Source: Roseimicrobium sp. ORNL1
Lineage (GTDB): Bacteria > Verrucomicrobiota > Verrucomicrobiia > Verrucomicrobiales > Verrucomicrobiaceae
Assembly (NCBI RefSeq): GCF_011044495.1
Contig: NZ_CP049143.1
Coordinates: 7,626,001-7,690,000, forward strand
Reading direction: 5' to 3'
DNA: 64,000 bases
The notes under the pieces were generated by a model. The model was not told the origin of the DNA, ran no database searches, and saw nothing but the letters and a program-made list of their open reading frames with translations. The translations under genes and the position numbers were made by a program. Below, piece by piece: positions 1 to 64,000 of the stretch. Every line of letters starts with the position of its first letter. The first letter of the stretch is position 1.

Positions 1-2
1 TG

Positions 3-1085
3 AATTACAACGGGGGCGACCACGACTACCCCTACCCCATTCTGCCTGCCTGGCAGGGTGGCGACATGTGGGGCATGAACCGCTTCTCCGCGTTGTGTGA
101 GGAGATCGCGCCCGATGTGGCCATCATCAACAATGACTGGTGGAACGTCGCCGCCTTTCTCGATCACGCGCCCAAGAACGTGCCGATTCTCGGATACATG
201 CCGGTCGATGGAGCGCACCTCGATCCTACGGAGATCCGCCGCCTGGAAGGACTGTCCGAGGCCGTGTGGTACACGGACTTTGGTTATCAGGAGGCCGTGC
301 AGGCAGGCTTCACCGGCGCGCGGCACGTGATTCCCCATGGCCTGGATGGAAGGCTCTGGCAGTCCAAAGAGAAAGCCGCCGCGCGTGCGCGCCTCGGGCT
401 GAACCTGCCGGAAGACGCCTTCATCGTGGGCAATGTGAACCGCAACCAGCCCCGCAAGCGGCTCGACGTCACCATCCGCCTCTTTGCCCACTGGACGAAG
501 ACCCACGACATCAAGAACGCATGGCTCCTGCTGCATTGCGCCAAGAAGGACACGGGCTGGAATCTGGAGCGCGTGGCGAACTTCTACGGCGTGGCCGATC
601 GTTTGATCCTGACGGGTCCGCAGGAGCTTCATCAGGCCGGCGATACCTCACAACTCCAGGACACTTACAACGCGCTGGACGTTCAGGTCTCCACCACCCT
701 GGGAGAAGGCTGGGGTCTCACGACCATGGAAGGCATGGCGTGTGGCATTCCCCAGATCGTGCCGGACTGGGCCGCGCTGGGTGAGTGGACGGGCCCCGCC
801 ATCAAGGTGCCCTGCACCACCGAATTGGTGCACCCGGAGATCAACACGGTCGGCGCCCTGCCGGATGAAACGCTGTTCGTCGAGCAGCTGCAGGCGCTCT
901 ATGCGGATGCCGCCCTTCGCGAGAGGCTTTCCCGCGCGGGCAGTGCTCATGTGAGGCAGCCGCAATTTGCCTGGAGTGCTGTGGCAAGGCGCTTTGAGTC
1001 GCTGATGCTCGCGGCCATGCAGAGAGGCGCTGCCGTCATCTCCCAGTCCCGCACTTCGTCTCTTGTCCCGGCAGCCAGCTTATGA
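3..1085 (+). CDS. Glycosyltransferase family 4 protein, 5' end cut by the window
   Basis: The reading frame is open from the first bases of the window, so the N-terminus lies outside; the first ATG inside (position 66) is probably internal. The visible part is the end of the acceptor half and the whole donor-binding half of a GT-B enzyme. A GEGWGLTTMEGMACG stretch matches the EX7E-like nucleotide-sugar site of GT4 enzymes, and VGNVNRNQPRKRLD marks the start of the C-terminal Rossmann domain. It likely adds a sugar to a cell-surface polysaccharide. Its stop overlaps the next start (ATGA), so it is translationally coupled to the pyruvyltransferase gene. Sugar and acceptor cannot be told. Confidence 0.88.
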   Translation, partial: NYNGGDHDYPYPILPAWQGGDMWGMNRFSALCEEIAPDVAIINNDWWNVAAFLDHAPKNVPILGYMPVDGAHLDPTEIRRLEGLSEAVWYTDFGYQEAVQAGFTGARHVIPHGLDGRLWQSKEKAAARARLGLNLPEDAFIVGNVNRNQPRKRLDVTIRLFAHWTKTHDIKNAWLLLHCAKKDTGWNLERVANFYGVADRLILTGPQELHQAGDTSQLQDTYNALDVQVSTTLGEGWGLTTMEGMACGIPQIVPDWAALGEWTGPAIKVPCTTELVHPEINTVGALPDETLFVEQLQALYADAALRERLSRAGSAHVRQPQFAWSAVARRFESLMLAAMQRGAAVISQSRTSSLVPAASL

Positions 1086-2026
1086 AGATCGCCTTCGTCG
1101 GGGCGAGCGGCTATGGCAATGTGGGGGACAACACCTATCCGTTTGTTTTTTCCAAGTACCTGCCGGAGCACGAGCTGCTCTTCTTCAACTCGGACCTCCC
1201 CAAGGACATGCCGGCGGATCTCGATCTGCTGGTCTTTGGCGGCGGCGGCATCCTGTACAACAATCCCTCGGGCGAAGACTTGTCGGCCCTGTCGCCGCAC
1301 TTCTGCCAGATGCGGTACTACCTGAAGTGGGCGGTCGAAACCGGCGTGCCCTTCGGGTTTTCGTCCTGCGGCTTTCAGTTCCGGGTGGAGACAGAGGAGT
1401 TGTTCCGAGAAGTGCTGAAGCCGTGGATTCCCTACTTCGAGCAGGCCCGGTTCATCACGCTGCGCTCGCCCAATTGCGTGCGCATCATGGAGGAGCTGGT
1501 ACCGGACAGCGAACCACGGTTCTACCCGGATGCGGGCTATCTGATGTCGCAACTGGTCGAAGTGGACTCCTGCTGGGAGAACATGCTCACGGTCGCGGTG
1601 GCTGGGAAGATGTTTCCCGGAGATCCCCTGTGCAAGCGCTTCATGCAGTTCCTCGGTTCCATGAAGTATGAAACGGTGTGGATGAGCATGGGCGCGCCGG
1701 TGGATGATGCGCCGAACCTCTCCTTTGCGCGCCGCCGGTTTCCGGAAACCAGGGTTATTGAGGCGCCCACGCCGGAGGAGGCGTACCGCCAGATTTCCCG
1801 CTCACGGCTGGTGATGACCGGTCGCTACCACGGCATGGTCTTCGCTCGGGCCAGCGGCGTGCCGTTCTACTTCCCGGAGGACGTGCCCTACAAGTTGCGG
1901 CATGAGGATTTCGAAACAGCGCCGGCGGAGGCTATGGGCCACATCACGGTGCTGCGGGAGGCGATTGCACGTCTGGCACCGGCGCCGGGGCGGGAGCTGG
2001 CACCCACTGAGCCAGCCATGTCTTGA
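1082..2026 (+). CDS. Polysaccharide pyruvyl transferase family protein
   Basis: A 314-residue protein of the CsaB/WcaK type, which transfers pyruvate from phosphoenolpyruvate as a ketal onto sugars of exported polysaccharides. Family marks visible are GNVGDN at residues 12-17, a glycine-rich LVFGGGGILYN segment near 54-64 and SRLVMTGRYHGMVFARASG near 240-258, where the His in RYHG is the conserved family position. There is no signal peptide, as expected for a cytoplasmic enzyme. The start overlaps the stop of the upstream GT4 gene. Its last 83 bases overlap the 3' end of the convergent glycosyltransferase gene, and the C-terminal tail is Ala/Pro rich and probably unconstrained. The acceptor sugar is unknown. 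Confidence 0.85.
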   Translation: MKIAFVGASGYGNVGDNTYPFVFSKYLPEHELLFFNSDLPKDMPADLDLLVFGGGGILYNNPSGEDLSALSPHFCQMRYYLKWAVETGVPFGFSSCGFQFRVETEELFREVLKPWIPYFEQARFITLRSPNCVRIMEELVPDSEPRFYPDAGYLMSQLVEVDSCWENMLTVAVAGKMFPGDPLCKRFMQFLGSMKYETVWMSMGAPVDDAPNLSFARRRFPETRVIEAPTPEEAYRQISRSRLVMTGRYHGMVFARASGVPFYFPEDVPYKLRHEDFETAPAEAMGHITVLREAIARLAPAPGRELAPTEPAMS

Positions 2027-2891
2027 GCTTTTCCAGATCCAGGGATTTGAAGTTCGAGTGGAAACAGTCCGGGCGCTCCAGGCCGAAGGCGTAGTCGGAG
2101 CGGTTCACCACATCGCACCAGTCGTTGGGATAGACCACGCCCACGGGCTTGTTCTCGAACCATGCCGCCTGTTGAAGACTGGACCAGGAGCCTACGAAGG
2201 CACTGCATGATTTCACGAGGTTCAGCGTGGCCGGCACGCTGAGATGATCCATCACGACGATGTTCTTGCCTTCGAACCTGCGGGCATTCTCCTCGGCGTG
2301 CGCGAGGCGGCCGGAGACGCCCATGCGCACAAAACTGCGGGTGATGAGATAGACCTTGCAGGGCAGATCTTGGAGAACGCCAGCCACCTGCTCGATCGCT
2401 TTTTCGGAAAAGGTCCTGCTCACCAGGCTTCCCGAGAACGGCTGGAAGATGACATGACCGGTGGAGTCGATGGTGTCTGGCGCGTCGAACTGCGGGACGT
2501 AACCCTCGCTCGCTTTGCCTGCGATCCTGTCTTCCCATTTCACGCCGGCGAACTCAACCACGGCCTTGTCGAGTTCGAGCGCACGCAGTCCCTTCTTCAG
2601 GAATTCATCATACTTGTGCCCCAGCTCGTAGATGATGAAGTTGCTGGCATTCCGGTGGAAGCGGAAGATCTCTGAGGCGAAGGGATTGTGGGAGGCACAG
2701 ATCACCTTTACCGGTTCCGTGGTCTCGCTGAGGACCTGGTAGGAACGGGTGAGATAAATTTTGCGTATGACGTCGCCGAGTCCGGCAGCGAAGAGGGCCG
2801 CTTGCATGTGTGTCTGAGGAAGCACTGGGAAGGCGATGCTGCAAGTTACGTGCAGCGTTTTGTCTGTGATTGTCGTCTGTGCCGCAACCAT
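1944..2891 (-). CDS. GT-B fold glycosyltransferase, family 9-like (tentative)
   Basis: A 315-residue cytoplasmic protein. The segment TGHVIFQPFSGS near residue 143 followed by an alternating strand/helix pattern and VKSCSAFVGSWSSLQQAAW near 230 resembles the C-terminal nucleotide-binding half of heptosyltransferase-like GT9 enzymes, where a late loop contacts the sugar donor. The match is by overall pattern rather than a diagnostic motif, so family assignment is tentative. The C-terminus is a Pro/Ala tail that overlaps the end of the pyruvyltransferase gene on the other strand. The ATG lies only 30 bases from the start of the divergent PQQ-repeat gene, which leaves little room for two promoters. 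Its position suggests a role in the same surface polysaccharide. Confidence 0.65.
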   Translation of the reverse strand: MVAAQTTITDKTLHVTCSIAFPVLPQTHMQAALFAAGLGDVIRKIYLTRSYQVLSETTEPVKVICASHNPFASEIFRFHRNASNFIIYELGHKYDEFLKKGLRALELDKAVVEFAGVKWEDRIAGKASEGYVPQFDAPDTIDSTGHVIFQPFSGSLVSRTFSEKAIEQVAGVLQDLPCKVYLITRSFVRMGVSGRLAHAEENARRFEGKNIVVMDHLSVPATLNLVKSCSAFVGSWSSLQQAAWFENKPVGVVYPNDWCDVVNRSDYAFGLERPDCFHSNFKSLDLEKLKTWLAQWVPAPAPAPVPDVQSPPAAP

Positions 2892-2921
2892 CGGAGGTGC
2901 CCGCGGTTTTAGTTCTCAGCC

Positions 2922-4223
2922 ATGAAACCGCTTTTGTTTTCCGCAGCCTTGCTCACCCTCGCGCTGCCTGCGCCCGCCAACAACTGGCCCCAGACGCGTG
3001 GCCCCAACCGGGACTCTGTCAGCACGGATGCCGCGGTGCCCACGCACTGGAGTGAAAAGGAAAATCTGAAGTGGCAGCTGGATCTGCCAGGAGCCGGAGC
3101 CTCCAGCCCCATCGTGTGGGAGAACAAGGTCTTCGTCACCTGCTTCTCCGGACAGAAGGAGAACGGCGATGTGAGCGGCCTGGTGCGCCACATCCTTTGC
3201 GTGGACAAGGCGACGGGAAAAAAACTCTGGCAGAGAGACTATCCCACAACGCAGAAGGACGACGACTGGAGCGGTATGATTCGCGAGCACGGTTACACCA
3301 GCAACACGCCGGTGACCGATGGCGCGCATGTGTATGTGCACTGGGGCAAGGGCGGCGTGGTCGCGCTGGACATGGACGGCAAGGAAGTATGGAAGGCCAC
3401 CACTGGCAGCGAGTCCGGCCGCCAGCGCTGGGGTTCCTCGGGATCGCCGGTGTTGTGGAAAAATCTTTTGATCGTCAATGCCGCCGATGAAGCGCAGTCC
3501 GTGATCGCGTTCGACAAGGCGACCGGGAAGCAGGCATGGAAACAAACCGCTGGGCTGCTGGAAGGCGCTTTCAGCTCACCGCAGGTCCTCAAGCGTGCCG
3601 ATGGCCGTGAGGATCTCATCTTCGCCGCGCCCAGCGAACTCTGGGGTATGAATCCCGAGACGGGCAAATTGCGCTGGTACGCGCCCACCGGTATCGAGGG
3701 GAATGTGGCTCCGGACCCGGTGATTCAGGGAGAGGACATCTATGTGTTTGGAGGCTTCCCTTCCACCATGCGGGTGGCGCTCAAGGCGGGGGACAAGGGT
3801 GAGGTGAGCTCTTCTGCGATGCTCTGGCAGGACAGCCAGTCCACCTATGTGCCCACGCCGGTCTACCATGACGGCAAGCTGTACGTGGTGAGTGATCAGG
3901 GCTTCGCCTGGTGCGCGGATGCGAAGACCGGCGCCATGATCTACCGCGAGCGCCTCGGTGGCGCGGCGGCACAGTCCGGTGGCGGCGGCGGACGCCGTGG
4001 CGGTGGGAAGCCCTTCTACGCCTCCCCGGTTCTGATTGGGGACAAGATCTACGCCGTGAGCCGCAAGCAGGGCGTTTTTATCCTGGCCGCCAAACCCCAG
4101 TTCCAAGTGCTGGCCACCAACTTCCTGGCCGGTGACGGTACGGACTTCAATGCCACCCCCGCGGTCAGTGATGGATGTCTTTTCCTCAGGTCGAATAAGG
4201 CCCTCTATTGCATCGGGAAATGA
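2922..4223 (+). CDS. Secreted PQQ-like beta-propeller repeat protein
   Basis: A 433-residue protein with a Sec signal peptide (about residues 1-19, ending in LALPAPA). The mature part opens with NNWPQTRGPNRDS, typical of the PQQ-repeat proteins abundant in Planctomycetota and Verrucomicrobiota, and contains repeated blades such as VDKATGKKLWQRDY and FDKATGKQAWKQT (DKATGKxxW type). These proteins resemble BamB or quinoprotein dehydrogenase propellers, but no catalytic cofactor residues can be assigned here. A Gly/Arg-rich insert (GGGGGRRGGGK, near residue 352) sits in a loop between late blades. The ATG is preceded by CAGCC without a Shine-Dalgarno sequence. Periplasmic or surface location is likely; the function is unknown. 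Confidence 0.85.
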   Translation: MKPLLFSAALLTLALPAPANNWPQTRGPNRDSVSTDAAVPTHWSEKENLKWQLDLPGAGASSPIVWENKVFVTCFSGQKENGDVSGLVRHILCVDKATGKKLWQRDYPTTQKDDDWSGMIREHGYTSNTPVTDGAHVYVHWGKGGVVALDMDGKEVWKATTGSESGRQRWGSSGSPVLWKNLLIVNAADEAQSVIAFDKATGKQAWKQTAGLLEGAFSSPQVLKRADGREDLIFAAPSELWGMNPETGKLRWYAPTGIEGNVAPDPVIQGEDIYVFGGFPSTMRVALKAGDKGEVSSSAMLWQDSQSTYVPTPVYHDGKLYVVSDQGFAWCADAKTGAMIYRERLGGAAAQSGGGGGRRGGGKPFYASPVLIGDKIYAVSRKQGVFILAAKPQFQVLATNFLAGDGTDFNATPAVSDGCLFLRSNKALYCIGK

Positions 4224-4348
4224 CGGTGGAGGGCGATTTTTGAGGGGTGCTCTTTGAATCTAGCGGCTCTGTGCTTGCGTATCCTGATGTCGAACCCAAT
4301 GATGGGATCGATTTCTGCCCTCAGTGCCCGTAGTAGATTCGATTGCCC

Positions 4349-4963
4349 ATGAAAACGCCGCTGACTCTTCTCCTGCCGCTGGCCGCTGCGATGCCTCTGG
4401 TCCTGGCCTTTGCCGAGGACAAGCCCGCGACACCCAAGACCCCTGCACCTGAAGCCTCCACCAAGACGATGGAAACTGGAAAAGTGATCAAGACCGATGA
4501 GGAATGGCGCCAGAAGCTGACCCCCGAGCAGTTCGCCATCACCCGCCGCGCCGCTACCGAACGTGCCAACGGCGCCGCGTATGAGAAGTTCGAAAAGGAA
4601 GGCGAAGGCACCTACTACTGCGTGTGCTGTGGCGGTGAGCTCTTCACCAGCAAGGAGAAGTTCCACTCTGGCTGCGGCTGGCCCTCCTTCTACGATTCGT
4701 CCAAGGCGAACAACGTGCTCGAGCGCGCGGACGACTCCCACGGCATGCGCCGCGTGGAGACCGTGTGCAAGCGCTGCGAAGCCCACCTCGGCCATGTGTT
4801 CGAAAAGGAAGGCTTCAAGACGCCGACGGATCGCCGCTTCTGCATCAATGGCGCCGCTCTCGTGTTCGTGCCCAAGGGCGGCACTCCGCCGAAGCTGGAG
4901 GAACTGAGCTCGCCTGAAGTCGCGAAAAAGAAGGATGAGGTGAAGAAGGCGGCTGGGGAGTAA
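4349..4963 (+). CDS. msrB: Peptide-methionine (R)-S-oxide reductase, exported
   Basis: MsrB reduces methionine-R-sulfoxide in damaged proteins. The 204-residue product has an N-terminal signal peptide (about residues 1-22), so it acts outside the cytoplasm. All family marks are present: zinc-binding Cys91/Cys94 (YYCVCCGGELF) and Cys140/Cys143 (CKRCEAHLGHVF), the GCGWPSF motif around Cys109, and the catalytic Cys165 in RRFCINGAAL. The ATG at 4349 is preferred over an in-frame TTG two codons upstream because the signal peptide starts there, and it follows TTGCCC rather than a Shine-Dalgarno sequence. A Lys/Glu-rich tail of about 25 residues extends beyond the domain. It stands alone; a palindromic repeat followed by T residues downstream could terminate it. 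Confidence 0.93.
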   Translation: MKTPLTLLLPLAAAMPLVLAFAEDKPATPKTPAPEASTKTMETGKVIKTDEEWRQKLTPEQFAITRRAATERANGAAYEKFEKEGEGTYYCVCCGGELFTSKEKFHSGCGWPSFYDSSKANNVLERADDSHGMRRVETVCKRCEAHLGHVFEKEGFKTPTDRRFCINGAALVFVPKGGTPPKLEELSSPEVAKKKDEVKKAAGE

Positions 4964-4994
4964 TAGAGATTACCTCCCGTGACGTCACCTCTGG

Positions 4995-5023
4995 TCAAGG
5001 AGTGGGGGCATTCCTGCCCCCAT
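4995..5023 (+). repeat. Family A palindromic unit 1 (possible msrB terminator)
   Basis: The flank TCAAGGAGT is followed by a hairpin with stem GGGGGCA (5004-5010), loop TTCC and stem TGCCCCC (5015-5021), then ATTTTTCG. The unit is an exact 29-base inverted copy of 5180-5208. The T run after the stem means it could also end msrB transcription 30 bases past its stop. Confidence 0.85.
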
Positions 5024-5179
5024 TTTTCGTTACAAGACTCCTGACTCCACCATGACTGTGGCGCTTCTCCGGCCCACGAGCAGCTGTTCCTCAACAAACG
5101 ATGCTGCTTCGCTGCTCTGCTGCTTTGCGATTTCTTAACCCACCGGTGATGCGCCACTCCGCCGACTTGCCACGCGATA

Positions 5180-5208
5180 ATGGGGGCAGGAATGCCCCCA
5201 CTCCTTGA
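5180..5208 (-). repeat. Family A palindromic unit 2
   Basis: An exact reverse complement of the unit at 4995-5023, 156 bases away, so the two form an inverted pair. It lies 30 bases past the 3' end of mtnA and is the only structure in the 275-base gap between msrB and mtnA apart from its partner. Confidence 0.85.
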
Positions 5209-5238
5209 GAGGGTGCTTTCGTATGGTGGGTTCGCTTC

Positions 5239-6342
<1,104 letters not shown>

Positions 6343-6518
6343 GGCGTGATGTTCTTCTCCTCGGAGCTTCTTCCTCCCTGCGTTAAAGGTTGGCAGAGCG
6401 GTCCGTCAAATGGATGTGCATGACACGTTCGCAAAGAGCGTGCCCCGATCCTTGCAGCAACTGCAGCGAATCCATTGACCGGAGGGCCGGTCCCGTTGAC
6501 CAAGAGGGGGCGCTGTTC

Positions 6519-7460
6519 ATGAACTATACCACCATCCTCTTCGCGACGCTTCCTGTCTACCTCACCATGCTGGTAGGTGCCGGAGCCCGGCGGATCGGAT
6601 GGATGCCGCGGGCAGCGGACCCGGGCATCATGAACCTGGCGGTGCGGGTGCTCTTCCCCTGCCTCGCCTTCGAGCGTATCGTGGGGAATCCGGCGCTGAA
6701 CAACGGCGGCCAGGTGCTGCTGAATGCCACGCTGGGCTTCCTGATGGTCGCCGTGTCCATGTGGCTCTGCCACCTCGTCACACCCCTCATTGGCATGAAG
6801 AAAGGCGAGGGCGCGCGCACCTTCGCCCTCTGCACCGGCCTGCAGAATTACGGCTTCGTGGCTATCCCCGTGACGGAAGCGCTCTTTGGAAAGCCGCTCA
6901 TCGGCGTGCTCTTCACCTATACTCTCGGGGTGGAGCTGGCCATGTGGACGGTGGGGGTGGGCATGCTCACCGGTTTCAGCAAGGCGCCGTGGCGGCACGC
7001 CATCAATCCGCCAGTGATCAGCATCGTGGCCTCCCTTGTCCTGCACTATCTGGGGGCAGCGCGTTATGTCCCGGACTTCGTGCACGCGCTCATGGGGCAG
7101 CTTGGGGCCTGCGCCATCCCGTTGTGCGTCATCCTCATCGGGGGCACCATCATGGACCTCATTGGTGAGGAGCGGTTCAAGCTGAATGTGGCCGTGGCCA
7201 CCTCGGTGCTGCGCATGTTTGTGCTGCCTTTCCTGTTCATCGCGGTCGGGCTGTGGCTGCCGGTGAGCTATGAGATGAAGCAGGTGCTGTGCGTGCAGGC
7301 GGCCATGCCGGCGGCGGTCTTCACCGTGGTACTGGCGCGGCACTACGGAGGCCATGCGGCCACGGCGGTGCTGGTCATTGTGGCCACCACGGTGGTCAGC
7401 ATCTTCACCGCGCCCTTCGCCATCGGGCTTGCCATGAAGTGGCTGAATGTGGGACAATAG
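6519..7460 (+). CDS. AEC-family (auxin efflux carrier type) transporter
   Basis: A 313-residue integral membrane protein with about ten hydrophobic segments in the 5+5 arrangement of AEC permeases, which export or exchange small organic anions. Family-like pieces are GLQNYGFVAIPVTEALFG in the first half and VQAAMPAAVFTVVLARHYGG in the second, the latter being the conserved unwound-helix region. The frame is open to 6390, but the ATG at 6519 is chosen because hydrophobic segment 1 begins directly after it and the purine-rich AAGAGGGGG lies 5-15 bases upstream, one of the few good Shine-Dalgarno-like sequences in the window. Substrate is unknown. Confidence 0.88.
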   Translation: MNYTTILFATLPVYLTMLVGAGARRIGWMPRAADPGIMNLAVRVLFPCLAFERIVGNPALNNGGQVLLNATLGFLMVAVSMWLCHLVTPLIGMKKGEGARTFALCTGLQNYGFVAIPVTEALFGKPLIGVLFTYTLGVELAMWTVGVGMLTGFSKAPWRHAINPPVISIVASLVLHYLGAARYVPDFVHALMGQLGACAIPLCVILIGGTIMDLIGEERFKLNVAVATSVLRMFVLPFLFIAVGLWLPVSYEMKQVLCVQAAMPAAVFTVVLARHYGGHAATAVLVIVATTVVSIFTAPFAIGLAMKWLNVGQ

Positions 7461-7557
7461 TGACCGAAACGAGCTGGGAACGCCCATGAAGCGGGCCGCA
7501 ACACAACTCCTCGCAACACCCCGGTGTCGGGCCGCGTTGGTGTTGTCCTTCCCTACC

Positions 7558-8217
7558 ATGAACTCCCGTCGTTTTTTCCTCTCTGCCGCCCTTGGTCTTT
7601 GCACCCTCGCTGTGTCCGCTTCCACTTCCCGCGCTGCGGACAAGGGCTTCACGCCCCTCTTCGATGGCAAGTCCTTCGCGGGCTGGAAGGCGGACACCAC
7701 CAAGGGCTATGAGGTGAAGGATGGCCTCCTCATCTGCACCCCCGAGGGCAAGCACCTCATCAGCGAGAAGACGTACGGCGACTTCCATCTCAAGTTCGAT
7801 TTCAAGCTCAGCCAAGGCGCGAACAACGGTATGGGCATCCGCTGCGATCTGCCGAAGGATGGCAAGGCTCCCTCACCCCACCTCAACGGCATGGAGATCC
7901 AGCTCATCGATGCGAATGTGCCGAAGCACGAGAAGATCAAGGACTGGCAGCACCACGGCAGCATCTACGGCCTGGTCCCCGCGAAGCATGAAGGCATGAA
8001 GCCCATCGGCGAGTGGAACACGCAGGAGATCATCGCGAAGGGCACCAAGGTGACGGTCATCCTCAACGGCGTGACGATTGTGGACGCCGACCTCAGCAAG
8101 GTGAAGCCCATCGATGGGCATGAGCATCCTGGTCAGCTTAACGCCAGCGGTCACTTCATCATCTGCGGTCACAATGACCACGTGGAGTTCCGCAATCTTG
8201 CGATCAAAACTCTGTAA
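7558..8217 (+). CDS. Secreted DUF1080 (3-keto-disaccharide hydrolase fold) protein
   Basis: A 219-residue protein with a signal peptide (about residues 1-26, NSRRFFLSAALGL then a hydrophobic core). The Arg-Arg-Phe-Phe start could direct it to Tat or Sec. The mature part is one DUF1080 domain: GFTPLFDGKSFAGWK at the start and a C-terminal strand ending HVEFRNLAIKTL are hallmarks. The fold is a concanavalin-like beta sandwich; some members hydrolyse 3-keto-glucosides, but many are uncharacterised. The ATG at 7558 is chosen because it begins the signal peptide; an in-frame upstream ATG at 7486 would add 24 poorly conserved residues. The gene starts 97 bases after the AEC transporter. Confidence 0.85.
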   Translation: MNSRRFFLSAALGLCTLAVSASTSRAADKGFTPLFDGKSFAGWKADTTKGYEVKDGLLICTPEGKHLISEKTYGDFHLKFDFKLSQGANNGMGIRCDLPKDGKAPSPHLNGMEIQLIDANVPKHEKIKDWQHHGSIYGLVPAKHEGMKPIGEWNTQEIIAKGTKVTVILNGVTIVDADLSKVKPIDGHEHPGQLNASGHFIICGHNDHVEFRNLAIKTL

Positions 8218-8232
8218 GCCATCCATACCCCC

Positions 8233-8370
8233 ATGATTTCCTCGAAGCTTGCCCTCGCACCTATTGGCACCACTGAAATGGTTATCGCCATTGGCGTGCT
8301 CGGCTTTATGGCTCTGGCGGCGGGTGTGATCATCTTCGTTGTAGTGCGTCTTTCGAAGAAGCAAAAGTGA
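8233..8370 (+). CDS. Very small membrane protein with GTTEM motif (copy 1, 45 residues)
   Basis: A 45-codon frame running ATG to TGA. It has a short polar N-terminus, the motif GTTEM at residues 12-16, one uninterrupted hydrophobic helix (about 17-38) and a basic tail (RLSKKQK). The next small gene encodes a paralogue with the same GTTEM block, which is strong evidence that both are translated. The Glu placed just before the membrane helix recalls TatA N-termini, but the amphipathic helix that defines TatA is absent. The start is preceded by ACCCCC, the C-rich context seen at many genes here. Function is unknown. Confidence 0.7.
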   Translation: MISSKLALAPIGTTEMVIAIGVLGFMALAAGVIIFVVVRLSKKQK

Positions 8371-8428
8371 CGCTGTACAAAAAAATCCCACCGCCGCTCT
8401 GACTGCCTCACCCGACACCATCCTTTCC

Positions 8429-8539
8429 ATGATTCCCTCCATTCTCGCCATTGGCGCACTCGGCACCACCGAGATGATCATCATCGGTGTGGCCGTTCTC
8501 GGCCTCGTGCTGGTGGTGGTTGTGGCGAAGCGCGGTTAG
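8429..8539 (+). CDS. Very small membrane protein with GTTEM motif (copy 2, 36 residues)
   Basis: A 36-codon frame, paralogous to the 45-residue protein 58 bases upstream. GTTEM lies at residues 12-16, the same position as in copy 1. It is followed by a Val/Leu/Ile/Gly helix (17-32) and the short basic end AKRG. Its 23-base leader (8409-8431) matches the leader of the following SGNH hydrolase gene (8563-8585) at 21 of 23 positions. That suggests local duplication or shared translational control. The protein is too short for any known domain; a single-pass membrane protein is all that can be said. Confidence 0.7.
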   Translation: MIPSILAIGALGTTEMIIIGVAVLGLVLVVVVAKRG

Positions 8540-8582
8540 GCACCCGGCCATCCTCATTTTTCCACCCGATACCATCCTTGCC

Positions 8583-10055
8583 ATGAAACGCTCATTCCTT
8601 CTCACCCTGGCCACGGCGGCGCTGCTCGCGCATCCGGCCTCTGCCCAGGAGGGCCGGTCGCTCGGCGCGGCTGCTCCCTCCACCGCCCCTGCTCCCGCAA
8701 AGAAGCCCGCCGTTCCCGCGCCACCCGCCGGACTCGGACTGAAGGATGGGGATCGTTTCATTTTCATCGGCGACTCCATCACGCACGCCTGCCTGTACAC
8801 GCAGTACGCGGAGAATTATTTCTACACGCGCTATCCGAACATGCGCCTGCATTTCCGCAACGCGGGTGTGAGCGGCGACAAGGCGAGGGATGTGCTGAAT
8901 CGCTTTGATGAAGACATCGCCGCCTTCAAGCCGACGGTAGCCACGGTGCTGCTGGGCATGAACGACGGTTCCTACAAGGACTTCGACAAGCCCACCTTCG
9001 ACACCTACGCGAAGGACATGAGCGAGCTGCTGGATCGCCTCAAGGCGATCAACTGCCGTGTGATTGTGATGAGCCCGACCATGTTCGACCACCAGTCATG
9101 GGACATCAAAGTGAAGGAGAAGCCGGACTATGCCAAGGGACGCGTCCCCACCGGATACAACGCGGTGCTCGCCTACTACGGCAAGTGGCTGCAACAAACC
9201 GCCCTGGAGCGCAACCTGCAGTTCGTGGATCTCTTTGGCCCGCTGAATACCTTCACCGTGCAGCAGCGCCGCATCGATCCAAAATTCACCCTCGTCCAGG
9301 ATGGCATCCATCCCGGTCCGGATGGCAGCTTCATCATGGCCTATTCACTGCTGAAGCAGACGGGTGACACGGGACCCATTCTGAGTGCAGGCGTACGCGT
9401 CGTGGGCGGTCAGTGGCAGCCCATCAATCCCGCCGTGGTCTCGGATGTGAAGGGCAATCCCACCCGTTCCGTGAGCTACACCGTGAAGCCCAAGGCGCTC
9501 CCCTGGGTGCAGCTGGCCGAAGCGCCGCTGGGCGCGAAGCTCACCAACGCCGGTCACACCGCTTCGCAGGAGTCTTACATCGCCTCAGGCCTCATCAGCG
9601 GCCGCTATGACCTGCGGATCAATGACAAGTTCGTAGGCACCTGGGATGAGCGCGCGCTCTCCGTGCATGCCGAGGTGGAGGAGGATCCCGATTCACCGAC
9701 CTTCCAACAATCCCTGAAGGTGGTGGCACTCAACAAGAAGCGGAATGACGAAGCCGTGCGCCCCCTGCGCAATCTGTGGGGAAAGCAGAAAGGCATGTTC
9801 AACAAGCGCGAATCGGAAAAGACAGCCTACGACGCGTGGCAGACCGAGTTCCAGACGAAGCGCAAGGAACTGGACGACCTCGCCGCGAAGTACGAAGCGG
9901 ACATCTACCAGATCAACAAGGTGCAGCCGCTCAAGGTGGAGATCATGCCCACGCCCCGCCCCGCTACGGTGCCCCCTGCGAAGGCAGCGCAACAACAGCA
10001 GCCGGCGGCAGCGAAGCCCGCTGCCAAGCCTGAAGAAGCAAAGAAGGCGGCCTGA
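8583..10055 (+). CDS. Secreted SGNH/GDSL-family hydrolase
   Basis: A 490-residue exported protein (signal peptide 1-22, cut after PASA). The hydrolase domain spans about 50-270 and keeps the SGNH blocks: FIGDSIT with nucleophile Ser65, the Gly in NAGVSGD, GMNDGS with the Asn, and DGIHPGPDG with Asp240/His243. Such enzymes usually deacetylate or de-esterify glycans. The C-terminal half (about 280-490) is an accessory region with charged helices and an Ala/Pro/Gln/Lys-rich tail. The ATG at 8583 begins the signal peptide and carries the leader shared with the upstream microprotein gene. A strong intrinsic terminator follows 37 bases after the stop. Confidence 0.88.
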   Translation: MKRSFLLTLATAALLAHPASAQEGRSLGAAAPSTAPAPAKKPAVPAPPAGLGLKDGDRFIFIGDSITHACLYTQYAENYFYTRYPNMRLHFRNAGVSGDKARDVLNRFDEDIAAFKPTVATVLLGMNDGSYKDFDKPTFDTYAKDMSELLDRLKAINCRVIVMSPTMFDHQSWDIKVKEKPDYAKGRVPTGYNAVLAYYGKWLQQTALERNLQFVDLFGPLNTFTVQQRRIDPKFTLVQDGIHPGPDGSFIMAYSLLKQTGDTGPILSAGVRVVGGQWQPINPAVVSDVKGNPTRSVSYTVKPKALPWVQLAEAPLGAKLTNAGHTASQESYIASGLISGRYDLRINDKFVGTWDERALSVHAEVEEDPDSPTFQQSLKVVALNKKRNDEAVRPLRNLWGKQKGMFNKRESEKTAYDAWQTEFQTKRKELDDLAAKYEADIYQINKVQPLKVEIMPTPRPATVPPAKAAQQQQPAAAKPAAKPEEAKKAA

Positions 10056-10092
10056 CCGCGCTTTGACGCACATCCGAACTTGAATACCTGCA

Positions 10093-10126
10093 TGCGAGAG
10101 TCGACCACGGCTCTCGCATTTTCTTT
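10093..10126 (+). terminator. Intrinsic terminator after the SGNH hydrolase gene
   Basis: The stem TGCGAGAG (10093-10100) pairs with CTCTCGCA (10111-10118) around a 10-base loop and is followed by TTTTCTTT. It ends only two bases before the trmL start codon, so trmL is either transcribed from a promoter upstream of or inside this hairpin, or by read-through. Confidence 0.85.
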
Positions 10127-10128
10127 GT

Positions 10129-10578
10129 ATGCTCCACCTCGTCCTCTACCAGCCTGAGATTCCGCACAACACCGGTGCCGTGGGGCGTCTGTGCCTGGCC
10201 ACGGGAGCGCGGCTGCACCTCATCAAGCCACTTGGCTTCAGCATCGATGACCGGCAGTTGAAGCGCGTAGGCCTGGACTATTGGAAGGACGTGGACGTGC
10301 ACGTGTGGGATTCGCTGGAGCAGTTGCGAGAGAGTGCAGCGCCCGAGACACCATGGTTCTATTTCACCACCAAGACGCAGCAGTGCTACTGGGACGCAGC
10401 GTTTCCGGCGGAGTGTTACCTGATGTTTGGTCCGGAGACGCGTGGCCTGCCGGAGTCCCTTTTGGAAACGAACAAGGACACGTGCCTGCGCATTCCGATG
10501 GAGGGCACGCGCAGCTTGAATCTCGCCACGTCGGTGGGCATTGTGGTGTATGAGGCGCTGCGGCAGAACCGTGGATGA
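10129..10578 (+). CDS. trmL: tRNA (cytidine/uridine-34-2'-O)-methyltransferase
   Basis: This 149-residue SPOUT-class enzyme methylates the 2'-OH of the wobble base in tRNA-Leu, using S-adenosylmethionine. The conserved blocks are PEIPHNTGAVGRLC at residues 9-22, LHLIKPLGF, GLDYWKDV, LMFGPETRGLP near 100 and the trefoil-knot end RIPMEGTRSLNLATSVGIVVYEA. Length is normal for the family (about 150-160). It is a stand-alone cytoplasmic enzyme. The start codon sits two bases after the terminator hairpin of the preceding gene, leaving no room for a Shine-Dalgarno sequence outside the hairpin. Confidence 0.93.
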   Translation: MLHLVLYQPEIPHNTGAVGRLCLATGARLHLIKPLGFSIDDRQLKRVGLDYWKDVDVHVWDSLEQLRESAAPETPWFYFTTKTQQCYWDAAFPAECYLMFGPETRGLPESLLETNKDTCLRIPMEGTRSLNLATSVGIVVYEALRQNRG

Positions 10579-10600
10579 GGCATCTTGGTGAGATGGCGCC

Positions 10601-10634
10601 GGATTGTGGCCGAGTTTCTCCGAAACTCGCAGCG
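10601..10634 (+). repeat. Family B palindromic unit, left copy
   Basis: A 34-base unit whose core CGAGTTT-CTCCG-AAACTCG can fold on itself. It is repeated in inverted orientation at 10742-10775 with two mismatches. It starts 23 bases after the trmL stop. Confidence 0.8.
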
Positions 10635-10741
10635 GACTGAAGTGATCGAGGATGGAAGCTTGGTGAGTGGTGTGTTTCCATAGCCTCGAGCAGGTTCTCC
10701 TTGGCTCAATCGAGAAGTGATTCCTCATGGGATACGCGCCA

Positions 10742-10775
10742 CGCTTCGAGTTTCGGAGAAACTCGGCCACGATCC
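10742..10775 (-). repeat. Family B palindromic unit, right copy
   Basis: The reverse complement of 10601-10634 at 32 of 34 positions, 107 bases away, with core CGAGTTT-CGGAG-AAACTCG. The two units account for most of the 272-base gap between trmL and the next gene. Confidence 0.8.
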
Positions 10776-10850
10776 AGCGATGGGGATGCTCGGAATCACG
10801 CATACCTGTTTCCGCTTCCCACTTGGCAAAAACAGATTACCATCCGCGTC

Positions 10851-11477
10851 ATGCTGAAGCGCCTGCTGCTCACTTCTTTCATCGTTGGTACTGCCGCTTG
10901 CTCCACATTCGCCGGTACGGTGGACAAGACCGTGCAGACCGTGGCTCCGGAAGCGTACGACCCGCTGAAGCACTGGGAGATTGATTTTGAAACCGGCGGT
11001 CTGTGGAGCGTGGGGAACAATGCCTCGCCTCTGGACTACGTCCTCCTGCCCCAGATGCTGACCTTCAAGTCGCCTGAGGCCTTCGGCTGGGATGTGGGTA
11101 GCGGCAGGCTGGGTTTCCGCCACCGGATCTCGCTGCTGCTCGAGCCTATCGTGGAAGGTCCGGAGGACTACTACTTCGGCGTCGCCGGCTCCGGCATTCT
11201 GGAGTGGTGGAATGCGCCGCGTGACTTCTCCCTCTTCTTCGCCGCTGGCGGTGGTGTGGGCTGGATGGACAGCAAGGGCTATGAAATCGAAGGCGCCCAG
11301 GGACAGGATTTGAACTTCAACTGGTTCCTCTATTCCGGCGCGCGCTTCATGGTGTGCAAGCGTGGCAGCATCGCCCTCGGCTTGTACTACCAGCACATCT
11401 CCAACATGGGCACGGATGATGTGAATCCCGGCATCGATGCGCTCGGTCCGATGCTAAGCTTCGGCTGGCATTTCTAA
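10851..11477 (+). CDS. Acyloxyacyl hydrolase / lipid A deacylase (PagL-like)
   Basis: A 208-residue outer-membrane-type protein. The signal peptide covers about residues 1-22. The rest alternates short amphipathic strands ending in GPMLSFGWHF, a beta-barrel-like C-terminus with terminal Phe. The block YYQHISN places His182, Ser184 and Asn185 as in the HxSN active-site motif of PagL, followed by VNPGIDALG, which corresponds to the conserved NPG segment. PagL removes the 3-O acyl chain of lipid A. The acidic third catalytic residue cannot be assigned with certainty. The ATG at 10851 is chosen because it begins the signal peptide, although the frame is open further upstream through repeat sequence. 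Confidence 0.75.
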   Translation: MLKRLLLTSFIVGTAACSTFAGTVDKTVQTVAPEAYDPLKHWEIDFETGGLWSVGNNASPLDYVLLPQMLTFKSPEAFGWDVGSGRLGFRHRISLLLEPIVEGPEDYYFGVAGSGILEWWNAPRDFSLFFAAGGGVGWMDSKGYEIEGAQGQDLNFNWFLYSGARFMVCKRGSIALGLYYQHISNMGTDDVNPGIDALGPMLSFGWHF

Positions 11478-11503
11478 CGAAACACCGGAGCGACCCCAGC
11501 GTT

Positions 11504-11537
11504 AAAGGCGGCATGGTTCTTCCATCCCGCCTTTTTT
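11504..11537 (+). terminator. Terminator-like hairpin that contains the next start codon
   Basis: AAAGGCGG (11504-11511) pairs with CCGCCTTT (11527-11534), and inside it ATGG (11513-11516) pairs with CCAT (11522-11525). A T-rich run follows. It is placed 27 bases after the PagL-like stop, as a terminator would be, yet the ATG of the esterase gene (11513) is paired inside the stem. Confidence 0.7.
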
Positions 11538-12439
11538 CTTTCTCGCTTCGTACCGCATTCGCGGTGGCGCTTGCCTTGCCGTTGACGGTGTCTGCCCAAG
11601 ACACCGATGCTGCCAAGCCAAAGCCGAAGGCGGATGCCAAGCGCCAGACACCGGCAAAAATTGAAGGACCTGCGCCGACGGAGAAGAAGGTCTACAAGGA
11701 AATCGGCGACACCAAGCTGGAGATCTGGATCTGGAAACCCGAGGGGTGGAAGGCGGATGACAAGCGGAGTGCCATGGTCTTCTACCACGGCGGTGGCTGG
11801 CGCAATGGCAGCCCCAATGCGTTCTCACGGCAAAGCGCCGAGCTGGTGAAGCTGGGCATGGTGGCCATCTCCGTGCAGTACCGCCTCACCTCGCAGGCTG
11901 GCGTGACCATCCCGGACTGTGTGAAAGACGCACGCTCCGCCTTCCGCTGGGTGCGCAGTCATGCGGGTGAACTCGGCATCGATCCCGGGAAGATCGCTGC
12001 TGGTGGTGGCTCGGCCGGTGGACACCTCGCTGCCACGCTGGCGACGCTGGATGACGTGAATGATGCGAAGGATGATCTGAGCGTGAGCGCCAAGCCTGCT
12101 GCCCTGGTGCTTTTCAATCCCGCTACGAAACTCGACTACCGCCGTGCGTCCGAAGTGACCCCTGCACAGCAGGAGGAACTCCTGAAGGTGAGCCCCTATC
12201 ATCACCTGAAAGCTGGACAGCCACCGACGCTCATCTTCCACGGTGATGCGGATAACACGGTGCCCATTGATACCGCGCAGGCCTATGCCGCGAAGGTAAA
12301 GGAACTTGGGGGTTCGTGTGTGGTGGAGGTGTTTTCTGGAGAAGCCCACGGCTTCTTCAATCGCGAGCCGTCGTATTCGAAGACCGTGGAGAAGATGGTC
12401 GCGTTTCTGCGTGAGCAGGGGTTGTTGGGGAAAGAGTGA
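11513..12439 (+). CDS. Secreted alpha/beta-hydrolase, esterase/lipase type
   Basis: A 308-residue protein with a signal peptide (1-29, ending LTVSAQ) and a short Lys/Ala/Pro linker. The catalytic domain has the oxyanion-hole motif HGGGW near residue 92, nucleophile Ser167 in GGGSAGG, Asp245 in HGDADNTVP and His279 in GEAHGFF, a complete triad of the hormone-sensitive-lipase/acetyl-xylan-esterase-like group. It probably removes acyl groups from plant or microbial polymers in the periplasm. The start codon is buried in a terminator-like hairpin, which may limit its translation. No better start exists before the hydrophobic core except a GTG at 11562, which would truncate the signal peptide. Confidence 0.87.
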   Translation: MVLPSRLFSFSLRTAFAVALALPLTVSAQDTDAAKPKPKADAKRQTPAKIEGPAPTEKKVYKEIGDTKLEIWIWKPEGWKADDKRSAMVFYHGGGWRNGSPNAFSRQSAELVKLGMVAISVQYRLTSQAGVTIPDCVKDARSAFRWVRSHAGELGIDPGKIAAGGGSAGGHLAATLATLDDVNDAKDDLSVSAKPAALVLFNPATKLDYRRASEVTPAQQEELLKVSPYHHLKAGQPPTLIFHGDADNTVPIDTAQAYAAKVKELGGSCVVEVFSGEAHGFFNREPSYSKTVEKMVAFLREQGLLGKE

Positions 12440-12467
12440 GGGGGGTGTGGTGCGCGCACCCGACGGA

Positions 12468-12494
12468 GGGGACAAGAGTGTCCCCGATCCTTGG
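12468..12494 (-). repeat. Family A palindromic unit 3
   Basis: Stem GGGGACA (12468-12474), loop AGAG, stem TGTCCCC (12479-12485), then GATCCTTGG, a variant of the constant flank (ACTCCTTG in other copies). It lies 28 bases past the esterase stop. Confidence 0.75.
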
Positions 12495-12555
12495 AAGGCG
12501 CCGATGCTCCTTCGGGGGGAGCATGATGCTCCTCCATAACTAGGCGAGGCTTTGC

Positions 12556-12584
12556 TCAAGGAGTGGGGACATTCTTGTCCCCAT
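12556..12584 (+). repeat. Family A palindromic unit 4
   Basis: Flank TCAAGGAGT followed by stem GGGGACA, loop TTCT and stem TGTCCCC. The two positions that differ from the unit at 4995 (G to A and C to T) lie opposite each other in the stem, so pairing is kept. Confidence 0.85.
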
Positions 12585-12644
12585 TTGTTCAGTGCTACAC
12601 GGTGAAACTCACTAGACGGTTTCATGTGAGCGAAGTGATCATTT

Positions 12645-12672
12645 CGCAGGGAGCGGCACTAGCTTAGTGCCG
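12645..12672 (+). repeat. Family E palindromic unit, left copy
   Basis: Flank CGCAGGGAG followed by the self-complementary core CGGCACTA-GCT-TAGTGCCG. It is repeated inverted at 12768-12796 with a single inserted base. Confidence 0.82.
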
Positions 12673-12767
12673 TCATTGACGTTGCATGTGACGTCGTGAG
12701 CGATGCTCCACAATGTAACCGATGATGAGAGAATACGAAGAGGCTCCGCACCCAGAAGGCTCACCGC

Positions 12768-12796
12768 CGGCACTAAGGCTAGTGCCGCTCCCTGCG
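12768..12796 (-). repeat. Family E palindromic unit, right copy
   Basis: Core CGGCACTA-AGGC-TAGTGCCG followed by CTCCCTGCG, the inverted partner of 12645-12672. The pair sits between family A units 4 and 5. Confidence 0.82.
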
Positions 12797-12849
12797 AGAG
12801 CCTCCCGTATCAAGGACGCGAGACGTCAATCTCTCTGGTCATGCCAAAA

Positions 12850-12878
12850 ATGGGGACAGGAATGCCCCCACTCCTTGA
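12850..12878 (-). repeat. Family A palindromic unit 5
   Basis: Inverted relative to unit 4. Stem GGGGACA faces TGCCCCC, giving one A/C mismatch. The similarity to the 4995 unit continues outward on the flank side (TTGACCAGAGG), so the repeat is longer than the hairpin. Confidence 0.8.
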
Positions 12879-13016
12879 CCAGAGGCTTCGCCACGTGAGG
12901 TGGTTCCCGACTGATGGCACACGGAGTGTGCGGATCATCGCGGGGTTACTTCCACCCCCATTTCTCCCATTTGAAAAAACCCTCACTACAGGCGATGCGT
13001 TCCATGATCTCCCACC

Positions 13017-14246
13017 ATGGACGACCAGCCCAATCACGACCTCACGCACGCTTCCCGAGAAGCGCTGGAGCACTTGCAGCAGCAGGGGCTTCGTCGGTCA
13101 TTGCGTCGGGTGCTCTCCACCAGGGGTGCGGAGATCACGCTGCCGCAGCGTGAGGGGGTCATCAACTTCTCCTCAAACGACTATCTCGGCCTCGCCACCT
13201 GCGATGCGCTCAAAGCCGCCATGCGGGAAGGCGTCGATCGCTTTGGCGTTGGTTCCGGGGCTTCGCGTCTGGTGTGCGGCAACCATGCACCGCATGAGGA
13301 ACTCGAGTCCGCACTCGCATCCTACAAGGGCACTGAGGCCGCGCTCGCCTTCAGTAGTGGATATGCCACGGCTGTCGGTGTCATCCCCGCGCTGGTCGGT
13401 CCGGGCGATGTGGTGATTCTGGATAAACTGAGTCACGCTTCGCTCATTGATGCCGCGAAGCTCAGTGGCGCTACCATTCGCATTTTTCCTCACAATCACC
13501 TCGGCAAGCTGGAGCGCCTGCTTGCAGGAGCACGTGAGAAGGGCGGCGCCTCCACGCGTGTGCTCGTGGTCACCGAGTCCATCTTCAGCATGGATGGTGA
13601 TGCGGCGCCTCTTGCCGAAATCATCGCGCTGAAAGCCAGGCATGATGCGTGGCTGCTGGTGGATGAAGCGCATGCCGTGGGTGTGCTGGGGCCGCAGGGT
13701 CGCGGCCTTGTGGCGTCGCTGGGTCTCGAGAAACAAGTGGAACTGCAAATGGGCACGCTGAGCAAGGCCATCGGTGTGAGCGGTGGTTATGTGGCCACTT
13801 CGAGCGCGGTGCGGGATCTGCTCATCAATCGCGCACGCAGCCTTATCTACTCCACCGCGCCACCACCTGCGGTGGCATGGACCGCGAAACAGGCCATTTC
13901 CCTCCTGCAAAGCAGCGAAGGAGATGCGCGACGCGAAAAACTCTGGAGCAACAAGCGCCTGCTGCTCTCGCTGCTCGGCGAAACGTTCGCCTCGCAAACC
14001 AGCGCTCTGCCCGCTGCCATCCTGCCCATCATCATCGGCGATGAAGAAGCCGCCGTGCAGACCAGTGCGGCGCTGCTGGACGCGGGCTATCTCATCCCCG
14101 CGATTCGTTATCCCACGGTGTCGCGTGGCGCGGCGCGACTGCGGCTCACGCTAAGTGCAGTCCATGAAGCGGCCCAGATCGAAGCTCTTGTCACGTGCCT
14201 TCGCCGCATGGTGCCGCAGTTGGGCATCGCCGCGCATGGTGCGTGA
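13017..14246 (+). CDS. bioF: 8-amino-7-oxononanoate synthase (or close alpha-oxoamine synthase)
   Basis: A 409-residue PLP enzyme of the alpha-oxoamine synthase family, condensing pimeloyl-thioester with alanine in biotin synthesis. Visible marks are NFSSNDYLGLA, GSGASRLVCGNHAPHEELE, the cofactor-stacking region, LVDEAHAVGVLGPQGRG with the PLP-binding Asp, and the Schiff-base Lys250 in MGTLSKAIGVSGGY. Length fits BioF (about 380-400). The related Kbl and serine palmitoyltransferase families are less likely because the N-terminus and length match BioF. No other biotin gene is adjacent. The last 96 bases overlap the convergent glycosyltransferase gene. Confidence 0.88.
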   Translation: MDDQPNHDLTHASREALEHLQQQGLRRSLRRVLSTRGAEITLPQREGVINFSSNDYLGLATCDALKAAMREGVDRFGVGSGASRLVCGNHAPHEELESALASYKGTEAALAFSSGYATAVGVIPALVGPGDVVILDKLSHASLIDAAKLSGATIRIFPHNHLGKLERLLAGAREKGGASTRVLVVTESIFSMDGDAAPLAEIIALKARHDAWLLVDEAHAVGVLGPQGRGLVASLGLEKQVELQMGTLSKAIGVSGGYVATSSAVRDLLINRARSLIYSTAPPPAVAWTAKQAISLLQSSEGDARREKLWSNKRLLLSLLGETFASQTSALPAAILPIIIGDEEAAVQTSAALLDAGYLIPAIRYPTVSRGAARLRLTLSAVHEAAQIEALVTCLRRMVPQLGIAAHGA

Positions 14247-15524
14247 GGCGAAGCTGGTGAGCAGGCCATACTTTTGCGCGAGGCTGAGATCGAAACGCAG
14301 GCTCGCGCGTTCCGCGAAGGCATCCAGCAAATGGAGCGAAGTCTCTTCCTTCGCGAAGTGTTTGCGTGCATGAACCAGACCGGCCGCGCCCATCTGTTCG
14401 CACTTCGCAGGATCCTGCAAAAGTGTGGCCAGATGATCTGCGAAGGCCGCGGGCTGTTTCTCTTCGCAGAGCAGACCGGTCACGCCATCCACCACCATCT
14501 CCGGCACACCGGCGAGGCGCGTCGATACACACGGCAAGCTCGCCGCCATGGCTTCCATGAGCACGGTGGGGAGATTGTCCATGCCACCGTCCTTCTCCGT
14601 CTTGCAGGCGAGCGCGAAGACCTGGGTTTCCTCGGCGAGCAGGCGGATGATTTCCGTCATGCCCAGCGGTCCAGTGAGCGTGACTTGATCTTCCAGTTTG
14701 AGATTTGAGATCTGGGATTTGAGTTCGTCTTCGAGCGGACCTTCGCCGACGATGCGGCACTTGACTGGGATACCGCGATCACGCAGCAGGCCGCAAGCGG
14801 TGATGAGATCATCGTATCCTTTTTTCTCGATGAGACGTCCCACGCTCAGGATCCCGCCCGCTGCCTTGGTGCGGTCTGCTTTCGATCGAGCTTGCATGAA
14901 GGGCTGCAGATCCAGGCCGTTGTACACACGCTGGATGCGCGGGGCTTCATGGGGAAATTCGCTGCGCAGTTTCCTGGCGGTGTAGTCGCTCACCGTTACC
15001 ACGAGGCTGGCTTCCCGGAAGAGAGAAGCCAGTGGTGGAATCTGAGTTTCGCCGCAGCAGAAGATGTCATTCGCATGCGCGGTGAAGCTGAAACTCGTGC
15101 CGTGAAACTTGCGCAGCCACCAGCAGGTGCGCGCGCCCATGCCTGCGAAGTGAGAGTGCGCGTGGCTCGGAGCCGAGCTGCCGAGCTGTGTGAGGACATG
15201 GCTGATATAGGCCGCCTCGTACACGCGATTCTTGTCCGGCCGGTTTCCCCAATGCCGCAGCGTGAGCACCACGCTTTGGGGCAGTTCGTTGGCGTCCTTC
15301 CACTTCAGTACCCGGGCAATCAATTCCTCTTCAGGGGGAAGAAAATGCACACGCTGCAGGAGGTCCTCCGGAAAGTGGCGAACCTTTTCATCCCGCGTGT
15401 CGTGGATGGAGAAGATCAACGGTCGCACGCCCATGCGCTCCAACTCCAGAACTTCCCGCACGCAAAACGTCTGGGTAAACGTGGGGAATCTTTCGAAGAT
15501 GTAAGCGAGGTGGTATCTCGGCAT
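14151..15524 (-). CDS. Glycosyltransferase family 4, WcaL/colanic-acid type
   Basis: A 457-residue GT-B enzyme. The start YIFERFPTFTQTFCVREVLEL is the hallmark of WcaL-like transferases; the donor domain begins at GGILSVGRLIEKKGYDDLI and contains the glutamate motif KDGGMDNLPTVLMEAMAA, in which the EX7E-like site lies. It is cytoplasmic or peripheral at the membrane and likely builds exopolysaccharide. A four-unit 7-base tandem repeat (14697-14724) codes for the SQISNLK segment in a surface loop. The 3' end overlaps bioF by 96 bases, so the last 32 codons are antisense to bioF codons. A 16-base palindrome lies 39 bases upstream of its ATG. Confidence 0.9.
   Translation of the reverse strand: MPRYHLAYIFERFPTFTQTFCVREVLELERMGVRPLIFSIHDTRDEKVRHFPEDLLQRVHFLPPEEELIARVLKWKDANELPQSVVLTLRHWGNRPDKNRVYEAAYISHVLTQLGSSAPSHAHSHFAGMGARTCWWLRKFHGTSFSFTAHANDIFCCGETQIPPLASLFREASLVVTVSDYTARKLRSEFPHEAPRIQRVYNGLDLQPFMQARSKADRTKAAGGILSVGRLIEKKGYDDLITACGLLRDRGIPVKCRIVGEGPLEDELKSQISNLKLEDQVTLTGPLGMTEIIRLLAEETQVFALACKTEKDGGMDNLPTVLMEAMAASLPCVSTRLAGVPEMVVDGVTGLLCEEKQPAAFADHLATLLQDPAKCEQMGAAGLVHARKHFAKEETSLHLLDAFAERASLRFDLSLAQKYGLLTSFASRTMRGDAQLRHHAAKARDKSFDLGRFMDCT
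14697..14724. repeat. Four-unit heptamer tandem repeat inside a coding region
   Basis: On the plus strand the units read TTTGAGA, TTTGAGA, TCTGGGA, TTTGAGT. Read on the minus strand they encode the loop SQISNLK of the GT4 enzyme. The AT content is clearly above the surrounding gene. Confidence 0.75.
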
Positions 15525-15562
15525 GCGGGACAGGAGGGGGAGTCTGGCGGGGTGTCCCCTTT

Positions 15563-15578
15563 CCCTACCGCGGTAGGG
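15563..15578. promoter_or_regulatory. Perfect 16-base palindrome upstream of the GT4 gene
   Basis: CCCTACCGCGGTAGGG is fully self-complementary and ends 39 bases before the GT4 start codon in the 155-base gap behind the DUF1501 gene. A dimeric regulator site is possible; no regulator gene is adjacent. Confidence 0.45.
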
Positions 15579-15679
15579 CGGCGAGGCAAGAGGACAGCCA
15601 AGTTCTTCCAGAATCGTGGCGAATCGTCCAGTGGCCTTTTTTGACCGTTGTTATTTCAATTCCGCTTAAAATCTGCCAC

Positions 15680-17158
15680 TTACGCCAGCATTCCACGTAG
15701 TAATTTTCCGTGCACATCCGTGAGCCGGAAGTCCCGTCCCTGGAAGCGGAAGGTCAGCTTTTTGTGGTCGATTCCCAAGAGGTGCAGGATGGTCGCGTGA
15801 AGGTCGTGCACGTGGGCCTTGTCCTCCACGGCGTTGAAACCCAGCTCATCAGACTCGCCGAAAGTATGGCCGGCCTTCACGCCGCCGCCCGCGAACCACA
15901 TGGTGAAGGCGTCGATGTGGTGGTTGCGGCCGGTCTTGTCCCGGTTCTCACCCATGGGGGTGCGGCCGAACTCTCCACCCCACACCACGAGGGTGTCCTC
16001 CAGCAGGCCACGGGACTTCAGGTCGCGGATGAGGGCGGCGCAGCCCTGGTCGATTTCGCGGCAACGCGGAGGGAAGTCATCCTCCAGTGTCTCGCCCGGA
16101 CCGCCGTGGCTGTCCCAGTTTGTATGGTATAACTGGACGAACCGCGTGCCGCGCTCGACGAGGCGGCGGGCCAGGAGACAGTTCCTCGCGAAGGAGGGCT
16201 GCAAGGGATCGACCCCGTACATATCCAGCGTGGCCTGGCTCTCACCGCTGATGTCGATGAGGTCCGGCGCACTGGTCTGCATGCGGTAGGCCATCTCGTA
16301 GGAGTTGATGCGGGTCTGGATCTCGGCATCGCCGGTCTCCACGAGGCGGGCGAGGTTCAGATCACGGATGGCATCAATGGCCTTGCGTTGGCTCGCACTG
16401 CTGATCCCGCCGGGCGTGCTGAGATTCAGAATCGGCTCGCCGGTACCACGGAGCGGCACGCCCTGGTAGGTGGTGGGCAGGAAGCCGCTGGCCCAGTTCA
16501 CCGCGCCGCCACGTGGGCCGCGCGGCCCACTCTGCAGCACCACGAAGCCGGGCAAATCGCGCGATTCACTGCCGAGCCCATACGTCACCCAAGCACCCAT
16601 GCTGGGACGGCCAAACTGGCCGCTGCCCGTGTTCATGAAAAGCTTCGCCGGCGCGTGATTGAAAAGCTCCGTGGCGCAGGATTTCACGAAGCACAGGTCA
16701 TCCGCCACGCTCGCGGTATGCGGCAGCAGGTCGCTGACCCACGCGCCGCTCTGGCCGTGCTGTTTGAATTCACGACGCGCGCCGAGCAGCTTCACGCCGT
16801 GGCTGCTGTTCATGAAGGCGAAGCGTTTCCCTTCGATGAAGCTCTGCGGGATGGGCTGGCCGTTGAGTTCTTGAAGCTTCGGCTTGTAGTCGAAGAGCTC
16901 GAGCTGCGACGGACCACCCGCCATGAAGAGGTAGATGACATTCTTCGCGCGTGGCGCTCCATGGGGCTTCTGCGGCGCCAGGGGATCCTGCGGAGAAGGT
17001 GCGGCCTTGGCCTGCTGCTCGGCCATCAGTGAGGCCAGTGCGATGGAGCCGAGGCCCATGGAGCAACGGCTGAAGAAATGACGACGCGTACCGGCCAGCA
17101 GCTTGGCCTGCGTGGTGTGGAGTTGGGAGATGTCGTTCGAAGAAGGCATCAGCATCAT
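15680..17158 (-). CDS. DUF1501 protein (Tat-type secreted, sulfatase-like fold)
   Basis: A 492-residue protein of the DUF1501 family, which has an alkaline-phosphatase/sulfatase-like fold and almost always sits beside a DUF1549/DUF1553 gene, as here. Visible blocks are NVIYLFMAGGPSQLELFDYK near the start, HTNWDSHGGPGETLEDDFP and VVWGGEFGRTPMGEN with the late metal-site-like HDLHATILHLLGID. An N-terminal twin-Arg-like stretch (TRRHFFSRCSMG) and a hydrophobic segment suggest export. The ATG at 17158 overlaps the stop of the upstream gene (ATGA) and is preferred over the longer open frame, which would run into that gene. Biochemical role of the family is not established. Confidence 0.9.
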   Translation of the reverse strand: MMLMPSSNDISQLHTTQAKLLAGTRRHFFSRCSMGLGSIALASLMAEQQAKAAPSPQDPLAPQKPHGAPRAKNVIYLFMAGGPSQLELFDYKPKLQELNGQPIPQSFIEGKRFAFMNSSHGVKLLGARREFKQHGQSGAWVSDLLPHTASVADDLCFVKSCATELFNHAPAKLFMNTGSGQFGRPSMGAWVTYGLGSESRDLPGFVVLQSGPRGPRGGAVNWASGFLPTTYQGVPLRGTGEPILNLSTPGGISSASQRKAIDAIRDLNLARLVETGDAEIQTRINSYEMAYRMQTSAPDLIDISGESQATLDMYGVDPLQPSFARNCLLARRLVERGTRFVQLYHTNWDSHGGPGETLEDDFPPRCREIDQGCAALIRDLKSRGLLEDTLVVWGGEFGRTPMGENRDKTGRNHHIDAFTMWFAGGGVKAGHTFGESDELGFNAVEDKAHVHDLHATILHLLGIDHKKLTFRFQGRDFRLTDVHGKLLRGMLA

Positions 17159-19518
17159 TCGCGGGTGATGGTTTCGTCGAGGTTCAGCAGCACGCGCGCG
17201 GCAGTGAGCGGGTCGAGTTCGGAAAGCGTGGCCAGTTCCTTCGGCGCAGGCTCGCGGGCCACACACAGGCGGAACGCGGCCTGCACGCCTTGGCTTTCCA
17301 CGAGCTTGGCCATGGCTTGGGCGAGCTCGAAGTAGGCCGGGTCATTCAGCATGGTCAGAGCCTGCAGCGGGGTATTGCTGCGGATGCGGCGCGTGCAGGT
17401 GGTGAAGGAATCAGGCGCATCAAACACCGTAAGCGCTGGATGTGGGCTGGCGCGGAAGAAGAAGGTGTACAGGCCGCGGCGGTAGCGGTCCGGCCCCGTG
17501 CTTGTGGGCCACGGGCGCTTCACCTGGCCCACGTTCATCGCGCCCTCAGGCTGCGGCGGGTAGACGGGTGCGCCGCCGAGCTTGGGATTGAGGAGGCCGG
17601 TGATCTTCAGGCAGGCGTCGCGCACCATCTCGGCATCCATGCGCAGGCGACGCTGATAGGAGAGGAGGCGGTTGGTGGGATCCTTGAGCGCCAGATCCTT
17701 TCGCGCGGTTGAGCTACGCTGGTAGGTCTCGCTGGTGACGATGAGCCGGTGCATGTGCTTGAGGTCCCAGCCGCTGTCCATGAACTCGCACGCGAGCCAG
17801 TCGAGCAGCTCGGTGTGCGTGGGCGCGCTGCCCTGGGTGCCGAAGTCATTCTCTGTCTCCACGAGTCCCCGGCCAAAGTACACCTGCCAGACGCGGTTCA
17901 TGATCACGCGGGCGGTGAGCGGATTGTCCCGGCTCACCAGCCAGCGCGCGAGGTCCAGGCGCGTAGGCTGGCGGCTTCCTTCGTGGGCCACCAGCGGATT
18001 GAGCACATGCAGCGTGCCGGGTTTCACGACTTCATCCGGGCGGGTGAAGTCGCCCTTGATGAAGAGGTGGGTCTCGCGCGGCTCCGGCAAGTCTCGCATG
18101 ATGAGTGAGGTGGTCTTCGTGGCCAGTTCCGCCTGCACATCGGTGAGCCGGTCATTCAGGCCCTTGAATTCCGCGTCGTTGAACGCGAATTGGACATAGA
18201 GCAGGCGGTGCTGCGCGGCGCTGCGTTTCTCCGCGGCTGCCGCCAGGGCCTTGCGCGCGTCGGGTTTCAGCTTCTTGCGTGCGGCTTCGCTGAGGGTGGA
18301 CTCCCATTGTGCGATGGCGGGAAGGCGCTCCGGCATCATCGCCTCCAGCTTCTTTTTCAGCTCCGCTTCTTCGCGCTTCAGTCCGGCAATGTCCTTCTTC
18401 GCATCGGGAATCTCCACCGTGGCGGTCTTGGTTCCGCCATGACCGTCCTGTTCCTGGTTGTTGAAGAAGGCGAAGAGCGAGTAGAACTCGCGCTGTGTCA
18501 CCGGATCAAACTTGTGATCGTGGCACTGCGCACACGCGATGGTGAGCCCGAGCCACACCGTGCCCGTGGTGCCCACCCGATCAAACACGGACTCGATGCG
18601 GAACTGTTCCGGATCGATGCCGCCCTCGCCATTCACCTGCGTGTTGCGATGGAACCCGGTGGCCACAAGCTGATCCACGCTCGGCTTTTCCAACAGGTCA
18701 CCCGCCAGTTGCTCGATGGTGAATTCATCGAACGGCATGTTCGCATTGAGCGCCTTCACCACCCAGTCGCGGTAGGGCCAGATGCTGCGTGGCGCATCGA
18801 TGCTGTAGCCGTTGCTGTCCGCATAGCGTGCCTGATCCAGCCACCAGCGGCCCCAGCGCTCGCCATGGTGCGGTGAGGCCAGCAGGCGATCCGCGTACCT
18901 GCCGATGGCGCCGCTGGCATCCTTCGCGAAGTCGGTGGTGAAGGCCTCTACCTCGGAGATGCCAGGCGGCAGTCCGGTAAGGTCGAGCGAAAGGCGGCGT
19001 ACCAGCGTGGTGGCCTCCGCGCGTGGGGAGGGTTTGATGTCCTGCTTCGCGAGCGTGGCGTTGATGAATCCATCAATGGGATGCACCCCCGTGCCCTCGC
19101 GTGCGCCGGACTTCTCCCTTTTGGGAGCTACGAAGGACCAGTGGGTCCATTCGCTCGGCGCCTCGTTCGCCGGGAACTTCGCGCCTTCGTTGATCCACTG
19201 CTGGATGACAGCGATCTGCTCGGGCGCAAGGGGGTTCCGCTTGTACGGCATCTGCGGAATCTCGTCGTGCGTCCCCTGGAGGAGCGTGAGGAGGAGGCTC
19301 TGGTCCGCCTTGCCTGGCGCTACGGCCGGACCGGCGTCGCCCCCTTTGAGGGCTGCTGCGGCAGTGTCCAGTCGCAGGCCCCCCTTGGGATTGGCCGCAC
19401 CGTGGCACTGCACGCATGCGGTGGCGAAGAGCGGCTTCACCTCGCGGACGTAGTCCACCGCTGCCGGGGCGAGTTGCCACGGGGCGAGGCAGGTGAGGAC
19501 GAAGGCGGCTTTCTTCAC
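17155..19518 (-). CDS. PSCyt1-DUF1549-DUF1553 protein with cytochrome c motif
   Basis: A 787-residue secreted protein (signal peptide 1-20). Domain order is the usual one in Planctomycetota and Verrucomicrobiota: a planctomycete-type cytochrome c region with CVQCH (Cys35, Cys38, His39), then DUF1549 (LVRRLSLDLTGLPP, ERWGRWWLDQARYADSNGY, ACAQCHDHKFDP, which holds a second CxxCH), then DUF1553 (LARWLVSRDNPLTARVIMNR and AMNVGQ...TFFFRASPHP regions). Family role is thought to be periplasmic redox or carbohydrate-related, but is unproven. It is translationally coupled (ATGA) to the DUF1501 gene that follows, so the two proteins probably act together. Confidence 0.92.
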   Translation of the reverse strand: MKKAAFVLTCLAPWQLAPAAVDYVREVKPLFATACVQCHGAANPKGGLRLDTAAAALKGGDAGPAVAPGKADQSLLLTLLQGTHDEIPQMPYKRNPLAPEQIAVIQQWINEGAKFPANEAPSEWTHWSFVAPKREKSGAREGTGVHPIDGFINATLAKQDIKPSPRAEATTLVRRLSLDLTGLPPGISEVEAFTTDFAKDASGAIGRYADRLLASPHHGERWGRWWLDQARYADSNGYSIDAPRSIWPYRDWVVKALNANMPFDEFTIEQLAGDLLEKPSVDQLVATGFHRNTQVNGEGGIDPEQFRIESVFDRVGTTGTVWLGLTIACAQCHDHKFDPVTQREFYSLFAFFNNQEQDGHGGTKTATVEIPDAKKDIAGLKREEAELKKKLEAMMPERLPAIAQWESTLSEAARKKLKPDARKALAAAAEKRSAAQHRLLYVQFAFNDAEFKGLNDRLTDVQAELATKTTSLIMRDLPEPRETHLFIKGDFTRPDEVVKPGTLHVLNPLVAHEGSRQPTRLDLARWLVSRDNPLTARVIMNRVWQVYFGRGLVETENDFGTQGSAPTHTELLDWLACEFMDSGWDLKHMHRLIVTSETYQRSSTARKDLALKDPTNRLLSYQRRLRMDAEMVRDACLKITGLLNPKLGGAPVYPPQPEGAMNVGQVKRPWPTSTGPDRYRRGLYTFFFRASPHPALTVFDAPDSFTTCTRRIRSNTPLQALTMLNDPAYFELAQAMAKLVESQGVQAAFRLCVAREPAPKELATLSELDPLTAARVLLNLDETITRE

Positions 19519-19697
19519 GGTTTCTGCAACAGGGGATCGGTGATGGGAGGAGAATACGCGGCTTCGACTTGCAGCTTTCCCCGTTCTGACGTTCTGGGGA
19601 CGTGTGTGCGGAAACCGCCCCTTGCATTTTGAACGAACCTGTCAATCCATTGTCACTGTTCGCGCTCAATAGACATCTCTCATCAAGTATCCGAACC

Positions 19698-20783
19698 ATG
19701 AAAACACTCCGTCTACTCCCTCTGTTGGTGTTGTCTCTGGCGACCGTTCAGGCGCAGGAGCTGGAAAAAATTTCCCAGCCCGGTGCGATCAACGGCACAG
19801 TGAACATCACTTTCAACACCCGGACGCGCCTGACCGATGATGGGAAGCCACAGAAGGGCGCGAAGGACGTGTATGAGACCGCTCTCACGGTCGGAAAGAC
19901 CACCGAGTTCAAGGGCAAGGTGGAACGCCAGCCGCTGATCACGAGCAAGATTCTCGGCAGCGTGGAGCAACCCGGCCAGTACTTCTACTCGCTGGATCTC
20001 GGTGTCATCAATCCCACGAACATGACCCAGAGGAAGACCGTCGGGAAGTGGGTGGGCACCGTGCCCATCGGCGCGGACGGTACCTATGAGCTCACCGGCG
20101 CGGACGACAGCAAGCACCGCATCAGCATTGATGCCATCGGCAAGGCTCCTGCTTTCACCGACAACTTCGGTGGCCGTCTCTACGGCAAGGGCAAGAAGAC
20201 CGGTGGCGCCATGTCCTATGTGCGTCGTCTCCAGGGCAAGGAAGTGAAGATCGAAGTGAAGAACGTGGACCCCATGCGCTTCGAGAACGTGGTGCTCGCC
20301 GCCGGCCCGGCCCAGAGCTACCCGAAGTGCACCGTGAACGGCAACCTCGACTTCGACTACGAAACCGGCAACTGGCTGACCAACGGCATCCGCTTCCACT
20401 ACTCGCTCAATGGCAAGGAATATGACGACGTAGTGACCGGCTCCATCAAGTGGGTGGAAGATCCGAACCGCGCCTCGAACGGCAAGGGCCAGTACGAGTT
20501 CAACCTCCGCTGGAACGAAGACAAGAACAAGCCTGCCAGCACCGAGGCGGATGCCTTCAAAGCCGCCAACGACGAAGAGGCCTTCTTCACCGTGGACAAC
20601 AGCGTGCCCTCCCTCACCGGTACGGTGGCGTATGTCGACACCATGGCCAAGGTGGGCGGCGAGGACTCCGTGACCGCGAGCAAGATCACCTACCAGCTCG
20701 ATGCCAACCAGCTCACCAAGCAGCAGGTGATGAACTTCCTGAAGGTGTGGCTCATCGGCATTGGACCCACGAACGACGAATAA
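19698..20783 (+). CDS. Secreted protein of unknown function, beta-rich
   Basis: A 361-residue protein with a clear signal peptide (1-19, ending VQAQ). No family is recognised. The mature part looks all-beta, with many Gly/Asp/Asn turns and alternating strands (for example GTVNITFNTRTRL near the start), only a few cysteines, and a C-terminal helical stretch (NQLTKQQVMNFLKVWLIGIG). The ATG at 19698 begins the signal peptide; in-frame codons upstream are not protein-like. It is monocistronic: the 179-base divergent gap to the PSCyt gene holds its promoter and a strong terminator follows 32 bases after the stop. An isolated unit of this kind suggests a well-expressed cell-envelope protein, but this is inference. 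Confidence 0.75.
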   Translation: MKTLRLLPLLVLSLATVQAQELEKISQPGAINGTVNITFNTRTRLTDDGKPQKGAKDVYETALTVGKTTEFKGKVERQPLITSKILGSVEQPGQYFYSLDLGVINPTNMTQRKTVGKWVGTVPIGADGTYELTGADDSKHRISIDAIGKAPAFTDNFGGRLYGKGKKTGGAMSYVRRLQGKEVKIEVKNVDPMRFENVVLAAGPAQSYPKCTVNGNLDFDYETGNWLTNGIRFHYSLNGKEYDDVVTGSIKWVEDPNRASNGKGQYEFNLRWNEDKNKPASTEADAFKAANDEEAFFTVDNSVPSLTGTVAYVDTMAKVGGEDSVTASKITYQLDANQLTKQQVMNFLKVWLIGIGPTNDE

Positions 20784-20815
20784 CGCTCCCGTCGCAGCAA
20801 AGACTTGTATCTGCA

Positions 20816-20853
20816 GGCGTGGTCTCCATGGTGGGACCACGCCCCTCTTTTGC
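20816..20853 (+). terminator. Strong intrinsic terminator
   Basis: GGCGTGGTC (20816-20824) pairs perfectly with GACCACGCC (20835-20843) around a 10-base loop, then CCTCTTTT. It separates the unknown secreted gene from the amine oxidase gene. Confidence 0.9.
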
Positions 20854-20903
20854 CTCCGTCACGTCACAGTCGACCTCCCTTTTCACAATAGCTCTCCACA
20901 TCC

Positions 20904-22460
20904 ATGAAATCCGGCCGCACTCCCCTTTTCCGCGCCCTCATGCGCGCCATGCGCAACTCCGCCGTGCCTACGCAGACACGGCGTGACTTTCTCCGCCTGA
21001 CCAGTGCCACGAGTGCCTCCGTTGCTCTGGGTGCCGTGGGCTTGCGCGCGCAGGACGAGGCCAAGCCGACCAAGAAAATCGAGGGCCCTGTCGCCATCGT
21101 CGGTGGTGGCATCGCGGGTCTCACCGCCGCCTACCGCTTGATGAAGGCGGGTGTGGAAGTGCACCTGTATGAGGCGCTCGATCGTTTCGGTGGCCGCATG
21201 TGGACGAAGCGTGACTTCAACAAGGAAGGCATGTTCGTGGAGCTTGGCGGCGAGTTGGTGGACTCCAACCACGAGGATCTCATCGCACTGGCGAAGGAAC
21301 TCGGCGTGGAGTTGCAAAACCTGAAGGAGGGCGATGCCGGTCTCGACTTCTACCACTTCGGCGGGAAGATCTACACCGACCACGATGTCATCGCCGCCTT
21401 CGGCCCGCTCTCGAAGCGCATCGCCGCGGATGCCGAGGGCATCTACGATGACAAGGAGGAGTTCACCGCGAAGGCGCGCCAGTTCGACAACATCAGCCTC
21501 AAGGACTATCTCAATCAAATCGGCGGCGGCGCAGACCGCTGGCTGCTCCAGATGCTGGAGGTGGCCTATGTGCCCGAGTACGGCATTGATGCGGATCAGC
21601 AATCCGCGCTGAATCTGATCGACTTCATCAATCCGGACACCAGCAATGGCTTTCAGGTCTTCGGCCCCAGCGATGAAGCCTTCCGCGTGCGCGGTGGCAA
21701 TGACACGCTGCCCACGGCGGTGCATCGTGAAATCCAGCGCACTGTGAAGTGTAATGGCGGCCACCGCCTGGTGAAGATCGCGGAGGACGGCAGCAAGATC
21801 AAACTGAGCTTCGCCACCGAGTCCAAGCTGGTCACGCCCTCTTATGCGAACGTCATCATGGCACTGCCTTTCACCATCCTGCGTGGCATTGAAGGTGTGT
21901 CGGCTCTCAAGCTGAGCGAGGACAAGCAGAAGGCCATCAAGGAAATGGGCTACGGCACCAACCTGAAGGTGATGTATGGCTTCTCCGAAAAGGTGTGGCG
22001 CAAGCCCGCTGGTGGCCGCGACTTTTTCTGCAACGGCGCCGTGTATTCCGACAAGCCCTTCCAGACCGCGTGGGAAACCAGCCGTGGTCAGGCGGGTGAA
22101 AGCGCCATCATCACGAACTTCATGGGCGGCTCGCTCGGCGCGCAGTTCAGCGCGGAGCGGCTGGACAAGTTCGTCTCCGAGTTCGATGAGATCTTCCCCG
22201 GCGTGAAAGCCAAGATCGATGGCAACCGCACCATGATGAACTGGCCGAGCATCAAGACCATGAAGGGCAGCTACTCCTGCCCGAAGGTGGGCCAGTACAC
22301 CTGGGTCTACGGCGCAGCGGCTTCACCCGAGCTGGATGGACATCTGCTCTTTGCCGGCGAGCACACCAGCGGCGAGTCTCCGGGCTTCATGAACGGCGGC
22401 GTGGAAACCGGCAATCGCGCTTCGAACGAGCTGCTGGGGATTGAGAAGAGGGCGGAGTAG
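20904..22460 (+). CDS. Tat-exported FAD-dependent amine oxidase family protein
   Basis: A 518-residue flavoprotein of the monoamine-oxidase superfamily. A Tat signal (TRRDFLRLTSATSASVAL, about residues 29-46) implies export with bound cofactor. The FAD site is AIVGGGIAGLTAAYRLMKAG near 64-83, with the downstream RFGGRMWT typical of amine oxidases, and the C-terminal FAD contact FAGEHTSGESPGFMNGGVETG. Substrate is likely an amine, but the superfamily also includes phytoene desaturase-like and other oxidases. An internal ATG 39 bases further (MRAMRNS) would still keep the twin arginines, so the exact start is uncertain. It is flanked by terminators on both sides, so it is a single-gene unit. 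Confidence 0.88.
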   Translation: MKSGRTPLFRALMRAMRNSAVPTQTRRDFLRLTSATSASVALGAVGLRAQDEAKPTKKIEGPVAIVGGGIAGLTAAYRLMKAGVEVHLYEALDRFGGRMWTKRDFNKEGMFVELGGELVDSNHEDLIALAKELGVELQNLKEGDAGLDFYHFGGKIYTDHDVIAAFGPLSKRIAADAEGIYDDKEEFTAKARQFDNISLKDYLNQIGGGADRWLLQMLEVAYVPEYGIDADQQSALNLIDFINPDTSNGFQVFGPSDEAFRVRGGNDTLPTAVHREIQRTVKCNGGHRLVKIAEDGSKIKLSFATESKLVTPSYANVIMALPFTILRGIEGVSALKLSEDKQKAIKEMGYGTNLKVMYGFSEKVWRKPAGGRDFFCNGAVYSDKPFQTAWETSRGQAGESAIITNFMGGSLGAQFSAERLDKFVSEFDEIFPGVKAKIDGNRTMMNWPSIKTMKGSYSCPKVGQYTWVYGAAASPELDGHLLFAGEHTSGESPGFMNGGVETGNRASNELLGIEKRAE

Positions 22461-22498
22461 TTTGTGAGGTAGAAGCGCTCGCGCGAGAAAGATATTCG

Positions 22499-22530
22499 GC
22501 CGCCATGCCCTGTGGGTATGGCGGCTTTTT
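22499..22530 (+). terminator. Intrinsic terminator of the amine oxidase gene
   Basis: GCCGCCAT (22499-22506) pairs with ATGGCGGC (22518-22525), loop of 11, followed by TTTTT. It begins 39 bases after the stop. Confidence 0.92.
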
Positions 22531-22727
22531 GTTGGAGTGGGATGGAGGTGGGAAGCACTTGGGGTAAGGTTGGACGCTGGGCGAGTAGTACCCCATGGGG
22601 CAGGAGTGCTCATACGCATTGGCCCAAATGAGAGCGTGCCGAAGACTCCGTTGGGCGAGCACGTGCCTTTCGCAGTGGGCTATGAGACACAGTCAAAGCA
22701 GTTCTGCGGACTACGCCTTTCAAGTCA

Positions 22728-22910
22728 AACGCCCTTCCACCAAAGATGCGGTAGGGATGCGCTCCTGCGTGTCCCACTTTAGGTGGGCGGAGGGGGTGCG
22801 GAGTTGCGGCACGAAACGGCCTCGCCACGTGGCATCCCCCTCCCCCTCCGCCCGCCATCTACGGACGCGCAGGAGCGCATCCCTACCGTCCCATTTTGTG
22901 GAAGGGCGTT
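22728..22910. repeat. Family C: 183-base inverted-repeat element
   Basis: The termini AACGCCCTTCCAC (22728-22740) and GTGGAAGGGCGTT (22898-22910) are exact inverted copies. Further in, 21 bases (22749-22769) are the exact reverse complement of 22868-22888. A third imperfect pair lies around the centre (GGGCGGAGGGGG against CCCCCTCCGCCC). The whole element could fold into one long cruciform or hairpin. No coding frame inside; MITE-like in shape. Confidence 0.82.
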
Positions 22911-23024
22911 CAGATGCAGAGTCCATGGTGCCTCAGGGGCTCGAGAGGCTGTTCGTTGCGACGCGCTCTACCTTCCCCTGAGCGTGATGTAGACACGAGG
23001 CCTCCCCCATGGCAGCCTCGTAGC

Positions 23025-24572
23025 ATGCGTGTGAAGGCCCTATTCGCCTCGTTCCTGTCTCTCCTGTCCTGGAGCCTTGGGCCTATCGCTCGTGCTCAAG
23101 ATTCGGCAGCGGACTCACCCACCCTCAAGCTCACGGTAAAGGCTGACTACGTTGCCCTGCGCATCACCGGCACCACCAACATCACCGCGAACGCCTGGCA
23201 GTGGCGCGTGCTCCCCGGCGGACCGGAAGACCAGATCGCATGGAGTCATTTTGATCCACCAAACGCCACGGGCACCTTCAAACTCGCTACACCCATGCCC
23301 GCGGGTGGGTGGTACCGCGTGGAAGTCCGCGCGCTGGAGGGTGAGAAGGTCATCAAAGAAACTGGCGTCACACGGCCTGAGCCCACGGCGTTCATCCATG
23401 TAACACCGGACCGCATCGCCGCGCTGCCGGATGCGGAGCGTGCGGCGTGGACGGCTTATGTAACGCTCTCCCGCGAACACGAGCATCGTGATCACGAAAC
23501 GCTTGCGGGGGAATGCCGCGGGACCCGTGCCCCTGTTTCCAAGATCGCTCCCACCGATGGAGCACGGTTCATCTGCCCCACCAAGGTGGAGGCTGCGTAT
23601 TTCGCGAGTGCGGAAGCGGGCACACTGGCGACCACCATCCTCAGCTATCAGACACCCTCTGGCGCGTGGTCCAAGGCAGTGGACTACACCAAAGGTGTAC
23701 GCGCACCCGGCACGCACTGGACCACGCAGAGCGAAGCCGGCTGGCACTACTGCGGCACGCTGGATAATTATAGCACCACGGAGCAGATCGAGTTTCTCGC
23801 GCGGGTGCATCAGGTCACGAAGCGCGAGGACTGTCGCGCCGGAGCGTTGCGCGGATTGGAGTGGTTGTTGTCCGCGCAGTTTCCGAATGGCGGCTGGCCG
23901 CAGGTGTATCCGCTGGAGTCGGGCTATCATGAAGCCATCACGCTCAATGACGATGCCATGCTGCATGCGGTGGAACTGCTGCTTTCCGTAAGTACCGCGA
24001 AGGAACCCTATGGCTTCTGCGATGAAGCGTTGCGGAAACGCGCCAGCGACTCATATGCACGTGGCATCCAGTGCCTCTTGAACTGTCAGGTGAACGTGAA
24101 GGGCAAGCCAACCGTATGGTGCGCCCAGCATCATCCCATTACGTTGGCGCCAGTGGCTGCCCGTCTGAAGGAACCCGTATCACTCAGCGGAGCCGAGAGC
24201 GCGAATCTGCTGAAGTTCCTCATGCGGGATGGCCCGACGACGGCGGCCGTGCGTTCCGCGGTGGAGAATGCGATCGCATGGCTGGATGCCCATCGCATCA
24301 CGGACCTGCGCAAGGCGACGAATGCCGACGGCAAGACAGATTATGTGAAGGACCCCGCTTCCACGGAAGTGCTCTGGGCGCGCTTCTACGATGTGGAGAG
24401 TGGCGAACCTATCTTCGCGGGTGGCCAGGATGGGATTGTCTACAAGACGTACCACGACATGGCCGAGCACAACAAGGTGACGTATGATTACTTCACCACG
24501 AAGCCGGCGGATATTGTGGGGAAGGAGCGGGAGCGGTGGGAGAAGAGGCTGGAGAAGGTGGGGAAGAAGTAG
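23025..24572 (+). CDS. Pectate lyase, polysaccharide lyase family 10
   Basis: A 515-residue secreted protein (signal peptide 1-25, ending IARAQ). Residues about 30-130 form a beta-rich accessory domain. From about 204 on, the toroid domain of PL10 is seen: TPSGAWSKAVDYTKG, TLDNYSTTEQIEFLARV, FPNGGWPQVYPLESGYHEAI with NDDAM, and WCAQHHPITLAPVAARLKE. PL10 enzymes cleave polygalacturonate by beta-elimination with calcium, using an Arg and metal-binding Asp residues that fall in these blocks. The start at 23025 begins the signal peptide; the open frame upstream runs through the inverted repeat. Together with the neighbouring esterases it points to plant-polymer use. Confidence 0.9.
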   Translation: MRVKALFASFLSLLSWSLGPIARAQDSAADSPTLKLTVKADYVALRITGTTNITANAWQWRVLPGGPEDQIAWSHFDPPNATGTFKLATPMPAGGWYRVEVRALEGEKVIKETGVTRPEPTAFIHVTPDRIAALPDAERAAWTAYVTLSREHEHRDHETLAGECRGTRAPVSKIAPTDGARFICPTKVEAAYFASAEAGTLATTILSYQTPSGAWSKAVDYTKGVRAPGTHWTTQSEAGWHYCGTLDNYSTTEQIEFLARVHQVTKREDCRAGALRGLEWLLSAQFPNGGWPQVYPLESGYHEAITLNDDAMLHAVELLLSVSTAKEPYGFCDEALRKRASDSYARGIQCLLNCQVNVKGKPTVWCAQHHPITLAPVAARLKEPVSLSGAESANLLKFLMRDGPTTAAVRSAVENAIAWLDAHRITDLRKATNADGKTDYVKDPASTEVLWARFYDVESGEPIFAGGQDGIVYKTYHDMAEHNKVTYDYFTTKPADIVGKERERWEKRLEKVGKK

Positions 24573-24976
24573 TATGGGGCGTCAGGTCAACAGGACTGCG
24601 TGATATCATAGAGAAAGGAGATTCACCCGAATGATCCGGATGCTGTGACGCGCAGCGTCCTTGGACTGCGCGCACCCCTGCTGCCGCTTTGAAGAGTCCA
24701 CAGCCTGCTGTGGCGATCGTGACACTTGCTCGCAGGGTGATGCGTCCAGAGAAGCTTGGCGACTTCGTCGCGGTGAAGCGTGCAGCAGGCTGCACTTGAG
24801 GAAGGCGGCAGCAGGGCTGCACGCAGTCCAAGGCCTTCGGCACCTCTTCTGTATCCTTAACCTGACGTTCATGCGCGAAGCGGGACCAAGGTGTCGGTCG
24901 CAATACACTCCATCATTCTGTGGGGATGCAGCCAGTGACTTGGCGAGTCGATAGAGACCACGCATCTTCCTTTACA
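24573..24976. other. 404-base gap between pectate lyase and recQ, mostly one inverted repeat
   Basis: The two flanking genes converge here. The family D element (24659-24833) fills the middle; the remaining 86 and 143 bases on its sides show no gene and no clear terminator with a T run. Confidence 0.7.
24659..24833. repeat. Family D: 175-base inverted-repeat element
   Basis: The ends CCTTGGACTGCG (24659-24670) and CGCAGTCCAAGG (24822-24833) are exact inverted copies. The arms extend about 52 bases with several mismatches, including CCCTGCTGCCGC against GCGGCAGCAGGG. The centre carries a small hairpin, GCGAC-TTC-GTCGC. Confidence 0.8.
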
Positions 24977-27175
24977 TCACCCCTCATGCCCCTTGATCAC
25001 CTCAAGGAACTCCGGCAGCCAGCGCATGGCCTTGAGTTCCCCCACCCCGCGAATCTTCAACGCAGCAGTCTGCGTCCTCGGCTTCAAACGCGTGAAGAAT
25101 TCCAGCGTGCTGTTGTTGAAAATGATGTAGGGCGGGACGCCTTCGCGTTGCGCGATCTCGAGGCGCTTCTTCTTGAGCTTGTCGAAGAGCTTCTCGTCGA
25201 AGCCCAACTCGGTGGCGACCAGTTCCTCGTCGTCGTCCGCCCCTGACGCGCTCTTCTTGGTCATCTCCACGCGCTTGGTGAGATCGGGCCATTGCATACG
25301 GATGCTGCCGCCTTTGCGCATGACCTCGGCGCCCTTGTCGGTAAGGCGGAGCAGCGGATAGTCGCTCTCCATGGTGGTCTCCACCATGCCCTGCTTTTCC
25401 ATTTCCTTGAAGAGCTGGTTCACACCGGCGGTGCCCACATTTTTCAGGATGCCGTAGGTGCTCAGTTCATCGAGGCCGGAGTCCACCACTTCGCGGGACT
25501 TGCTGCCGGTAAGCATGGCCACGATGCGACCGCGGCCGAAGCGCGGTGTCCAGGTGCCATCAGATTCACGCATGCTCATGCGAGCGACACCGCTCAAGGC
25601 TTTGCGCAGGACTTCCACTTCCTCACTGGTGCCCGCGCGCGCAGTCGCTTTCAGGCCGCCACGCTTGCACGCATCGCAGTTGCCACAGGTGCTGGCGTTC
25701 TTCTCGCCGAAGTATTCCAGGATCACCTGCTGGCGGCAGCGGTCTGCGTAGCACAGCTCCACCATGGACTTCAGCTTGGAACGATCGCGTCGATCCTTCT
25801 CCGCGAGCGCTGCCTTGTCGATCTCCAGTCCGCGTGCCAGCACCTTGGGCTGGAGCAGACGTGTGCCGCGCATGCGTTTACCGGGAATGTCGAAGCGCTC
25901 GATGTAGCCCTGCCGTCCCAGCATGCTCAGCGCGCTGCTCACCGCCATGGAGTTCTTCACTCCGGCACGATCCGTGATGTCTTCGATCGTGGCGTGCACT
26001 TCATGCGCATTGTCTGCATCATTGAGCAATGCCTGATACACATCACGGATGGTTTCAAACGAGGGATTGTTCCCCTCGATGAAAAACTCCTGCGTGCGCG
26101 TGTCCGCATAGTTGAAGAGCAGCTCGCAGTGCGAAGGCTCGCCATCACGACCGGCACGACCGGCCTCCTGGTAATAGGCTTCAATACTTCCGGGTACATC
26201 ATAGTGCACCACGAAACGCACGTCCGAGCGATCGATGCCCATGCCGAAGGCATTCGTGGCGACGGCGATCTCCACCTTCTTCTGCAGGAAGCGATTCTGC
26301 GCCTCCTCGCGGCCCTTGTCATCCATGCCACCGTGGTACGCGATGGCCTTGATGCGCCATTCGTCGAAGAGCGCGGAGATCTCCTCCACCTTCTTGCGCG
26401 TGGAGCAGTACACGATGCCCTTTTTCCAGTGCTGCACGATGTCGCGCAGCCGTTCATACTTGTCCTTGTTCTTCTCTGTGTGCGTGATGTGCAGGCTCAG
26501 GTTCGGCCGGGAAAAGCCGCGCACGCTGACATGCGGATCGCGCAGCTTCAGCGTGTTCTGAATGTCTGAGCGCACCTCGGGCGTGGCCGTGGCGGTGAGG
26601 GCCAGCACCTGGGGGCGGCCCAGGCGTTCCAAGGCATCACCGAGACGCAGGTAGTCCGGGCGGAAATCGTGGCCCCATTGCGAGAGGCAGTGCGCTTCGT
26701 CGACGGCGAAGAGCGCGATGTCCACCTGCCGCATGGTGTCCACGAACATGTTGCTGCGGAAGCGCTCCGGAGCCACGTACACCAGCTTGTACTCGCCGCG
26801 ACGCAGGGCGTTGATGCGGTCCTTCTGCTCTTCGAATGAGAGCGTGCTGTTGATGAGCGTGGCCGGGATGCCGCGATTCTGCAGTGCATCCACCTGGTCC
26901 TTCATCAGCGCGATGAGCGGACTCACCACCACCGTGACGCCGTTCATCACCATCGCCGGAAGCTGGTAGCACAGCGACTTGCCTCCTCCGGTGGGCATGA
27001 TGATCATCACGTCCTGGCCGCTCAAGGTGGCAGCGATGACCGCTTCCTGGCCATCGAGGAAGGCACGGAAACCGAAGTGCTTGCGCAGTGCCTCCCGCGC
27101 GTCGTGAATCGGCGCGCTGGTGGCTTCGGTGTCGGCGGGGGTGTCTTCCGCGATGATGTCCTCTGAATCCGGCAC
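24977..27175 (-). CDS. recQ: ATP-dependent DNA helicase RecQ
   Basis: A 732-residue superfamily 2 helicase that unwinds DNA 3' to 5' in recombination and fork repair. Domains in order: helicase with Walker [12 protein letters not shown] near residue 66, DEAH box [17 protein letters not shown] near 157, and motif [14 protein letters not shown]; a zinc-binding RQC region with CYADRCRQQ and [13 protein letters not shown] (four Cys near 472-500); winged helix; and a C-terminal HRDC domain (about 655-732). The start is GTG with no strong Shine-Dalgarno. An N-terminal acidic extension of about 25 residues precedes the helicase core. It is convergent with the pectate lyase gene. Confidence 0.95.
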
Positions 27176-27261
27176 TGAAGAAAGAGCACCGGAAGTACCG
27201 GGCGCGCAACCGGTGTGTCGGATTGCGCTGGGAAAAGTATGAGGCCGGGGCTTCCCTTCCC

Positions 27262-28038
27262 TTACGGCAGCTGCGTCTCCGATTTCACCTTCTCGGCGGT
27301 TTCGCCGGGGAAGAGCACCTTGATGGCGCGGATCTGTTCGCGGAGCTTGGGATTGTTGTCCACGATCCAGCGCTGCACGAACTCCTCAATGTCTTTGCGA
27401 GCGTGCTCGCGCACCACTTCCGCTTGTTTCACCGCACGCTCGCCAAGCCCTTCGCTGATTTTCTTCTCCATCTCCGCGAGCTGTTCCTCGCTGTTGAAGC
27501 GCGCCCAGCCGCTGTCGGACTTCTTCTCAATCCCCGCGGTGTCGAAGGCCACGGGCAGTGATGGCCGGATCTCAGGCGCCGTGATGATGAGCACATTGCC
27601 CTCGACCTTCGCGTCTTTCATTTCCGAGAGTTTCACATGGAACCGGTACGTCGCCGGCACCTTGATCTCCGTGACGGTGGTACCCAGGTAGATCTTCCCC
27701 CAAGCCGCCATCTTGCTGTCCGCCTTGGTGAAGGTCTCCATGGTCGTGGTGGGCGAGGCCACCTCCAAGCTGTCTCCGTGTGTGCGCTGGATCTCCAGCA
27801 GCACTTGGGAGGCGGAATGTTTCACCTCCGTGGAGAAGAAACCGCTCAGCAGCTTCCCCGGCTCGGTGAAGGCCTCCTTCAGCGTCATGCCCACATACAG
27901 GGCCACCCCGGTGAAACACAGCAGTGCTGTCACCGCCACAATGGCAAACGCCTTCCACCATCCGCCGCCGCCCGACTTCGCCGGAGTAGGTGATGGGATC
28001 AGCTCAGCCTTGGCAGTGTCCGTCTGGCCCTCGCTCAT
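27262..28038 (-). CDS. Single-pass membrane protein, DUF4230-like (tentative)
   Basis: A 258-residue protein with a short polar N-terminus, one membrane helix (about residues 29-52, [20 protein letters not shown]) and a large extracytoplasmic domain. The order of a beta-rich part ([18 protein letters not shown], then a strand with a PAPEI-like [10 protein letters not shown]) and a long charged helix containing [20 protein letters not shown] resembles DUF4230 proteins, whose role is unknown. The ATG at 28038 is chosen over an in-frame ATG 21 bases upstream because the latter adds only a short unconserved lead. It lies 86 bases upstream of the recQ start on the same strand; co-transcription with recQ is possible. 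Confidence 0.65.
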
Positions 28039-28105
28039 GGGAGAACAATACGATACCACAGCATGAAACCATCAAAAACCCCGGGCAAGCCCTTGCACTC
28101 CCAGT

Positions 28106-28133
28106 TTGACAGAACTCCACCCCGCGGTAGGAT
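28106..28133 (+). promoter_or_regulatory. Sigma-70 type promoter of the tRNA-Cys gene
   Basis: A perfect -35 box TTGACA (28106-28111), a 16-base spacer and a -10 box TAGGAT (28128-28133), about 20 bases before the tRNA. It is the clearest promoter in the window. Confidence 0.65.
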
Positions 28134-28153
28134 GCCAATTCGCGCCAGATACT

Positions 28154-28228
28154 GGCGGGGTAGCCAAGTGGTAAGGCAGAAGTTTGCAAAACTTCCATTC
28201 GCGGGTTCGATTCCCGCCCCCGCCTCCA
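28154..28228 (+). tRNA. tRNA-Cys (GCA)
   Basis: A complete cloverleaf of 75 bases with encoded CCA. The acceptor stem GGCGGGG pairs fully with CCCCGCC (28218-28224), discriminator T, then CCA. The anticodon arm is GAAGT-TTGCAAA-ACTTC with anticodon GCA, and the T arm is GCGGG-TTCGATT-CCCGC. A likely promoter precedes it. The next gene begins 52 bases behind its 3' end, where mobile islands often join. Confidence 0.96.
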
Positions 28229-28280
28229 AAATGCCAAAAGGCTTGGAAAACAGGGCGGATCAGCCACTTACTGTGAGTTG

Positions 28281-29165
28281 ATGACAGGACGAATATCGCA
28301 TTGGCTGTGGGTCACCACCCCTGAATTCTACGCGGGGCCAGATGGCACAGATAGTTTGGACCTGGACCCTGCTTCTGGTGTGGATTCCGATGCATGGTGG
28401 ACTTGCCATCGAGACACTAAACAAGGCGATCTCGCCCTCCTTTGGAGAACATCGCCGCGCCGAGACATCGCGTATCTTATGCAAGCGAAGAGCGATGCCT
28501 ATCCGATTGCTGCCCAACCAGAAGCCCGAAAGCGTGGCTGGTCGTTCGGATGCGAGTACATCATCCGGGCGAAGTTCGAGCGACCGCTGACACTCGCCGA
28601 GTTGAGAGCGGAACCATATCTTGAGGAATGGAGCGCGTTGCGCGGTAACCTCCAGCGCAGCGTTTTCGCCATCCCAGATGCTCACTGGATTCGACTCGTG
28701 CGAATGATCGAAAAGAAGAATCCAGGTGCCGCCAAAAAGTTCGAAACCGCTGAGTCGCGGCGAATGCCCCGGCGAGTTTTGCGGGAAGAGCAAATCGAGA
28801 ATCACCTTGCCGAAGATCTTTCGCCTTTCATTCGGCATGGTCATCACCTGGAGCTTCGTGGTCGACAAACAGTGTGTTCCGGCAACGGAGGCAGAATCGA
28901 TTTGCTCTGCTACGACAAAAGATCTCAGCGCTTCGTCATTGTTGAACTGAAGAATGTTCGTGCGAGCCGCAACACTTTTGGCCAAATTTCATCCTACGTC
29001 GGGTGGGTCGCAAAAAACATGAAAGCACGGAAGAGACCCGTTGGCATCGTCGTGGCCCAGGGCGCTGATCCCGCTTTTCAAGATGCAGAATCGACGACCC
29101 GGGGAATTCAGTTCATTGATCTCAAAGATTTGGGGTTTAAGCAGGGTTCAAGAATGGCACCCTAG
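28281..29165 (+). CDS. EVE domain fused to NucS/DUF91-type PD-(D/E)xK nuclease
   Basis: A 294-residue protein. The N-terminal half (about 1-145) is an EVE domain (SHWLWVTTPEFY, KQGDLALLWRTSPRRDIAYL), a PUA-like module that flips out and reads modified bases. The C-terminal half (about 165-285) is a NucS/DUF91-like nuclease with Asp207 (GGRIDLLCYD), Glu222-Leu-Lys224 (VIVELKN) and the QxxxY element from Gln235 (GQISSYVGWV), a complete PD-(D/E)xK site. Such EVE-nuclease fusions are candidate modification-dependent (type IV-like) restriction enzymes. The ATG at 28281 is preferred to a TTG one codon earlier. Base composition is visibly more AT-rich than neighbouring genes, and it sits right behind tRNA-Cys, consistent with acquisition. 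Confidence 0.82.
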   Translation: MTGRISHWLWVTTPEFYAGPDGTDSLDLDPASGVDSDAWWTCHRDTKQGDLALLWRTSPRRDIAYLMQAKSDAYPIAAQPEARKRGWSFGCEYIIRAKFERPLTLAELRAEPYLEEWSALRGNLQRSVFAIPDAHWIRLVRMIEKKNPGAAKKFETAESRRMPRRVLREEQIENHLAEDLSPFIRHGHHLELRGRQTVCSGNGGRIDLLCYDKRSQRFVIVELKNVRASRNTFGQISSYVGWVAKNMKARKRPVGIVVAQGADPAFQDAESTTRGIQFIDLKDLGFKQGSRMAP

Positions 29166-29213
29166 GTGTCCCTTATGGGATCGTGAATTTCATCGAGTCT
29201 CATCGCCTCGGGC

Positions 29214-32063
29214 GTGCACATTGCATTTGGTCGAGGTGGTGTGTTGAAGGCACTTCTCTTTGACAAACTTGGAGGCCAGTGGGTGTTGTGGCGCTCAACC
29301 TTCCCACGCAATCCATTGTTCCTGGCATCCATCTCCTCCAAACTCAGATCCCTCGCGACGCCCATCCTCCTGGGCCTGGTTTGTTTCGTCGTGTACAACG
29401 CGAATCTCCGACAGATTGGCGCTGGAGACACGCTGTCTGCGCGCTACCTGCCGCTGATTCTCTGGCGCCATGGCACGCTTGAGATCAGCAGCACGAATGC
29501 GCGTTTGGTGGCGCATGGTCATTCCCAGACCGTCGGGTGGAACCGGCCAATAGATGGGGAAGCCAAGGTCGCGTACTTTGAGCCGTGGGCGTATTGGATT
29601 GCCCGCACTCTCGAGCACGAGCGAGCGTCGTTGTATCCCGTGGTCGCGCCTGTGCTCGTGGCACCGCTGTATGCGCCGGCCGTTCTCTGGCTGAATGAGC
29701 ACGGTTGGGGACAGCCCCAGGTCGGTTGGGTGGCGGAATGGATGGAGAAGATCTCGGCATCGATCATAGCCTCGATCGCCTCTGTCCTGATGTATCTGGT
29801 GCTGCGCCGGGACTGCGGCAGGTGGAGCATCCCGCTGACATTGGCGTTCGCGTTTGGGACCAATACGTGGATGATCTCCAGTCAGGCGCTCTGGCAGCAC
29901 GGGACGGCTGAGTTGCTGATCGCTCTCGCCCTGCTGCTGGCTGTCGGCAAGGTGTCGCCATGGCGCACGGCGTTGCTGGGTGCTGCTTGTGTTTTGATGA
30001 CGGCGAATCGTCCGCCCGACGGTGTGATTGCCGTCGCATTCGGGATCTTCACGCTTTGGAATCAGCGGCGGGGTGCTTTGTGGCTAGTCGTCGGGGGCAT
30101 TGTTCCGCTGGCCGCACACCTGTATTACAATATTCACTTCATCGGCAACTTGAACGGGGCGTATGGCCTCGAGAGTGGCAGGGGCTTCTACCAACCGGGA
30201 CTTGCGGGAGTGGCCGGGCTGCTTGTCAGCCCCAGTCGTGGGCTGCTCATCTTTTCACCGTTCCTGGTGTTTCTCCCGCTGGGATTGATGCAGCGGTTGA
30301 GAACCCCCCATACAAAGGTGCTCGCCATCGCGCTCAGCCTTGCGGCCCTCACCCAGTTCGCGTTTTATTCGCAGTTCGACTGGCGTGCCGGGGCGTGCTG
30401 GGGGCCCCGCTGGCTGACGGACATGCTGCCCATTCTCGTCTGGCTGCTCGCTCCGGCTCCGCTCGTGCTTCGACCATTCGCGCGCGGGGTACTCGTCACC
30501 ACCATGGCGGTGTCGATTGCGGTGCAGGCCATTGGTGCCTTCTGGTACACCGGATTGAGCGAGGAACGCATCTGGGCCGAGGGGCACCAGTCGATGAAGG
30601 GAGCGTGGGATTACAAAAACATTCCGTTTATCAAGGAATTGCGTCAGCCACCGGCATGCGGTGAGCTGCTGGACAACGCGCTCGGCTCCCTCGATCGCGT
30701 GGGGCCGACGCTGATGGTGGCTGGCACGAGAGAGATTCCGGAGCTCGGGCCAAACACGGTGCTGGAAGGTTGGGCGCTCGCCGGGGGCCGTACGCCGGCC
30801 CAACTTCTGGTATTGATCGACGGGATTGCGGTTGGCACGACCATGGAGTTCCTGCCGCGAGCAGATGTCAACGCAGCCATGCACACCGATGCGCTCTCGG
30901 GATGGCGCGTGTATGCCAATACACGAGGCGTGCGACCGGGGAAGCGCGTGCTTCAGCTCGCCCTCCGCATCCAGCCGCGAAGTGATGTCCGGATCCTGGG
31001 TGAATGGCGCGTTTTCGTGGTCGCTCCAGATCCCGCCACGGAAATCGCCGCGACGCCGCAAAAGCCGGCGACGCTGGCAGATCTCGGTGCCATGGCGGAG
31101 CGTGCGTCGTCGTTGCTGCGCTCACGGCAGAACGAGCAGGGCTACTGGCTCACCACTTACACGAAGCGCCTTCGTTACGAGGATCCGCAGCCGGAGATGA
31201 ATACCTACCTGACCTCCATGCTGGTGGACTTGCTTTCACCCATCGCAAGCCAGCGAGGTCTCAGCGAAGCGATGGATCGCGCAAAACGGCACCTCGCGGC
31301 GCAGATCGAGAGCAACGGATTGGTCCGTTACCACGGACTGCCGGATGGTCCCATCATAGGCCACCTGGGACATGCCATCACCCCGGACTCGGACGACACG
31401 GCGCTGGCCTGGAGGATCGCCGGGCCGGGCAAGAATGATCCGAGACTGGAACCCATGCTCAAGGAACTGGCTCGATATCGCGACAAGAGAGGTCTGTACC
31501 GCACCTGGCTCGCTCCGCGAGACAAGTACCAGGGACTGGATCCCGGTCGCGACCCCAATCCGACCGACCTCACCATCCAGATGCACATCTATCTGATGCT
31601 TCGCCAACTGGATCCCCCTGCCGCAGAGAAACTCGCTCGCGCGATGCAGCGCTCGTTCGTGGAGGAGGACGTTTGGGTCTACTACGCCAAAGCCCCACTC
31701 GTGCCCTACCTCCGCTGTGCCGAGCTGCGACAACTTGGTTGCGATATTCCCCTGCCCATCGAGCGGCTGGCGCTCACGCCTGAGGGCCAGGAGGTCTGGA
31801 GCGAAGCGGTACGTCTTTTTGTTGCGATCCTTGAATCTCCCCAAGACGCGAACCTCCGGCAGGCGATTCGTCAGTTGCTGGTGCGCATCGGCGACGGCGA
31901 CTTCGCCCAGCTTCGCCAGTCGCCGCCGATGCTCTACCACAATGATATGAGTGCGACCGTGAAACGCTTCTATTGGTCCGAGGATTCTGGATACGCCCTG
32001 TGGCTCCGGCTCTACGAAGCTACCGTTGAGAACCCCACCTCGCCGCGCCCCTCACCGCCATGA
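29214..32063 (+). CDS. Polytopic PMT-like membrane glycosyltransferase fused to a terpene-cyclase-like toroid
   Basis: A 949-residue protein. Residues about 50-480 hold many membrane helices interrupted by loops, with early acidic residues (QIGAGDTLSARYLPL) like those of dolichyl/polyprenyl-phosphate-dependent GT-C mannosyltransferases. A beta-rich soluble linker (about 490-620) follows. From about 625 to the end it is all-alpha and soluble: QNEQGYW (Gln639-Trp645) fits the QxxxGxW repeat of squalene/hopene cyclases and DSDDTA (Asp725-Ala730) fits the DxDDTA motif of class II terpene cyclases. Whether it cyclises a prenyl chain is inference. The start is uncertain: GTG at 29214 is the longest choice, and the first membrane helix begins near residue 48. 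It overlaps the UbiA gene (ATGA). Confidence 0.7.
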   Translation: MHIAFGRGGVLKALLFDKLGGQWVLWRSTFPRNPLFLASISSKLRSLATPILLGLVCFVVYNANLRQIGAGDTLSARYLPLILWRHGTLEISSTNARLVAHGHSQTVGWNRPIDGEAKVAYFEPWAYWIARTLEHERASLYPVVAPVLVAPLYAPAVLWLNEHGWGQPQVGWVAEWMEKISASIIASIASVLMYLVLRRDCGRWSIPLTLAFAFGTNTWMISSQALWQHGTAELLIALALLLAVGKVSPWRTALLGAACVLMTANRPPDGVIAVAFGIFTLWNQRRGALWLVVGGIVPLAAHLYYNIHFIGNLNGAYGLESGRGFYQPGLAGVAGLLVSPSRGLLIFSPFLVFLPLGLMQRLRTPHTKVLAIALSLAALTQFAFYSQFDWRAGACWGPRWLTDMLPILVWLLAPAPLVLRPFARGVLVTTMAVSIAVQAIGAFWYTGLSEERIWAEGHQSMKGAWDYKNIPFIKELRQPPACGELLDNALGSLDRVGPTLMVAGTREIPELGPNTVLEGWALAGGRTPAQLLVLIDGIAVGTTMEFLPRADVNAAMHTDALSGWRVYANTRGVRPGKRVLQLALRIQPRSDVRILGEWRVFVVAPDPATEIAATPQKPATLADLGAMAERASSLLRSRQNEQGYWLTTYTKRLRYEDPQPEMNTYLTSMLVDLLSPIASQRGLSEAMDRAKRHLAAQIESNGLVRYHGLPDGPIIGHLGHAITPDSDDTALAWRIAGPGKNDPRLEPMLKELARYRDKRGLYRTWLAPRDKYQGLDPGRDPNPTDLTIQMHIYLMLRQLDPPAAEKLARAMQRSFVEEDVWVYYAKAPLVPYLRCAELRQLGCDIPLPIERLALTPEGQEVWSEAVRLFVAILESPQDANLRQAIRQLLVRIGDGDFAQLRQSPPMLYHNDMSATVKRFYWSEDSGYALWLRLYEATVENPTSPRPSPP

Positions 32064-32941
32064 CCATTCGAGGCGTGTTGCGGCACTATGCACGAGTGGT
32101 GCGGTTTTTTGTCTCCACCCGGGCGCTTGAGGTGGGTGCGCTCCAGGCCTCTCCGATCATTGGCGGCTTCCTCGGCGGTTTCAGCCTGGAGCAGGGCGCC
32201 GTGCTCCGGATGGTGCTGCTGGTCCTCGGCAGCCTGGCGCTCACCGCTCATGTTTTTGTCCTGAACGATTGGGCCGGTCATCGCAGCGACCTTCGTGATC
32301 CCCGGCGCGCGAGGCTTGTTTTTACCCGGCAGGGTATTTCCCGGGGGGATGTCGCGCGCATTGCCATGGCGCTGCTGATCTTCTCGAACATGGCCCTCGC
32401 CATCGTGGGAGGACCAGCCGTGCTGCTGGGCACTGCGATTGCAGTCCTCGGCCTCCTTTATTCATGCTCGCCGGTTGGGAAGAGCACACCTGTGGCGGCG
32501 TCGATCAATCACCTGGTTGGAGGCTCGCTGCACTTCCTGCTAGGGTATACCCTCTTCCATCCGCTGGATGGCAGAGGACTCGCCATCAGCATTTTCTTTG
32601 GCCTGGTGTTTGCCGCCGGCCATCTCAATCAGGAGGTGCGTGACCATGAGGGAGACGCCCTCAATGGCATCCGTACGAGCGCAGTGGTGTTTGGGTGCCA
32701 GCGCACGTTTCTCGCGAGCCTGGGGATCTTCACCCTTGCTTATGCGCTCATCGTCGTCCTGGCCATGCTTGACCTCCTGCCCCGGCTGCTGATCTGGAGT
32801 TCTGCGATTCTGTGGTCCCTGCAGGTGGCCCTGTCCGCGCAGGCGCTTCGGCGCGGATTGAGTTCAGAGACAGCGCTATGGATGCAACGGCGCTACCGGT
32901 TGCTGTTCGCAGTCACAGGGCTTGCCATGCTCATCCGATGA
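32060..32941 (+). CDS. UbiA-family prenyltransferase
   Basis: A 293-residue integral membrane protein with about eight or nine helices. UbiA enzymes attach polyprenyl chains to aromatic or sugar-phosphate acceptors using two Asp-rich motifs that bind the diphosphate through magnesium. Here the first is NDWAGHRSDLRD (Asn69, Asp70, Asp77, Asp80), in which the usual second Asp is replaced by Gly73. The second is RDHEGDALNGIRT (Asp195, Asp199). The DPRR-type link resembles decaprenyl-phosphate phosphoribose synthases and related UbiA members in lipid-linked sugar pathways. It starts inside the stop of the membrane GT gene and ends 187 bases before the two-domain glycosyltransferase ATG, so the three genes form one operon. 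Confidence 0.83.
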   Translation: MTIRGVLRHYARVVRFFVSTRALEVGALQASPIIGGFLGGFSLEQGAVLRMVLLVLGSLALTAHVFVLNDWAGHRSDLRDPRRARLVFTRQGISRGDVARIAMALLIFSNMALAIVGGPAVLLGTAIAVLGLLYSCSPVGKSTPVAASINHLVGGSLHFLLGYTLFHPLDGRGLAISIFFGLVFAAGHLNQEVRDHEGDALNGIRTSAVVFGCQRTFLASLGIFTLAYALIVVLAMLDLLPRLLIWSSAILWSLQVALSAQALRRGLSSETALWMQRRYRLLFAVTGLAMLIR

Positions 32942-33128
32942 CGGCTGAGTGCCGAATCTGGCAGGGCACGACCTTGGGCCGGATGGGGTGACCTCACGCC
33001 CAAGGAAAACTTTAAACCCATCCGGAGCGGATCGCTTGATGATCGGGGATTTCGTGGTACGACGGATGGCCCAGAGTGGGGGGATCCGGCCTGCGCTGCC
33101 TCGCCCCGTCCTGGTTGTAGTTCCCCCC

Positions 33129-35912
33129 ATGGAAAAAGCCGCTTCATCCACCCCATTTTCCGTCTGCACGATTGTTTCTACGAACTATCTGGCGCGGGCG
33201 CTGGTGCTGCATGACTCCCTGAAGGCACATCACCCTGAGGTGGATTTCTGGTTGCTTCTGATTGATGACGCCGCGCTTGGGCCGCTGGCGCAGCAGGCGG
33301 TGGATCGCCGGGGCATCCATCTGCTTCGGGTCCATGAGATCGAGCTTGCTGCGGAGGAGGTGGCAAACTTCCGCTTTGCCTACGACCTGACGGAAGTCGC
33401 GACCGCCTACAAGCCGTGGACCATGGAGACGGTGGCCCGGCTTTCGGGGCACCATGTCTTCTACATCGATCCGGACATTGAATTCTTCCGGCCCATGACG
33501 AGCCTGGTGGAGGCCGTGCAGACTCATGAGCTAGTGCTCACTCCGCATGTGCTGCACCCCATGCAGAGAGATGGCTGCCAGCCCTCCGAGTCTGACATCA
33601 TGGGGAGCGGCATCTACAACCTGGGCTTCCTGGGGATGAATCGCGCAGCGGCGCAGCGGGTGACCGCATGGTGGACGGAGAGGCTGTTGCGGGAATGTTA
33701 CAGCGCTCCTGAGCAGCAGAGATTCACCGACCAGCGGTGGATCGATTTCACGCCCTGCTTCTTTGATTGCTTCATCTCCAAAGATGAAACCTACAACGTC
33801 GCGTACTGGAATGCGGATCAGCGTCGCGTTGCCCTGAAAGACGGTCGCTATTTCGTGAATGGCAAGCCGCTGTCATTCTTCCACTACAGCGGGTTGGATG
33901 AAAGGAAGCCCCATCTTCTGACACGGCATCACCAGGGGCATCCCCGTGTGTTGCTCAGTGAGCATGCAGATCTGATCGGGCTGACCCAGTCCTACATCAA
34001 GGCGGTCGATCTGGCGCATCAGGAGTGTGTCGATACGGTGGCTGAGTATCCCTACCTCCGCTTCTCCAGTGGGGAAGCCATCTCCCGCACCTTGCGCCGG
34101 CTGTTTCTCAAGGAGCTTGTCAAGGCAGAGAAGGAGAACCGCGCCGTGCCGCCCTCTCCCTTTGGGCCACTGGGAGAGGAGCCGTTCTTCGCCTGGCTGA
34201 GTGCGTCGGAAGACTCGAATGAAACCGCCCAGTCGGTTCCTCGTCTGGCTCTCCTGTTGCGCGAATCCCGGCCTGATCTCATGGCCGCATTTCCGGAGCC
34301 TCAGGGCCGCGATGCCTCGCGGTTGATCGAATGGATCCGATCTGACGGAGCCAAGCAGTTCGCGCTGCCGCGCCGCCTGATACCAGCCCCAGTCGCGGTG
34401 GCGGTGAAACAGGCGCCCAGCACTCTGGTGCCGGGATTGGAAATCATCGGTTATCTGCGCACCGAATCCGGGGTGGGTCAGGCCGCGCGTCTGCTCGCCC
34501 AGGGGTTGAGTGTGTCCTCCGTGCCCTTTGAGACGTTGGTGGACTCTTCTCCCCCCGCTCGTCAAAACGCGGCGCACGAGTATCGCAGAAAGGGATTGCT
34601 GGGTGAAGGGGAGGCTTTTGATTGCGCTGTCCTTTGCGTGAATGCCGACAGCGTGGCCTCTTTGCGCCGCCGACTTGGGCCCGCCCATTTTCACAAGCGC
34701 CGCGTGGCAGGCCTGTGGTTCTGGGAGGTGGAGGCCTTCCCGGAGAGCATGCACTCCGCTTTTGAAAAGGTGGATGAGGTCTGGGTGGCTACGGAGTTCA
34801 TCCGCAAGATCCTGGCCCCGATTTCCCCGGTGCCGGTCCACTGCATTCCCCTGCCGTTCGGCGTCGCTGAGGCGACTGCAGGCGAATTGGACCGCAAGAG
34901 CCTGGGCATCCCGGAGGGGTTCTTCTTCTTGTTCAGCTTCGATTTCCACAGTGTCTTCCGGCGGAAAAATCCATTGGGCGTTATTGAGGCTTTCAAGCGC
35001 GCCTTCCGCGAAGGTGAAGGCCCCTCGCTGGTGATCAAATGCATCAACGGTGACGCGCACCTCGCCGATCTGGAGGAGCTGCGCTACGCCGCGCTCGCTC
35101 GCTCCGACATCATCATCATGTCCGGTTACATGGACGCAGCCGTCAATCAGGCTCTGACCGCGGCGTGCGGTTGTTATGTCTCCCTCCATCGGAGCGAAGG
35201 CCTGGGACTGACGATGGCGGAGGCCATGCGGCAGAAGAGGCCGGTCATCGCCACGGGCTACTCCGGGAACATGGAATTCATGCACGAGAGGAACAGCTAC
35301 CTCTGCCGCTTTGACATGGTTCCCGTCGGTCCGGGTTCTCCGCCCTACTCTCCCAAAGCGCTCTGGGCAGAGCCCGATGTCGCGCATGCAGCGGAGCTGA
35401 TGAGGCATGTCTATGCGCATCCTGAAGAGGCCTCGGAAAGAGGACGCGTCGCTGCTGAGGATCTTGCGGAACGATTCAGCCCGCAGCGCTGTGCTGCCGC
35501 AGTGGAGACCCGCTGGCGGGAACTTCGCTCCACCGCCATTCCATCAGGAAATGGATTGGGATTGGTCTCGTCGAATGGGCATTTGACGGGTTCCTCAGCG
35601 CCACTGAAAACGCTGCACAAGCAGTGGAAACGTGCCCTCGGGGGCAAGGACACCGTGCCCTCGCTCGGCACCATCCTTTTCCAGGGGCCTCAAAAGATTC
35701 TGAAGAAGCTGCTTCTCCGCCGCGAGAAACAACGGAAGCCCTTTGATGAAGCCCTCGTGCTCGTCACCAGCAGTCATGACCGGCGGCTCACGAACATGGA
35801 GAATGCCGTGCGTGAACTTCGCGAACAGAACGCGATGCTCCTGGATGCTCTCAGCGCCGCTCGTAAGGACACTTCCCGGATGAACGGGAATGGAAACGGG
35901 CGTTTGCACTGA
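33129..35912 (+). CDS. Two-domain glycosyltransferase (GT-A plus GT-B) with C-terminal coiled coil
   Basis: A 927-residue cytoplasmic protein. The N-terminal part (about 1-300) is a GT-A-type nucleotide-sugar transferase: STNYLARALVLHDSLKAHHP at the start and a DxD-type metal motif in FYIDPDIEFFRPM (near residues 112-114). The C-terminal part (about 437-800) is a GT4-like GT-B enzyme, beginning EIIGYLRTESGVGQAARLLA and holding SLHRSEGLGLTMAEAMRQK. Residues about 870-915 form a short coiled coil. Two active sites suggest two consecutive sugars added to a surface glycan. The ATG at 33129 is chosen because strand 1 of the GT-A domain starts 10 residues later; the upstream open frame is not protein-like. 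Strong convergent hairpin follows. Confidence 0.87.
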   Translation: MEKAASSTPFSVCTIVSTNYLARALVLHDSLKAHHPEVDFWLLLIDDAALGPLAQQAVDRRGIHLLRVHEIELAAEEVANFRFAYDLTEVATAYKPWTMETVARLSGHHVFYIDPDIEFFRPMTSLVEAVQTHELVLTPHVLHPMQRDGCQPSESDIMGSGIYNLGFLGMNRAAAQRVTAWWTERLLRECYSAPEQQRFTDQRWIDFTPCFFDCFISKDETYNVAYWNADQRRVALKDGRYFVNGKPLSFFHYSGLDERKPHLLTRHHQGHPRVLLSEHADLIGLTQSYIKAVDLAHQECVDTVAEYPYLRFSSGEAISRTLRRLFLKELVKAEKENRAVPPSPFGPLGEEPFFAWLSASEDSNETAQSVPRLALLLRESRPDLMAAFPEPQGRDASRLIEWIRSDGAKQFALPRRLIPAPVAVAVKQAPSTLVPGLEIIGYLRTESGVGQAARLLAQGLSVSSVPFETLVDSSPPARQNAAHEYRRKGLLGEGEAFDCAVLCVNADSVASLRRRLGPAHFHKRRVAGLWFWEVEAFPESMHSAFEKVDEVWVATEFIRKILAPISPVPVHCIPLPFGVAEATAGELDRKSLGIPEGFFFLFSFDFHSVFRRKNPLGVIEAFKRAFREGEGPSLVIKCINGDAHLADLEELRYAALARSDIIIMSGYMDAAVNQALTAACGCYVSLHRSEGLGLTMAEAMRQKRPVIATGYSGNMEFMHERNSYLCRFDMVPVGPGSPPYSPKALWAEPDVAHAAELMRHVYAHPEEASERGRVAAEDLAERFSPQRCAAAVETRWRELRSTAIPSGNGLGLVSSNGHLTGSSAPLKTLHKQWKRALGGKDTVPSLGTILFQGPQKILKKLLLRREKQRKPFDEALVLVTSSHDRRLTNMENAVRELREQNAMLLDALSAARKDTSRMNGNGNGRLH

Positions 35913-35916
35913 TTGA

Positions 35917-35953
35917 GTGAGCGAACGCCAGGATTCCCCCCTGGCGTGCTCAC
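35917..35953. terminator. Bidirectional hairpin between convergent genes
   Basis: GTGAGC and ACGCCAGG (35917-35932) pair with CCTGGCGT and GCTCAC (35940-35953), with a two-base bulge. There is no T run on either side, so it may be a terminator or an RNA 3'-end protector. Its right arm overlaps the stop codon of the isomerase gene. Confidence 0.6.
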
Positions 35954-36858
35954 ATGGCGAATATTTGATCCATGCGGTCGGTAAGCATTTTGAGGCCGTT
36001 CGGGTTGATGCCGCCGCGTTGTTCAGAGATGGCCCAGCCACTGTAGCCGGCTTCGTCGAGGGCTTTCATGATGGCGGGCCAGTTGTTCGTGCCCTGGGTG
36101 AGGTCCACGTCGAAACCCTTGTACAAGCCTTCTTCCTTCATCTTCTTCGTGTCGTATTCCTTCACGTGGATGCGGTTGATACGCTTGCCCAGCACCTTGA
36201 TCCACTGCTCGGCCCATCCATAGCGGCCGACATTGCCGATGTCGAAGTGCCAGCCGACGACCTTTGAGGGTTCGCCGATTTCATCAAGGAAGCGCACGGC
36301 TTCGAGGGGTGAGAGGATGAAGTTGTTCCAGACATTCTCGATGGAGATGGCCACGCCGAGCTCCTTCGCGAGCGGCACTGCTTTTTTGATCTGGGCAATG
36401 GAGCGCTCCCAGGCTACGTCATAGCTGACCTCTTCATTGCACACGCCGGGCACGACGAGGATGGAATTGGCGCCATAGGCCTTGGCATCGCGCAGCGTTT
36501 GCAGCACCCCTTGCAGGCCCTCCTCGCGGATCTTTTCATCGGGATGTGTGAGCGTCTGCTTCCAATGGGTGTGGCAGCACACGCTGGCGGCCTGCAGCCC
36601 GGTTTTGCCGAGAACGTCGAGCACTTCCTGCTGGTTCATGCCGCCCTGAGGCTCGACGCCATCGTAGCCGGCGTCTTTTGCGGCCTGAAGACGTTCCAGC
36701 AGGGTGCCTTTCATGCCCAGGGTGCCGAGCATGATGGCCTTCTTGAGCTGGCGGGGCTTCGGCGCGGTCTGTGCCGGGCTGGACACAGCAATACCGGACA
36801 GGGCGGCGAGCGTGGCGGACTGGAGGAAGGTGCGGCGGCTGGTCATGACGGCGGACAT
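35950..36858 (-). CDS. Tat-exported sugar phosphate isomerase/epimerase (TIM barrel)
   Basis: A 302-residue xylose-isomerase-like TIM barrel protein. A Tat signal (SRRTFLQSATLAAL, residues about 7-20) directs it outside. The metal-site residues of the family can be placed: Glu in GVEPQGG, Glu in VAISIENVWNN, Asp/His in GWHFDIGNVG and HVKEYD, and Glu in WAISEQRGG. Enzymes of this group isomerise or epimerise sugars or 3-keto sugars, and exported versions are common in Verrucomicrobiota and Planctomycetota. A second in-frame ATG four codons downstream would also keep the full Tat motif. It is convergent with the glycosyltransferase gene and divergent from the giant modular gene 149 bases away. 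Confidence 0.88.
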   Translation of the reverse strand: MSAVMTSRRTFLQSATLAALSGIAVSSPAQTAPKPRQLKKAIMLGTLGMKGTLLERLQAAKDAGYDGVEPQGGMNQQEVLDVLGKTGLQAASVCCHTHWKQTLTHPDEKIREEGLQGVLQTLRDAKAYGANSILVVPGVCNEEVSYDVAWERSIAQIKKAVPLAKELGVAISIENVWNNFILSPLEAVRFLDEIGEPSKVVGWHFDIGNVGRYGWAEQWIKVLGKRINRIHVKEYDTKKMKEEGLYKGFDVDLTQGTNNWPAIMKALDEAGYSGWAISEQRGGINPNGLKMLTDRMDQIFAM

Positions 36859-37007
36859 GGAATGGGATGCGGGAAGGTGGCGTAGTACGATGCAAGCAGG
36901 TCGCCTCTTGTCTTCCCACGCAAAAGCGGGCGGATCGGCGACAAAGGCGTTAGGAGGCGGCGAAAGGTGCCGGAGGCTGTCCTAATCGGGCGATCGAGCG
37001 TGATTTC

Positions 37008-40000
37008 ATGCGACGTATTGTCCGTCCTGCCATGCTCTCCCTCTCTCGCTTCGCCGGTTTCTTAACGTGCACGTTCCTTGTTTTAGCTGTTTCCGCCGGT
37101 TTGGCCGGAGCGGCGCCGCTGGTCTTTGAAGGCAAGGAGGGACCGGGCAAAGGCAAGCACATTGTCTTCCTCGCGGGGGATCATGAGTACCGCTCGGAGG
37201 AGTCGCTGCCGGCACTAGCGCGCATCCTGGCAAAGCATCTGGGCTTCAAGTGCACCGTGCTTTTCGACATCGATGGCCAGGGCGATATCGTGGCGGGTGA
37301 GGTTTCGAACATGCCGGGCATCGAGGCACTGGATACCGCGGATCTCGCTGTGGTGTTCTTGCGCTTCCAGAACTTCCCAGCGGAGCAGATGAAGCACCTC
37401 GATGCCTATCTCAATCGCGGTGGCCCCGTGGTGGGACTGCGCACGGCGACGCATGGCTTCAAAATTCCGAAGGACGGTCCCTACGCGAAGTACTCCTACG
37501 ACTACAAGGGCACCGATTATGAATTGGGCTTCGGTCATCAGGTGCTGGGCCAGACCTGGGTGGGCCACTACGGTACAAATCACAAGCAGAGCACGCGCAT
37601 TGCCATCGCGCCCGACAAGGCCTCGCATCCCATCCTGCGCGGCGTGAAGGACGTGTGGGTGCAGGTGGGTGGCTATGTTGGCAAGCCCACGAGTGGCGAA
37701 GTGCTCACCATGGCGCAACCGCTCAATGGCATGACCCCCGACTCACCCGCGGATGAGACAAAGCCCCCCATGCCGAGCGAGTGGACGCGCACCTACAAGT
37801 CCGCCTCTGGCAAAGAAGGCCGCGTTTTCACCACGCTCTACGGGACCTCGGAAGACATCACGAATGACGGCTACCGTCGTCTCGTCTTGAACGGCATCCT
37901 CTGGGCCGCTGGATTGGAAGACAAGATCAAGCCGGATCTCAACATCGACTTCGTGGGTACCTTCGAGCCGAATACCTTTGGCGGTGGCGCTTATGCCCGC
38001 GGGATCAGGCCGGAGATGTATGCGAGCTACGACAGCCAGATTCCCGCAAACCACAACACGACTGCGCCCGAGAAGACGAAGCAGGATACGAAGTCCGAAC
38101 CCGCAAAGCCAGCACCGGTTGCTGCAGCTCCTGCTCCGCTCGTGACCGGCAAGCCCGCCCGCTTCGTGCGCATTGAAGTTCCCGGTGAGCGCCAGACGCT
38201 CACGCTGGCGGAAGTGGAAGTCATCGTTGGCGGCAAGAACATCGCGCCCACTGGCAAAGCGACGCAATCCACTACGGCCAATGGCGGCGTGCCCCAGCGT
38301 GCGATCGACGGCAACAAGAATCCTGACTGGGGCAAGGGAGGCCAGACACACTCCCAGGAAAACAAGCCCAACCCCTGGTGGGAACTGGACCTCGGCACAG
38401 CGGTGGACATCGAGAAGGTCGGTGTCTGGAACCGGGCCGGTTTCACGGGACGCCTGGAAGGCTTCACCCTGCGGCTGCTCGATGCGGATCGGAAGGATGT
38501 TTTCGTGGCGACCAAGATTGAGGCGCCTGAGTCAATGACCATCGACATCAAGGACAAGGGCAAGCTTACGTACCTCACCTTTGATGGGAAGCCTGGCAAA
38601 CCTGCACCCAAGTCGGGCAGCTCTGGTGGGCAGCCATCCGGCCCGCCGGAGCCGCCGCTCGCAGACGTGCCGGCGGCTTACAGGGACACGCTTCCATTCG
38701 CGTTTCAGAAGGGCGATGTCGTCGCCATTCTCGGCAACGGCCTGCCGGAGCGCATGCAGCATGACGGTTGGATGGAGACCGTGCTCCAGAGCCAGCTCTC
38801 GGATCAGCAGGTGCGCTTCCGCAACATGACCACCAGCGGGGATCGCCCGAACTCGTATCCCCGCAGCCCCGGCCAGATTTCCATGGCCACCTATTTGCAG
38901 CACGTGAAGGCGGATGTGGTCTTCGGTTTCTTTGGGTACAACGAATCGTACGAGAACAAGCCAGAGGAGTACAAGGCGCAGCTTCTTGAGTTCGTGAAGA
39001 AGACGCGTGGCACCAGGCCGAATGGCAAGAACTTCCCGCGTATCGTGCTCTTCAGTCCCATCGCGCATGAGGACACGCGCAATCCCAATGTGCCCGATGG
39101 CAAGGCGCACAACGTGCAGCTCGAGGCGTACACGAAAGCCACGAAAGAAGCGGCGGAAGAAGCAGGTGTGGGCTTCGTGGACCTGTACCGTCCTTCGCTG
39201 GAACTCTTCAAGGCTTCCAAGGAGCCGCTGACCATCAATGGCGTGCACCTCACCGATGAAGGCAACCGCCAGCTCGCGGAAGTGATTGGCACCGCGCTGC
39301 TGGGCAAGCCGGTGAGCGCATCGGCGTCTCTGGACCAACTGCGTGAGGCGGTACTCGACAAGAGCTATCACTGGTACCAGCGCTACCACGCCTCCGATGG
39401 CAATGACGTCTGGGGCAGCCGCTCGACGCTGGCTTTCGTCGATGGCCAGACCAACGGCGTGGTGCTGCAACACGAGCTCTCCATGCTGGATGTCATGACC
39501 GCGAATCGCGATGAGCGCGTGTGGGCGCGCATCAAGGGTGGTGACAAGAAGATTGACGACAGCAATGTGCCCAAGCCGGTGCCCGTGAAGTCGAACGTGG
39601 GTGGTGGCAGCAAGAGCAGCAGCGCGCAGAAGGAAGGCCTGCTCAAGTACGTCAGCGGCGAGGAAGGCATCAAGCACCTGGCCGTGAGAAAGGGTTTTGA
39701 AGTGAGCCTGTTTGCGGACGAGAAGCAGTTCCCTGAACTGGCGAATCCGGTGCAGATGCAGTTCGATACGAAGGGCCGTCTCTGGGTCGCGACCTGGCCC
39801 GACTATCCGAAGTGGGAGCCGCTCAAGGAATCCCGCGATGCGTTGATCATCTTCCACGATGATAACAATGACGGCAAAGCCGACCGCACCACGGAGTTCG
39901 CCAAGGTCAATAACCCACTGGGCTTCGAGTTCTGGAATGGCGGTGTGCTCGTCACGCGCCAGAGTGAGCTTCTGTTCCTGAAGGACACGGATGGTGATGA

Positions 40001-41537
40001 CAAGGCGGATGTGCGCATCATCATGCTGCAGGGTCTCGACAGCAGCGACACGCACCATGGCGCGAACAACCTCGTCTATGGGCCCGACGGCGGCATCTAC
40101 TGGCAGAGCGGTGTCTTCATGCAGCACAACCATGAGCATCCGTGGGGACCTTCCCTGCAGGCCAATGCGAGTGCGATGTACCGCTTTGATCCGCGCCGCT
40201 TCACCATTGCGAAGCATGCGGACAATTCACCGAACCCCCACGGCATCTCGTTTGACTCCTGGGGCTATCAATATGCCACCGATGGTACGGGCGGTCGCGC
40301 GTATCAGGTGAGACCCGAAGGCAACAGCTTCAAGATGTATGAGCTCTTGAAGAAGGAAGTGCGCCCCGTCACGGCAAGTGAAGTGGTGAGCAGCCAGCAC
40401 TTCCCCGCAGAGATGCAGGGCGATTTCTTGATCTGCAATGTGATCGGCTTCCTTGGTGTGAAGCAGTATCACCTGGAACGCGATGCGGATAAGGCCACCG
40501 TGTGGGGTGAGCCTTCCGGTGAGGAACTCACCGTCAAGGTCACGCAGGCAGACGGCACGGTCGGCGAAGAGAAGTCCCGCGGCTTCCTCATGAGCGGTGA
40601 CAAGAACTTCCGTCCCTCCGATGTGGTCTTCGCGCCGGATGGTTCGCTCTACATGGCGGATTGGCACAATGTCATCATCGGCCACATGCAGCACAACGTC
40701 CGCGATCCCAATCGCGACCACGCCCACGGTCGAATCTACCGCATCACCGCCACAGGGCGTCCGTTGCAGAAGCAGGTGGCTATCGCCGGTCAGCCCATCC
40801 CTGCGCTGCTGGAGAATCTCAAGCACCCCACGGACAGCATTCGTCATCGCACGCGTATCGAGCTGAGCGCTCGTGATTCGAAGGAAGTGATTGCTGCCAC
40901 GAAGGAGTGGATCAAGCAGTTCGACCCGAACAAGAAGGAAGACGCTCACCACCTGCTGGAGGCGCTCTGGCTCTTCCAGCAGCACAATGTGCGCAATGTG
41001 GAACTGCTTGGCCAGCTCCTGAAGTCGCCCGAACCGCATGCCCGCAACGCCGCGCACGTGGTGCAGCACTTCTGGTACAATGTGGAGTCCACCATCCATG
41101 GCGGCGTCATCGCTGGTGAGGAAGAGGCGAAGGCCCAGAAGTCCGGCATCCTCAGCGACACACCGGAACTCACCACGATCCGCATCGCCACCGTTCCTGA
41201 GCGCATGATGTACGACGTGAAGGAGATCAGCGTGAAGCCGGGCAAGAAGGTGAAGCTCACTTTCGCCAATCCGGACTTCATGCCGCACAACATCCTTCTG
41301 GTGAACCCCGGCAAGATCGATGAGATCGCCAACAAGGCGATGGTCATGGGCGCGCAGGGCTTTGAGACCGGATTCATCCCCGAGAGCAAGGACATCCTCT
41401 GGCACAGCAAGCTCCTCGATCATGGCAAGGAACAGGTCATCGAATTCACCACGCCTGAGAAGCCCGGCGACTATCCCTATGTGTGCTCCTTCCCCGGGCA
41501 CTCGATCATCATGCGAGGGGTGCTGAAGGTGAAGTAA
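37008..41537 (+). CDS. Giant secreted modular protein: ThuA, discoidin, SGNH-like, dehydrogenase propeller, cupredoxin
   Basis: A 1509-residue exported protein (signal peptide about 1-35; start at 37008 or at an internal ATG, 37032). Domains in order: ThuA-like (about 50-300, [15 protein letters not shown]); F5/8C-type sugar-binding (about 381-520); SGNH-like (about 570-765) in which the nucleophile motif reads [10 protein letters not shown] without Ser, though GVHLTDEG is kept; PVC membrane-bound-dehydrogenase propeller (about 895-1260); helical repeats (about 1270-1370); and a cupredoxin (about 1389-1509) with MPHN and [12 protein letters not shown] supplying His, Cys, His and Met copper ligands. 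No CxxCH haem motif is present. Role is probably periplasmic oxidation of a carbohydrate, with copper replacing the usual haem; this is inference. Confidence 0.85.
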
Positions 41538-41560
41538 ACGTCCTCATCTCCTTTGTATAT

Positions 41561-41601
41561 GGACGGACGATCAGGCGCTGCATCGCGCGGATTGTCCGTC
41601 C
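41561..41601. repeat. Short inverted repeat downstream of the giant gene
   Basis: GGACGGAC (41561-41568) and GTCCGTCC (41594-41601) are exact inverted copies 25 bases apart, in the 137-base gap before the next gene. There is no T run, so a terminator role is unproven. Confidence 0.45.
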
Positions 41602-41674
41602 CGGATGCGCGTTTGGACATTCGTAGGAGCGCGCTTTTACAAGTCGTTGACAGTAATGGCGCGCACCCTGTGTA

Positions 41675-43030
41675 ATGTCCGCGATGATGCGGATGCGTTT
41701 GCCAGGTGTTGGTAGTTTGTGGGTTTTGTTGCTGCTCCTGTGCCCTGCACACATGCAGGCGGGAGAGACGGAGGACGCGCTGAAGTCCATCAAGTCGCGC
41801 CTGCCGTTCATTTCCACCGGGGAGTTTTACTTCCGACGGGAACCGCGTGACTACACTCAAGGGAACCAAGTTACCGCCGCGTGGAAGATTCTCACGGAGT
41901 TGCAGGCCCAGCAGCTTGTCACAGCCGATCTCTTGCAGCTCACTGCCCATGCAGATCCTGACGTCCGTGCGCTGACATTGCTGGCACTCCTGACAAAGGA
42001 GACGCCCGAGCTGGTACCCGCGTGTCTCAAGCTGGTGACAGATCAAGCTGCTGTCCTGCCGCGTGAGGAGCGACCGTCCGGCATGTCGGGTGAACGGCTG
42101 GACCAGCCCATCACCTACCCGCAGACTGTCGGAGATGTGGCGCGGGTGATCTTGTACAGGCTGGGCTGGTTGGGCAATGATCCAGATACAGAAGCCTGGT
42201 GGGCCCCAAGGAAAGACAATGCAGACTGGCTTGCCTGGTACAAGCTCCGCTACGAGCGGGCGGTCAAGGGATACGGTTTTCTACAGGATACTGAAAGACC
42301 AGATCTTCGACGTTTCATGGATTCCCTGGAGGTTTTGCCGAGGGCTACCCGCGCGTGGGTGCTTCTCTATCTGGTAGATGACGTCATGCTACCTGACTAT
42401 TGGCAGGACTGGTTTGCCAAGGAAGCGGAAATGATCGCTGCTGCCCGGGAACTCGGGCCGGAGGCACTCCTTGAGTTCATGCGCAGCGGGAAACGTGGGG
42501 GCTTGCGGTTGCCCGAGCTCGACAAGCCCGAGAATGGCCGGCGGTTCATCATCAAGTATGCTGCGCAATTGTTTACTCCAGCCCATGCGGAAGAGCTGCT
42601 GAAACTCAAGCTATACACCGCAGCAGCAGACGCCGATCCTTCGCTGGTACGCAGGGCTGTGGATGCTGCGACAAAGGACCTGGTTGCCAACTATCAAAAT
42701 TTTGATCGTGCCCTTGTCATGGCAGCTCTCGCCACCTTGGGTGACGTAGCAGACCGGGACCGCGCGGTGAAGTGGTTCTATGATGAGCCCAATGTAGGGG
42801 GCGCACAGACGGCCTTCATCCACGACCTGGAGTTCCGAAAGCCCAAGGAATGGCGGGATATCGCGCGCCGCCTGGTGGAGCATCCGTCGTTTGAACGGCT
42901 GCGCTCTCTGGATGTGATGTATCTCAGTATCCTGGTGGACATCATGGAAGGGAACGGCCCGCCGCCTCCGGCCCGGGATGACGCGGCCTACAATCGCAAG
43001 CGGTTGCGAGAAAAGTTCAACGTCAAATGA
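41675..43030 (+). CDS. Secreted protein of unknown function, mostly helical
   Basis: A 451-residue protein with an N-terminal signal peptide (about 1-29, ending HMQAGE). No family is recognised. The mature part is rich in Leu/Ala/Asp/Trp helices. Stretches such as PDVRALTLLALLTKETPEL and DRALVMAALATLGDVADRD resemble single HEAT-like helical repeats, but spacing is irregular. Tryptophan and tyrosine content is high in the middle. GC is a little lower than in neighbours. The gene stands alone, with 137 bases before and 134 bases after it before the next start. A scaffold or binding role would fit helical repeats, but nothing shows it. Confidence 0.65.
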   Translation: MSAMMRMRLPGVGSLWVLLLLLCPAHMQAGETEDALKSIKSRLPFISTGEFYFRREPRDYTQGNQVTAAWKILTELQAQQLVTADLLQLTAHADPDVRALTLLALLTKETPELVPACLKLVTDQAAVLPREERPSGMSGERLDQPITYPQTVGDVARVILYRLGWLGNDPDTEAWWAPRKDNADWLAWYKLRYERAVKGYGFLQDTERPDLRRFMDSLEVLPRATRAWVLLYLVDDVMLPDYWQDWFAKEAEMIAAARELGPEALLEFMRSGKRGGLRLPELDKPENGRRFIIKYAAQLFTPAHAEELLKLKLYTAAADADPSLVRRAVDAATKDLVANYQNFDRALVMAALATLGDVADRDRAVKWFYDEPNVGGAQTAFIHDLEFRKPKEWRDIARRLVEHPSFERLRSLDVMYLSILVDIMEGNGPPPPARDDAAYNRKRLREKFNVK

Positions 43031-43164
43031 TGTGCCTTGGCTGCCGAGTTCGCCAGGACCTTGATCGGCAAGTGCGATTGGTGAACCTGTGATGATTTTC
43101 ATTCGCTCAGCTCATCGGTGTAAATATCAAATGCACCGCTCACATTTTGTGTTTGAATCTCCGC

Positions 43165-43848
43165 ATGAGCATTCGAGTTGTGGGTCTCTCCTTGCTGTCC
43201 GTCTTCTTCCTGCTGTCGGCGCCTTGCTTCAGCGCGGATGAAGAGCCGGGGCAGGAACTGCCGACCAAGTCGCCCGATGGGAAGTGGCTTATACGCATGC
43301 CGAATGATGCGGAGCGCGAAAAGCTCAAGGAGGATGAGGTACCGAAAGCGGGTCTTTTCGAATTGCCATCGGAGCGCCGCGTCGAATGTCCGCACTTGGA
43401 TTCCATGGAGGGATTCGTGGATTCGGTGCGTGTAGTTTGGGCGAAGGATTCCGCGCACGTGGCTTTCAACTATCGTGCGGGTGGGCGATACTGCTCGACA
43501 GACCTTTGTGAATTGAAGGACGGGAAAATCACTGGCCTGCCTTCGCCTGAGGACATGCTTTTTGGATTTCTCAATCAGGTGAAGGCCACGCAGATCAAGG
43601 AGATGGGTTTGAAACCAGGTGTCTATCAGCGCCGCATCCATGATGAAGTGACCACGCGACGCTGGATTGATGCCAGCACCGTCGAGGTGGATGCGCACTC
43701 CATCAGGACCGTTCCCGTCAAAGCAAACGACAAGGACGAGGATCCTGAGATCGTGGATGTCGAGGCGAAGTTCCGGTTCACCTTGAAGCTCGATCCGAAG
43801 AAGAAGGAGTGGAAGATCCTGAAGTCGGAGAAGCTCAAGAATGAGTGA
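43165..43848 (+). CDS. Small secreted protein of unknown function
   Basis: A 227-residue protein with a signal peptide (1-23, ending APCFSA). KSPDGKWLIRMP near residue 34 and VRVVWAKDSAHVAFNYRAGG near 92 look like the SPDGKW and W-SPDS blades of TolB or WD40-type propellers, but only about two blades fit in this length. The C-terminus is highly charged (LDPKKKEWKILKSEKLKNE). The ATG at 43165 begins the signal peptide; a TTG 18 bases upstream is also in frame. No terminator is visible before rnhA, which starts 84 bases downstream, so the two could be co-transcribed. Confidence 0.65.
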   Translation: MSIRVVGLSLLSVFFLLSAPCFSADEEPGQELPTKSPDGKWLIRMPNDAEREKLKEDEVPKAGLFELPSERRVECPHLDSMEGFVDSVRVVWAKDSAHVAFNYRAGGRYCSTDLCELKDGKITGLPSPEDMLFGFLNQVKATQIKEMGLKPGVYQRRIHDEVTTRRWIDASTVEVDAHSIRTVPVKANDKDEDPEIVDVEAKFRFTLKLDPKKKEWKILKSEKLKNE

Positions 43849-43932
43849 AACCGGAAGTCGTGTCCGTGCTTCGCGGAGATCTTGAGGTGGGCTTGACCCT
43901 TGCGAACTGTTTTCCTCCTGATATGAATCACG

Positions 43933-44442
43933 ATGGAACCGGGTCTCCCTCAAGTCATCATTCACACCGACGGTGGCTGCCTCGGCAATCCGGGCGTGGG
44001 AGGCTGGGGCGCCGTGCTGGAGTCCTGCAAGCAGCGCAAGGAAATCAGCGGTGGTGAACCGGCCACGACGAACAATCGCATGGAGCTGCGCGCCGCGATT
44101 GAAGCGCTCAGCCTCTTGAAGAAGCCCTGCGCCGTGGAAATGCACACCGATTCCCAGTATGTCCGCAACGGCATCACGAAGTGGCTGTTTGGGTGGAAGA
44201 AGAACGGCTGGAAGACCGCCAGCAAGGAACCGGTCAAGAACGCGGATCTCTGGCGTGCTTTGGACACCGCCGTCGCGCGGCACACGGTGAAATGGCACTG
44301 GGTCAAAGGTCACGCCGGCAACCGCGACAACGAGCGCTGCGACCAGCTCTGCGGTGATGCCATGGAGGCGATCAAAAATCAGCATACCCGACAGCAGCTC
44401 GCCGCGGCGCTTACTGCGTTCAAGGCTGCGGGGCAGGCGTAG
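43933..44442 (+). CDS. rnhA: Ribonuclease HI
   Basis: This 169-residue enzyme cleaves the RNA strand of RNA-DNA hybrids. The four catalytic acids are all present: Asp13 ([11 protein letters not shown]), Glu51 (NNRMELRAA), Asp73 (HTDSQYV) and Asp137 (NERCDQL), and the catalytic-loop His lies in [12 protein letters not shown]. The basic handle region [20 protein letters not shown], typical of E. coli-type RNase HI, is also kept. Length is usual (about 150-160) with a short Ala-rich extension. It is cytoplasmic. Downstream is an intergenic region with a pair of family A palindromes. Confidence 0.96.
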
Positions 44443-44589
44443 AATATCTGCATCTACCGCGACCTCCGAGTCACCGCATCAGCGCATGCCTTGGATGTGC
44501 AAACATCGAATCCGTAGTGCGAGGACAACGAGTTGCTTGAAGTGATGCATGCGGCAAGAGACCCCATGCACTTCGGGCACGGCATAGGC

Positions 44590-44617
44590 CCAAGGAGTGG
44601 GAACGCCTCGTTCCCAT
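44590..44617 (+). repeat. Family A palindromic unit 6
   Basis: Flank CCAAGGAGT, then stem GGGAACG (44599-44605), loop CCT, stem CGTTCCC (44609-44615). The stem sequence differs from the other family A copies on both sides together, so pairing is kept while the flank is constant. Confidence 0.82.
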
Positions 44618-44715
44618 GGTGAAAGGGTCTTTGGCTTGGATCTGCCGAAGCGCCTATTTAACACACGCGGGTATCGGATGGGCCTGCGGTGTCAACAGAC
44701 GTGGAACCCGCTGAC

Positions 44716-44742
44716 GGGAACGAGGCGTTCCCGATCCTTGGG
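44716..44742 (-). repeat. Family A palindromic unit 7
   Basis: Stem GGGAACG, loop AGG, stem CGTTCCC, then GATCCTTGGG. It is the inverted partner of unit 6, 98 bases away; the similarity extends through the outer AGGCCC/GGGCCT. Confidence 0.82.
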
Positions 44743-44783
44743 CCTGCGGCAGAACGTTGAGGCAGGTTCAACGCGCGCTGGAG

Positions 44784-47700
44784 TTACTTCGCCGTCACAC
44801 CACCTTCTGGCTTTCCATACACCGCCATCTCGTTGAAGGACCAGAAGCAGCCCTTGTCGGAACCGGTTTGCGTAATGCGCACAAAGCGGCTCACGGTTTT
44901 TGGAGGGAAGTTGATCGTGGTCATTGCGGCTCCTTTGCCGGTGACGATGGGCTCGGACCACTTCTCACCATCATCACTCACACGGACTTCATAGCCACGG
45001 GGGTAATCATCCTTGGATGCCAGGGAATCGAGGGCGATGCGCGTCAACAGGTGGGGTTGCTGCATGTCGAATTGGAACCACTGCCCCGGGCGTTGTGGCG
45101 TGCCGGTGGACCAGCGGGACTTCGCGTCACCATCCCAGGCGCGCTTCGTTTCGTTTTCTTTGAGCGAGGCGCTGAAGGCCCATTGAGTCATGGCATCGCG
45201 CGTCACCGCGAGGTACGGCGCGAGCTCCGCCAGCGTGTAGGGCTGGAGCCGTTCCGACTCCGCGCGGATGGTCTTCACCTCGTCAGGAATGATGGTCGGT
45301 GCGTTGTTGCCAAAGCTATTGCGGATATAGGTCACGACTTCAGCGACCCACTGGTCGTCGTTGGCTTTCATCGGCACCATGGCACCGGGATAGGTTTTGC
45401 CATCGACGTCGCCCATGAGGCCATGCAGCACGATGCGCACGAGCGCGTCCGGACTGCCAACTACACGCGGTGAATTGGCGAGTGGAGGAGCGAGGTGCAG
45501 ACCGTCTGACGTCACCACGCCTTTGCCATCGGCGCCATGGCAGGCGAAGCAGAGCTGGTTGTAGTGCTCGCTCCCTTTGCGCATGAGCGCCATGCCCACC
45601 GGATCGATTTTCACCGAGATGCCACTGGGTTTTTCTGGGTCGAACTGCAGACTCTGCCGCGCCGAGGCGCTGATGATTTCATTCCAGGGATGAGCCGTGG
45701 CAGCGGCCTGGATGGCGGTGTGCCCACCCTTCTTGGGTACGTAGCGCAGAGAGTTCACCGCCTGCACGACCACATCCGGCGATGGGTCCTTGAGCAGTGG
45801 CTCCATCTTGGCCATCACTTCCGTGTCGGTCTTTTGCAGGAAGGTTTCACTGATGCGTATGGCAGCCGCACGCACACGTTCATCCTTGTCGCGGAAGGCG
45901 TCGATGAGCAGTTGGCGATCCGTGGCACCGAGACCATCCAGCGTCCACAGCGCGTGCATGCGGCCAAGCGGCGCCTCGCCCTTGCGCACGAGTGCGGTGA
46001 GTGCCGGGACCACGCTCTTGTCACCCTTGAGCACGAGGAGCTTTTGCGCGGTGTCGCGCCACCAGCCATTGGCATGGGAGAGGTGTTTCACCAGTTCTGC
46101 GGGAGTTTCCTGCAGCATGCGTGGTTGGGCGCCCGGCTTGAAATCCTTGTGCACCAGGCGGTAGATGCGGCCGTGGCCGACATACTTGTCGTAGCCTTCG
46201 TTGGTGATGGTGTCGTGGAGATAACCACCCGGTGGTACCCAGGCGCTCTCCTGAATCACCCCATGGTGCATGTCCACGATGTAGAGGCAGCCATCAGGGC
46301 CAGTCGCGGTCCACACGGGACGGAATGCCATGTCCGTAGAGGTGATGAATTCGGTGCCGGGTGTGGCGTTGGAGAGAACACGCTTGCCTTCGACATTGTT
46401 CACCTTCGCGCGGCGGATGAGGCGGCCCACGGGCTCTGGCAGGAGGTAGGCGCCCTGCATTTCCTTCGGCAGACGATCGCCGCGGTAGATGGATTGACCG
46501 CAGCAGGCGCTGAAGTGATTCAGCGTGCCCTTGATGTTGTGAATGCGATTGAGCCCGCTTTGAGTATCGAGCGTTTGCACTCCGGGGAAGGTCTCCGCGA
46601 ATCCCGGTTCGGTCTCATCCGGGAAGCTCAGGCTGCCGTAGGTGGGAATCTGTTGGAAGCCGAAGGCGGGATTCTCACCACCTGCGGCAGAGCAGAAGAA
46701 GCGACCTTGATCATCCATGGCCAGGCCCCACTGCGAGGTGCGGCCGAAGATTTGCACAGGCTCCATGCTCATCCCCTTGCCAGTGACGCGGAAGCTGCGG
46801 GCGAGATTGCCGCTGTAGAGGTGGTTGTCGATGCCCCACTGGAGAGCGGTGTCCTGGTGCTCCAGGTTGTTCTTGGTCGGCTCTCCGTTGTAGAAGTCCT
46901 TCTTCTCGTCCGCGATGCCATCGCCATTGGAGTCCTGATACGTGACGAACTTCCCGGTGTAGGTTTCAGCGATGACGACGCGGTTATCCAAAGGCAGGAC
47001 CATGCGCGGCAGCACGAGGTTGTCTGCAAAGATGGTGGTCTTATCCAGGATGCCATCGCCATTGCTATCGGTGAGTCGGGATACGCGTGAGTGCGGTTCG
47101 TCTTCACCCGTGGCCTTCACATCGTGCATGTAGGTGCGCATCTCAGCGACGTACATGTGCCCATCACCATCCCACGTGCAGAGCACGGGATGCACAACGG
47201 TGGGCTCAGCGGCGACGAGCTCAAGGCGATAACCCTCCGGCACGTGGATGCGATCCATCGCTTCCTTCGTGGTGAGATCCATCCGCATCGGTTCCTTGGG
47301 AATACCACCGGGGAAGCGGCGACTCGTGCGATCGTCCGTGGGGAAATCCCCCGGGATGGTGGTCTTGCATTGGCCAGTGACGAGCCACTCTATGGAGCGT
47401 AGGAACGTGGTCTGAAACCCGACACAGGCCAGTGGGCCTGAGTTCTCGCCCACGTGACCCATCACATTGGTCACCACCTTTCCTTTGCCATAAGGCACCC
47501 ACCAGAGCACCGGCTCATGCTTGCCGGTGCCTTGATACTTCGTATCATCGAAGGCACTGAGCAGGATGTTCACATTCTCCGCAGGGCCGCGCTGGCCGTG
47601 ATAGAGCTCATCCTTCACATGCTTCCACAAACGTGGCATGCCGGCGGTGATTGGATGTTTGTCATTGCGCACAGTGACCTGCCAGTCCCACTGCTTGCCA

Positions 47701-48269
47701 TGTCCGGAGGAGCGCCCTTTGCCAGCAGGCTCACGCACCACGGTACCGTCGTCTTCAAGATAGAGACTGGCTCCGTAGATGGTGTGGCGCCAGAGCAGGC
47801 CCACCATTTTTTCATATTCCGTCCATCCGGTGAAGCTGTTGTTGGCGGCGTGGACAAGTGCCACCGAGCCACCTTCAGCCACATATTTCTCGAAGGCCGT
47901 CTTCACCCGCTGCGGCCACATCTCGCCGTTGTAGTCGAGCACGATGCACTGGTACTTCTGGAACTGCGGATCCCACGCGTCCCATTCCGAGGCGGGCGCC
48001 CCTTTCGCAGGAGTGTTGGATTCCTCCGCGACAAAGCCCGGCTGGCCGTTGAGCAAGGTCAGCAGGAACTCATTGCCGATCTCCCAGTTGTGATTGTTCT
48101 GTCCTCCAATCACCAGTACTGAAGTGGCATCCTTCGACTTCGCCACCGTCGGCGCTGGTGATGATGCAGGAGACGTCTTCTGCGCCAGCAAGGCGTGGGA
48201 GGTAAAGGAGAGGGTCAGCAGGAGCGCACCCAGACGGAGACCAGACTTCAACAACGAGCGCTTGATCAC
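44784..48269 (-). CDS. Secreted ThuA, dehydrogenase-propeller, HEAT, cytochrome c and discoidin protein
   Basis: A 1161-residue exported protein of the PVC haem-binding family. Domains in order: ThuA-like (about 45-290, VLVIGGQNNHNWEIGN); membrane-bound-dehydrogenase propeller (about 330-700, GYRLELVAAEPTVVHP); HEAT repeats (about 730-870); cytochrome c with CFACHG (coded near 45535-45555); and a C-terminal F5/8C-like domain with SRWSTGTPQRPGQWFQFDM. It probably oxidises a sugar or polyol and passes electrons to its own haem. A GTG at 48269 is chosen since it directly precedes the signal peptide (IKRSLLKSGLRLGALLLTL); an ATG at 48389 would add 40 residues of low complexity. It is the haem-bearing counterpart of the 1509-residue protein. 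Confidence 0.86.
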   Translation of the reverse strand: MIKRSLLKSGLRLGALLLTLSFTSHALLAQKTSPASSPAPTVAKSKDATSVLVIGGQNNHNWEIGNEFLLTLLNGQPGFVAEESNTPAKGAPASEWDAWDPQFQKYQCIVLDYNGEMWPQRVKTAFEKYVAEGGSVALVHAANNSFTGWTEYEKMVGLLWRHTIYGASLYLEDDGTVVREPAGKGRSSGHGKQWDWQVTVRNDKHPITAGMPRLWKHVKDELYHGQRGPAENVNILLSAFDDTKYQGTGKHEPVLWWVPYGKGKVVTNVMGHVGENSGPLACVGFQTTFLRSIEWLVTGQCKTTIPGDFPTDDRTSRRFPGGIPKEPMRMDLTTKEAMDRIHVPEGYRLELVAAEPTVVHPVLCTWDGDGHMYVAEMRTYMHDVKATGEDEPHSRVSRLTDSNGDGILDKTTIFADNLVLPRMVLPLDNRVVIAETYTGKFVTYQDSNGDGIADEKKDFYNGEPTKNNLEHQDTALQWGIDNHLYSGNLARSFRVTGKGMSMEPVQIFGRTSQWGLAMDDQGRFFCSAAGGENPAFGFQQIPTYGSLSFPDETEPGFAETFPGVQTLDTQSGLNRIHNIKGTLNHFSACCGQSIYRGDRLPKEMQGAYLLPEPVGRLIRRAKVNNVEGKRVLSNATPGTEFITSTDMAFRPVWTATGPDGCLYIVDMHHGVIQESAWVPPGGYLHDTITNEGYDKYVGHGRIYRLVHKDFKPGAQPRMLQETPAELVKHLSHANGWWRDTAQKLLVLKGDKSVVPALTALVRKGEAPLGRMHALWTLDGLGATDRQLLIDAFRDKDERVRAAAIRISETFLQKTDTEVMAKMEPLLKDPSPDVVVQAVNSLRYVPKKGGHTAIQAAATAHPWNEIISASARQSLQFDPEKPSGISVKIDPVGMALMRKGSEHYNQLCFACHGADGKGVVTSDGLHLAPPLANSPRVVGSPDALVRIVLHGLMGDVDGKTYPGAMVPMKANDDQWVAEVVTYIRNSFGNNAPTIIPDEVKTIRAESERLQPYTLAELAPYLAVTRDAMTQWAFSASLKENETKRAWDGDAKSRWSTGTPQRPGQWFQFDMQQPHLLTRIALDSLASKDDYPRGYEVRVSDDGEKWSEPIVTGKGAAMTTINFPPKTVSRFVRITQTGSDKGCFWSFNEMAVYGKPEGGVTAK

Positions 48270-48466
48270 GGAGATGATGAACAGTGATGGAACAGAGGTG
48301 GAGTAAGCCCGGGCACCACCTTCTCGCGACTTGGGGGGCTTTCCGTGAGACAGTGATGCTCCGGGCTTCGCCGACAAAGTTGGATGCATTCCGTCAGGCC
48401 GTCATCTTCTGCCGTATCCCCGAAAGCGGGGAGGCGGGCGTGAGGGCGAGTTGCTCGTTTTAGAGC

Positions 48467-49096
48467 TCAGGAAAAATGCTTCGCCACCGCTTCGGTGCGG
48501 TTCTTCACCCGCAGCTTGGCGCAGATGTTTTTGACATAGGTGCGCACCGTTTCGGTGCCAATGCCCAGCTTGTCGGCAATCTCCTTGTAGATATATCCTG
48601 AGGCCAGCAGTTCGATCACTTCGCTCTCGCGCGGTGAGAGCTTTTCCGTCTCCTGTGCCGGTTTCGCGGGGCCGTGAAAGTACTGCACCACTCTTCGCGC
48701 AATGTGTGCCGAGAACTGCGCACCACCGGAATGCACATCCCGTATCGCCTCGAACAATTTCTCCGGCGCACTCGACTTCACCAGATAGCCACTCGCGCCC
48801 GCCTTGAGCGCGCGGAAGATGCGCTCCGCGTCCTCATAGACAGTGAGCATGATGAACTCCAGATCCGGCAGACTTTTCTTGAGCACAGCCACGCAATCAA
48901 TGCCGGACATCCCGGGCAACTGGATGTCCATCAGCACCACGTCGGGAGGATTGGTGGGGATCAGTCGCACCGCTTCTTCGCCCGAGTTCACCGCGTACAA
49001 ACACTCGATGTCGTGGGCGCTTTTGAGCACCAGCAGGAGTTGCTCGCGCAGTCCTGGATCATCTTCGACAATCACGACCGTCTTCTTTTGTTTCAT
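48467..49096 (-). CDS. NarL/FixJ-family response regulator
   Basis: A 209-residue two-component regulator. The receiver domain (about 5-120) has the acidic pair Glu11/Asp12, phosphoacceptor Asp57 in VLMDIQLPGMSG and a conserved Lys in YLVKSSAPEK. The C-terminal LuxR-type helix-turn-helix (about 148-205) reads LSPRESEVIELLASGYIYKE and ETVRTYVKNICAKL. The gene begins four bases after the stop of the histidine kinase gene, so the two are one operon and a cognate pair. It lies downstream of the large ThuA/cytochrome gene on the same strand, separated by about 200 bases; target genes are unknown. Confidence 0.93.
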   Translation of the reverse strand: MKQKKTVVIVEDDPGLREQLLLVLKSAHDIECLYAVNSGEEAVRLIPTNPPDVVLMDIQLPGMSGIDCVAVLKKSLPDLEFIMLTVYEDAERIFRALKAGASGYLVKSSAPEKLFEAIRDVHSGGAQFSAHIARRVVQYFHGPAKPAQETEKLSPRESEVIELLASGYIYKEIADKLGIGTETVRTYVKNICAKLRVKNRTEAVAKHFS

Positions 49097-49100
49097 CAGC

Positions 49101-50846
49101 TTACGTCGCGGGAGAAGAGAATGCTCGCCTGGAAGGCGCAGAGGGGATGGGGACTTCGAATCGGACGGTGGTGCCGTCGCCAGGTGTGCTTTGGAAGGAA
49201 ACGGTGCCGCCCAGTGTTTTCATGCGACGGGTCATGTTCTCGAGCCCGTTGCCTGGAGCCACCGTCTGGGAATCAAAACCGCGTCCATTATCGGTGACCA
49301 GGATGGTGAGGCGCGGATCGGTGAACTCCATGCGCACGGTGATCTCCGTCGCTGCGGCATGCTTGATGGCGTTGTGCAGCGCTTCCTTCACAGTCAGGGT
49401 AACATTGTGTCGCACTTCGCTGGAGACGGGGCGCTCACCGGGCACTTCACAGGAGTGAATGCGGCAGCGGATCTGAGCGGTATCGCAGAAGGTCTGCGTC
49501 AGCTGGCAGAGATAGTTCACCAGCGCTTCCAGGTGATCATGCTCGGGATTCACCGTCCACACGGTTTGATAGAGCGCGGTCACCAGTTCACGTGCCATGC
49601 CGGATATGCGCTGGAAGCTCTCCCGTGAAGCAGCGCTCTGCGGTTCATTCTCCGCGAGGCCACTCATCAGAGAGATGTGGGTCAATCGTGCTCCGAGATC
49701 ATCATGCAAGTCGCGCGCGATGCGCAGGCGTTCCTGCTCCACCAGGCGCTCCTGTTCGAGGCGTGCGAGATGCTGGTGAATGCGCCGCCGGATGACCGCG
49801 CGGCACACCAGCCAGAGTAACAGGCCGCCAAGGATCAAGACGGCGACCCAGAACCACGCGCTTTTCCAAAATGGCTGCAACACGACGAAGAAAAGCTGAC
49901 GGGGTGCCGTGAGTGACTTGCCAGTAGCATCCAATTCCTCACTCCAGAAGGTGTACGTGCCGGGATTCAGGTGGCCGTAATTCACATCGAAGCGATTGCC
50001 CATGCCGATGTCATACATCTCCGACCATTCCACGGTGAGCATCTCGCCGGGCTCCACGCGCGGCGCTCCGGCCCGCAGCAGATTCCACTCCGCATGCGCG
50101 CCGGGATCGTCATCCAGGATGCAGAAGGCCTCGCCCTCGCTCGCGGATACCACCTTGGCCATGGAGGGGCGGGTGCCGCTGCGTCCCCAGCCCTGCGTGA
50201 TGGAAGCCTGCTCTCCAACGCTGGAGCCTGAGCTGGTTTGATAGACAAGGTGCGTGCCCGAGGGCGAAGCGCCCGTGACTTTCAGCGCTCGTACCGCGTA
50301 GATCCCCATGGCCGTGGGTGGGCCGGAGGAGGAAATCGCGACGGTCACCGATGTAGCGCCGGGAGGCACTCGCACGGTTTCACTTCGTGGGGTGAAGGTG
50401 GAGGACTCTACCTCGCCGCGCCACCCCGCACTGATGCCGTCCACGGGAAAGAGCCGTTGCCACACCTGGTCTCCTGCAGAGTCGGCAAACCGCACCATGA
50501 GGCCCATCTCACTTCCAATCTGGCGCCAGTCTTCATCCACTCCGTCCAGTTTGAAACGCATGCGCCTGCATCCCTCTGGATCTTGCTGGGCAGATTTGCC
50601 AAGCCGGAAACTGACAGCCTTGGGGAGCGCGGGGACGCGGTTGCCGCCTTGAGAGGTGGAGAAAGGCTTGCCGTCCACCAGCATCTCCACGGGTGCGGGT
50701 GCAGTCGGCGTGGACGGAGTCGAGTCCGCGCCCGGCAGAGCGACAGTCCACCCGCTCCACAGCAGCGGTGCCACCAGCCAGCACCATGCCTGACGCCCGA
50801 ATGGCGTGAGTGACGAAACGGATGCCGGAGGCGGAAGCGAAAGCAC
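49101..50846 (-). CDS. NarL-type sensor histidine kinase (HisKA_3) with periplasmic sensor
   Basis: A 581-residue membrane kinase. N-terminal signal or anchor about 20-40, then a periplasmic beta-rich region (about 50-320) ending in GHLNPGTYTFWSEELDATG, which resembles the Y_Y_Y domain that closes propeller sensors. However, there is no propeller, which is unusual. A membrane helix follows (about 330-352, AWFWVAVLILGGLLLWLVC). The HisKA_3 dimerisation helix carries the phospho-His in ARDLHDDLGARLTHISLM (near residue 379), and the HATPase domain shows EALHNAIKHA and TDNGRGFD. It phosphorylates the adjacent NarL-type regulator. The upstream 262-base gap (50847-51108) is divergent with the PSCyt gene and shows no clear structure. 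Confidence 0.9.
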   Translation of the reverse strand: MLSLPPPASVSSLTPFGRQAWCWLVAPLLWSGWTVALPGADSTPSTPTAPAPVEMLVDGKPFSTSQGGNRVPALPKAVSFRLGKSAQQDPEGCRRMRFKLDGVDEDWRQIGSEMGLMVRFADSAGDQVWQRLFPVDGISAGWRGEVESSTFTPRSETVRVPPGATSVTVAISSSGPPTAMGIYAVRALKVTGASPSGTHLVYQTSSGSSVGEQASITQGWGRSGTRPSMAKVVSASEGEAFCILDDDPGAHAEWNLLRAGAPRVEPGEMLTVEWSEMYDIGMGNRFDVNYGHLNPGTYTFWSEELDATGKSLTAPRQLFFVVLQPFWKSAWFWVAVLILGGLLLWLVCRAVIRRRIHQHLARLEQERLVEQERLRIARDLHDDLGARLTHISLMSGLAENEPQSAASRESFQRISGMARELVTALYQTVWTVNPEHDHLEALVNYLCQLTQTFCDTAQIRCRIHSCEVPGERPVSSEVRHNVTLTVKEALHNAIKHAAATEITVRMEFTDPRLTILVTDNGRGFDSQTVAPGNGLENMTRRMKTLGGTVSFQSTPGDGTTVRFEVPIPSAPSRRAFSSPAT

Positions 50847-51108
50847 AGGAAAAGCTAACGCACGTGCAAACCGGTGTCACTTCCCATGGTGATGGCGCCA
50901 AGCGGAGCGGGATGGTTGCCACACCGACCCCCCATTCGGGGGATGGAATTCCATGCCCGGAAAATGTTAAAAAGTTGAGGGTCGCTGTCCGAAAAGCGCC
51001 AGCCGCCGCCTTTGGGTCCCGTACCCCGTATCCTCCTTTGAGAGAACGCGATCTCACTGGGGGATATGAGTACAGGCTAGCTACCGCGCTTGATTTTGCA
51101 CCGTCCCC

Positions 51109-54100
51109 ATGAAGTCACTCCTTTTGCCGATTCTCTGCTTCACCGCCGGTTCCGCGTTTGCTGCGGGCGTCGATGGGGAGGCAGACGCCCGGCGTGCCGC
51201 CCTGAAGTTCTTTGAGAATGAGGTCCGGCCGGTGCTGGTGAGCCGGTGCTTTGAATGCCATGCGGAGAAGAAGCAGAAGGGTGGCCTGCGCGTGGATAGC
51301 CTGGGATACCTGACCACGGGTGGGGAATCGGGCACAGCCCTGGTACCGGGAAATCCTGGCAAATCCCTCCTGATTCAGGTGGTCCGCCATGAGGTGGAGG
51401 ACCTGAAGATGCCGCCCAAGGAGAAGCTCACGGACAAGGAGATTGCCGTGCTGGAACAGTGGGTGAAGCTCGGCGCTCCTTGGCCGGACAGTGAGAAGTC
51501 GGAGGCTCTGACCGAGGCGCGGGACAAGTACGGATTCACCGAGGCGAACCGGAAGTACTGGGCCTTCCAACCAGTTTCCAATCCCAAGCCGCCTGTGGTC
51601 AAAGGCACGTGGGCCCGGACGGACATCGACCGGTTCATTGCCAAGAAGCATGAGGAACTGGGCCTTACGCCAGCGCCCGAGGCAAGCCGACAGGAGCTGG
51701 TGCGCCGTCTTTACTTCAACCTGCATGGCCTGCCACCCACACGCGAGCAGGCGGATGCGTTTGTAAACAGCAAGGACCCCCAGGCTTATGAAAAGCTGGT
51801 GGATGAATTGCTCGCCAGCCCCCGCTACGGCGAGCGCTGGGCTCAGCATTGGCTGGACCTCACGCGCTATGCGGAAAGCGACGGTTACAATCAAGATGCC
51901 TTGCGCCCCGCTGCCTGGACGTACCGCGACTATGTCATCAAGAGCCTCAACGCGGACAAGCCCTATGACCAGTTCGTGCGCGAGCAGCTCGCCGGAGATG
52001 AAATGGATCTGAAGAATCCAGAAGTGCTCGTCGCCACCTCCTATCTTCGCGCGCCCATCTATGAGTACAACCAGCGCGATGCGCGTGGGCAGTATGAAGT
52101 CATCCTCACCGACATGACGGACAATGCCGGGGAACTGTTCCTCGGCCTCAGTATGGGGTGTGCCCGCTGCCATGACCACAAGTTCGACCCCATCCTCCAG
52201 GAGGACTACTACCGGCTCCGTGCCTTCTTCTCCCCCGTGCGCTGGCGCGATGACATGAAGCTCGCGACAGACGCGCAGAAGGAAGAATACGCCAAGGCGC
52301 TGGCGAAGTGGGAGGCTGCCACGGCAGACATCCGCTCGCAGATCGATGCGATCATCGAGCCGATGATCCAGAAGAACATCGACAACGCCTACAAGCGTTT
52401 CCAGGCGGACATTCGCGCCATGGTGGACAAGAAGCCGGAAGAGCGCGAGCCGCAGGACTGGCAGTTCTCCTATTTCTGCGAGCGGCAGATGGCCTATGAA
52501 CGCGAGCGTTTCGATGCACTCAAGTCCATCAAGAAGCCTGAGGAGAAGGAGCGCTATCTCGCACTCGTGAAGGAGCTGGAGAAGTTCAACGACATCAAGC
52601 CTGCACCGCTGGTCGATGCCTTCGTCGCGACGGATGCTTCGGCAAAAGGGCCACCGAATCTGCTGAAGACGCGCAAGGGTGAGAAGGACGTGCCGCCCGG
52701 CTTCCTCACGCTCGTCGAGCCGGAAGTCCCGACCATCCAGCCCATGGCAAACTCCACGGGCCGCAGGACCGCGCTGGCGAACTGGATTGTCCGGCCGGAG
52801 AACCAGCTCTCCACCCGGGTGATCACGAATCGTGTGTGGCACTACTTGTTTGGCAGAGGGCTGGTGGCCACACCCAATGACTTCGGCAAGCTCGGGGAAG
52901 TTCCCTCGCATCCCGAGTTGCTGGACTACCTGACGCAGCGCTTCCTCAAGGGAGGATGGAGCCTCAAGAAACTGCAGCGGGAAATCCTGCTCTCCGCCAC
53001 GTACAAGCAGACGGCCCACCGCGCCGTACCGGATGTGGCGGCGAAGATTGACCCGGCGAACAAGTACCTGTGGCGCTTCAACCCACGCCGGCTGGATGCC
53101 GAGCAGGCCCGCGATGCGATGCTGGCTGCGAGTGGTGAGCTGGACCTTCAGGGAGGCGGCCCCTCCACAGATGGCAATGGCCTGCGCCGATCCATCTACA
53201 CCATCAAGAAGCGCAACAATCAAACCGAACTCCTGCGCAGCCTCGATGCGCCGGCGGGCTTCGCCAGCACCTCGGAGCGCCAGAGCACCACCACGCCCAC
53301 CCAGGCACTGCTCATGGTGAATGGTGACTGGACATTGGCCCGCGCCAAGAAGCTGGCGAGCCGTGTCTCTTCCATTGAAGACGTGTGGCAGTACGCCCTG
53401 GGACGTGCTCCTTCGGCCAAGGAGATTCGGCTGGCGGAAGGATTCATCGACAAGCGCATGTCTGAACAGGAAGTGCCCCCTGCGCCAACACCTGAGGAAC
53501 TGGCCAATGCGAGCCAGTTCAAGGAGAACACTCCCCAAGAGAGACTCGTGGCCAGCACGGATGAGAAGGAGGGAGATGAGTTCACCGTGGAAGCAGTCGT
53601 GAAGCTCGACAGCATCGATGCGGCAGCCTCCGTGAGGACCATTGCCTCCCGCTGGAACAATGGGCACGATGGCGTGGAGGACTTCGGCTGGAGCATCGGC
53701 GTTACGGGAGAGAAGTCGCGGTTCAAGCCACGCAATCTTATCATCCAGCTCGTGGGTGAGGATGAGAATCGCAACCTCGCGTATGAGCCCATCGCCTCCG
53801 ACCTGAGACTGGAACTCGGTGTGACGTACCATGTGGCGGTGGATGTCTCGTGCACCACCCACACCGTCACCTTCCGCGTGAAGCAAGTGGGCAAGCCAAA
53901 TGCGCCCGAGCTCACTTCGGTGGTGCCTCATGCCGTGCGCTCAGGCCTGGGCAAGGGGGATTCCGATCTGGTGATTGGTGGTGTGGCGAAGCGTGCGCCT
54001 TCTCACCAGTGGGATGGCCGCATTGAGAGCGCCCGCGTGGTACGCGGACACCTTCCCGAAGCGGCGCTGAACCCTGATGCGGATCAGTGGGCCGTGCCTG

Positions 54101-54255
54101 CCATCGCCGCCTGGAATGCCAAGAATGGTCCGGTGACTCCGCTGAAGTGGGCGGATGCGGACCGCAAGGGTGAGTCGGCCGACCCGCGCCAGCAGGCGCT
54201 CGCCGACCTCTGCCACGTGCTGCTGAACGCGAACGAATTTCTCTACCTTCACTAA
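51109..54255 (+). CDS. PSCyt1-DUF1549-DUF1553 protein with an inserted LamG domain
   Basis: A 1048-residue secreted protein (signal peptide 1-19). PSCyt1 with CFECH (Cys47, Cys50, His51); DUF1549 (about 150-360) with LVRRLYFNLHGLPPT, ERWAQHWLDLTRYAESDGYN and a second CxxCH in CARCHDHKFDP; DUF1553 from about 540 (LANWIVRPENQLSTRVITNR). Near residues 820-960 a LamG/concanavalin-like domain (FTVEAVVKLDSIDAAAS at its start) interrupts DUF1553, because the normal DUF1553 end (ALADLCHVLLNANEFLYLH) only appears after it. A central charged helical segment (about 390-500) is also longer than in the 787-residue relative. The DUF1501 partner starts nine bases after the stop. Confidence 0.92.
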   Translation: MKSLLLPILCFTAGSAFAAGVDGEADARRAALKFFENEVRPVLVSRCFECHAEKKQKGGLRVDSLGYLTTGGESGTALVPGNPGKSLLIQVVRHEVEDLKMPPKEKLTDKEIAVLEQWVKLGAPWPDSEKSEALTEARDKYGFTEANRKYWAFQPVSNPKPPVVKGTWARTDIDRFIAKKHEELGLTPAPEASRQELVRRLYFNLHGLPPTREQADAFVNSKDPQAYEKLVDELLASPRYGERWAQHWLDLTRYAESDGYNQDALRPAAWTYRDYVIKSLNADKPYDQFVREQLAGDEMDLKNPEVLVATSYLRAPIYEYNQRDARGQYEVILTDMTDNAGELFLGLSMGCARCHDHKFDPILQEDYYRLRAFFSPVRWRDDMKLATDAQKEEYAKALAKWEAATADIRSQIDAIIEPMIQKNIDNAYKRFQADIRAMVDKKPEEREPQDWQFSYFCERQMAYERERFDALKSIKKPEEKERYLALVKELEKFNDIKPAPLVDAFVATDASAKGPPNLLKTRKGEKDVPPGFLTLVEPEVPTIQPMANSTGRRTALANWIVRPENQLSTRVITNRVWHYLFGRGLVATPNDFGKLGEVPSHPELLDYLTQRFLKGGWSLKKLQREILLSATYKQTAHRAVPDVAAKIDPANKYLWRFNPRRLDAEQARDAMLAASGELDLQGGGPSTDGNGLRRSIYTIKKRNNQTELLRSLDAPAGFASTSERQSTTTPTQALLMVNGDWTLARAKKLASRVSSIEDVWQYALGRAPSAKEIRLAEGFIDKRMSEQEVPPAPTPEELANASQFKENTPQERLVASTDEKEGDEFTVEAVVKLDSIDAAASVRTIASRWNNGHDGVEDFGWSIGVTGEKSRFKPRNLIIQLVGEDENRNLAYEPIASDLRLELGVTYHVAVDVSCTTHTVTFRVKQVGKPNAPELTSVVPHAVRSGLGKGDSDLVIGGVAKRAPSHQWDGRIESARVVRGHLPEAALNPDADQWAVPAIAAWNAKNGPVTPLKWADADRKGESADPRQQALADLCHVLLNANEFLYLH

Positions 54256-54264
54256 GCCCCTGCC

Positions 54265-55689
54265 ATGCCCTGCAACAACTTCGACATTCCCACGTCCCGT
54301 CGTCAGTTCCTCCGCCGTGCTGGCTGCGGCTTTGGCGCCGTGGCTCTTGCCGCGTTGATGAAGGAGCCTGTGCTGGGAGCTGCCAGTCCAGGGAGTCCTG
54401 CCCTGACACGTATCCCGCAACACTTCGGCCGCGCCAAGAGCGTGATCTTCTGCTTCATGGAAGGCGGACCCAGCCACCTGGACACCTTCGACAGAAAGCC
54501 ACTGCTCAACCAACTCGCTGGCCAGCAGTTGCCGCCCAGCTTCAAGGAGCCCGTGCTCGCCATGGGTGAGAGCGGAGCCCCGCTGTTGGAATCACGCCGC
54601 ACCTGGAAGCAATATGGGCAGAGCGGGCTGTGGGTTTCGGACTGGTTCCAGAATGTCGCCGAGCACGCAGATGATCTCACGGTCATCAACTCCTGTGTCT
54701 CGGACGGCATCAATCATGCCGGTGGCGTCTGCCAGATGAATACCGGCTCCATCTTCGGCGGCCGTCCCTCTCTCGGCGCCTGGGTGAATTACGGCCTGGG
54801 CTCGGCGAATCACGACCTGCCGGGGTTTGTGGTCATCAAGGACAGCGAAGGCACCGTGGTGAACGGCGTGCGAAACTGGGGCAGCGGCTTCATGCCGGCC
54901 GTGCATCAGGGCGTGGAGTTCGGCTCAGACGCGCAGCCCATCAAATACCTCACTCCTCCCAAGGGCGTGAGTGCGAAGCAGCAGCGGGACAAGCTGGATC
55001 TGCTGGCAGAACTCAATCGCGACTACAACACCACCCGCGTGGACAACACGGAGCTGGAGGCTCGCATCCGCGCTTATGAACTGGCCTACACCATGCAGTC
55101 AGAGGCACCGCAGGCCGTTGACTTGAGCAAGGAGTCGGAGGCCACCAAGAAACTCTACGGCATGGATGCGCCGGAGACCGCGGTGTACGGACGCAACTGT
55201 CTCCTCGCGCGTCGCCTCGTCGAGCATGGAGTGCGGTTTGTGCAGCTCTACAGCGGTGCCGGCAGCAAGTGGGACTCCCACAACAAACTGGAAGAAAATC
55301 ATGGCAGGCTCTGCCGCGCGGTGGATCGGCCCATTGCGGGCCTGCTCACGGATCTGAAACAACGTGGCCTGCTGGATGAGACCCTCGTGATCTGGGGCGG
55401 AGAATTTGGCCGCACACCCATGAGCGAACAAGGTGGAGGCCGCGATCACAATCCCAACGGCTTCACCATGTGGATGGCCGGTGGTGGTGTGAAAGGCGGC
55501 CAGACCATTGGCGCCACGGATGAGCTCGGGCTCTATGCCGTGCAGGACAAGATGCACGTGCATGACCTGCACTCCACGATCCTACACCTGCTGGGTGTGG
55601 ATCACACCCAGCTCATCTATCATCACAAGGGACGCCCTGAACGCATTGACCAGAACGAAGGTCACGTGAACAAGGCGATCCTCGGGTGA
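54265..55689 (+). CDS. DUF1501 protein (Tat-exported)
   Basis: A 474-residue protein with a twin-arginine signal (SRRQFLRRAGCGFGAVALAA, residues about 11-30). DUF1501 blocks are SVIFCFMEGGPSHLDTFDRK, QLYSGAGSKWDSHNKLEENH, VIWGGEFGRTPMSEQGGGRD with HNPNGFTMWMAGGGVKGG, and HDLHSTILHLLGVDHTQLIY. It is the family partner of the PSCyt protein encoded nine bases upstream and is nearly certainly co-transcribed with it. The other DUF1501 protein of this window (492 residues) is clearly related but diverged, so the two PSCyt/DUF1501 pairs are old paralogues rather than a recent duplication. The gene is convergent with the PhoX gene 12 bases away. Confidence 0.92.
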   Translation: MPCNNFDIPTSRRQFLRRAGCGFGAVALAALMKEPVLGAASPGSPALTRIPQHFGRAKSVIFCFMEGGPSHLDTFDRKPLLNQLAGQQLPPSFKEPVLAMGESGAPLLESRRTWKQYGQSGLWVSDWFQNVAEHADDLTVINSCVSDGINHAGGVCQMNTGSIFGGRPSLGAWVNYGLGSANHDLPGFVVIKDSEGTVVNGVRNWGSGFMPAVHQGVEFGSDAQPIKYLTPPKGVSAKQQRDKLDLLAELNRDYNTTRVDNTELEARIRAYELAYTMQSEAPQAVDLSKESEATKKLYGMDAPETAVYGRNCLLARRLVEHGVRFVQLYSGAGSKWDSHNKLEENHGRLCRAVDRPIAGLLTDLKQRGLLDETLVIWGGEFGRTPMSEQGGGRDHNPNGFTMWMAGGGVKGGQTIGATDELGLYAVQDKMHVHDLHSTILHLLGVDHTQLIYHHKGRPERIDQNEGHVNKAILG

Positions 55690-55701
55690 GAAGACTCCTG
55701 A

Positions 55702-57636
55702 TCACGCGCCGATGACCTTGCCGTCGCTGTGAGTGATGACCACGGTGGCGGGGCGTGGGCGACCGCCGGACTGACCGTCGGGCCAGGTGCTCACGGCCTT
55801 GGGATCGTCGTGATGGCTGGGTTCGTTTTCTGTGGGACGCTCGCCCGGGTGCTGGATGTTCACGAACATGGTCTTGAGATCCGGCGTGAAGGCTAGGCCG
55901 GTGATCTCGCATCCTTTGGGTCCGGTGAGGAAACGGCGCACGAGGCCGGTCTCGGGATCCGCGGCCAGCATCATGTTGTTGCCAAGGTTCTTGTAGTCCT
56001 TCTGACCCAGCTTGGATGAGGAGACATCGGTCTGGATCCAGAGAATGCCGCGCGGATCGAAGGTGAGGCCGTCCGGGCTGCCGAAGATGTCCCCCTTGAT
56101 GTTCACCTTCGGTTCCTTCTCGTTTACAGGTGGGATGGAAGGATCGCCTGCCAGGAGGAAGATGCTCCAGTGGAAAGTGTCTGCTGCGGCATCACCTCCC
56201 GTTTCTTCCCAATTGATGATGTGGCCGAAGGAATTCTTCGTGCGCGGGTTCGCCTCGTCGATTTTTGAAGACCCTTCGCCGCGGGAACTGTTGTTCGTCA
56301 GGGTGACAAACACCTTGCCGGATTTCGGATGAATGGCGACCCACTCCGGGCGGTCCATCATGGTGGCGCCCACGGCATCCGCCGCCTGACGCGTGCGCAC
56401 GGAGATGTCGTGTTGATCCTCAAACTTGTCTGCCTTGGTCAGGCCCGGCTGTCCATGAACGAGCGGAATCCACTTGCCGGTGAAGTCGCCATTGAACTTC
56501 GCCACATAAAGGGTGCCCTTCGTCAGCAGATCGAGATTGGACTCGCGATTCGCCGGATCGTAGGTGCCAGCGCTGACGAACTTGTAGATGAATTCGTTTT
56601 TCTCATCGTCACCCATGTAGACGACCGCGCGCTTGTCCTTGCTCAGGGTCACCGCAGCGTTCTCGTGCTTGATTCTGCCGAGCGCGGTGTGCTTGCGAGG
56701 AACAGAGTCGGGATTGGTGGGATCGATCTCCACTACGAATCCAAATCGGTTGGGCTCATTCGGATCTTCCTGGAGGTCGAAGCGTTTGTCATGCTTCCAC
56801 CAGTGGTAGAGCGAGGTGGTCTCGAAGGCTGCGCCAGTGGCGCTGAATCCGTAGCGCTTCAGGTCGTCGCCGGGTTTGAAGTCGGCCGCGTCAGAGCCGA
56901 AGTAGCCGTGAACGTTTTCCTCGCAGGCGAGGTAGGTGCCCCACGGGGTCTTGCCGCTGGCGCAGTTGTTGAAGGTGCCCAGCACTTCCTGGCCTTTGGG
57001 ATCGGCCTTGGTTTGCACATGCTTGCAGCCGGCTGCAGGGCCGGTGAGTTTCATCGGCGTGCGAGCAGTGACGCGGCGGGACCACTTGGAGGGCACCACT
57101 TTCCACTCCCCATCTTTTTTCTCCACTGCGATGACGGAGACTCCGTGGGCGGCTTGGGATTTGCGGACCTTCTCCTCGGTCATGGGCTCCACGCCATCTT
57201 TGAACAGGAGGCCTTGATCCGTGTACTCGTGATTCATCACCAGCAGACCGCGGTCGGATCGATCCGCGTCATCACCGGGCCAGGGGAACCACTGCATCCC
57301 GTCGTGTCCCATGCCGGCTTGCTTCATTTGGTCGTCTGCGGAATTGGAGGCGTCTGGCTGGAACGCAGGCCCCTGGCCATCCACCGGATCTCCCCAGGCA
57401 TAGAGGACTTTCGGCGTGTAGTTCTGCGGGACTTTCACTTCATCGTTCGAACTGATGGGCACTCCTTGAAATCCGAAGAGCGAAGTCGTGGCTGCTTCCT
57501 CAGCGGAGGCACTTCCGGCGAAAAAGCCCACGGCGAGACTGCCCAAACCCATCCGCACAAAATCTCTTCGTGAAAGGGCATCGGCGACTACGGATTCAAA
57601 AGACTGGAGTGGAGCGGGTGAGCTGGCGGGGTTCAT
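55702..57636 (-). CDS. PhoX-family phosphatase (DUF839), Tat-exported
   Basis: A 644-residue protein with a Tat signal (SRRDFVRMGLGSLAVGFFAG, residues about 18-37). PhoX enzymes are periplasmic alkaline phosphatases using calcium and iron instead of zinc. The family start FQGVPISSNDEVKVPQNYTP, the metal-site Glu in LVMNHEYTDQG, LACEENVHGYFG, and the late blocks DGLTFDPRGILWIQTDVSSS and FLTGPKGCEITGLAFTPD are all present. Length is normal (about 600-700). Phosphate starvation would be the usual signal, but no Pho box could be identified. It converges with the DUF1501 gene; its promoter must lie in the 138-base gap after the TPR gene. Confidence 0.92.
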   Translation of the reverse strand: MNPASSPAPLQSFESVVADALSRRDFVRMGLGSLAVGFFAGSASAEEAATTSLFGFQGVPISSNDEVKVPQNYTPKVLYAWGDPVDGQGPAFQPDASNSADDQMKQAGMGHDGMQWFPWPGDDADRSDRGLLVMNHEYTDQGLLFKDGVEPMTEEKVRKSQAAHGVSVIAVEKKDGEWKVVPSKWSRRVTARTPMKLTGPAAGCKHVQTKADPKGQEVLGTFNNCASGKTPWGTYLACEENVHGYFGSDAADFKPGDDLKRYGFSATGAAFETTSLYHWWKHDKRFDLQEDPNEPNRFGFVVEIDPTNPDSVPRKHTALGRIKHENAAVTLSKDKRAVVYMGDDEKNEFIYKFVSAGTYDPANRESNLDLLTKGTLYVAKFNGDFTGKWIPLVHGQPGLTKADKFEDQHDISVRTRQAADAVGATMMDRPEWVAIHPKSGKVFVTLTNNSSRGEGSSKIDEANPRTKNSFGHIINWEETGGDAAADTFHWSIFLLAGDPSIPPVNEKEPKVNIKGDIFGSPDGLTFDPRGILWIQTDVSSSKLGQKDYKNLGNNMMLAADPETGLVRRFLTGPKGCEITGLAFTPDLKTMFVNIQHPGERPTENEPSHHDDPKAVSTWPDGQSGGRPRPATVVITHSDGKVIGA

Positions 57637-57774
57637 GGATGGACTAGCCTAGAGTTGAGCCATGAGGCCCGGCAACGGCGCCTATGTGACGAAACGGTTA
57701 CTATCAGCGCGTCGAGCAATAGCAGCATCGTCAATGCGGGTGCTTCAGGGCCAGAGCTGCCTTGCGCGCTCTGC

Positions 57775-59562
57775 CTACTTCTGCAGCAGTTGGTGCTCTT
57801 GAATGGGTTCCAGGAACCAGCGCTCTTCATCGAGAATCTTGTTGCCCGAGAGACTCTGCGCAATGGCGGTGGCAGCTTCCTGCCTGCCCGCCTGCCAGAG
57901 AAGACCGGCGAGAACGGCCTGAGGACCAGGAGCGAGTTTGCTCATCAGGGTATGTGCGGCATCGAGCTGTTCTTTGAAGCGTTCGTGGTCACCAGCGAGG
58001 GATGCCGCAAGTGCTTTGGAGAGGCGCAACATCGCCTGGTCATCGCTCCTGCTGTCATCCCCGTAGAAGGCGTCATGCACGGCCTCGTCCAATTGGATAC
58101 CGGTGATGAGCCGCAGGTAGTCCAGCTTGTCGGAGTAGGCAATCAGGGCCGGCTCGAGCTCCAGGAGCGCATTGGCAGCTCTCAGCATGCTTGCGGCGTC
58201 GTGGACTTGCTCACTGAGCTGGTAGATCCTCTTGTAGGTCTGCAGCTTGATCGGAGTGTTCATCCTCGCCAGTTCTCCGTAGGCGATGAGGGCGATTTCC
58301 GGCTGCCCCAGGACCTCTGCGCCAGCGCCCACCTGGGCCAGGGAAGAGGCCCGGGTGGCGCCCGAGGCAAAGAGGATGGAGCCCTTGAGATGGGTGCGCA
58401 TCTCGTCGGGTTTGTTTTCAGCCCGTGCGAGGAAGGCTCGCAGCAACTCGAGGTCCACTCTGGAGGTCGGCGGCATGCGACCGTCGAGCATGCGTCGGAG
58501 CTCCGCCCACATGCCCTTGCGCATCAGCGAGTCCGCGCGAGCGAGGAAGAGGCCGCGCGAATTCATCGCTTCGGATTCGGGAATCTCCGTGAGGATCAAA
58601 TCCGGCTGGTTTTGCGCGGAGACCCACTGGTAGAAACGCTCACGCGATCCTGTCCGGCTCAGCGTGGTGATCTCCCTCGCCAGGCCAATCACGGTGGGAA
58701 GAATATCCGGGGCCTTCGCCACACAATTGTCGAAGATGTAGTAGCGCTGATCATCTTTCAAAAGGGGCGAGTTTCTGGCGAGCAGGGCGAGTTCGGTCAG
58801 CTTGGTGGAGTCAAAGATGCTGGCGTCTGAGAGGGAACTCATGGCGAGCGAGGACATCTTGCCGCCTGCGCGCGCTGCTTCCCACAAGGTGGCCGCCGCA
58901 GCTTCCTGCAGGGCTTTGTCATTGGATTTGATGTCGAGCGTGGCCAGCTTCACCCGGCACTCGGGATCGTCGCGATGTTCGAGCCAGATTTCGCGCATCT
59001 GCTGTCTGGCTTCATCGACCTTTCCCGCCTTGCCCAGCACGGCGGCGCGGAATTCGCGCACCCTGCGCTGGCCGTAGATGGCCTTCGGAAGGGCGGCTTC
59101 GATCTCACGGGCACGGCTGAGGTTGTTGCTGCGCAGCGCAGCCTGTCCCATGGCCACGGAGTCCTCCCAGGTGGCGCCGCCCATCAGGTGCAGTTCATTC
59201 CAGCAGCGGATGGCGTTCATCTCTGCGCCGGGCAATTCATCCAGGCACTTCGCCATCTGCCGCATCACCATCGGATCTTTGGGCATCTTTTGCACGGCCT
59301 CGGCGAGGTAGCGAAAGGCCTCCTCAGGCTGTCCGGCCTTCATGAGTTCCTCGCCTTTGGCCGAGAGCTCCCTGGCTTTCTTGGTACGCCAGATTTCTTT
59401 TGCCTTGGGGACGGCAAAATAAGCGCCGACTCCCATGGCGAGCACGAGAATGACTCCGGCTACGATCCACCCTATCTTGCGTTTCCCGCGTGACTTGGAT
59501 GATTTCTCCTTCGGGGACTGCACCCGCGGAGCAGAGGATGTCGGGGACTCCGGAGTGCTCAT
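57775..59562 (-). CDS. Membrane-anchored TPR protein
   Basis: A 595-residue protein. A Pro/Ser/Lys-rich cytoplasmic head (about 1-30) is followed by one membrane helix (GWIVAGVILVLAMGVGAYFA, about 31-50) and a long all-helical region of degenerate tetratricopeptide repeats, for example AKGEELMKAGQPEEAFRYLA near 70-89 and later pairs up to the C-terminus. TPR arrays bind other proteins. The start overlaps the stop of the SUMF1-like gene (ATGA at 59559-59562), so the two are translationally coupled and likely act together at the membrane. Exact partners are unknown. Confidence 0.82.
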   Translation of the reverse strand: MSTPESPTSSAPRVQSPKEKSSKSRGKRKIGWIVAGVILVLAMGVGAYFAVPKAKEIWRTKKARELSAKGEELMKAGQPEEAFRYLAEAVQKMPKDPMVMRQMAKCLDELPGAEMNAIRCWNELHLMGGATWEDSVAMGQAALRSNNLSRAREIEAALPKAIYGQRRVREFRAAVLGKAGKVDEARQQMREIWLEHRDDPECRVKLATLDIKSNDKALQEAAAATLWEAARAGGKMSSLAMSSLSDASIFDSTKLTELALLARNSPLLKDDQRYYIFDNCVAKAPDILPTVIGLAREITTLSRTGSRERFYQWVSAQNQPDLILTEIPESEAMNSRGLFLARADSLMRKGMWAELRRMLDGRMPPTSRVDLELLRAFLARAENKPDEMRTHLKGSILFASGATRASSLAQVGAGAEVLGQPEIALIAYGELARMNTPIKLQTYKRIYQLSEQVHDAASMLRAANALLELEPALIAYSDKLDYLRLITGIQLDEAVHDAFYGDDSRSDDQAMLRLSKALAASLAGDHERFKEQLDAAHTLMSKLAPGPQAVLAGLLWQAGRQEAATAIAQSLSGNKILDEERWFLEPIQEHQLLQK

Positions 59563-60527
59563 TTGGTGGCAGGGGCTTCTTGGGCAGGAGATGGGGATGA
59601 GGAACGTGGGGTCGCACTGCTGCGCTCTTCCTGCTGGCGACGTTTCTCCATCAGCTTGCGCTTCATCTCGTCGACCTCCTTCTGGTCCACTGCAGGTTTC
59701 TCCATCAGCTTGGCAGCGGAACTCTGGCGATCGCGCGCCAGTCGTGCGGTCTCGGCCCCGTCTTCCAGCACGACGCGAAATCCGATGCCCGGCGAGCGGG
59801 TGGTGCCGGGCGCGGAGTACACGTATTGCGACTCCAGGCATTCGCGGCGCCAGTACATCCACGATCCTCCGCGCAGGGCGCTGGTCAGGGTGCCCTCGGG
59901 ATCCGCGTCGGCGGTCCACTCTGAAGCGTTTCCTCCCAGATCATAACAGCCGGAGCGTGAGGGAAAAAATTGGCCTACAGGGGCAGTGAACTCGAAACCG
60001 TCGTCGCGGCCTCCGGTGATACGACGGGCATAATAATTGCCTGACTGGCGCATGGGCGGCCATGTGTCCCCCCAAGGGAAGGACGCATTCGATTGATTGC
60101 CGTCCGCTGTGATGCCCGCCGCCGCGTCCCACTCCAGTTTGGTGGGGAGCCGGTAGGACTGGCGTTCACTGATCTTCCCGGACTTGCGTTCGAGGGTCGT
60201 GAGCCAGTTACAAAATTCCATGGCTTCAGGAAGCGTGATGTTCACGACTGGATCCTCCAAGGTCTGGGTGAAAGGCGGCTTGTGCGTCCAGGTCGTGCCC
60301 TCGTGCTTGAGGTAGGTCTCCCAGTCGGCCACGCGTGTCTCCCAGATGGAGATGACCACCGGAGTGTGTGGCAGCCCCACCAGCTTCATCCCCAGGCTGT
60401 TGGTGAATTCTTTTTTGGCATGGGTATCAGGACCCTGATTCGGCACGGCCTGGCAAAACATCATTGACGCAAAGCTCAGCAAGAAGGCGAAAAGACACGG
60501 CCAGAATGGCAGGGCGCAGGACCGCAT
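59559..60527 (-). CDS. Exported SUMF1/formylglycine-generating-enzyme-like protein
   Basis: A 322-residue protein with a signal peptide (about 1-27, CLFAFLLSFASMMFCQA). The FGE-sulfatase fold is shown by TNSLGMKLVGLP, ITLPEAMEFCNWL, YRLPTKLEWDAAA, GCYDLGGNASEWTADA and LRGGSWMYWRRE. True formylglycine-generating enzymes need two late active-site cysteines; the late region here has only one evident Cys (RRECLESQY), so oxidase activity is doubtful and a binding role is possible. No sulfatase gene lies nearby. The C-terminal 70 residues are a charged, low-complexity tail. The ATG at 60527 starts the signal peptide; a longer frame to 60605 would add an Arg-rich lead. Confidence 0.83.
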   Translation of the reverse strand: MRSCALPFWPCLFAFLLSFASMMFCQAVPNQGPDTHAKKEFTNSLGMKLVGLPHTPVVISIWETRVADWETYLKHEGTTWTHKPPFTQTLEDPVVNITLPEAMEFCNWLTTLERKSGKISERQSYRLPTKLEWDAAAGITADGNQSNASFPWGDTWPPMRQSGNYYARRITGGRDDGFEFTAPVGQFFPSRSGCYDLGGNASEWTADADPEGTLTSALRGGSWMYWRRECLESQYVYSAPGTTRSPGIGFRVVLEDGAETARLARDRQSSAAKLMEKPAVDQKEVDEMKRKLMEKRRQQEERSSATPRSSSPSPAQEAPATK

Positions 60528-60752
60528 CCTTTGACTGCGGTGAACCCGCCGTCGCCGCTGCCGCGGATTATGCAACTGGGTGAAGTTTCCGGGGCTGGGC
60601 ATCAATGGAGCCCATCACTAGCTGGCGCCATGGGTGCCGCCATCACATGCGTGTTACGAAATCGTCGCACTCACCGTCTGGCAACAAAGCTTTAAGAGGG
60701 TAGTTCCTCGGCACCATTTTTCGAACTCTCACCGTTCACAAGAAGCCCGTTT

Positions 60753-62612
60753 GTGCAGACTCCCAGACTCAGCAACTTTCTAAGTATCGGCCTGCTCCTA
60801 TGCGTCCTTTTCGTCACGGACGGCGTGCGAGCAGAGGGGAATTGGTGGAAACCGGAATGGGCCGTGAGGAAGAAGATCACGCTCGATACCAGTGCCAAGG
60901 GAGGTGCCATCACCGACCCGATCGGCACCACTTCCGTGCTGCTCCGTCTGCATGATGGAAACTTCCAGTTCGGCCTGGCCAAGGAAGACGGCGGAGATAT
61001 CCGCATCATCTCGGAAGATGGGAAGACTGAATATGCCCATCACATCGAGCGCTATGACTCGCTTCTGAATGAAGCCTTCGTGTGGGTAAAGGTGCCTGAC
61101 GCCAAACCCGATGCCCAATTATCCTTCTGGTTGTATTATGGCAATGCGGATGCCGAACGCGCGGACGATTCCAAAGGCACCTATGATGCGGACACCACGC
61201 TGGTGTATCACTTCTCGGAGAATAACGCCGCGCCGAAGGACTTCTCTGCCGGCGGCAACAGTGCGGATCAAGCAGGTGTATCCGTGACTGGCGCGCAGAT
61301 TGCTGGCGGCCTTCGCCTTACCGGACAGAATACCATCAACGCACCAGCAGGTGCCTCCCTCAACTGGGCTCAAGGCGCGCCGATGACCTGGACAGCCTGG
61401 GTGAAGCAGTCCGTGCCGGGATCCAATGCTGCCATCTTCAGCCGTCGCGAAGGCGCCAACAGTTTTGTCATCGGTGCGGATAATGGCATCCCGTATGTGG
61501 AGGTGACGTCCGGTGGGGCAACTCAGCGCAGCGCTCCCGGCGAACCGCTGGCTCCTAATGCTTGGAAGCACTTCGCGGTGGTTGCCACGAATGCGCAGAT
61601 CACCCTGTATGTGGATGGCGCCAGCTATGGCACGGTGAACACGGGCCTGCCTGCGTTCAATGGTCCGTGTGTCATCGGCAAGGATCCGGGCGCGTCCGGC
61701 GGAGCCGCCGGCTTTGTTGGCGAACTGGATGAGATGCAGCTCTCCAAGGTGGCGCGGTCGGCGGGGTTTGTGAAGTTCGCCGCCATGTCCCAGGCGGGTG
61801 GTGACAAGGCGGCCAAGCTGCTCACCGAAGGCGCGGATGAGAGTGCGGCCGAAGGTGGCGGGCACCATGAGAATGAACTCGCGAAGCACCTCTCGTTGCT
61901 GAAAGACATTTCCAAGGATCTCACGCTGGACGGCTGGGTCGTGATTTACCTCTGCGGCGGGCTCGCCCTGATTGGCGGCTTCGTTTGCATCGCGAAGCTC
62001 ATGTACCTGAGCAAGATCAGCAAGGCCACGAAGGCCTTCATGGAGAAGTGGGAGGGTCTGGCCGGAGACTTGAGTTCGCTCGACCACAGCGATCAGGAGC
62101 ATGTGAACAGCATGGGTGGGCAGGCCAGCAAGAAGGTGCAGAAGGTGCTGAACCAGTCGCCGCTGTATCATATCTACAAGATTGGCTCCGCGGAAATCCA
62201 GCACCGTATTTCCAAGGCGGAGGATGGTTACGTTTCACTCTCCGGACGTTCCGTGCAGGCCATTCGTGCCACGCTGGATGGCGGCTTGGTGCGTGAAACG
62301 CAAAAGCTGAATTCGCATCTGGTGTTCCTCACCATCGGCATTGCCGGCGGTCCGTACCTGGGACTGCTCGGTACGGTGATCGGGGTGATGATCACCTTCG
62401 CGGTGATCGCGAAGTCCGGCGAAGTGGAGGTGAACTCCATCGCCCCCGGTATTGCCGGTGCGCTTCTGGCCACGGTGGCGGGTCTGGCGGTCGCCATTCC
62501 GTGCCTCTTTGCCTACAGCTACATCAGCACCCGTATCAAGGACGCCATCAGCGACATGACGGTCTTCATTGACGAGTTCGTGGCGAAAATCGCCGAGGTG
62601 TTCAAGGACTAA
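60753..62612 (+). CDS. ExbB/TolQ/MotA-type proton channel fused to DUF2341 and LamG ectodomains
   Basis: A 619-residue protein with GTG start and signal peptide (about 1-28). Extracytoplasmic part: DUF2341 (about 30-140, NWWKPEWAVRKKITLDTS and LSFWLYYGNADAE) and LamG (about 150-335, MTWTAWVKQS, HFAVVATNAQITLYVDG). Then a membrane helix (about 392-414), a cytoplasmic helical segment, and the MotA/TolQ/ExbB channel (about 470-610) with AIRATLDGG, GPYLGLLGTVIGVMITF and GIAGALLATVAGLAVAIP. ExbB proteins form the proton-driven motor for TonB; ordinary ones are about 240 residues and have no ectodomain. It heads an operon with exbD and tonB-like genes. Confidence 0.88.
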   Translation: MQTPRLSNFLSIGLLLCVLFVTDGVRAEGNWWKPEWAVRKKITLDTSAKGGAITDPIGTTSVLLRLHDGNFQFGLAKEDGGDIRIISEDGKTEYAHHIERYDSLLNEAFVWVKVPDAKPDAQLSFWLYYGNADAERADDSKGTYDADTTLVYHFSENNAAPKDFSAGGNSADQAGVSVTGAQIAGGLRLTGQNTINAPAGASLNWAQGAPMTWTAWVKQSVPGSNAAIFSRREGANSFVIGADNGIPYVEVTSGGATQRSAPGEPLAPNAWKHFAVVATNAQITLYVDGASYGTVNTGLPAFNGPCVIGKDPGASGGAAGFVGELDEMQLSKVARSAGFVKFAAMSQAGGDKAAKLLTEGADESAAEGGGHHENELAKHLSLLKDISKDLTLDGWVVIYLCGGLALIGGFVCIAKLMYLSKISKATKAFMEKWEGLAGDLSSLDHSDQEHVNSMGGQASKKVQKVLNQSPLYHIYKIGSAEIQHRISKAEDGYVSLSGRSVQAIRATLDGGLVRETQKLNSHLVFLTIGIAGGPYLGLLGTVIGVMITFAVIAKSGEVEVNSIAPGIAGALLATVAGLAVAIPCLFAYSYISTRIKDAISDMTVFIDEFVAKIAEVFKD

Positions 62613-62629
62613 GTCAAGCCGCTACCACC

Positions 62630-63028
62630 ATGCAAGCTGACTCCGGCAAATCCTATGATGACATCAACGTCACACCCATGGTGGACCTCTACCTGGTGTT
62701 GCTTCTGATCTTCATCATCATGACGACTGCCGGCGTGCAGGGCACCAAGGTGAATCTTCCCAAGGCGAGCTCGGCTTCCAAGATGGATGCACCCAAGAGC
62801 CAGGCCATCACGGTGAATAACGAAGGCAAGGTGTTCCTGAATACCGTGCCGGTGTCTCTGGAGGAGCTGGAGCAGAAGCTCGCAGCGATCAAGGCGAAGA
62901 CTCCCGAGTTTCCTGTGGTGGTACGCGGCGACAGCCAGACGCAGTACCAGATGATCATGAACGTCCTGGATGTTCTCGGTCGCTCCGGCATCAGCCAGAT
63001 AGGTCTCGCCACCCAGGCTCCGAAGTGA
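62630..63028 (+). CDS. exbD: ExbD/TolR-family protein
   Basis: A 132-residue partner of the ExbB-type channel. It has a short cytoplasmic N-terminus with the family INVTPMVDLYLVLLLIF stretch, where the Asp in MVD is the proton-carrying residue at the membrane entry, one membrane helix (about 17-36) and a periplasmic domain ending in YQMIMNVLDVLGRSGISQIG, which matches ExbD/TolR. It starts 17 bases after the ExbB stop and ends 24 bases before the TonB gene, so the three are one operon. Whether it serves TonB or Tol-like functions is judged from the TonB neighbour. Confidence 0.95.
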   Translation: MQADSGKSYDDINVTPMVDLYLVLLLIFIIMTTAGVQGTKVNLPKASSASKMDAPKSQAITVNNEGKVFLNTVPVSLEELEQKLAAIKAKTPEFPVVVRGDSQTQYQMIMNVLDVLGRSGISQIGLATQAPK

Positions 63029-63052
63029 GGCATCCATTCCCGATTCTGCCTC

Positions 63053-63910
63053 ATGAGTGACGGCCCTGACATTCTCGAAGTACGGCGCGACGGCCATGAA
63101 AAGCGTCGCCCGGTCGAGCATGACGTGCGCTCCGAGGCCAAGCCTGCGGAGAAAGCGCCGAGGCCTGCGCATGCACCTATTAAGCGGGCACCGGTCGAGG
63201 ATGAGAAAGAGGACGGCTTCTTCGCCAAACACAAGATCAAGCTCATCATCGGCATCGTCGTCGCTGGCTGTGGAGCCTACTTCGCCTTGCAGACGGGTGG
63301 CCCGAAGGAGGCTTCCAAGCCGGCGCCCAAGGAGCGCATGTTTAGCATCGCGCTGCCTCCGCCTCCACCCCCACCTCCCCCACCCCCGCCTCCGCCGCCG
63401 AAGATTCAGCAGCCGAAGGAAGAGCCTGAGGAGAAGATGGTGGAACAGACTCCGGTGAATGAACCGGAGCCCGAGCCCGCACCTGCGAAGATGGATGAAC
63501 CTCCGCCCGCAGCGCTGGGTACGAATGTTCAAGGCAGCGGTCCGCCGGATGGTTTTGGACTGGCGTCCGGCCGTGGTGGTGGTGGTGGCATCGGCGGAGC
63601 CGGTGGTCTGGGTCGTGGTCGCGGCGGCAGCAAGTATGGCTGGTATGCCTCACAGGTGCAGAGCCGCATCGCCGAGGCCATGCGGCAAAACTCCCGCACG
63701 AAGAGCGCCAGCATGAGTGTGCAGGTGCGCATCTGGGCGGATGCCAATGGATTGGTGACGCGCGCGACGATTGCCGGCAGCAGCGGCGACGCGGAGCTGG
63801 ATCGCGCCATCCGTGACGAAGTTCTCACCGGGCTGCGTTTGCAGCAGCCGCCTCCGGCAGACATGCCCATGCCAATCGTTCTGCGTCTCAGCGCGCGCCG
63901 CCCAGGCTAG
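63053..63910 (+). CDS. TonB-family energy transducer
   Basis: A 285-residue protein with a charged cytoplasmic head of about 60 residues, one membrane helix (about 61-81, IKLIIGIVVAGCGAYFALQ), a stretch of 14 prolines near residue 103 and a Pro/Glu-rich periplasmic spacer with a Gly-rich end, then a TonB C-terminal domain (about 200-285) with VQSRIAEAM, MSVQVRIWADANGLVTRATI and GDAELDRAIRD. TonB couples ExbB/ExbD proton motion to outer-membrane receptors. A TonB-dependent receptor is not in the window but may follow. The poly-Pro run is coded by repeated CCN codons and could cause ribosome pausing. Confidence 0.92.
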   Translation: MSDGPDILEVRRDGHEKRRPVEHDVRSEAKPAEKAPRPAHAPIKRAPVEDEKEDGFFAKHKIKLIIGIVVAGCGAYFALQTGGPKEASKPAPKERMFSIALPPPPPPPPPPPPPPPKIQQPKEEPEEKMVEQTPVNEPEPEPAPAKMDEPPPAALGTNVQGSGPPDGFGLASGRGGGGGIGGAGGLGRGRGGSKYGWYASQVQSRIAEAMRQNSRTKSASMSVQVRIWADANGLVTRATIAGSSGDAELDRAIRDEVLTGLRLQQPPPADMPMPIVLRLSARRPG

Positions 63911-63940
63911 CCCTGCTGCCCCACTCCCCCAAGTTTCATC

Positions 63941-64000
63941 ATGCTTGTTGTCGTTACAAAGTTCCTTCGCAAACATCTCCCAGTCCTGATCGCAGGCCTG
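63941..64000 (+). CDS. Start of a further operon gene, truncated by the window end
   Basis: An ATG 30 bases after the TonB stop opens a frame to the last base of the window. The 20 visible residues (MLVVVTKFLRKHLPVLIAGL) are a basic then hydrophobic segment like a signal peptide. Given its place after exbB-exbD-tonB it is probably a secreted member of the same operon, but nothing more can be read. Confidence 0.5.
   Translation, partial: MLVVVTKFLRKHLPVLIAGL

Follow-up and report, generated by a model that had tools for sequence, protein, structure and literature searches.

Organization of the locus

The window, that is, the entire 64,000-nucleotide stretch of Roseimicrobium sp. ORNL1 DNA that was analysed, carries three consecutive genes whose features are collected in Table 1. 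The open reading frames bear out the initial annotation in that all three genes lie on the same strand and that genes 1 and 2 are joined by an ATGA overlap. Comparison of homologues by eye suggests that the true start of gene 1 probably lies downstream of 29214, perhaps at TTG 29316, and that gene 3 probably begins at ATG 33129, approximately 190 nucleotides beyond the end of gene 2. The protein encoded by gene 3 had been proposed to hold two glycosyltransferase domains, and these were recovered as a GT4-like and a GT8-like part, by Pfam and by profile match, respectively.

Table 1. Genes, domains, and motifs at the locus (positions are those of the window).
Feature	Position	Strand	Protein and residues	Description or basis
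Gene 1	29214-32063	+	P0001, 949 aa as annotated	ORF; GT-C / Ig-like / class II terpene-cyclase-like fusion
GT-C membrane domain	29352-30542	+	P0001, about 47-443	11 helices, own reading of hydropathy
Asp72 codon (GAGDT)	29427-29429	+	P0001, 72	First extracytoplasmic loop; invariant in 11/11 members
Ig/FnIII-like domain	30678-31019	+	P0001, about 489-602	Fold matches
Class II terpene-cyclase-like domain	31062-32060	+	P0001, 617-949 (~330 aa)	Sequence profiles
DSDDT motif	31386-31400	+	P0001, 725-729	On DxDD of squalene-hopene cyclase
His791 codon	31584-31586	+	P0001, 791 (domain position 175)	On His451 of squalene-hopene cyclase
Gene 2	32060-32941	+	P0002, 293 aa	ORF; UbiA-superfamily membrane protein
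UbiA motif 1, NDWAGHRSD	32264-32290	+	P0002, 69-77	Gly at +4
UbiA motif 2, DHEGD	32642-32656	+	P0002, 195-199	D195, D199
Gene 3	32949-35912	+	987 aa as annotated	ORF; two-domain glycosyltransferase, GT8-like + GT4-like
GT8-like part of gene 3	about 33156-33923	+		Profile match, LgtC E 0.0016
GT4-like part of gene 3	about 34893-35501	+		Pfam

Conservation of the gene pair

The architecture of gene 1 was found at 16 further loci (a contig end truncates one of these) with 42-69% identity, indicating that the fusion did not arise by chance. At all 17 loci with this architecture, which represent at least two phyla, a UbiA gene lies directly 3' of the gene 1 homolog; this count includes L025, where the UbiA frame is split, and L027 and L028, both truncated at contig ends. 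Over 15 loci (L025 and L027 set aside), the pairwise identities among the gene 1 proteins correlate with those among the gene 2 proteins at an r of 0.975, a value that was equaled in none of 5000 permutations, and the correlation is 0.894 within the 10-member main group. Gene 3, in contrast, occupies the same downstream position and strand in just two cases, the window and one relative (L011). At L012 and L022 it lies nearby on the opposite strand, several further loci have it in diverged or partial form, and at others it was not detected. The conserved unit is the pair formed by genes 1 and 2, to which gene 3 is linked without being part of it, such that the linked gene set proposed initially holds for the pair and not for the trio.

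In total, and over 1901 genome look-ups, a UbiA gene lies nearby at 22 of the 25 loci that carry the cyclase-like domain. Besides the 17 loci above, these include L055, where the domain is fused to DUF6077, L014, where it is the central part of a GT4-cyclase-P450 fusion, and L119 and L120, where it stands alone, at L119 with a GT4 gene nearby as well. At L057, the domain is lipoprotein-like and seemingly exported, with a PMT_2 gene on one side of it and a UbiA gene, recovered by a profile search, on the other. No UbiA was detected at L117, L118, or L121 within the fetched 12-20 kb, and no glycosyltransferase was detected among the scanned neighbors of six loci (L024, L052, L053, L055, L056, and L120). 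Viral contigs yielded no relative, and when a stretch of L014 was compared with 240 genomes, the matches listed besides L014 itself all fell in or beside its P450 part.

Membrane and Ig-like domains of gene 1

The GT-C core that the initial annotation had suggested for P0001, including its likeness to ArnT, was confirmed by structural comparison. The AlphaFold model of full-length P0001 has a mean pLDDT of 51.8, is better over most of the helices, and is usable for the membrane part and the Ig-like domain while being poor for the C-terminal domain. With this model, the membrane domain matched oligosaccharyltransferase, ALG12, PglB, and ArnT with VIA Z scores of 17.0-20.8, the best match being oligosaccharyltransferase (VIA Z 20.8, rmsd 4.6, 339 aligned residues), followed, among others, by ALG12 (VIA Z 19.4) and ArnT (VIA Z 17.0, rmsd 4.3, 316 aligned residues). 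AftA and Emb arabinosyltransferases were also among the fold matches, beside other GT-C enzymes. The LA_3751/LA_3752 family of putative glycosyltransferases, which shares the GT-C fold of the membrane domain with the ArnT-type enzymes, matched all 11 members weakly; however, P0001 scores far below its NCBIfam cut-off (29.7 versus 200 bits), and its name turned up in none of the papers searched. Asp72 supplies the acidic side chain that GT-C enzymes characteristically carry in their first extracytoplasmic loop, and is the candidate catalytic residue of a domain that would transfer a glycosyl group from a polyprenyl-phosphate sugar. The Ig-like domain that follows had been overlooked in the initial annotation; its fold matches, at VIA Z scores of about 8-9, are accessory domains of mannanase and chitinase A, and sulfite dehydrogenase.

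The C-terminal domain of gene 1

The remainder of P0001 had been described as a soluble, all-alpha, terpene-cyclase-like domain, an assignment supported by sequence profiles that include intermediate homologs. AlphaFold applied to the domain alone with 12 sequences gave a pLDDT of 41.5, worse than in the full-length model and unusable for judging the alpha6-alpha6 barrel fold of such cyclases. A mixed profile of 10 rows, four of them from the fusion family and with intermediate homologs included, matched drimenol synthase best (E 5.6e-11) and, among others, squalene-hopene cyclase (E 7.9e-11), AstC (E 5.8e-8), and MstE (E 1.8e-4), and all 14 of its matches at E < 1e-3 were named terpene cyclases or their HAD fusions. 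A profile in which nine of 11 rows came from the fusion family still matched squalene-hopene cyclase (E 6.7e-7), while profiles of the fusion family alone (A3, A7, and A8) matched no cyclase in the PDB set. The C-terminal domain of the window protein, like the fusion family alone, matched no Pfam family, SQHop_cyclase_C (PF13243) included, and among the five stand-alone homologs (L117-L121) only that of L118 passed the PF13243 gathering cut-off (26.5 versus 26.1).

In profile comparison, the fusion family alone scored only weakly (31.1) with 15 verrucomicrobial squalene-hopene cyclases and was no closer to them than to four other helical-repeat proteins, none with DxDD, which gave 29.4. Of the controls, the reversed alignment reached 20.2 and the highest of five shuffles 21.3. 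Addition of L014 and L057 raised the score to 53.1, whereas none of 20 shuffles exceeded 22.9, in an alignment in which repeat slippage kept DxDD from falling on DxDD. An HMM of the same 15 cyclases scored L014 at 20.0 bits, L057 at 7.1 bits, the fusion family at no more than 2.8 bits, and the window domain at only 2.1 bits. A GH88-like identity, raised by one weak match (E 0.084) in one of 11 members, was dropped as it is outweighed by the cyclase matches.

DxDDT is invariant in the C-terminal domain of gene 1, and DxD is found in all 25 cyclase-like domains; in profiles with intermediates the motif is in register with D374/D376/D377 of squalene-hopene cyclase and, in the mixed profile, with the DxDTT of drimenol synthase. 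The position of His791 holds His or Asn in all 24 aligned domains, and an Arg and a Tyr are invariant within the fusion family. Asp376 and His451 have catalytic roles in squalene-hopene cyclase, on which the paper texts searched returned nothing. By these comparisons, the C-terminal domain matches a class II terpene cyclase with a single beta domain, an identity reached through intermediates. Our reading of hydropathy and charge, together with the lipoprotein-like form at L057, predicts that it lies outside the cytoplasm beside the GT-C active site.

The UbiA protein

P0002 belongs to the UbiA superfamily (PF01040; 77.4 bits, cut-off 34.2) and by eye retains residues matching Arg22, Asn68, Tyr139, and Lys146 of AfUbiA. 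Of the two Asp motifs ascribed to it initially, the second is intact, as it is in all 18 aligned cyclase-linked UbiAs (DxxxD), whereas the first departs from the canonical NDxxDxxxD and reads NDxxGxxxD. The canonical +4 Asp is replaced by Gly in 15 of the 18 aligned proteins; it is present in those of L028, L055, and L014 and, by inspection, in those of L119, L120, and L057.

Proposed pathway and alternatives

Several characterized systems share parts of this arrangement. The substrate of MstE (merosterolic acid synthase) is reportedly made by a UbiA-type enzyme. MstE itself belongs to the monodomain class II terpene cyclases, as the C-terminal domain of P0001 appears to do, and its single domain is described as acting on a prenylated aromatic compound, whose prenyl chain it protonates and cyclises (PMC9401909); as described, it differs from gene 1 in having one domain and no fused glycosyltransferase. 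The drimenol synthases AsDMS and AstC resemble gene 1 in that a C-terminal TC-beta domain is fused to an unrelated N-terminal domain and, according to the respective reports, the middle Asp of the motif is essential (PMC9128629; PMC13244436). Their partner is an HAD-like domain and their substrate FPP, however, while P0001 has a GT-C membrane enzyme rather than an HAD-like domain at its N-terminus. The nearest known logic lies less in prenyl-phosphate-linked glycans than in a monodomain class II cyclase that acts on a prenylated compound, to which a glycosyltransferase is added. Of the initial proposal, a prenyl-linked glycan perhaps with a modified or cyclised prenyl part or else a decorated surface glycolipid, the idea of a prenyl lipid that bears sugar and may be cyclised is supported.

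We consider it somewhat better than an even chance (roughly 55%) that genes 1 and 2 make a membrane lipid of terpenoid or meroterpenoid type that is both cyclic and glycosylated. From the domain identities (through intermediates for the cyclase), residue conservation, and linkage, we infer reactions, substrates, order, and sidedness as follows. The UbiA protein would prenylate an acceptor within the membrane, after which Asp727, the middle Asp of DSDDT, would protonate the distal double bond with assistance from His791 and the prenyl part would be cyclised. The GT-C domain would then glycosylate the product with a polyprenyl-phosphate sugar as donor. With the cyclase domain predicted on the outside, beside the GT-C active site, cyclisation and glycosylation would both occur there while the substrate is held in the membrane. 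The role of gene 3 may be to extend or decorate the glycan. Counting against this explanation are the results for the fusion family alone, the low pLDDT of the domain model, and the loci at which no UbiA or no glycosyltransferase was detected nearby. In addition, a class II cyclase outside the cytoplasm would be unusual; the active sites of UbiA enzymes open toward the cytoplasm (PMC4106721); and motif 1 is changed at a position where the equivalent AfUbiA substitution, D72A, abolished GPP binding (PMC4106721).

One alternative reading of the gene pair follows the logic of arabinan synthesis. Decaprenyl-phosphate phosphoribosyltransferase is a UbiA protein that makes a polyprenyl-phosphate sugar donor, and gene 2 could likewise supply the adjoining GT-C domain, with the C-terminal domain as a non-cyclising accessory. 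The AftA and Emb fold matches, though shared with other GT-C enzymes, would fit this, and the altered motif 1 could mean altered donor chemistry. We nevertheless regard it as unlikely, given that P0002 matched no decaprenyl-phosphate phosphoribosyltransferase model (PRK12324) at E 0.1, that the L055 UbiA reached only 16.7 bits where the cut-off is 207, and that both the invariant DxD and the UbiA genes beside cyclase-like domains without a fused GT-C (L014, L119, and L120) would be left unexplained.

The C-terminal domain might instead have abandoned terpene chemistry and be a carbohydrate-binding or carbohydrate-active helical barrel that serves the GT-C domain, the UbiA linkage reflecting lipid-carrier metabolism. 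Its predicted extracytoplasmic position, the PMT_2 gene that adjoins the lipoprotein-like version at L057, the lone GH88 match, and the equal nearness of the fusion family alone to other helical repeats would be in keeping with such a role, which is rendered rather improbable by the DxD and His/Asn positions conserved in every aligned domain, by the mixed profile's matches at E < 1e-3, all of which are cyclases, and by the P450 fusion at L014. Related TC-beta domains use farnesyl diphosphate, according to two reports (PMC9128629; PMC13244436), and the invariant Arg and Tyr could hold a diphosphate; the domain might thus act on a free prenyl diphosphate. Gene 2 would then be an intramembrane terpene synthase or transferase of the UbiA type, with the cyclised diphosphate as its substrate, and the GT-C domain would glycosylate the terpene. 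This is quite improbable in our judgment, since hydropathy and charge, by our own reading, place the domain outside, away from cytosolic prenyl diphosphates, and the L057 version is seemingly exported.

Implications

Returning to the favored glycosylated cyclic lipid, a more far-reaching version, which we advance tentatively and at less than even odds, is that a class II cyclase at the outer face of the cytoplasmic membrane, fused to the GT-C enzyme, would allow the prenylated lipid made by UbiA to be cyclised and sugar-capped outside, in a surface glycoterpenoid pathway transferred horizontally between Verrucomicrobiota and Acidobacteriota. This pathway would be one case of wider, undescribed modules of UbiA, monodomain cyclase, and glycosyltransferase, with L057 (an exported lipoprotein with separate PMT and UbiA) as the unfused form. 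The initial remark that no pathway with a GT-C/cyclase fusion has been described was uncontradicted in the open-licence PMC texts searched. The family libraries used here miss the cyclase-like domain in this fusion. Fusions reveal enzymes that act in sequence, and the union of a membrane glycosyltransferase with a cyclase-like domain, fixed beside UbiA in different phyla, speaks for cyclic, sugar-bearing lipids that those texts do not describe. Gene 1 suggests that terpene cyclisation may take place outside the cytoplasm, and Asp727 and the gene pair offer handles with which this could be tested.

Distribution and organization of the gene 1/gene 2 pair

The three open reading frames proposed in the initial annotation, and the ATGA overlap joining genes 1 and 2, were borne out by the sequence of the window, which belongs to a single-contig genome of 7.96 Mb. 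A search of 141 further relatives gave full-length homologs of gene 1 in 3 of them, the fifth match being a partial one in G100, and full-length homologs were found in 2 of the other 386 genomes of the phylum (again G002 and G006). A contig scan yielded nine further genomes with gene 1 (11 loci, two being the contigs of the same-family genomes G002 and G004), and four diverged homologs, at 42-46% identity, came from a further search that matched 7 of 347 genomes, including the Blastocatellia genome G497 itself, L055 (with a different membrane part), and a weak match in G842. Gene 2 lies directly 3' of gene 1 in all 17 resulting loci, window included. Of gene 1, L027 contains just the terminal part; L025 has a split UbiA frame, and that of L028 runs past the contig end. 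Among the loci are several short MAG contigs (3-18 kb) that may carry an incorrect phylum label (L024, Chloroflexi; L025, Geobacteraceae; L027; L028, actinobacterium); assignment to Verrucomicrobiota and Acidobacteriota is supported by larger contigs (L022, 124 kb; L023, 985 kb; L026, 106 kb). The window protein is 65-69% identical to four main-group acidobacterial copies versus 66-67% to three copies from its own family, a similarity suggesting that the pair may have moved by horizontal transfer. Neither gene was found in the same-genus genome G001, and a gene 2 profile (E 1e-3) had no match in G001, G008, G010, G012, or G100. In G100, a UbiA too diverged for this profile adjoins the cyclase domain and these absences therefore apply to the gene 2 type only.

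Features of the window and of homologous loci
Locus	Coordinates	Strand	Feature
Window	28278-29165		295-aa protein, EVE domain and PDDEXK nuclease-like domain (Pfam matches YhcG_C and NucS_C); perhaps a modified-DNA-specific nuclease
Window	29214-32063	+	Gene 1, protein 1 (949 aa)
Window	32060-32941	+	Gene 2, UbiA-like P0002 (293 aa)
Window	32949-35912	+	Gene 3, two-domain glycosyltransferase
Window	37008-41537		1509-aa protein; ThuA, F5/8-type, GDSL lipase, DUF7133, and plastocyanin-like domains (Pfam)
L014	1535-5932		Single 1465-aa ORF; the downstream UbiA has an additional C-terminal stretch of >100 aa
L057	7761-14962		Lipoprotein-like protein (related domain, DADTT) flanked by PMT_2 and UbiA genes; two more long open frames, without Pfam match, between domain and UbiA
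L057	7761-9338		Divergent PMT_2 GT-C gene
L057	about 14.1-15.0 kb		UbiA with canonical motif 1
L117	2693-3787		ORF of about 360 aa preceding the stand-alone cyclase-like gene; N-terminus somewhat similar to that in L121 (by eye)
L121	2599-3687		ORF of about 360 aa, likewise preceding; no Pfam match
L012; L018; L054	12691-13302 and 6620-8854; 10721-12595; 3712-8136		APS kinase and sulfotransferase-GT2 fusions flanking the pair

Membrane and Ig-like domains of protein 1

The membrane part of protein 1 had no Pfam match; in NCBIfam it scored 29.7 bits, well short of the cut-off of 200, with the model for LA_3751/LA_3752 putative glycosyltransferases, and this weak match recurs in 11 of 11 fusion-family members. 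With the AlphaFold model (mean pLDDT 51.8), Foldseek placed ArnT, AftA, and oligosaccharyltransferase close to the top of its list, with a receptor/nanobody chain ahead of these GT-C enzymes (TM-score 0.12), and VIA-align gave Z scores of 20.8 (OST), 19.4 (ALG12), and 17.0 (ArnT). The membrane domain is almost certainly of the GT-C type. The Ig/FnIII-like domain that follows scored a VIA-align Z of about 8-9, near the level where middling matches are common. A hydropathy script called ten segments in the membrane part plus one more within the Ig-like part. Eleven helices were counted by eye, with the diverged L056 used alongside, and Lys/Arg-rich loops inside; on this by-eye reading of hydropathy, the Ig-like and C-terminal domains would lie outside, as would the C-terminal end in L055 (13 segments listed).

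Identity of the C-terminal domain

Profiles of the fusion family alone matched no relevant solved structure, and the cyclase identity was reached stepwise via intermediate homologs. The search of relatives gave a weak match in G100 to a 1465-aa protein whose DLDDT-bearing domain lies between GT4 and cytochrome P450 domains and which profile comparison linked to the fusion family (96% probability, E 3.4e-9). Its middle domain matched TIGR01787 squalene/oxidosqualene cyclases (E 0.0017), SQHop_cyclase_C (E 0.016, below cut-off), and drimenol synthase (E 0.026). A first mixed profile (nine fusion-family rows, this protein, and L057) matched squalene-hopene cyclase at 6.7e-7; in that alignment, the PDxDDT of the family falls on PDVDDT (D374, D376, D377) and domain position 175 (His791 in protein 1) on His451, residue numbers being counted off the printed alignment. 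With this profile, five stand-alone homologs were recovered from the phylum of G497, where 12 of 396 genomes had any match. A second mixed profile, built from these five, L014, and four fusion-family rows, matched 14 solved sequences at E <1e-3, every one of which bears the name of a terpene cyclase or of a terpene cyclase fused to a HAD domain. These include squalene-hopene cyclase (7.9e-11), AsDMS (5.6e-11, over positions 47-313), 8paj (5.2e-9), AstC (5.8e-8), 8pak (1.8e-6), prenylcyclase 6ij1 (1.4e-5), and MstE (1.8e-4). Of the five stand-alone homologs, only L118 clears the SQHop_cyclase_C Pfam cut-off (26.5 versus 26.1). Without the intermediates, however, the fusion family resembles squalene-hopene cyclases no more closely than it does other helical-repeat proteins. 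Overall, the domain is very probably class II cyclase-like.

All 25 domains (24 aligned together plus L027) retain the D-x-D, and 23 of them the Asp that follows (exceptions L057 and L117); position 175 is His or Asn in all 24 domains aligned. The catalytic Asp of AstC is reportedly activated by an Asn together with a Tyr (excerpt of PMC13244436); the His/Asn at position 175 may correspond to this Asn.

The UbiA partner

Of 18 UbiAs linked to a cyclase domain, 15 have NDxxGxxxD as motif 1 and the other three (L028, L055, and L014) have NDxxDxxxD, a form seen by inspection in L119, L120, and L057 too. Changes abolishing GPP binding in AfUbiA included N68A and D72A, and equivalent changes abolished function in Escherichia coli MenA (excerpt of PMC4106721). 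P0002 is thus a UbiA-superfamily protein whose prenyl-diphosphate chemistry, in view of these mutants and the altered motif, is putative. For the four partners scanned (L055, L014, L056, and L028), the best NCBIfam model was PRK12875 ('prenyltransferase'), far under cut-off.

Gene 3 and neighboring genes

Gene 3 in the window, and homologs >60% identical to it in L011, L012, and L022, are located close to the pair; the G004 contig stops before this position. Diverged homologs occur in L054 (two) and L025 (one), the N-terminal part only in L018 and L023, and a GT-B match only in L020 and L026; no homolog was found in the remaining loci of the pair. Ten neighboring ORFs chosen from five loci comprised seven glycosyltransferases or fusions (by Pfam or likeness to gene 3), two of which carry a sulfotransferase domain, two methyltransferases, and one APS kinase. 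Of ten more selected from eight other loci, two (in L023 and L054) contained glycosyltransferases and the others did not. The APS kinase and sulfotransferase-GT2 proteins beside the pair hint at sulfation of its product. A GT2 gene upstream of the pair in L011 (scanned) and L012 (by eye) looks like a polyprenyl-phosphate-sugar synthase; a GT2 64% identical to it is encoded elsewhere in the window genome.

Association of the cyclase-like domain with UbiA

The cyclase-like domain also occurs outside the fusion family. In L055 (48.6% identity) it stands behind a DUF6077 membrane domain with an overlapping UbiA immediately upstream; in L014, the GT4-cyclase-P450 gene is followed by an overlapping UbiA. 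L119 combines GT4, UbiA, and a stand-alone domain inside 3.4 kb, and in L120 the stand-alone domain is convergent with a UbiA 1.3 kb away. The L057 version is lipoprotein-like (by eye, a hydrophobic stretch, then LLAC). A profile recovering the UbiAs of these five loci found none within the 12-20 kb examined in L117, L118, and L121; the L118 domain adjoins a GT9 gene. A UbiA is thus at hand in 22 of 25 loci with the domain, every one of which was found via the cyclase domain and none via UbiA; by comparison, five UbiA matches occur in the 7.96 Mb of the window genome, a density of about 0.01 per 20 kb.

No paper on this GT-C/cyclase fusion was found in searches of the open-licence PMC literature. 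The strongest argument for placing the cyclase domain and UbiA in a common pathway is that they remain partners while the N-terminal domain varies. The combined mechanism for genes 1 and 2, in which UbiA would prenylate, the cyclase domain would cyclise, and the GT-C domain would glycosylate, is given somewhat better than even odds (about 0.55).
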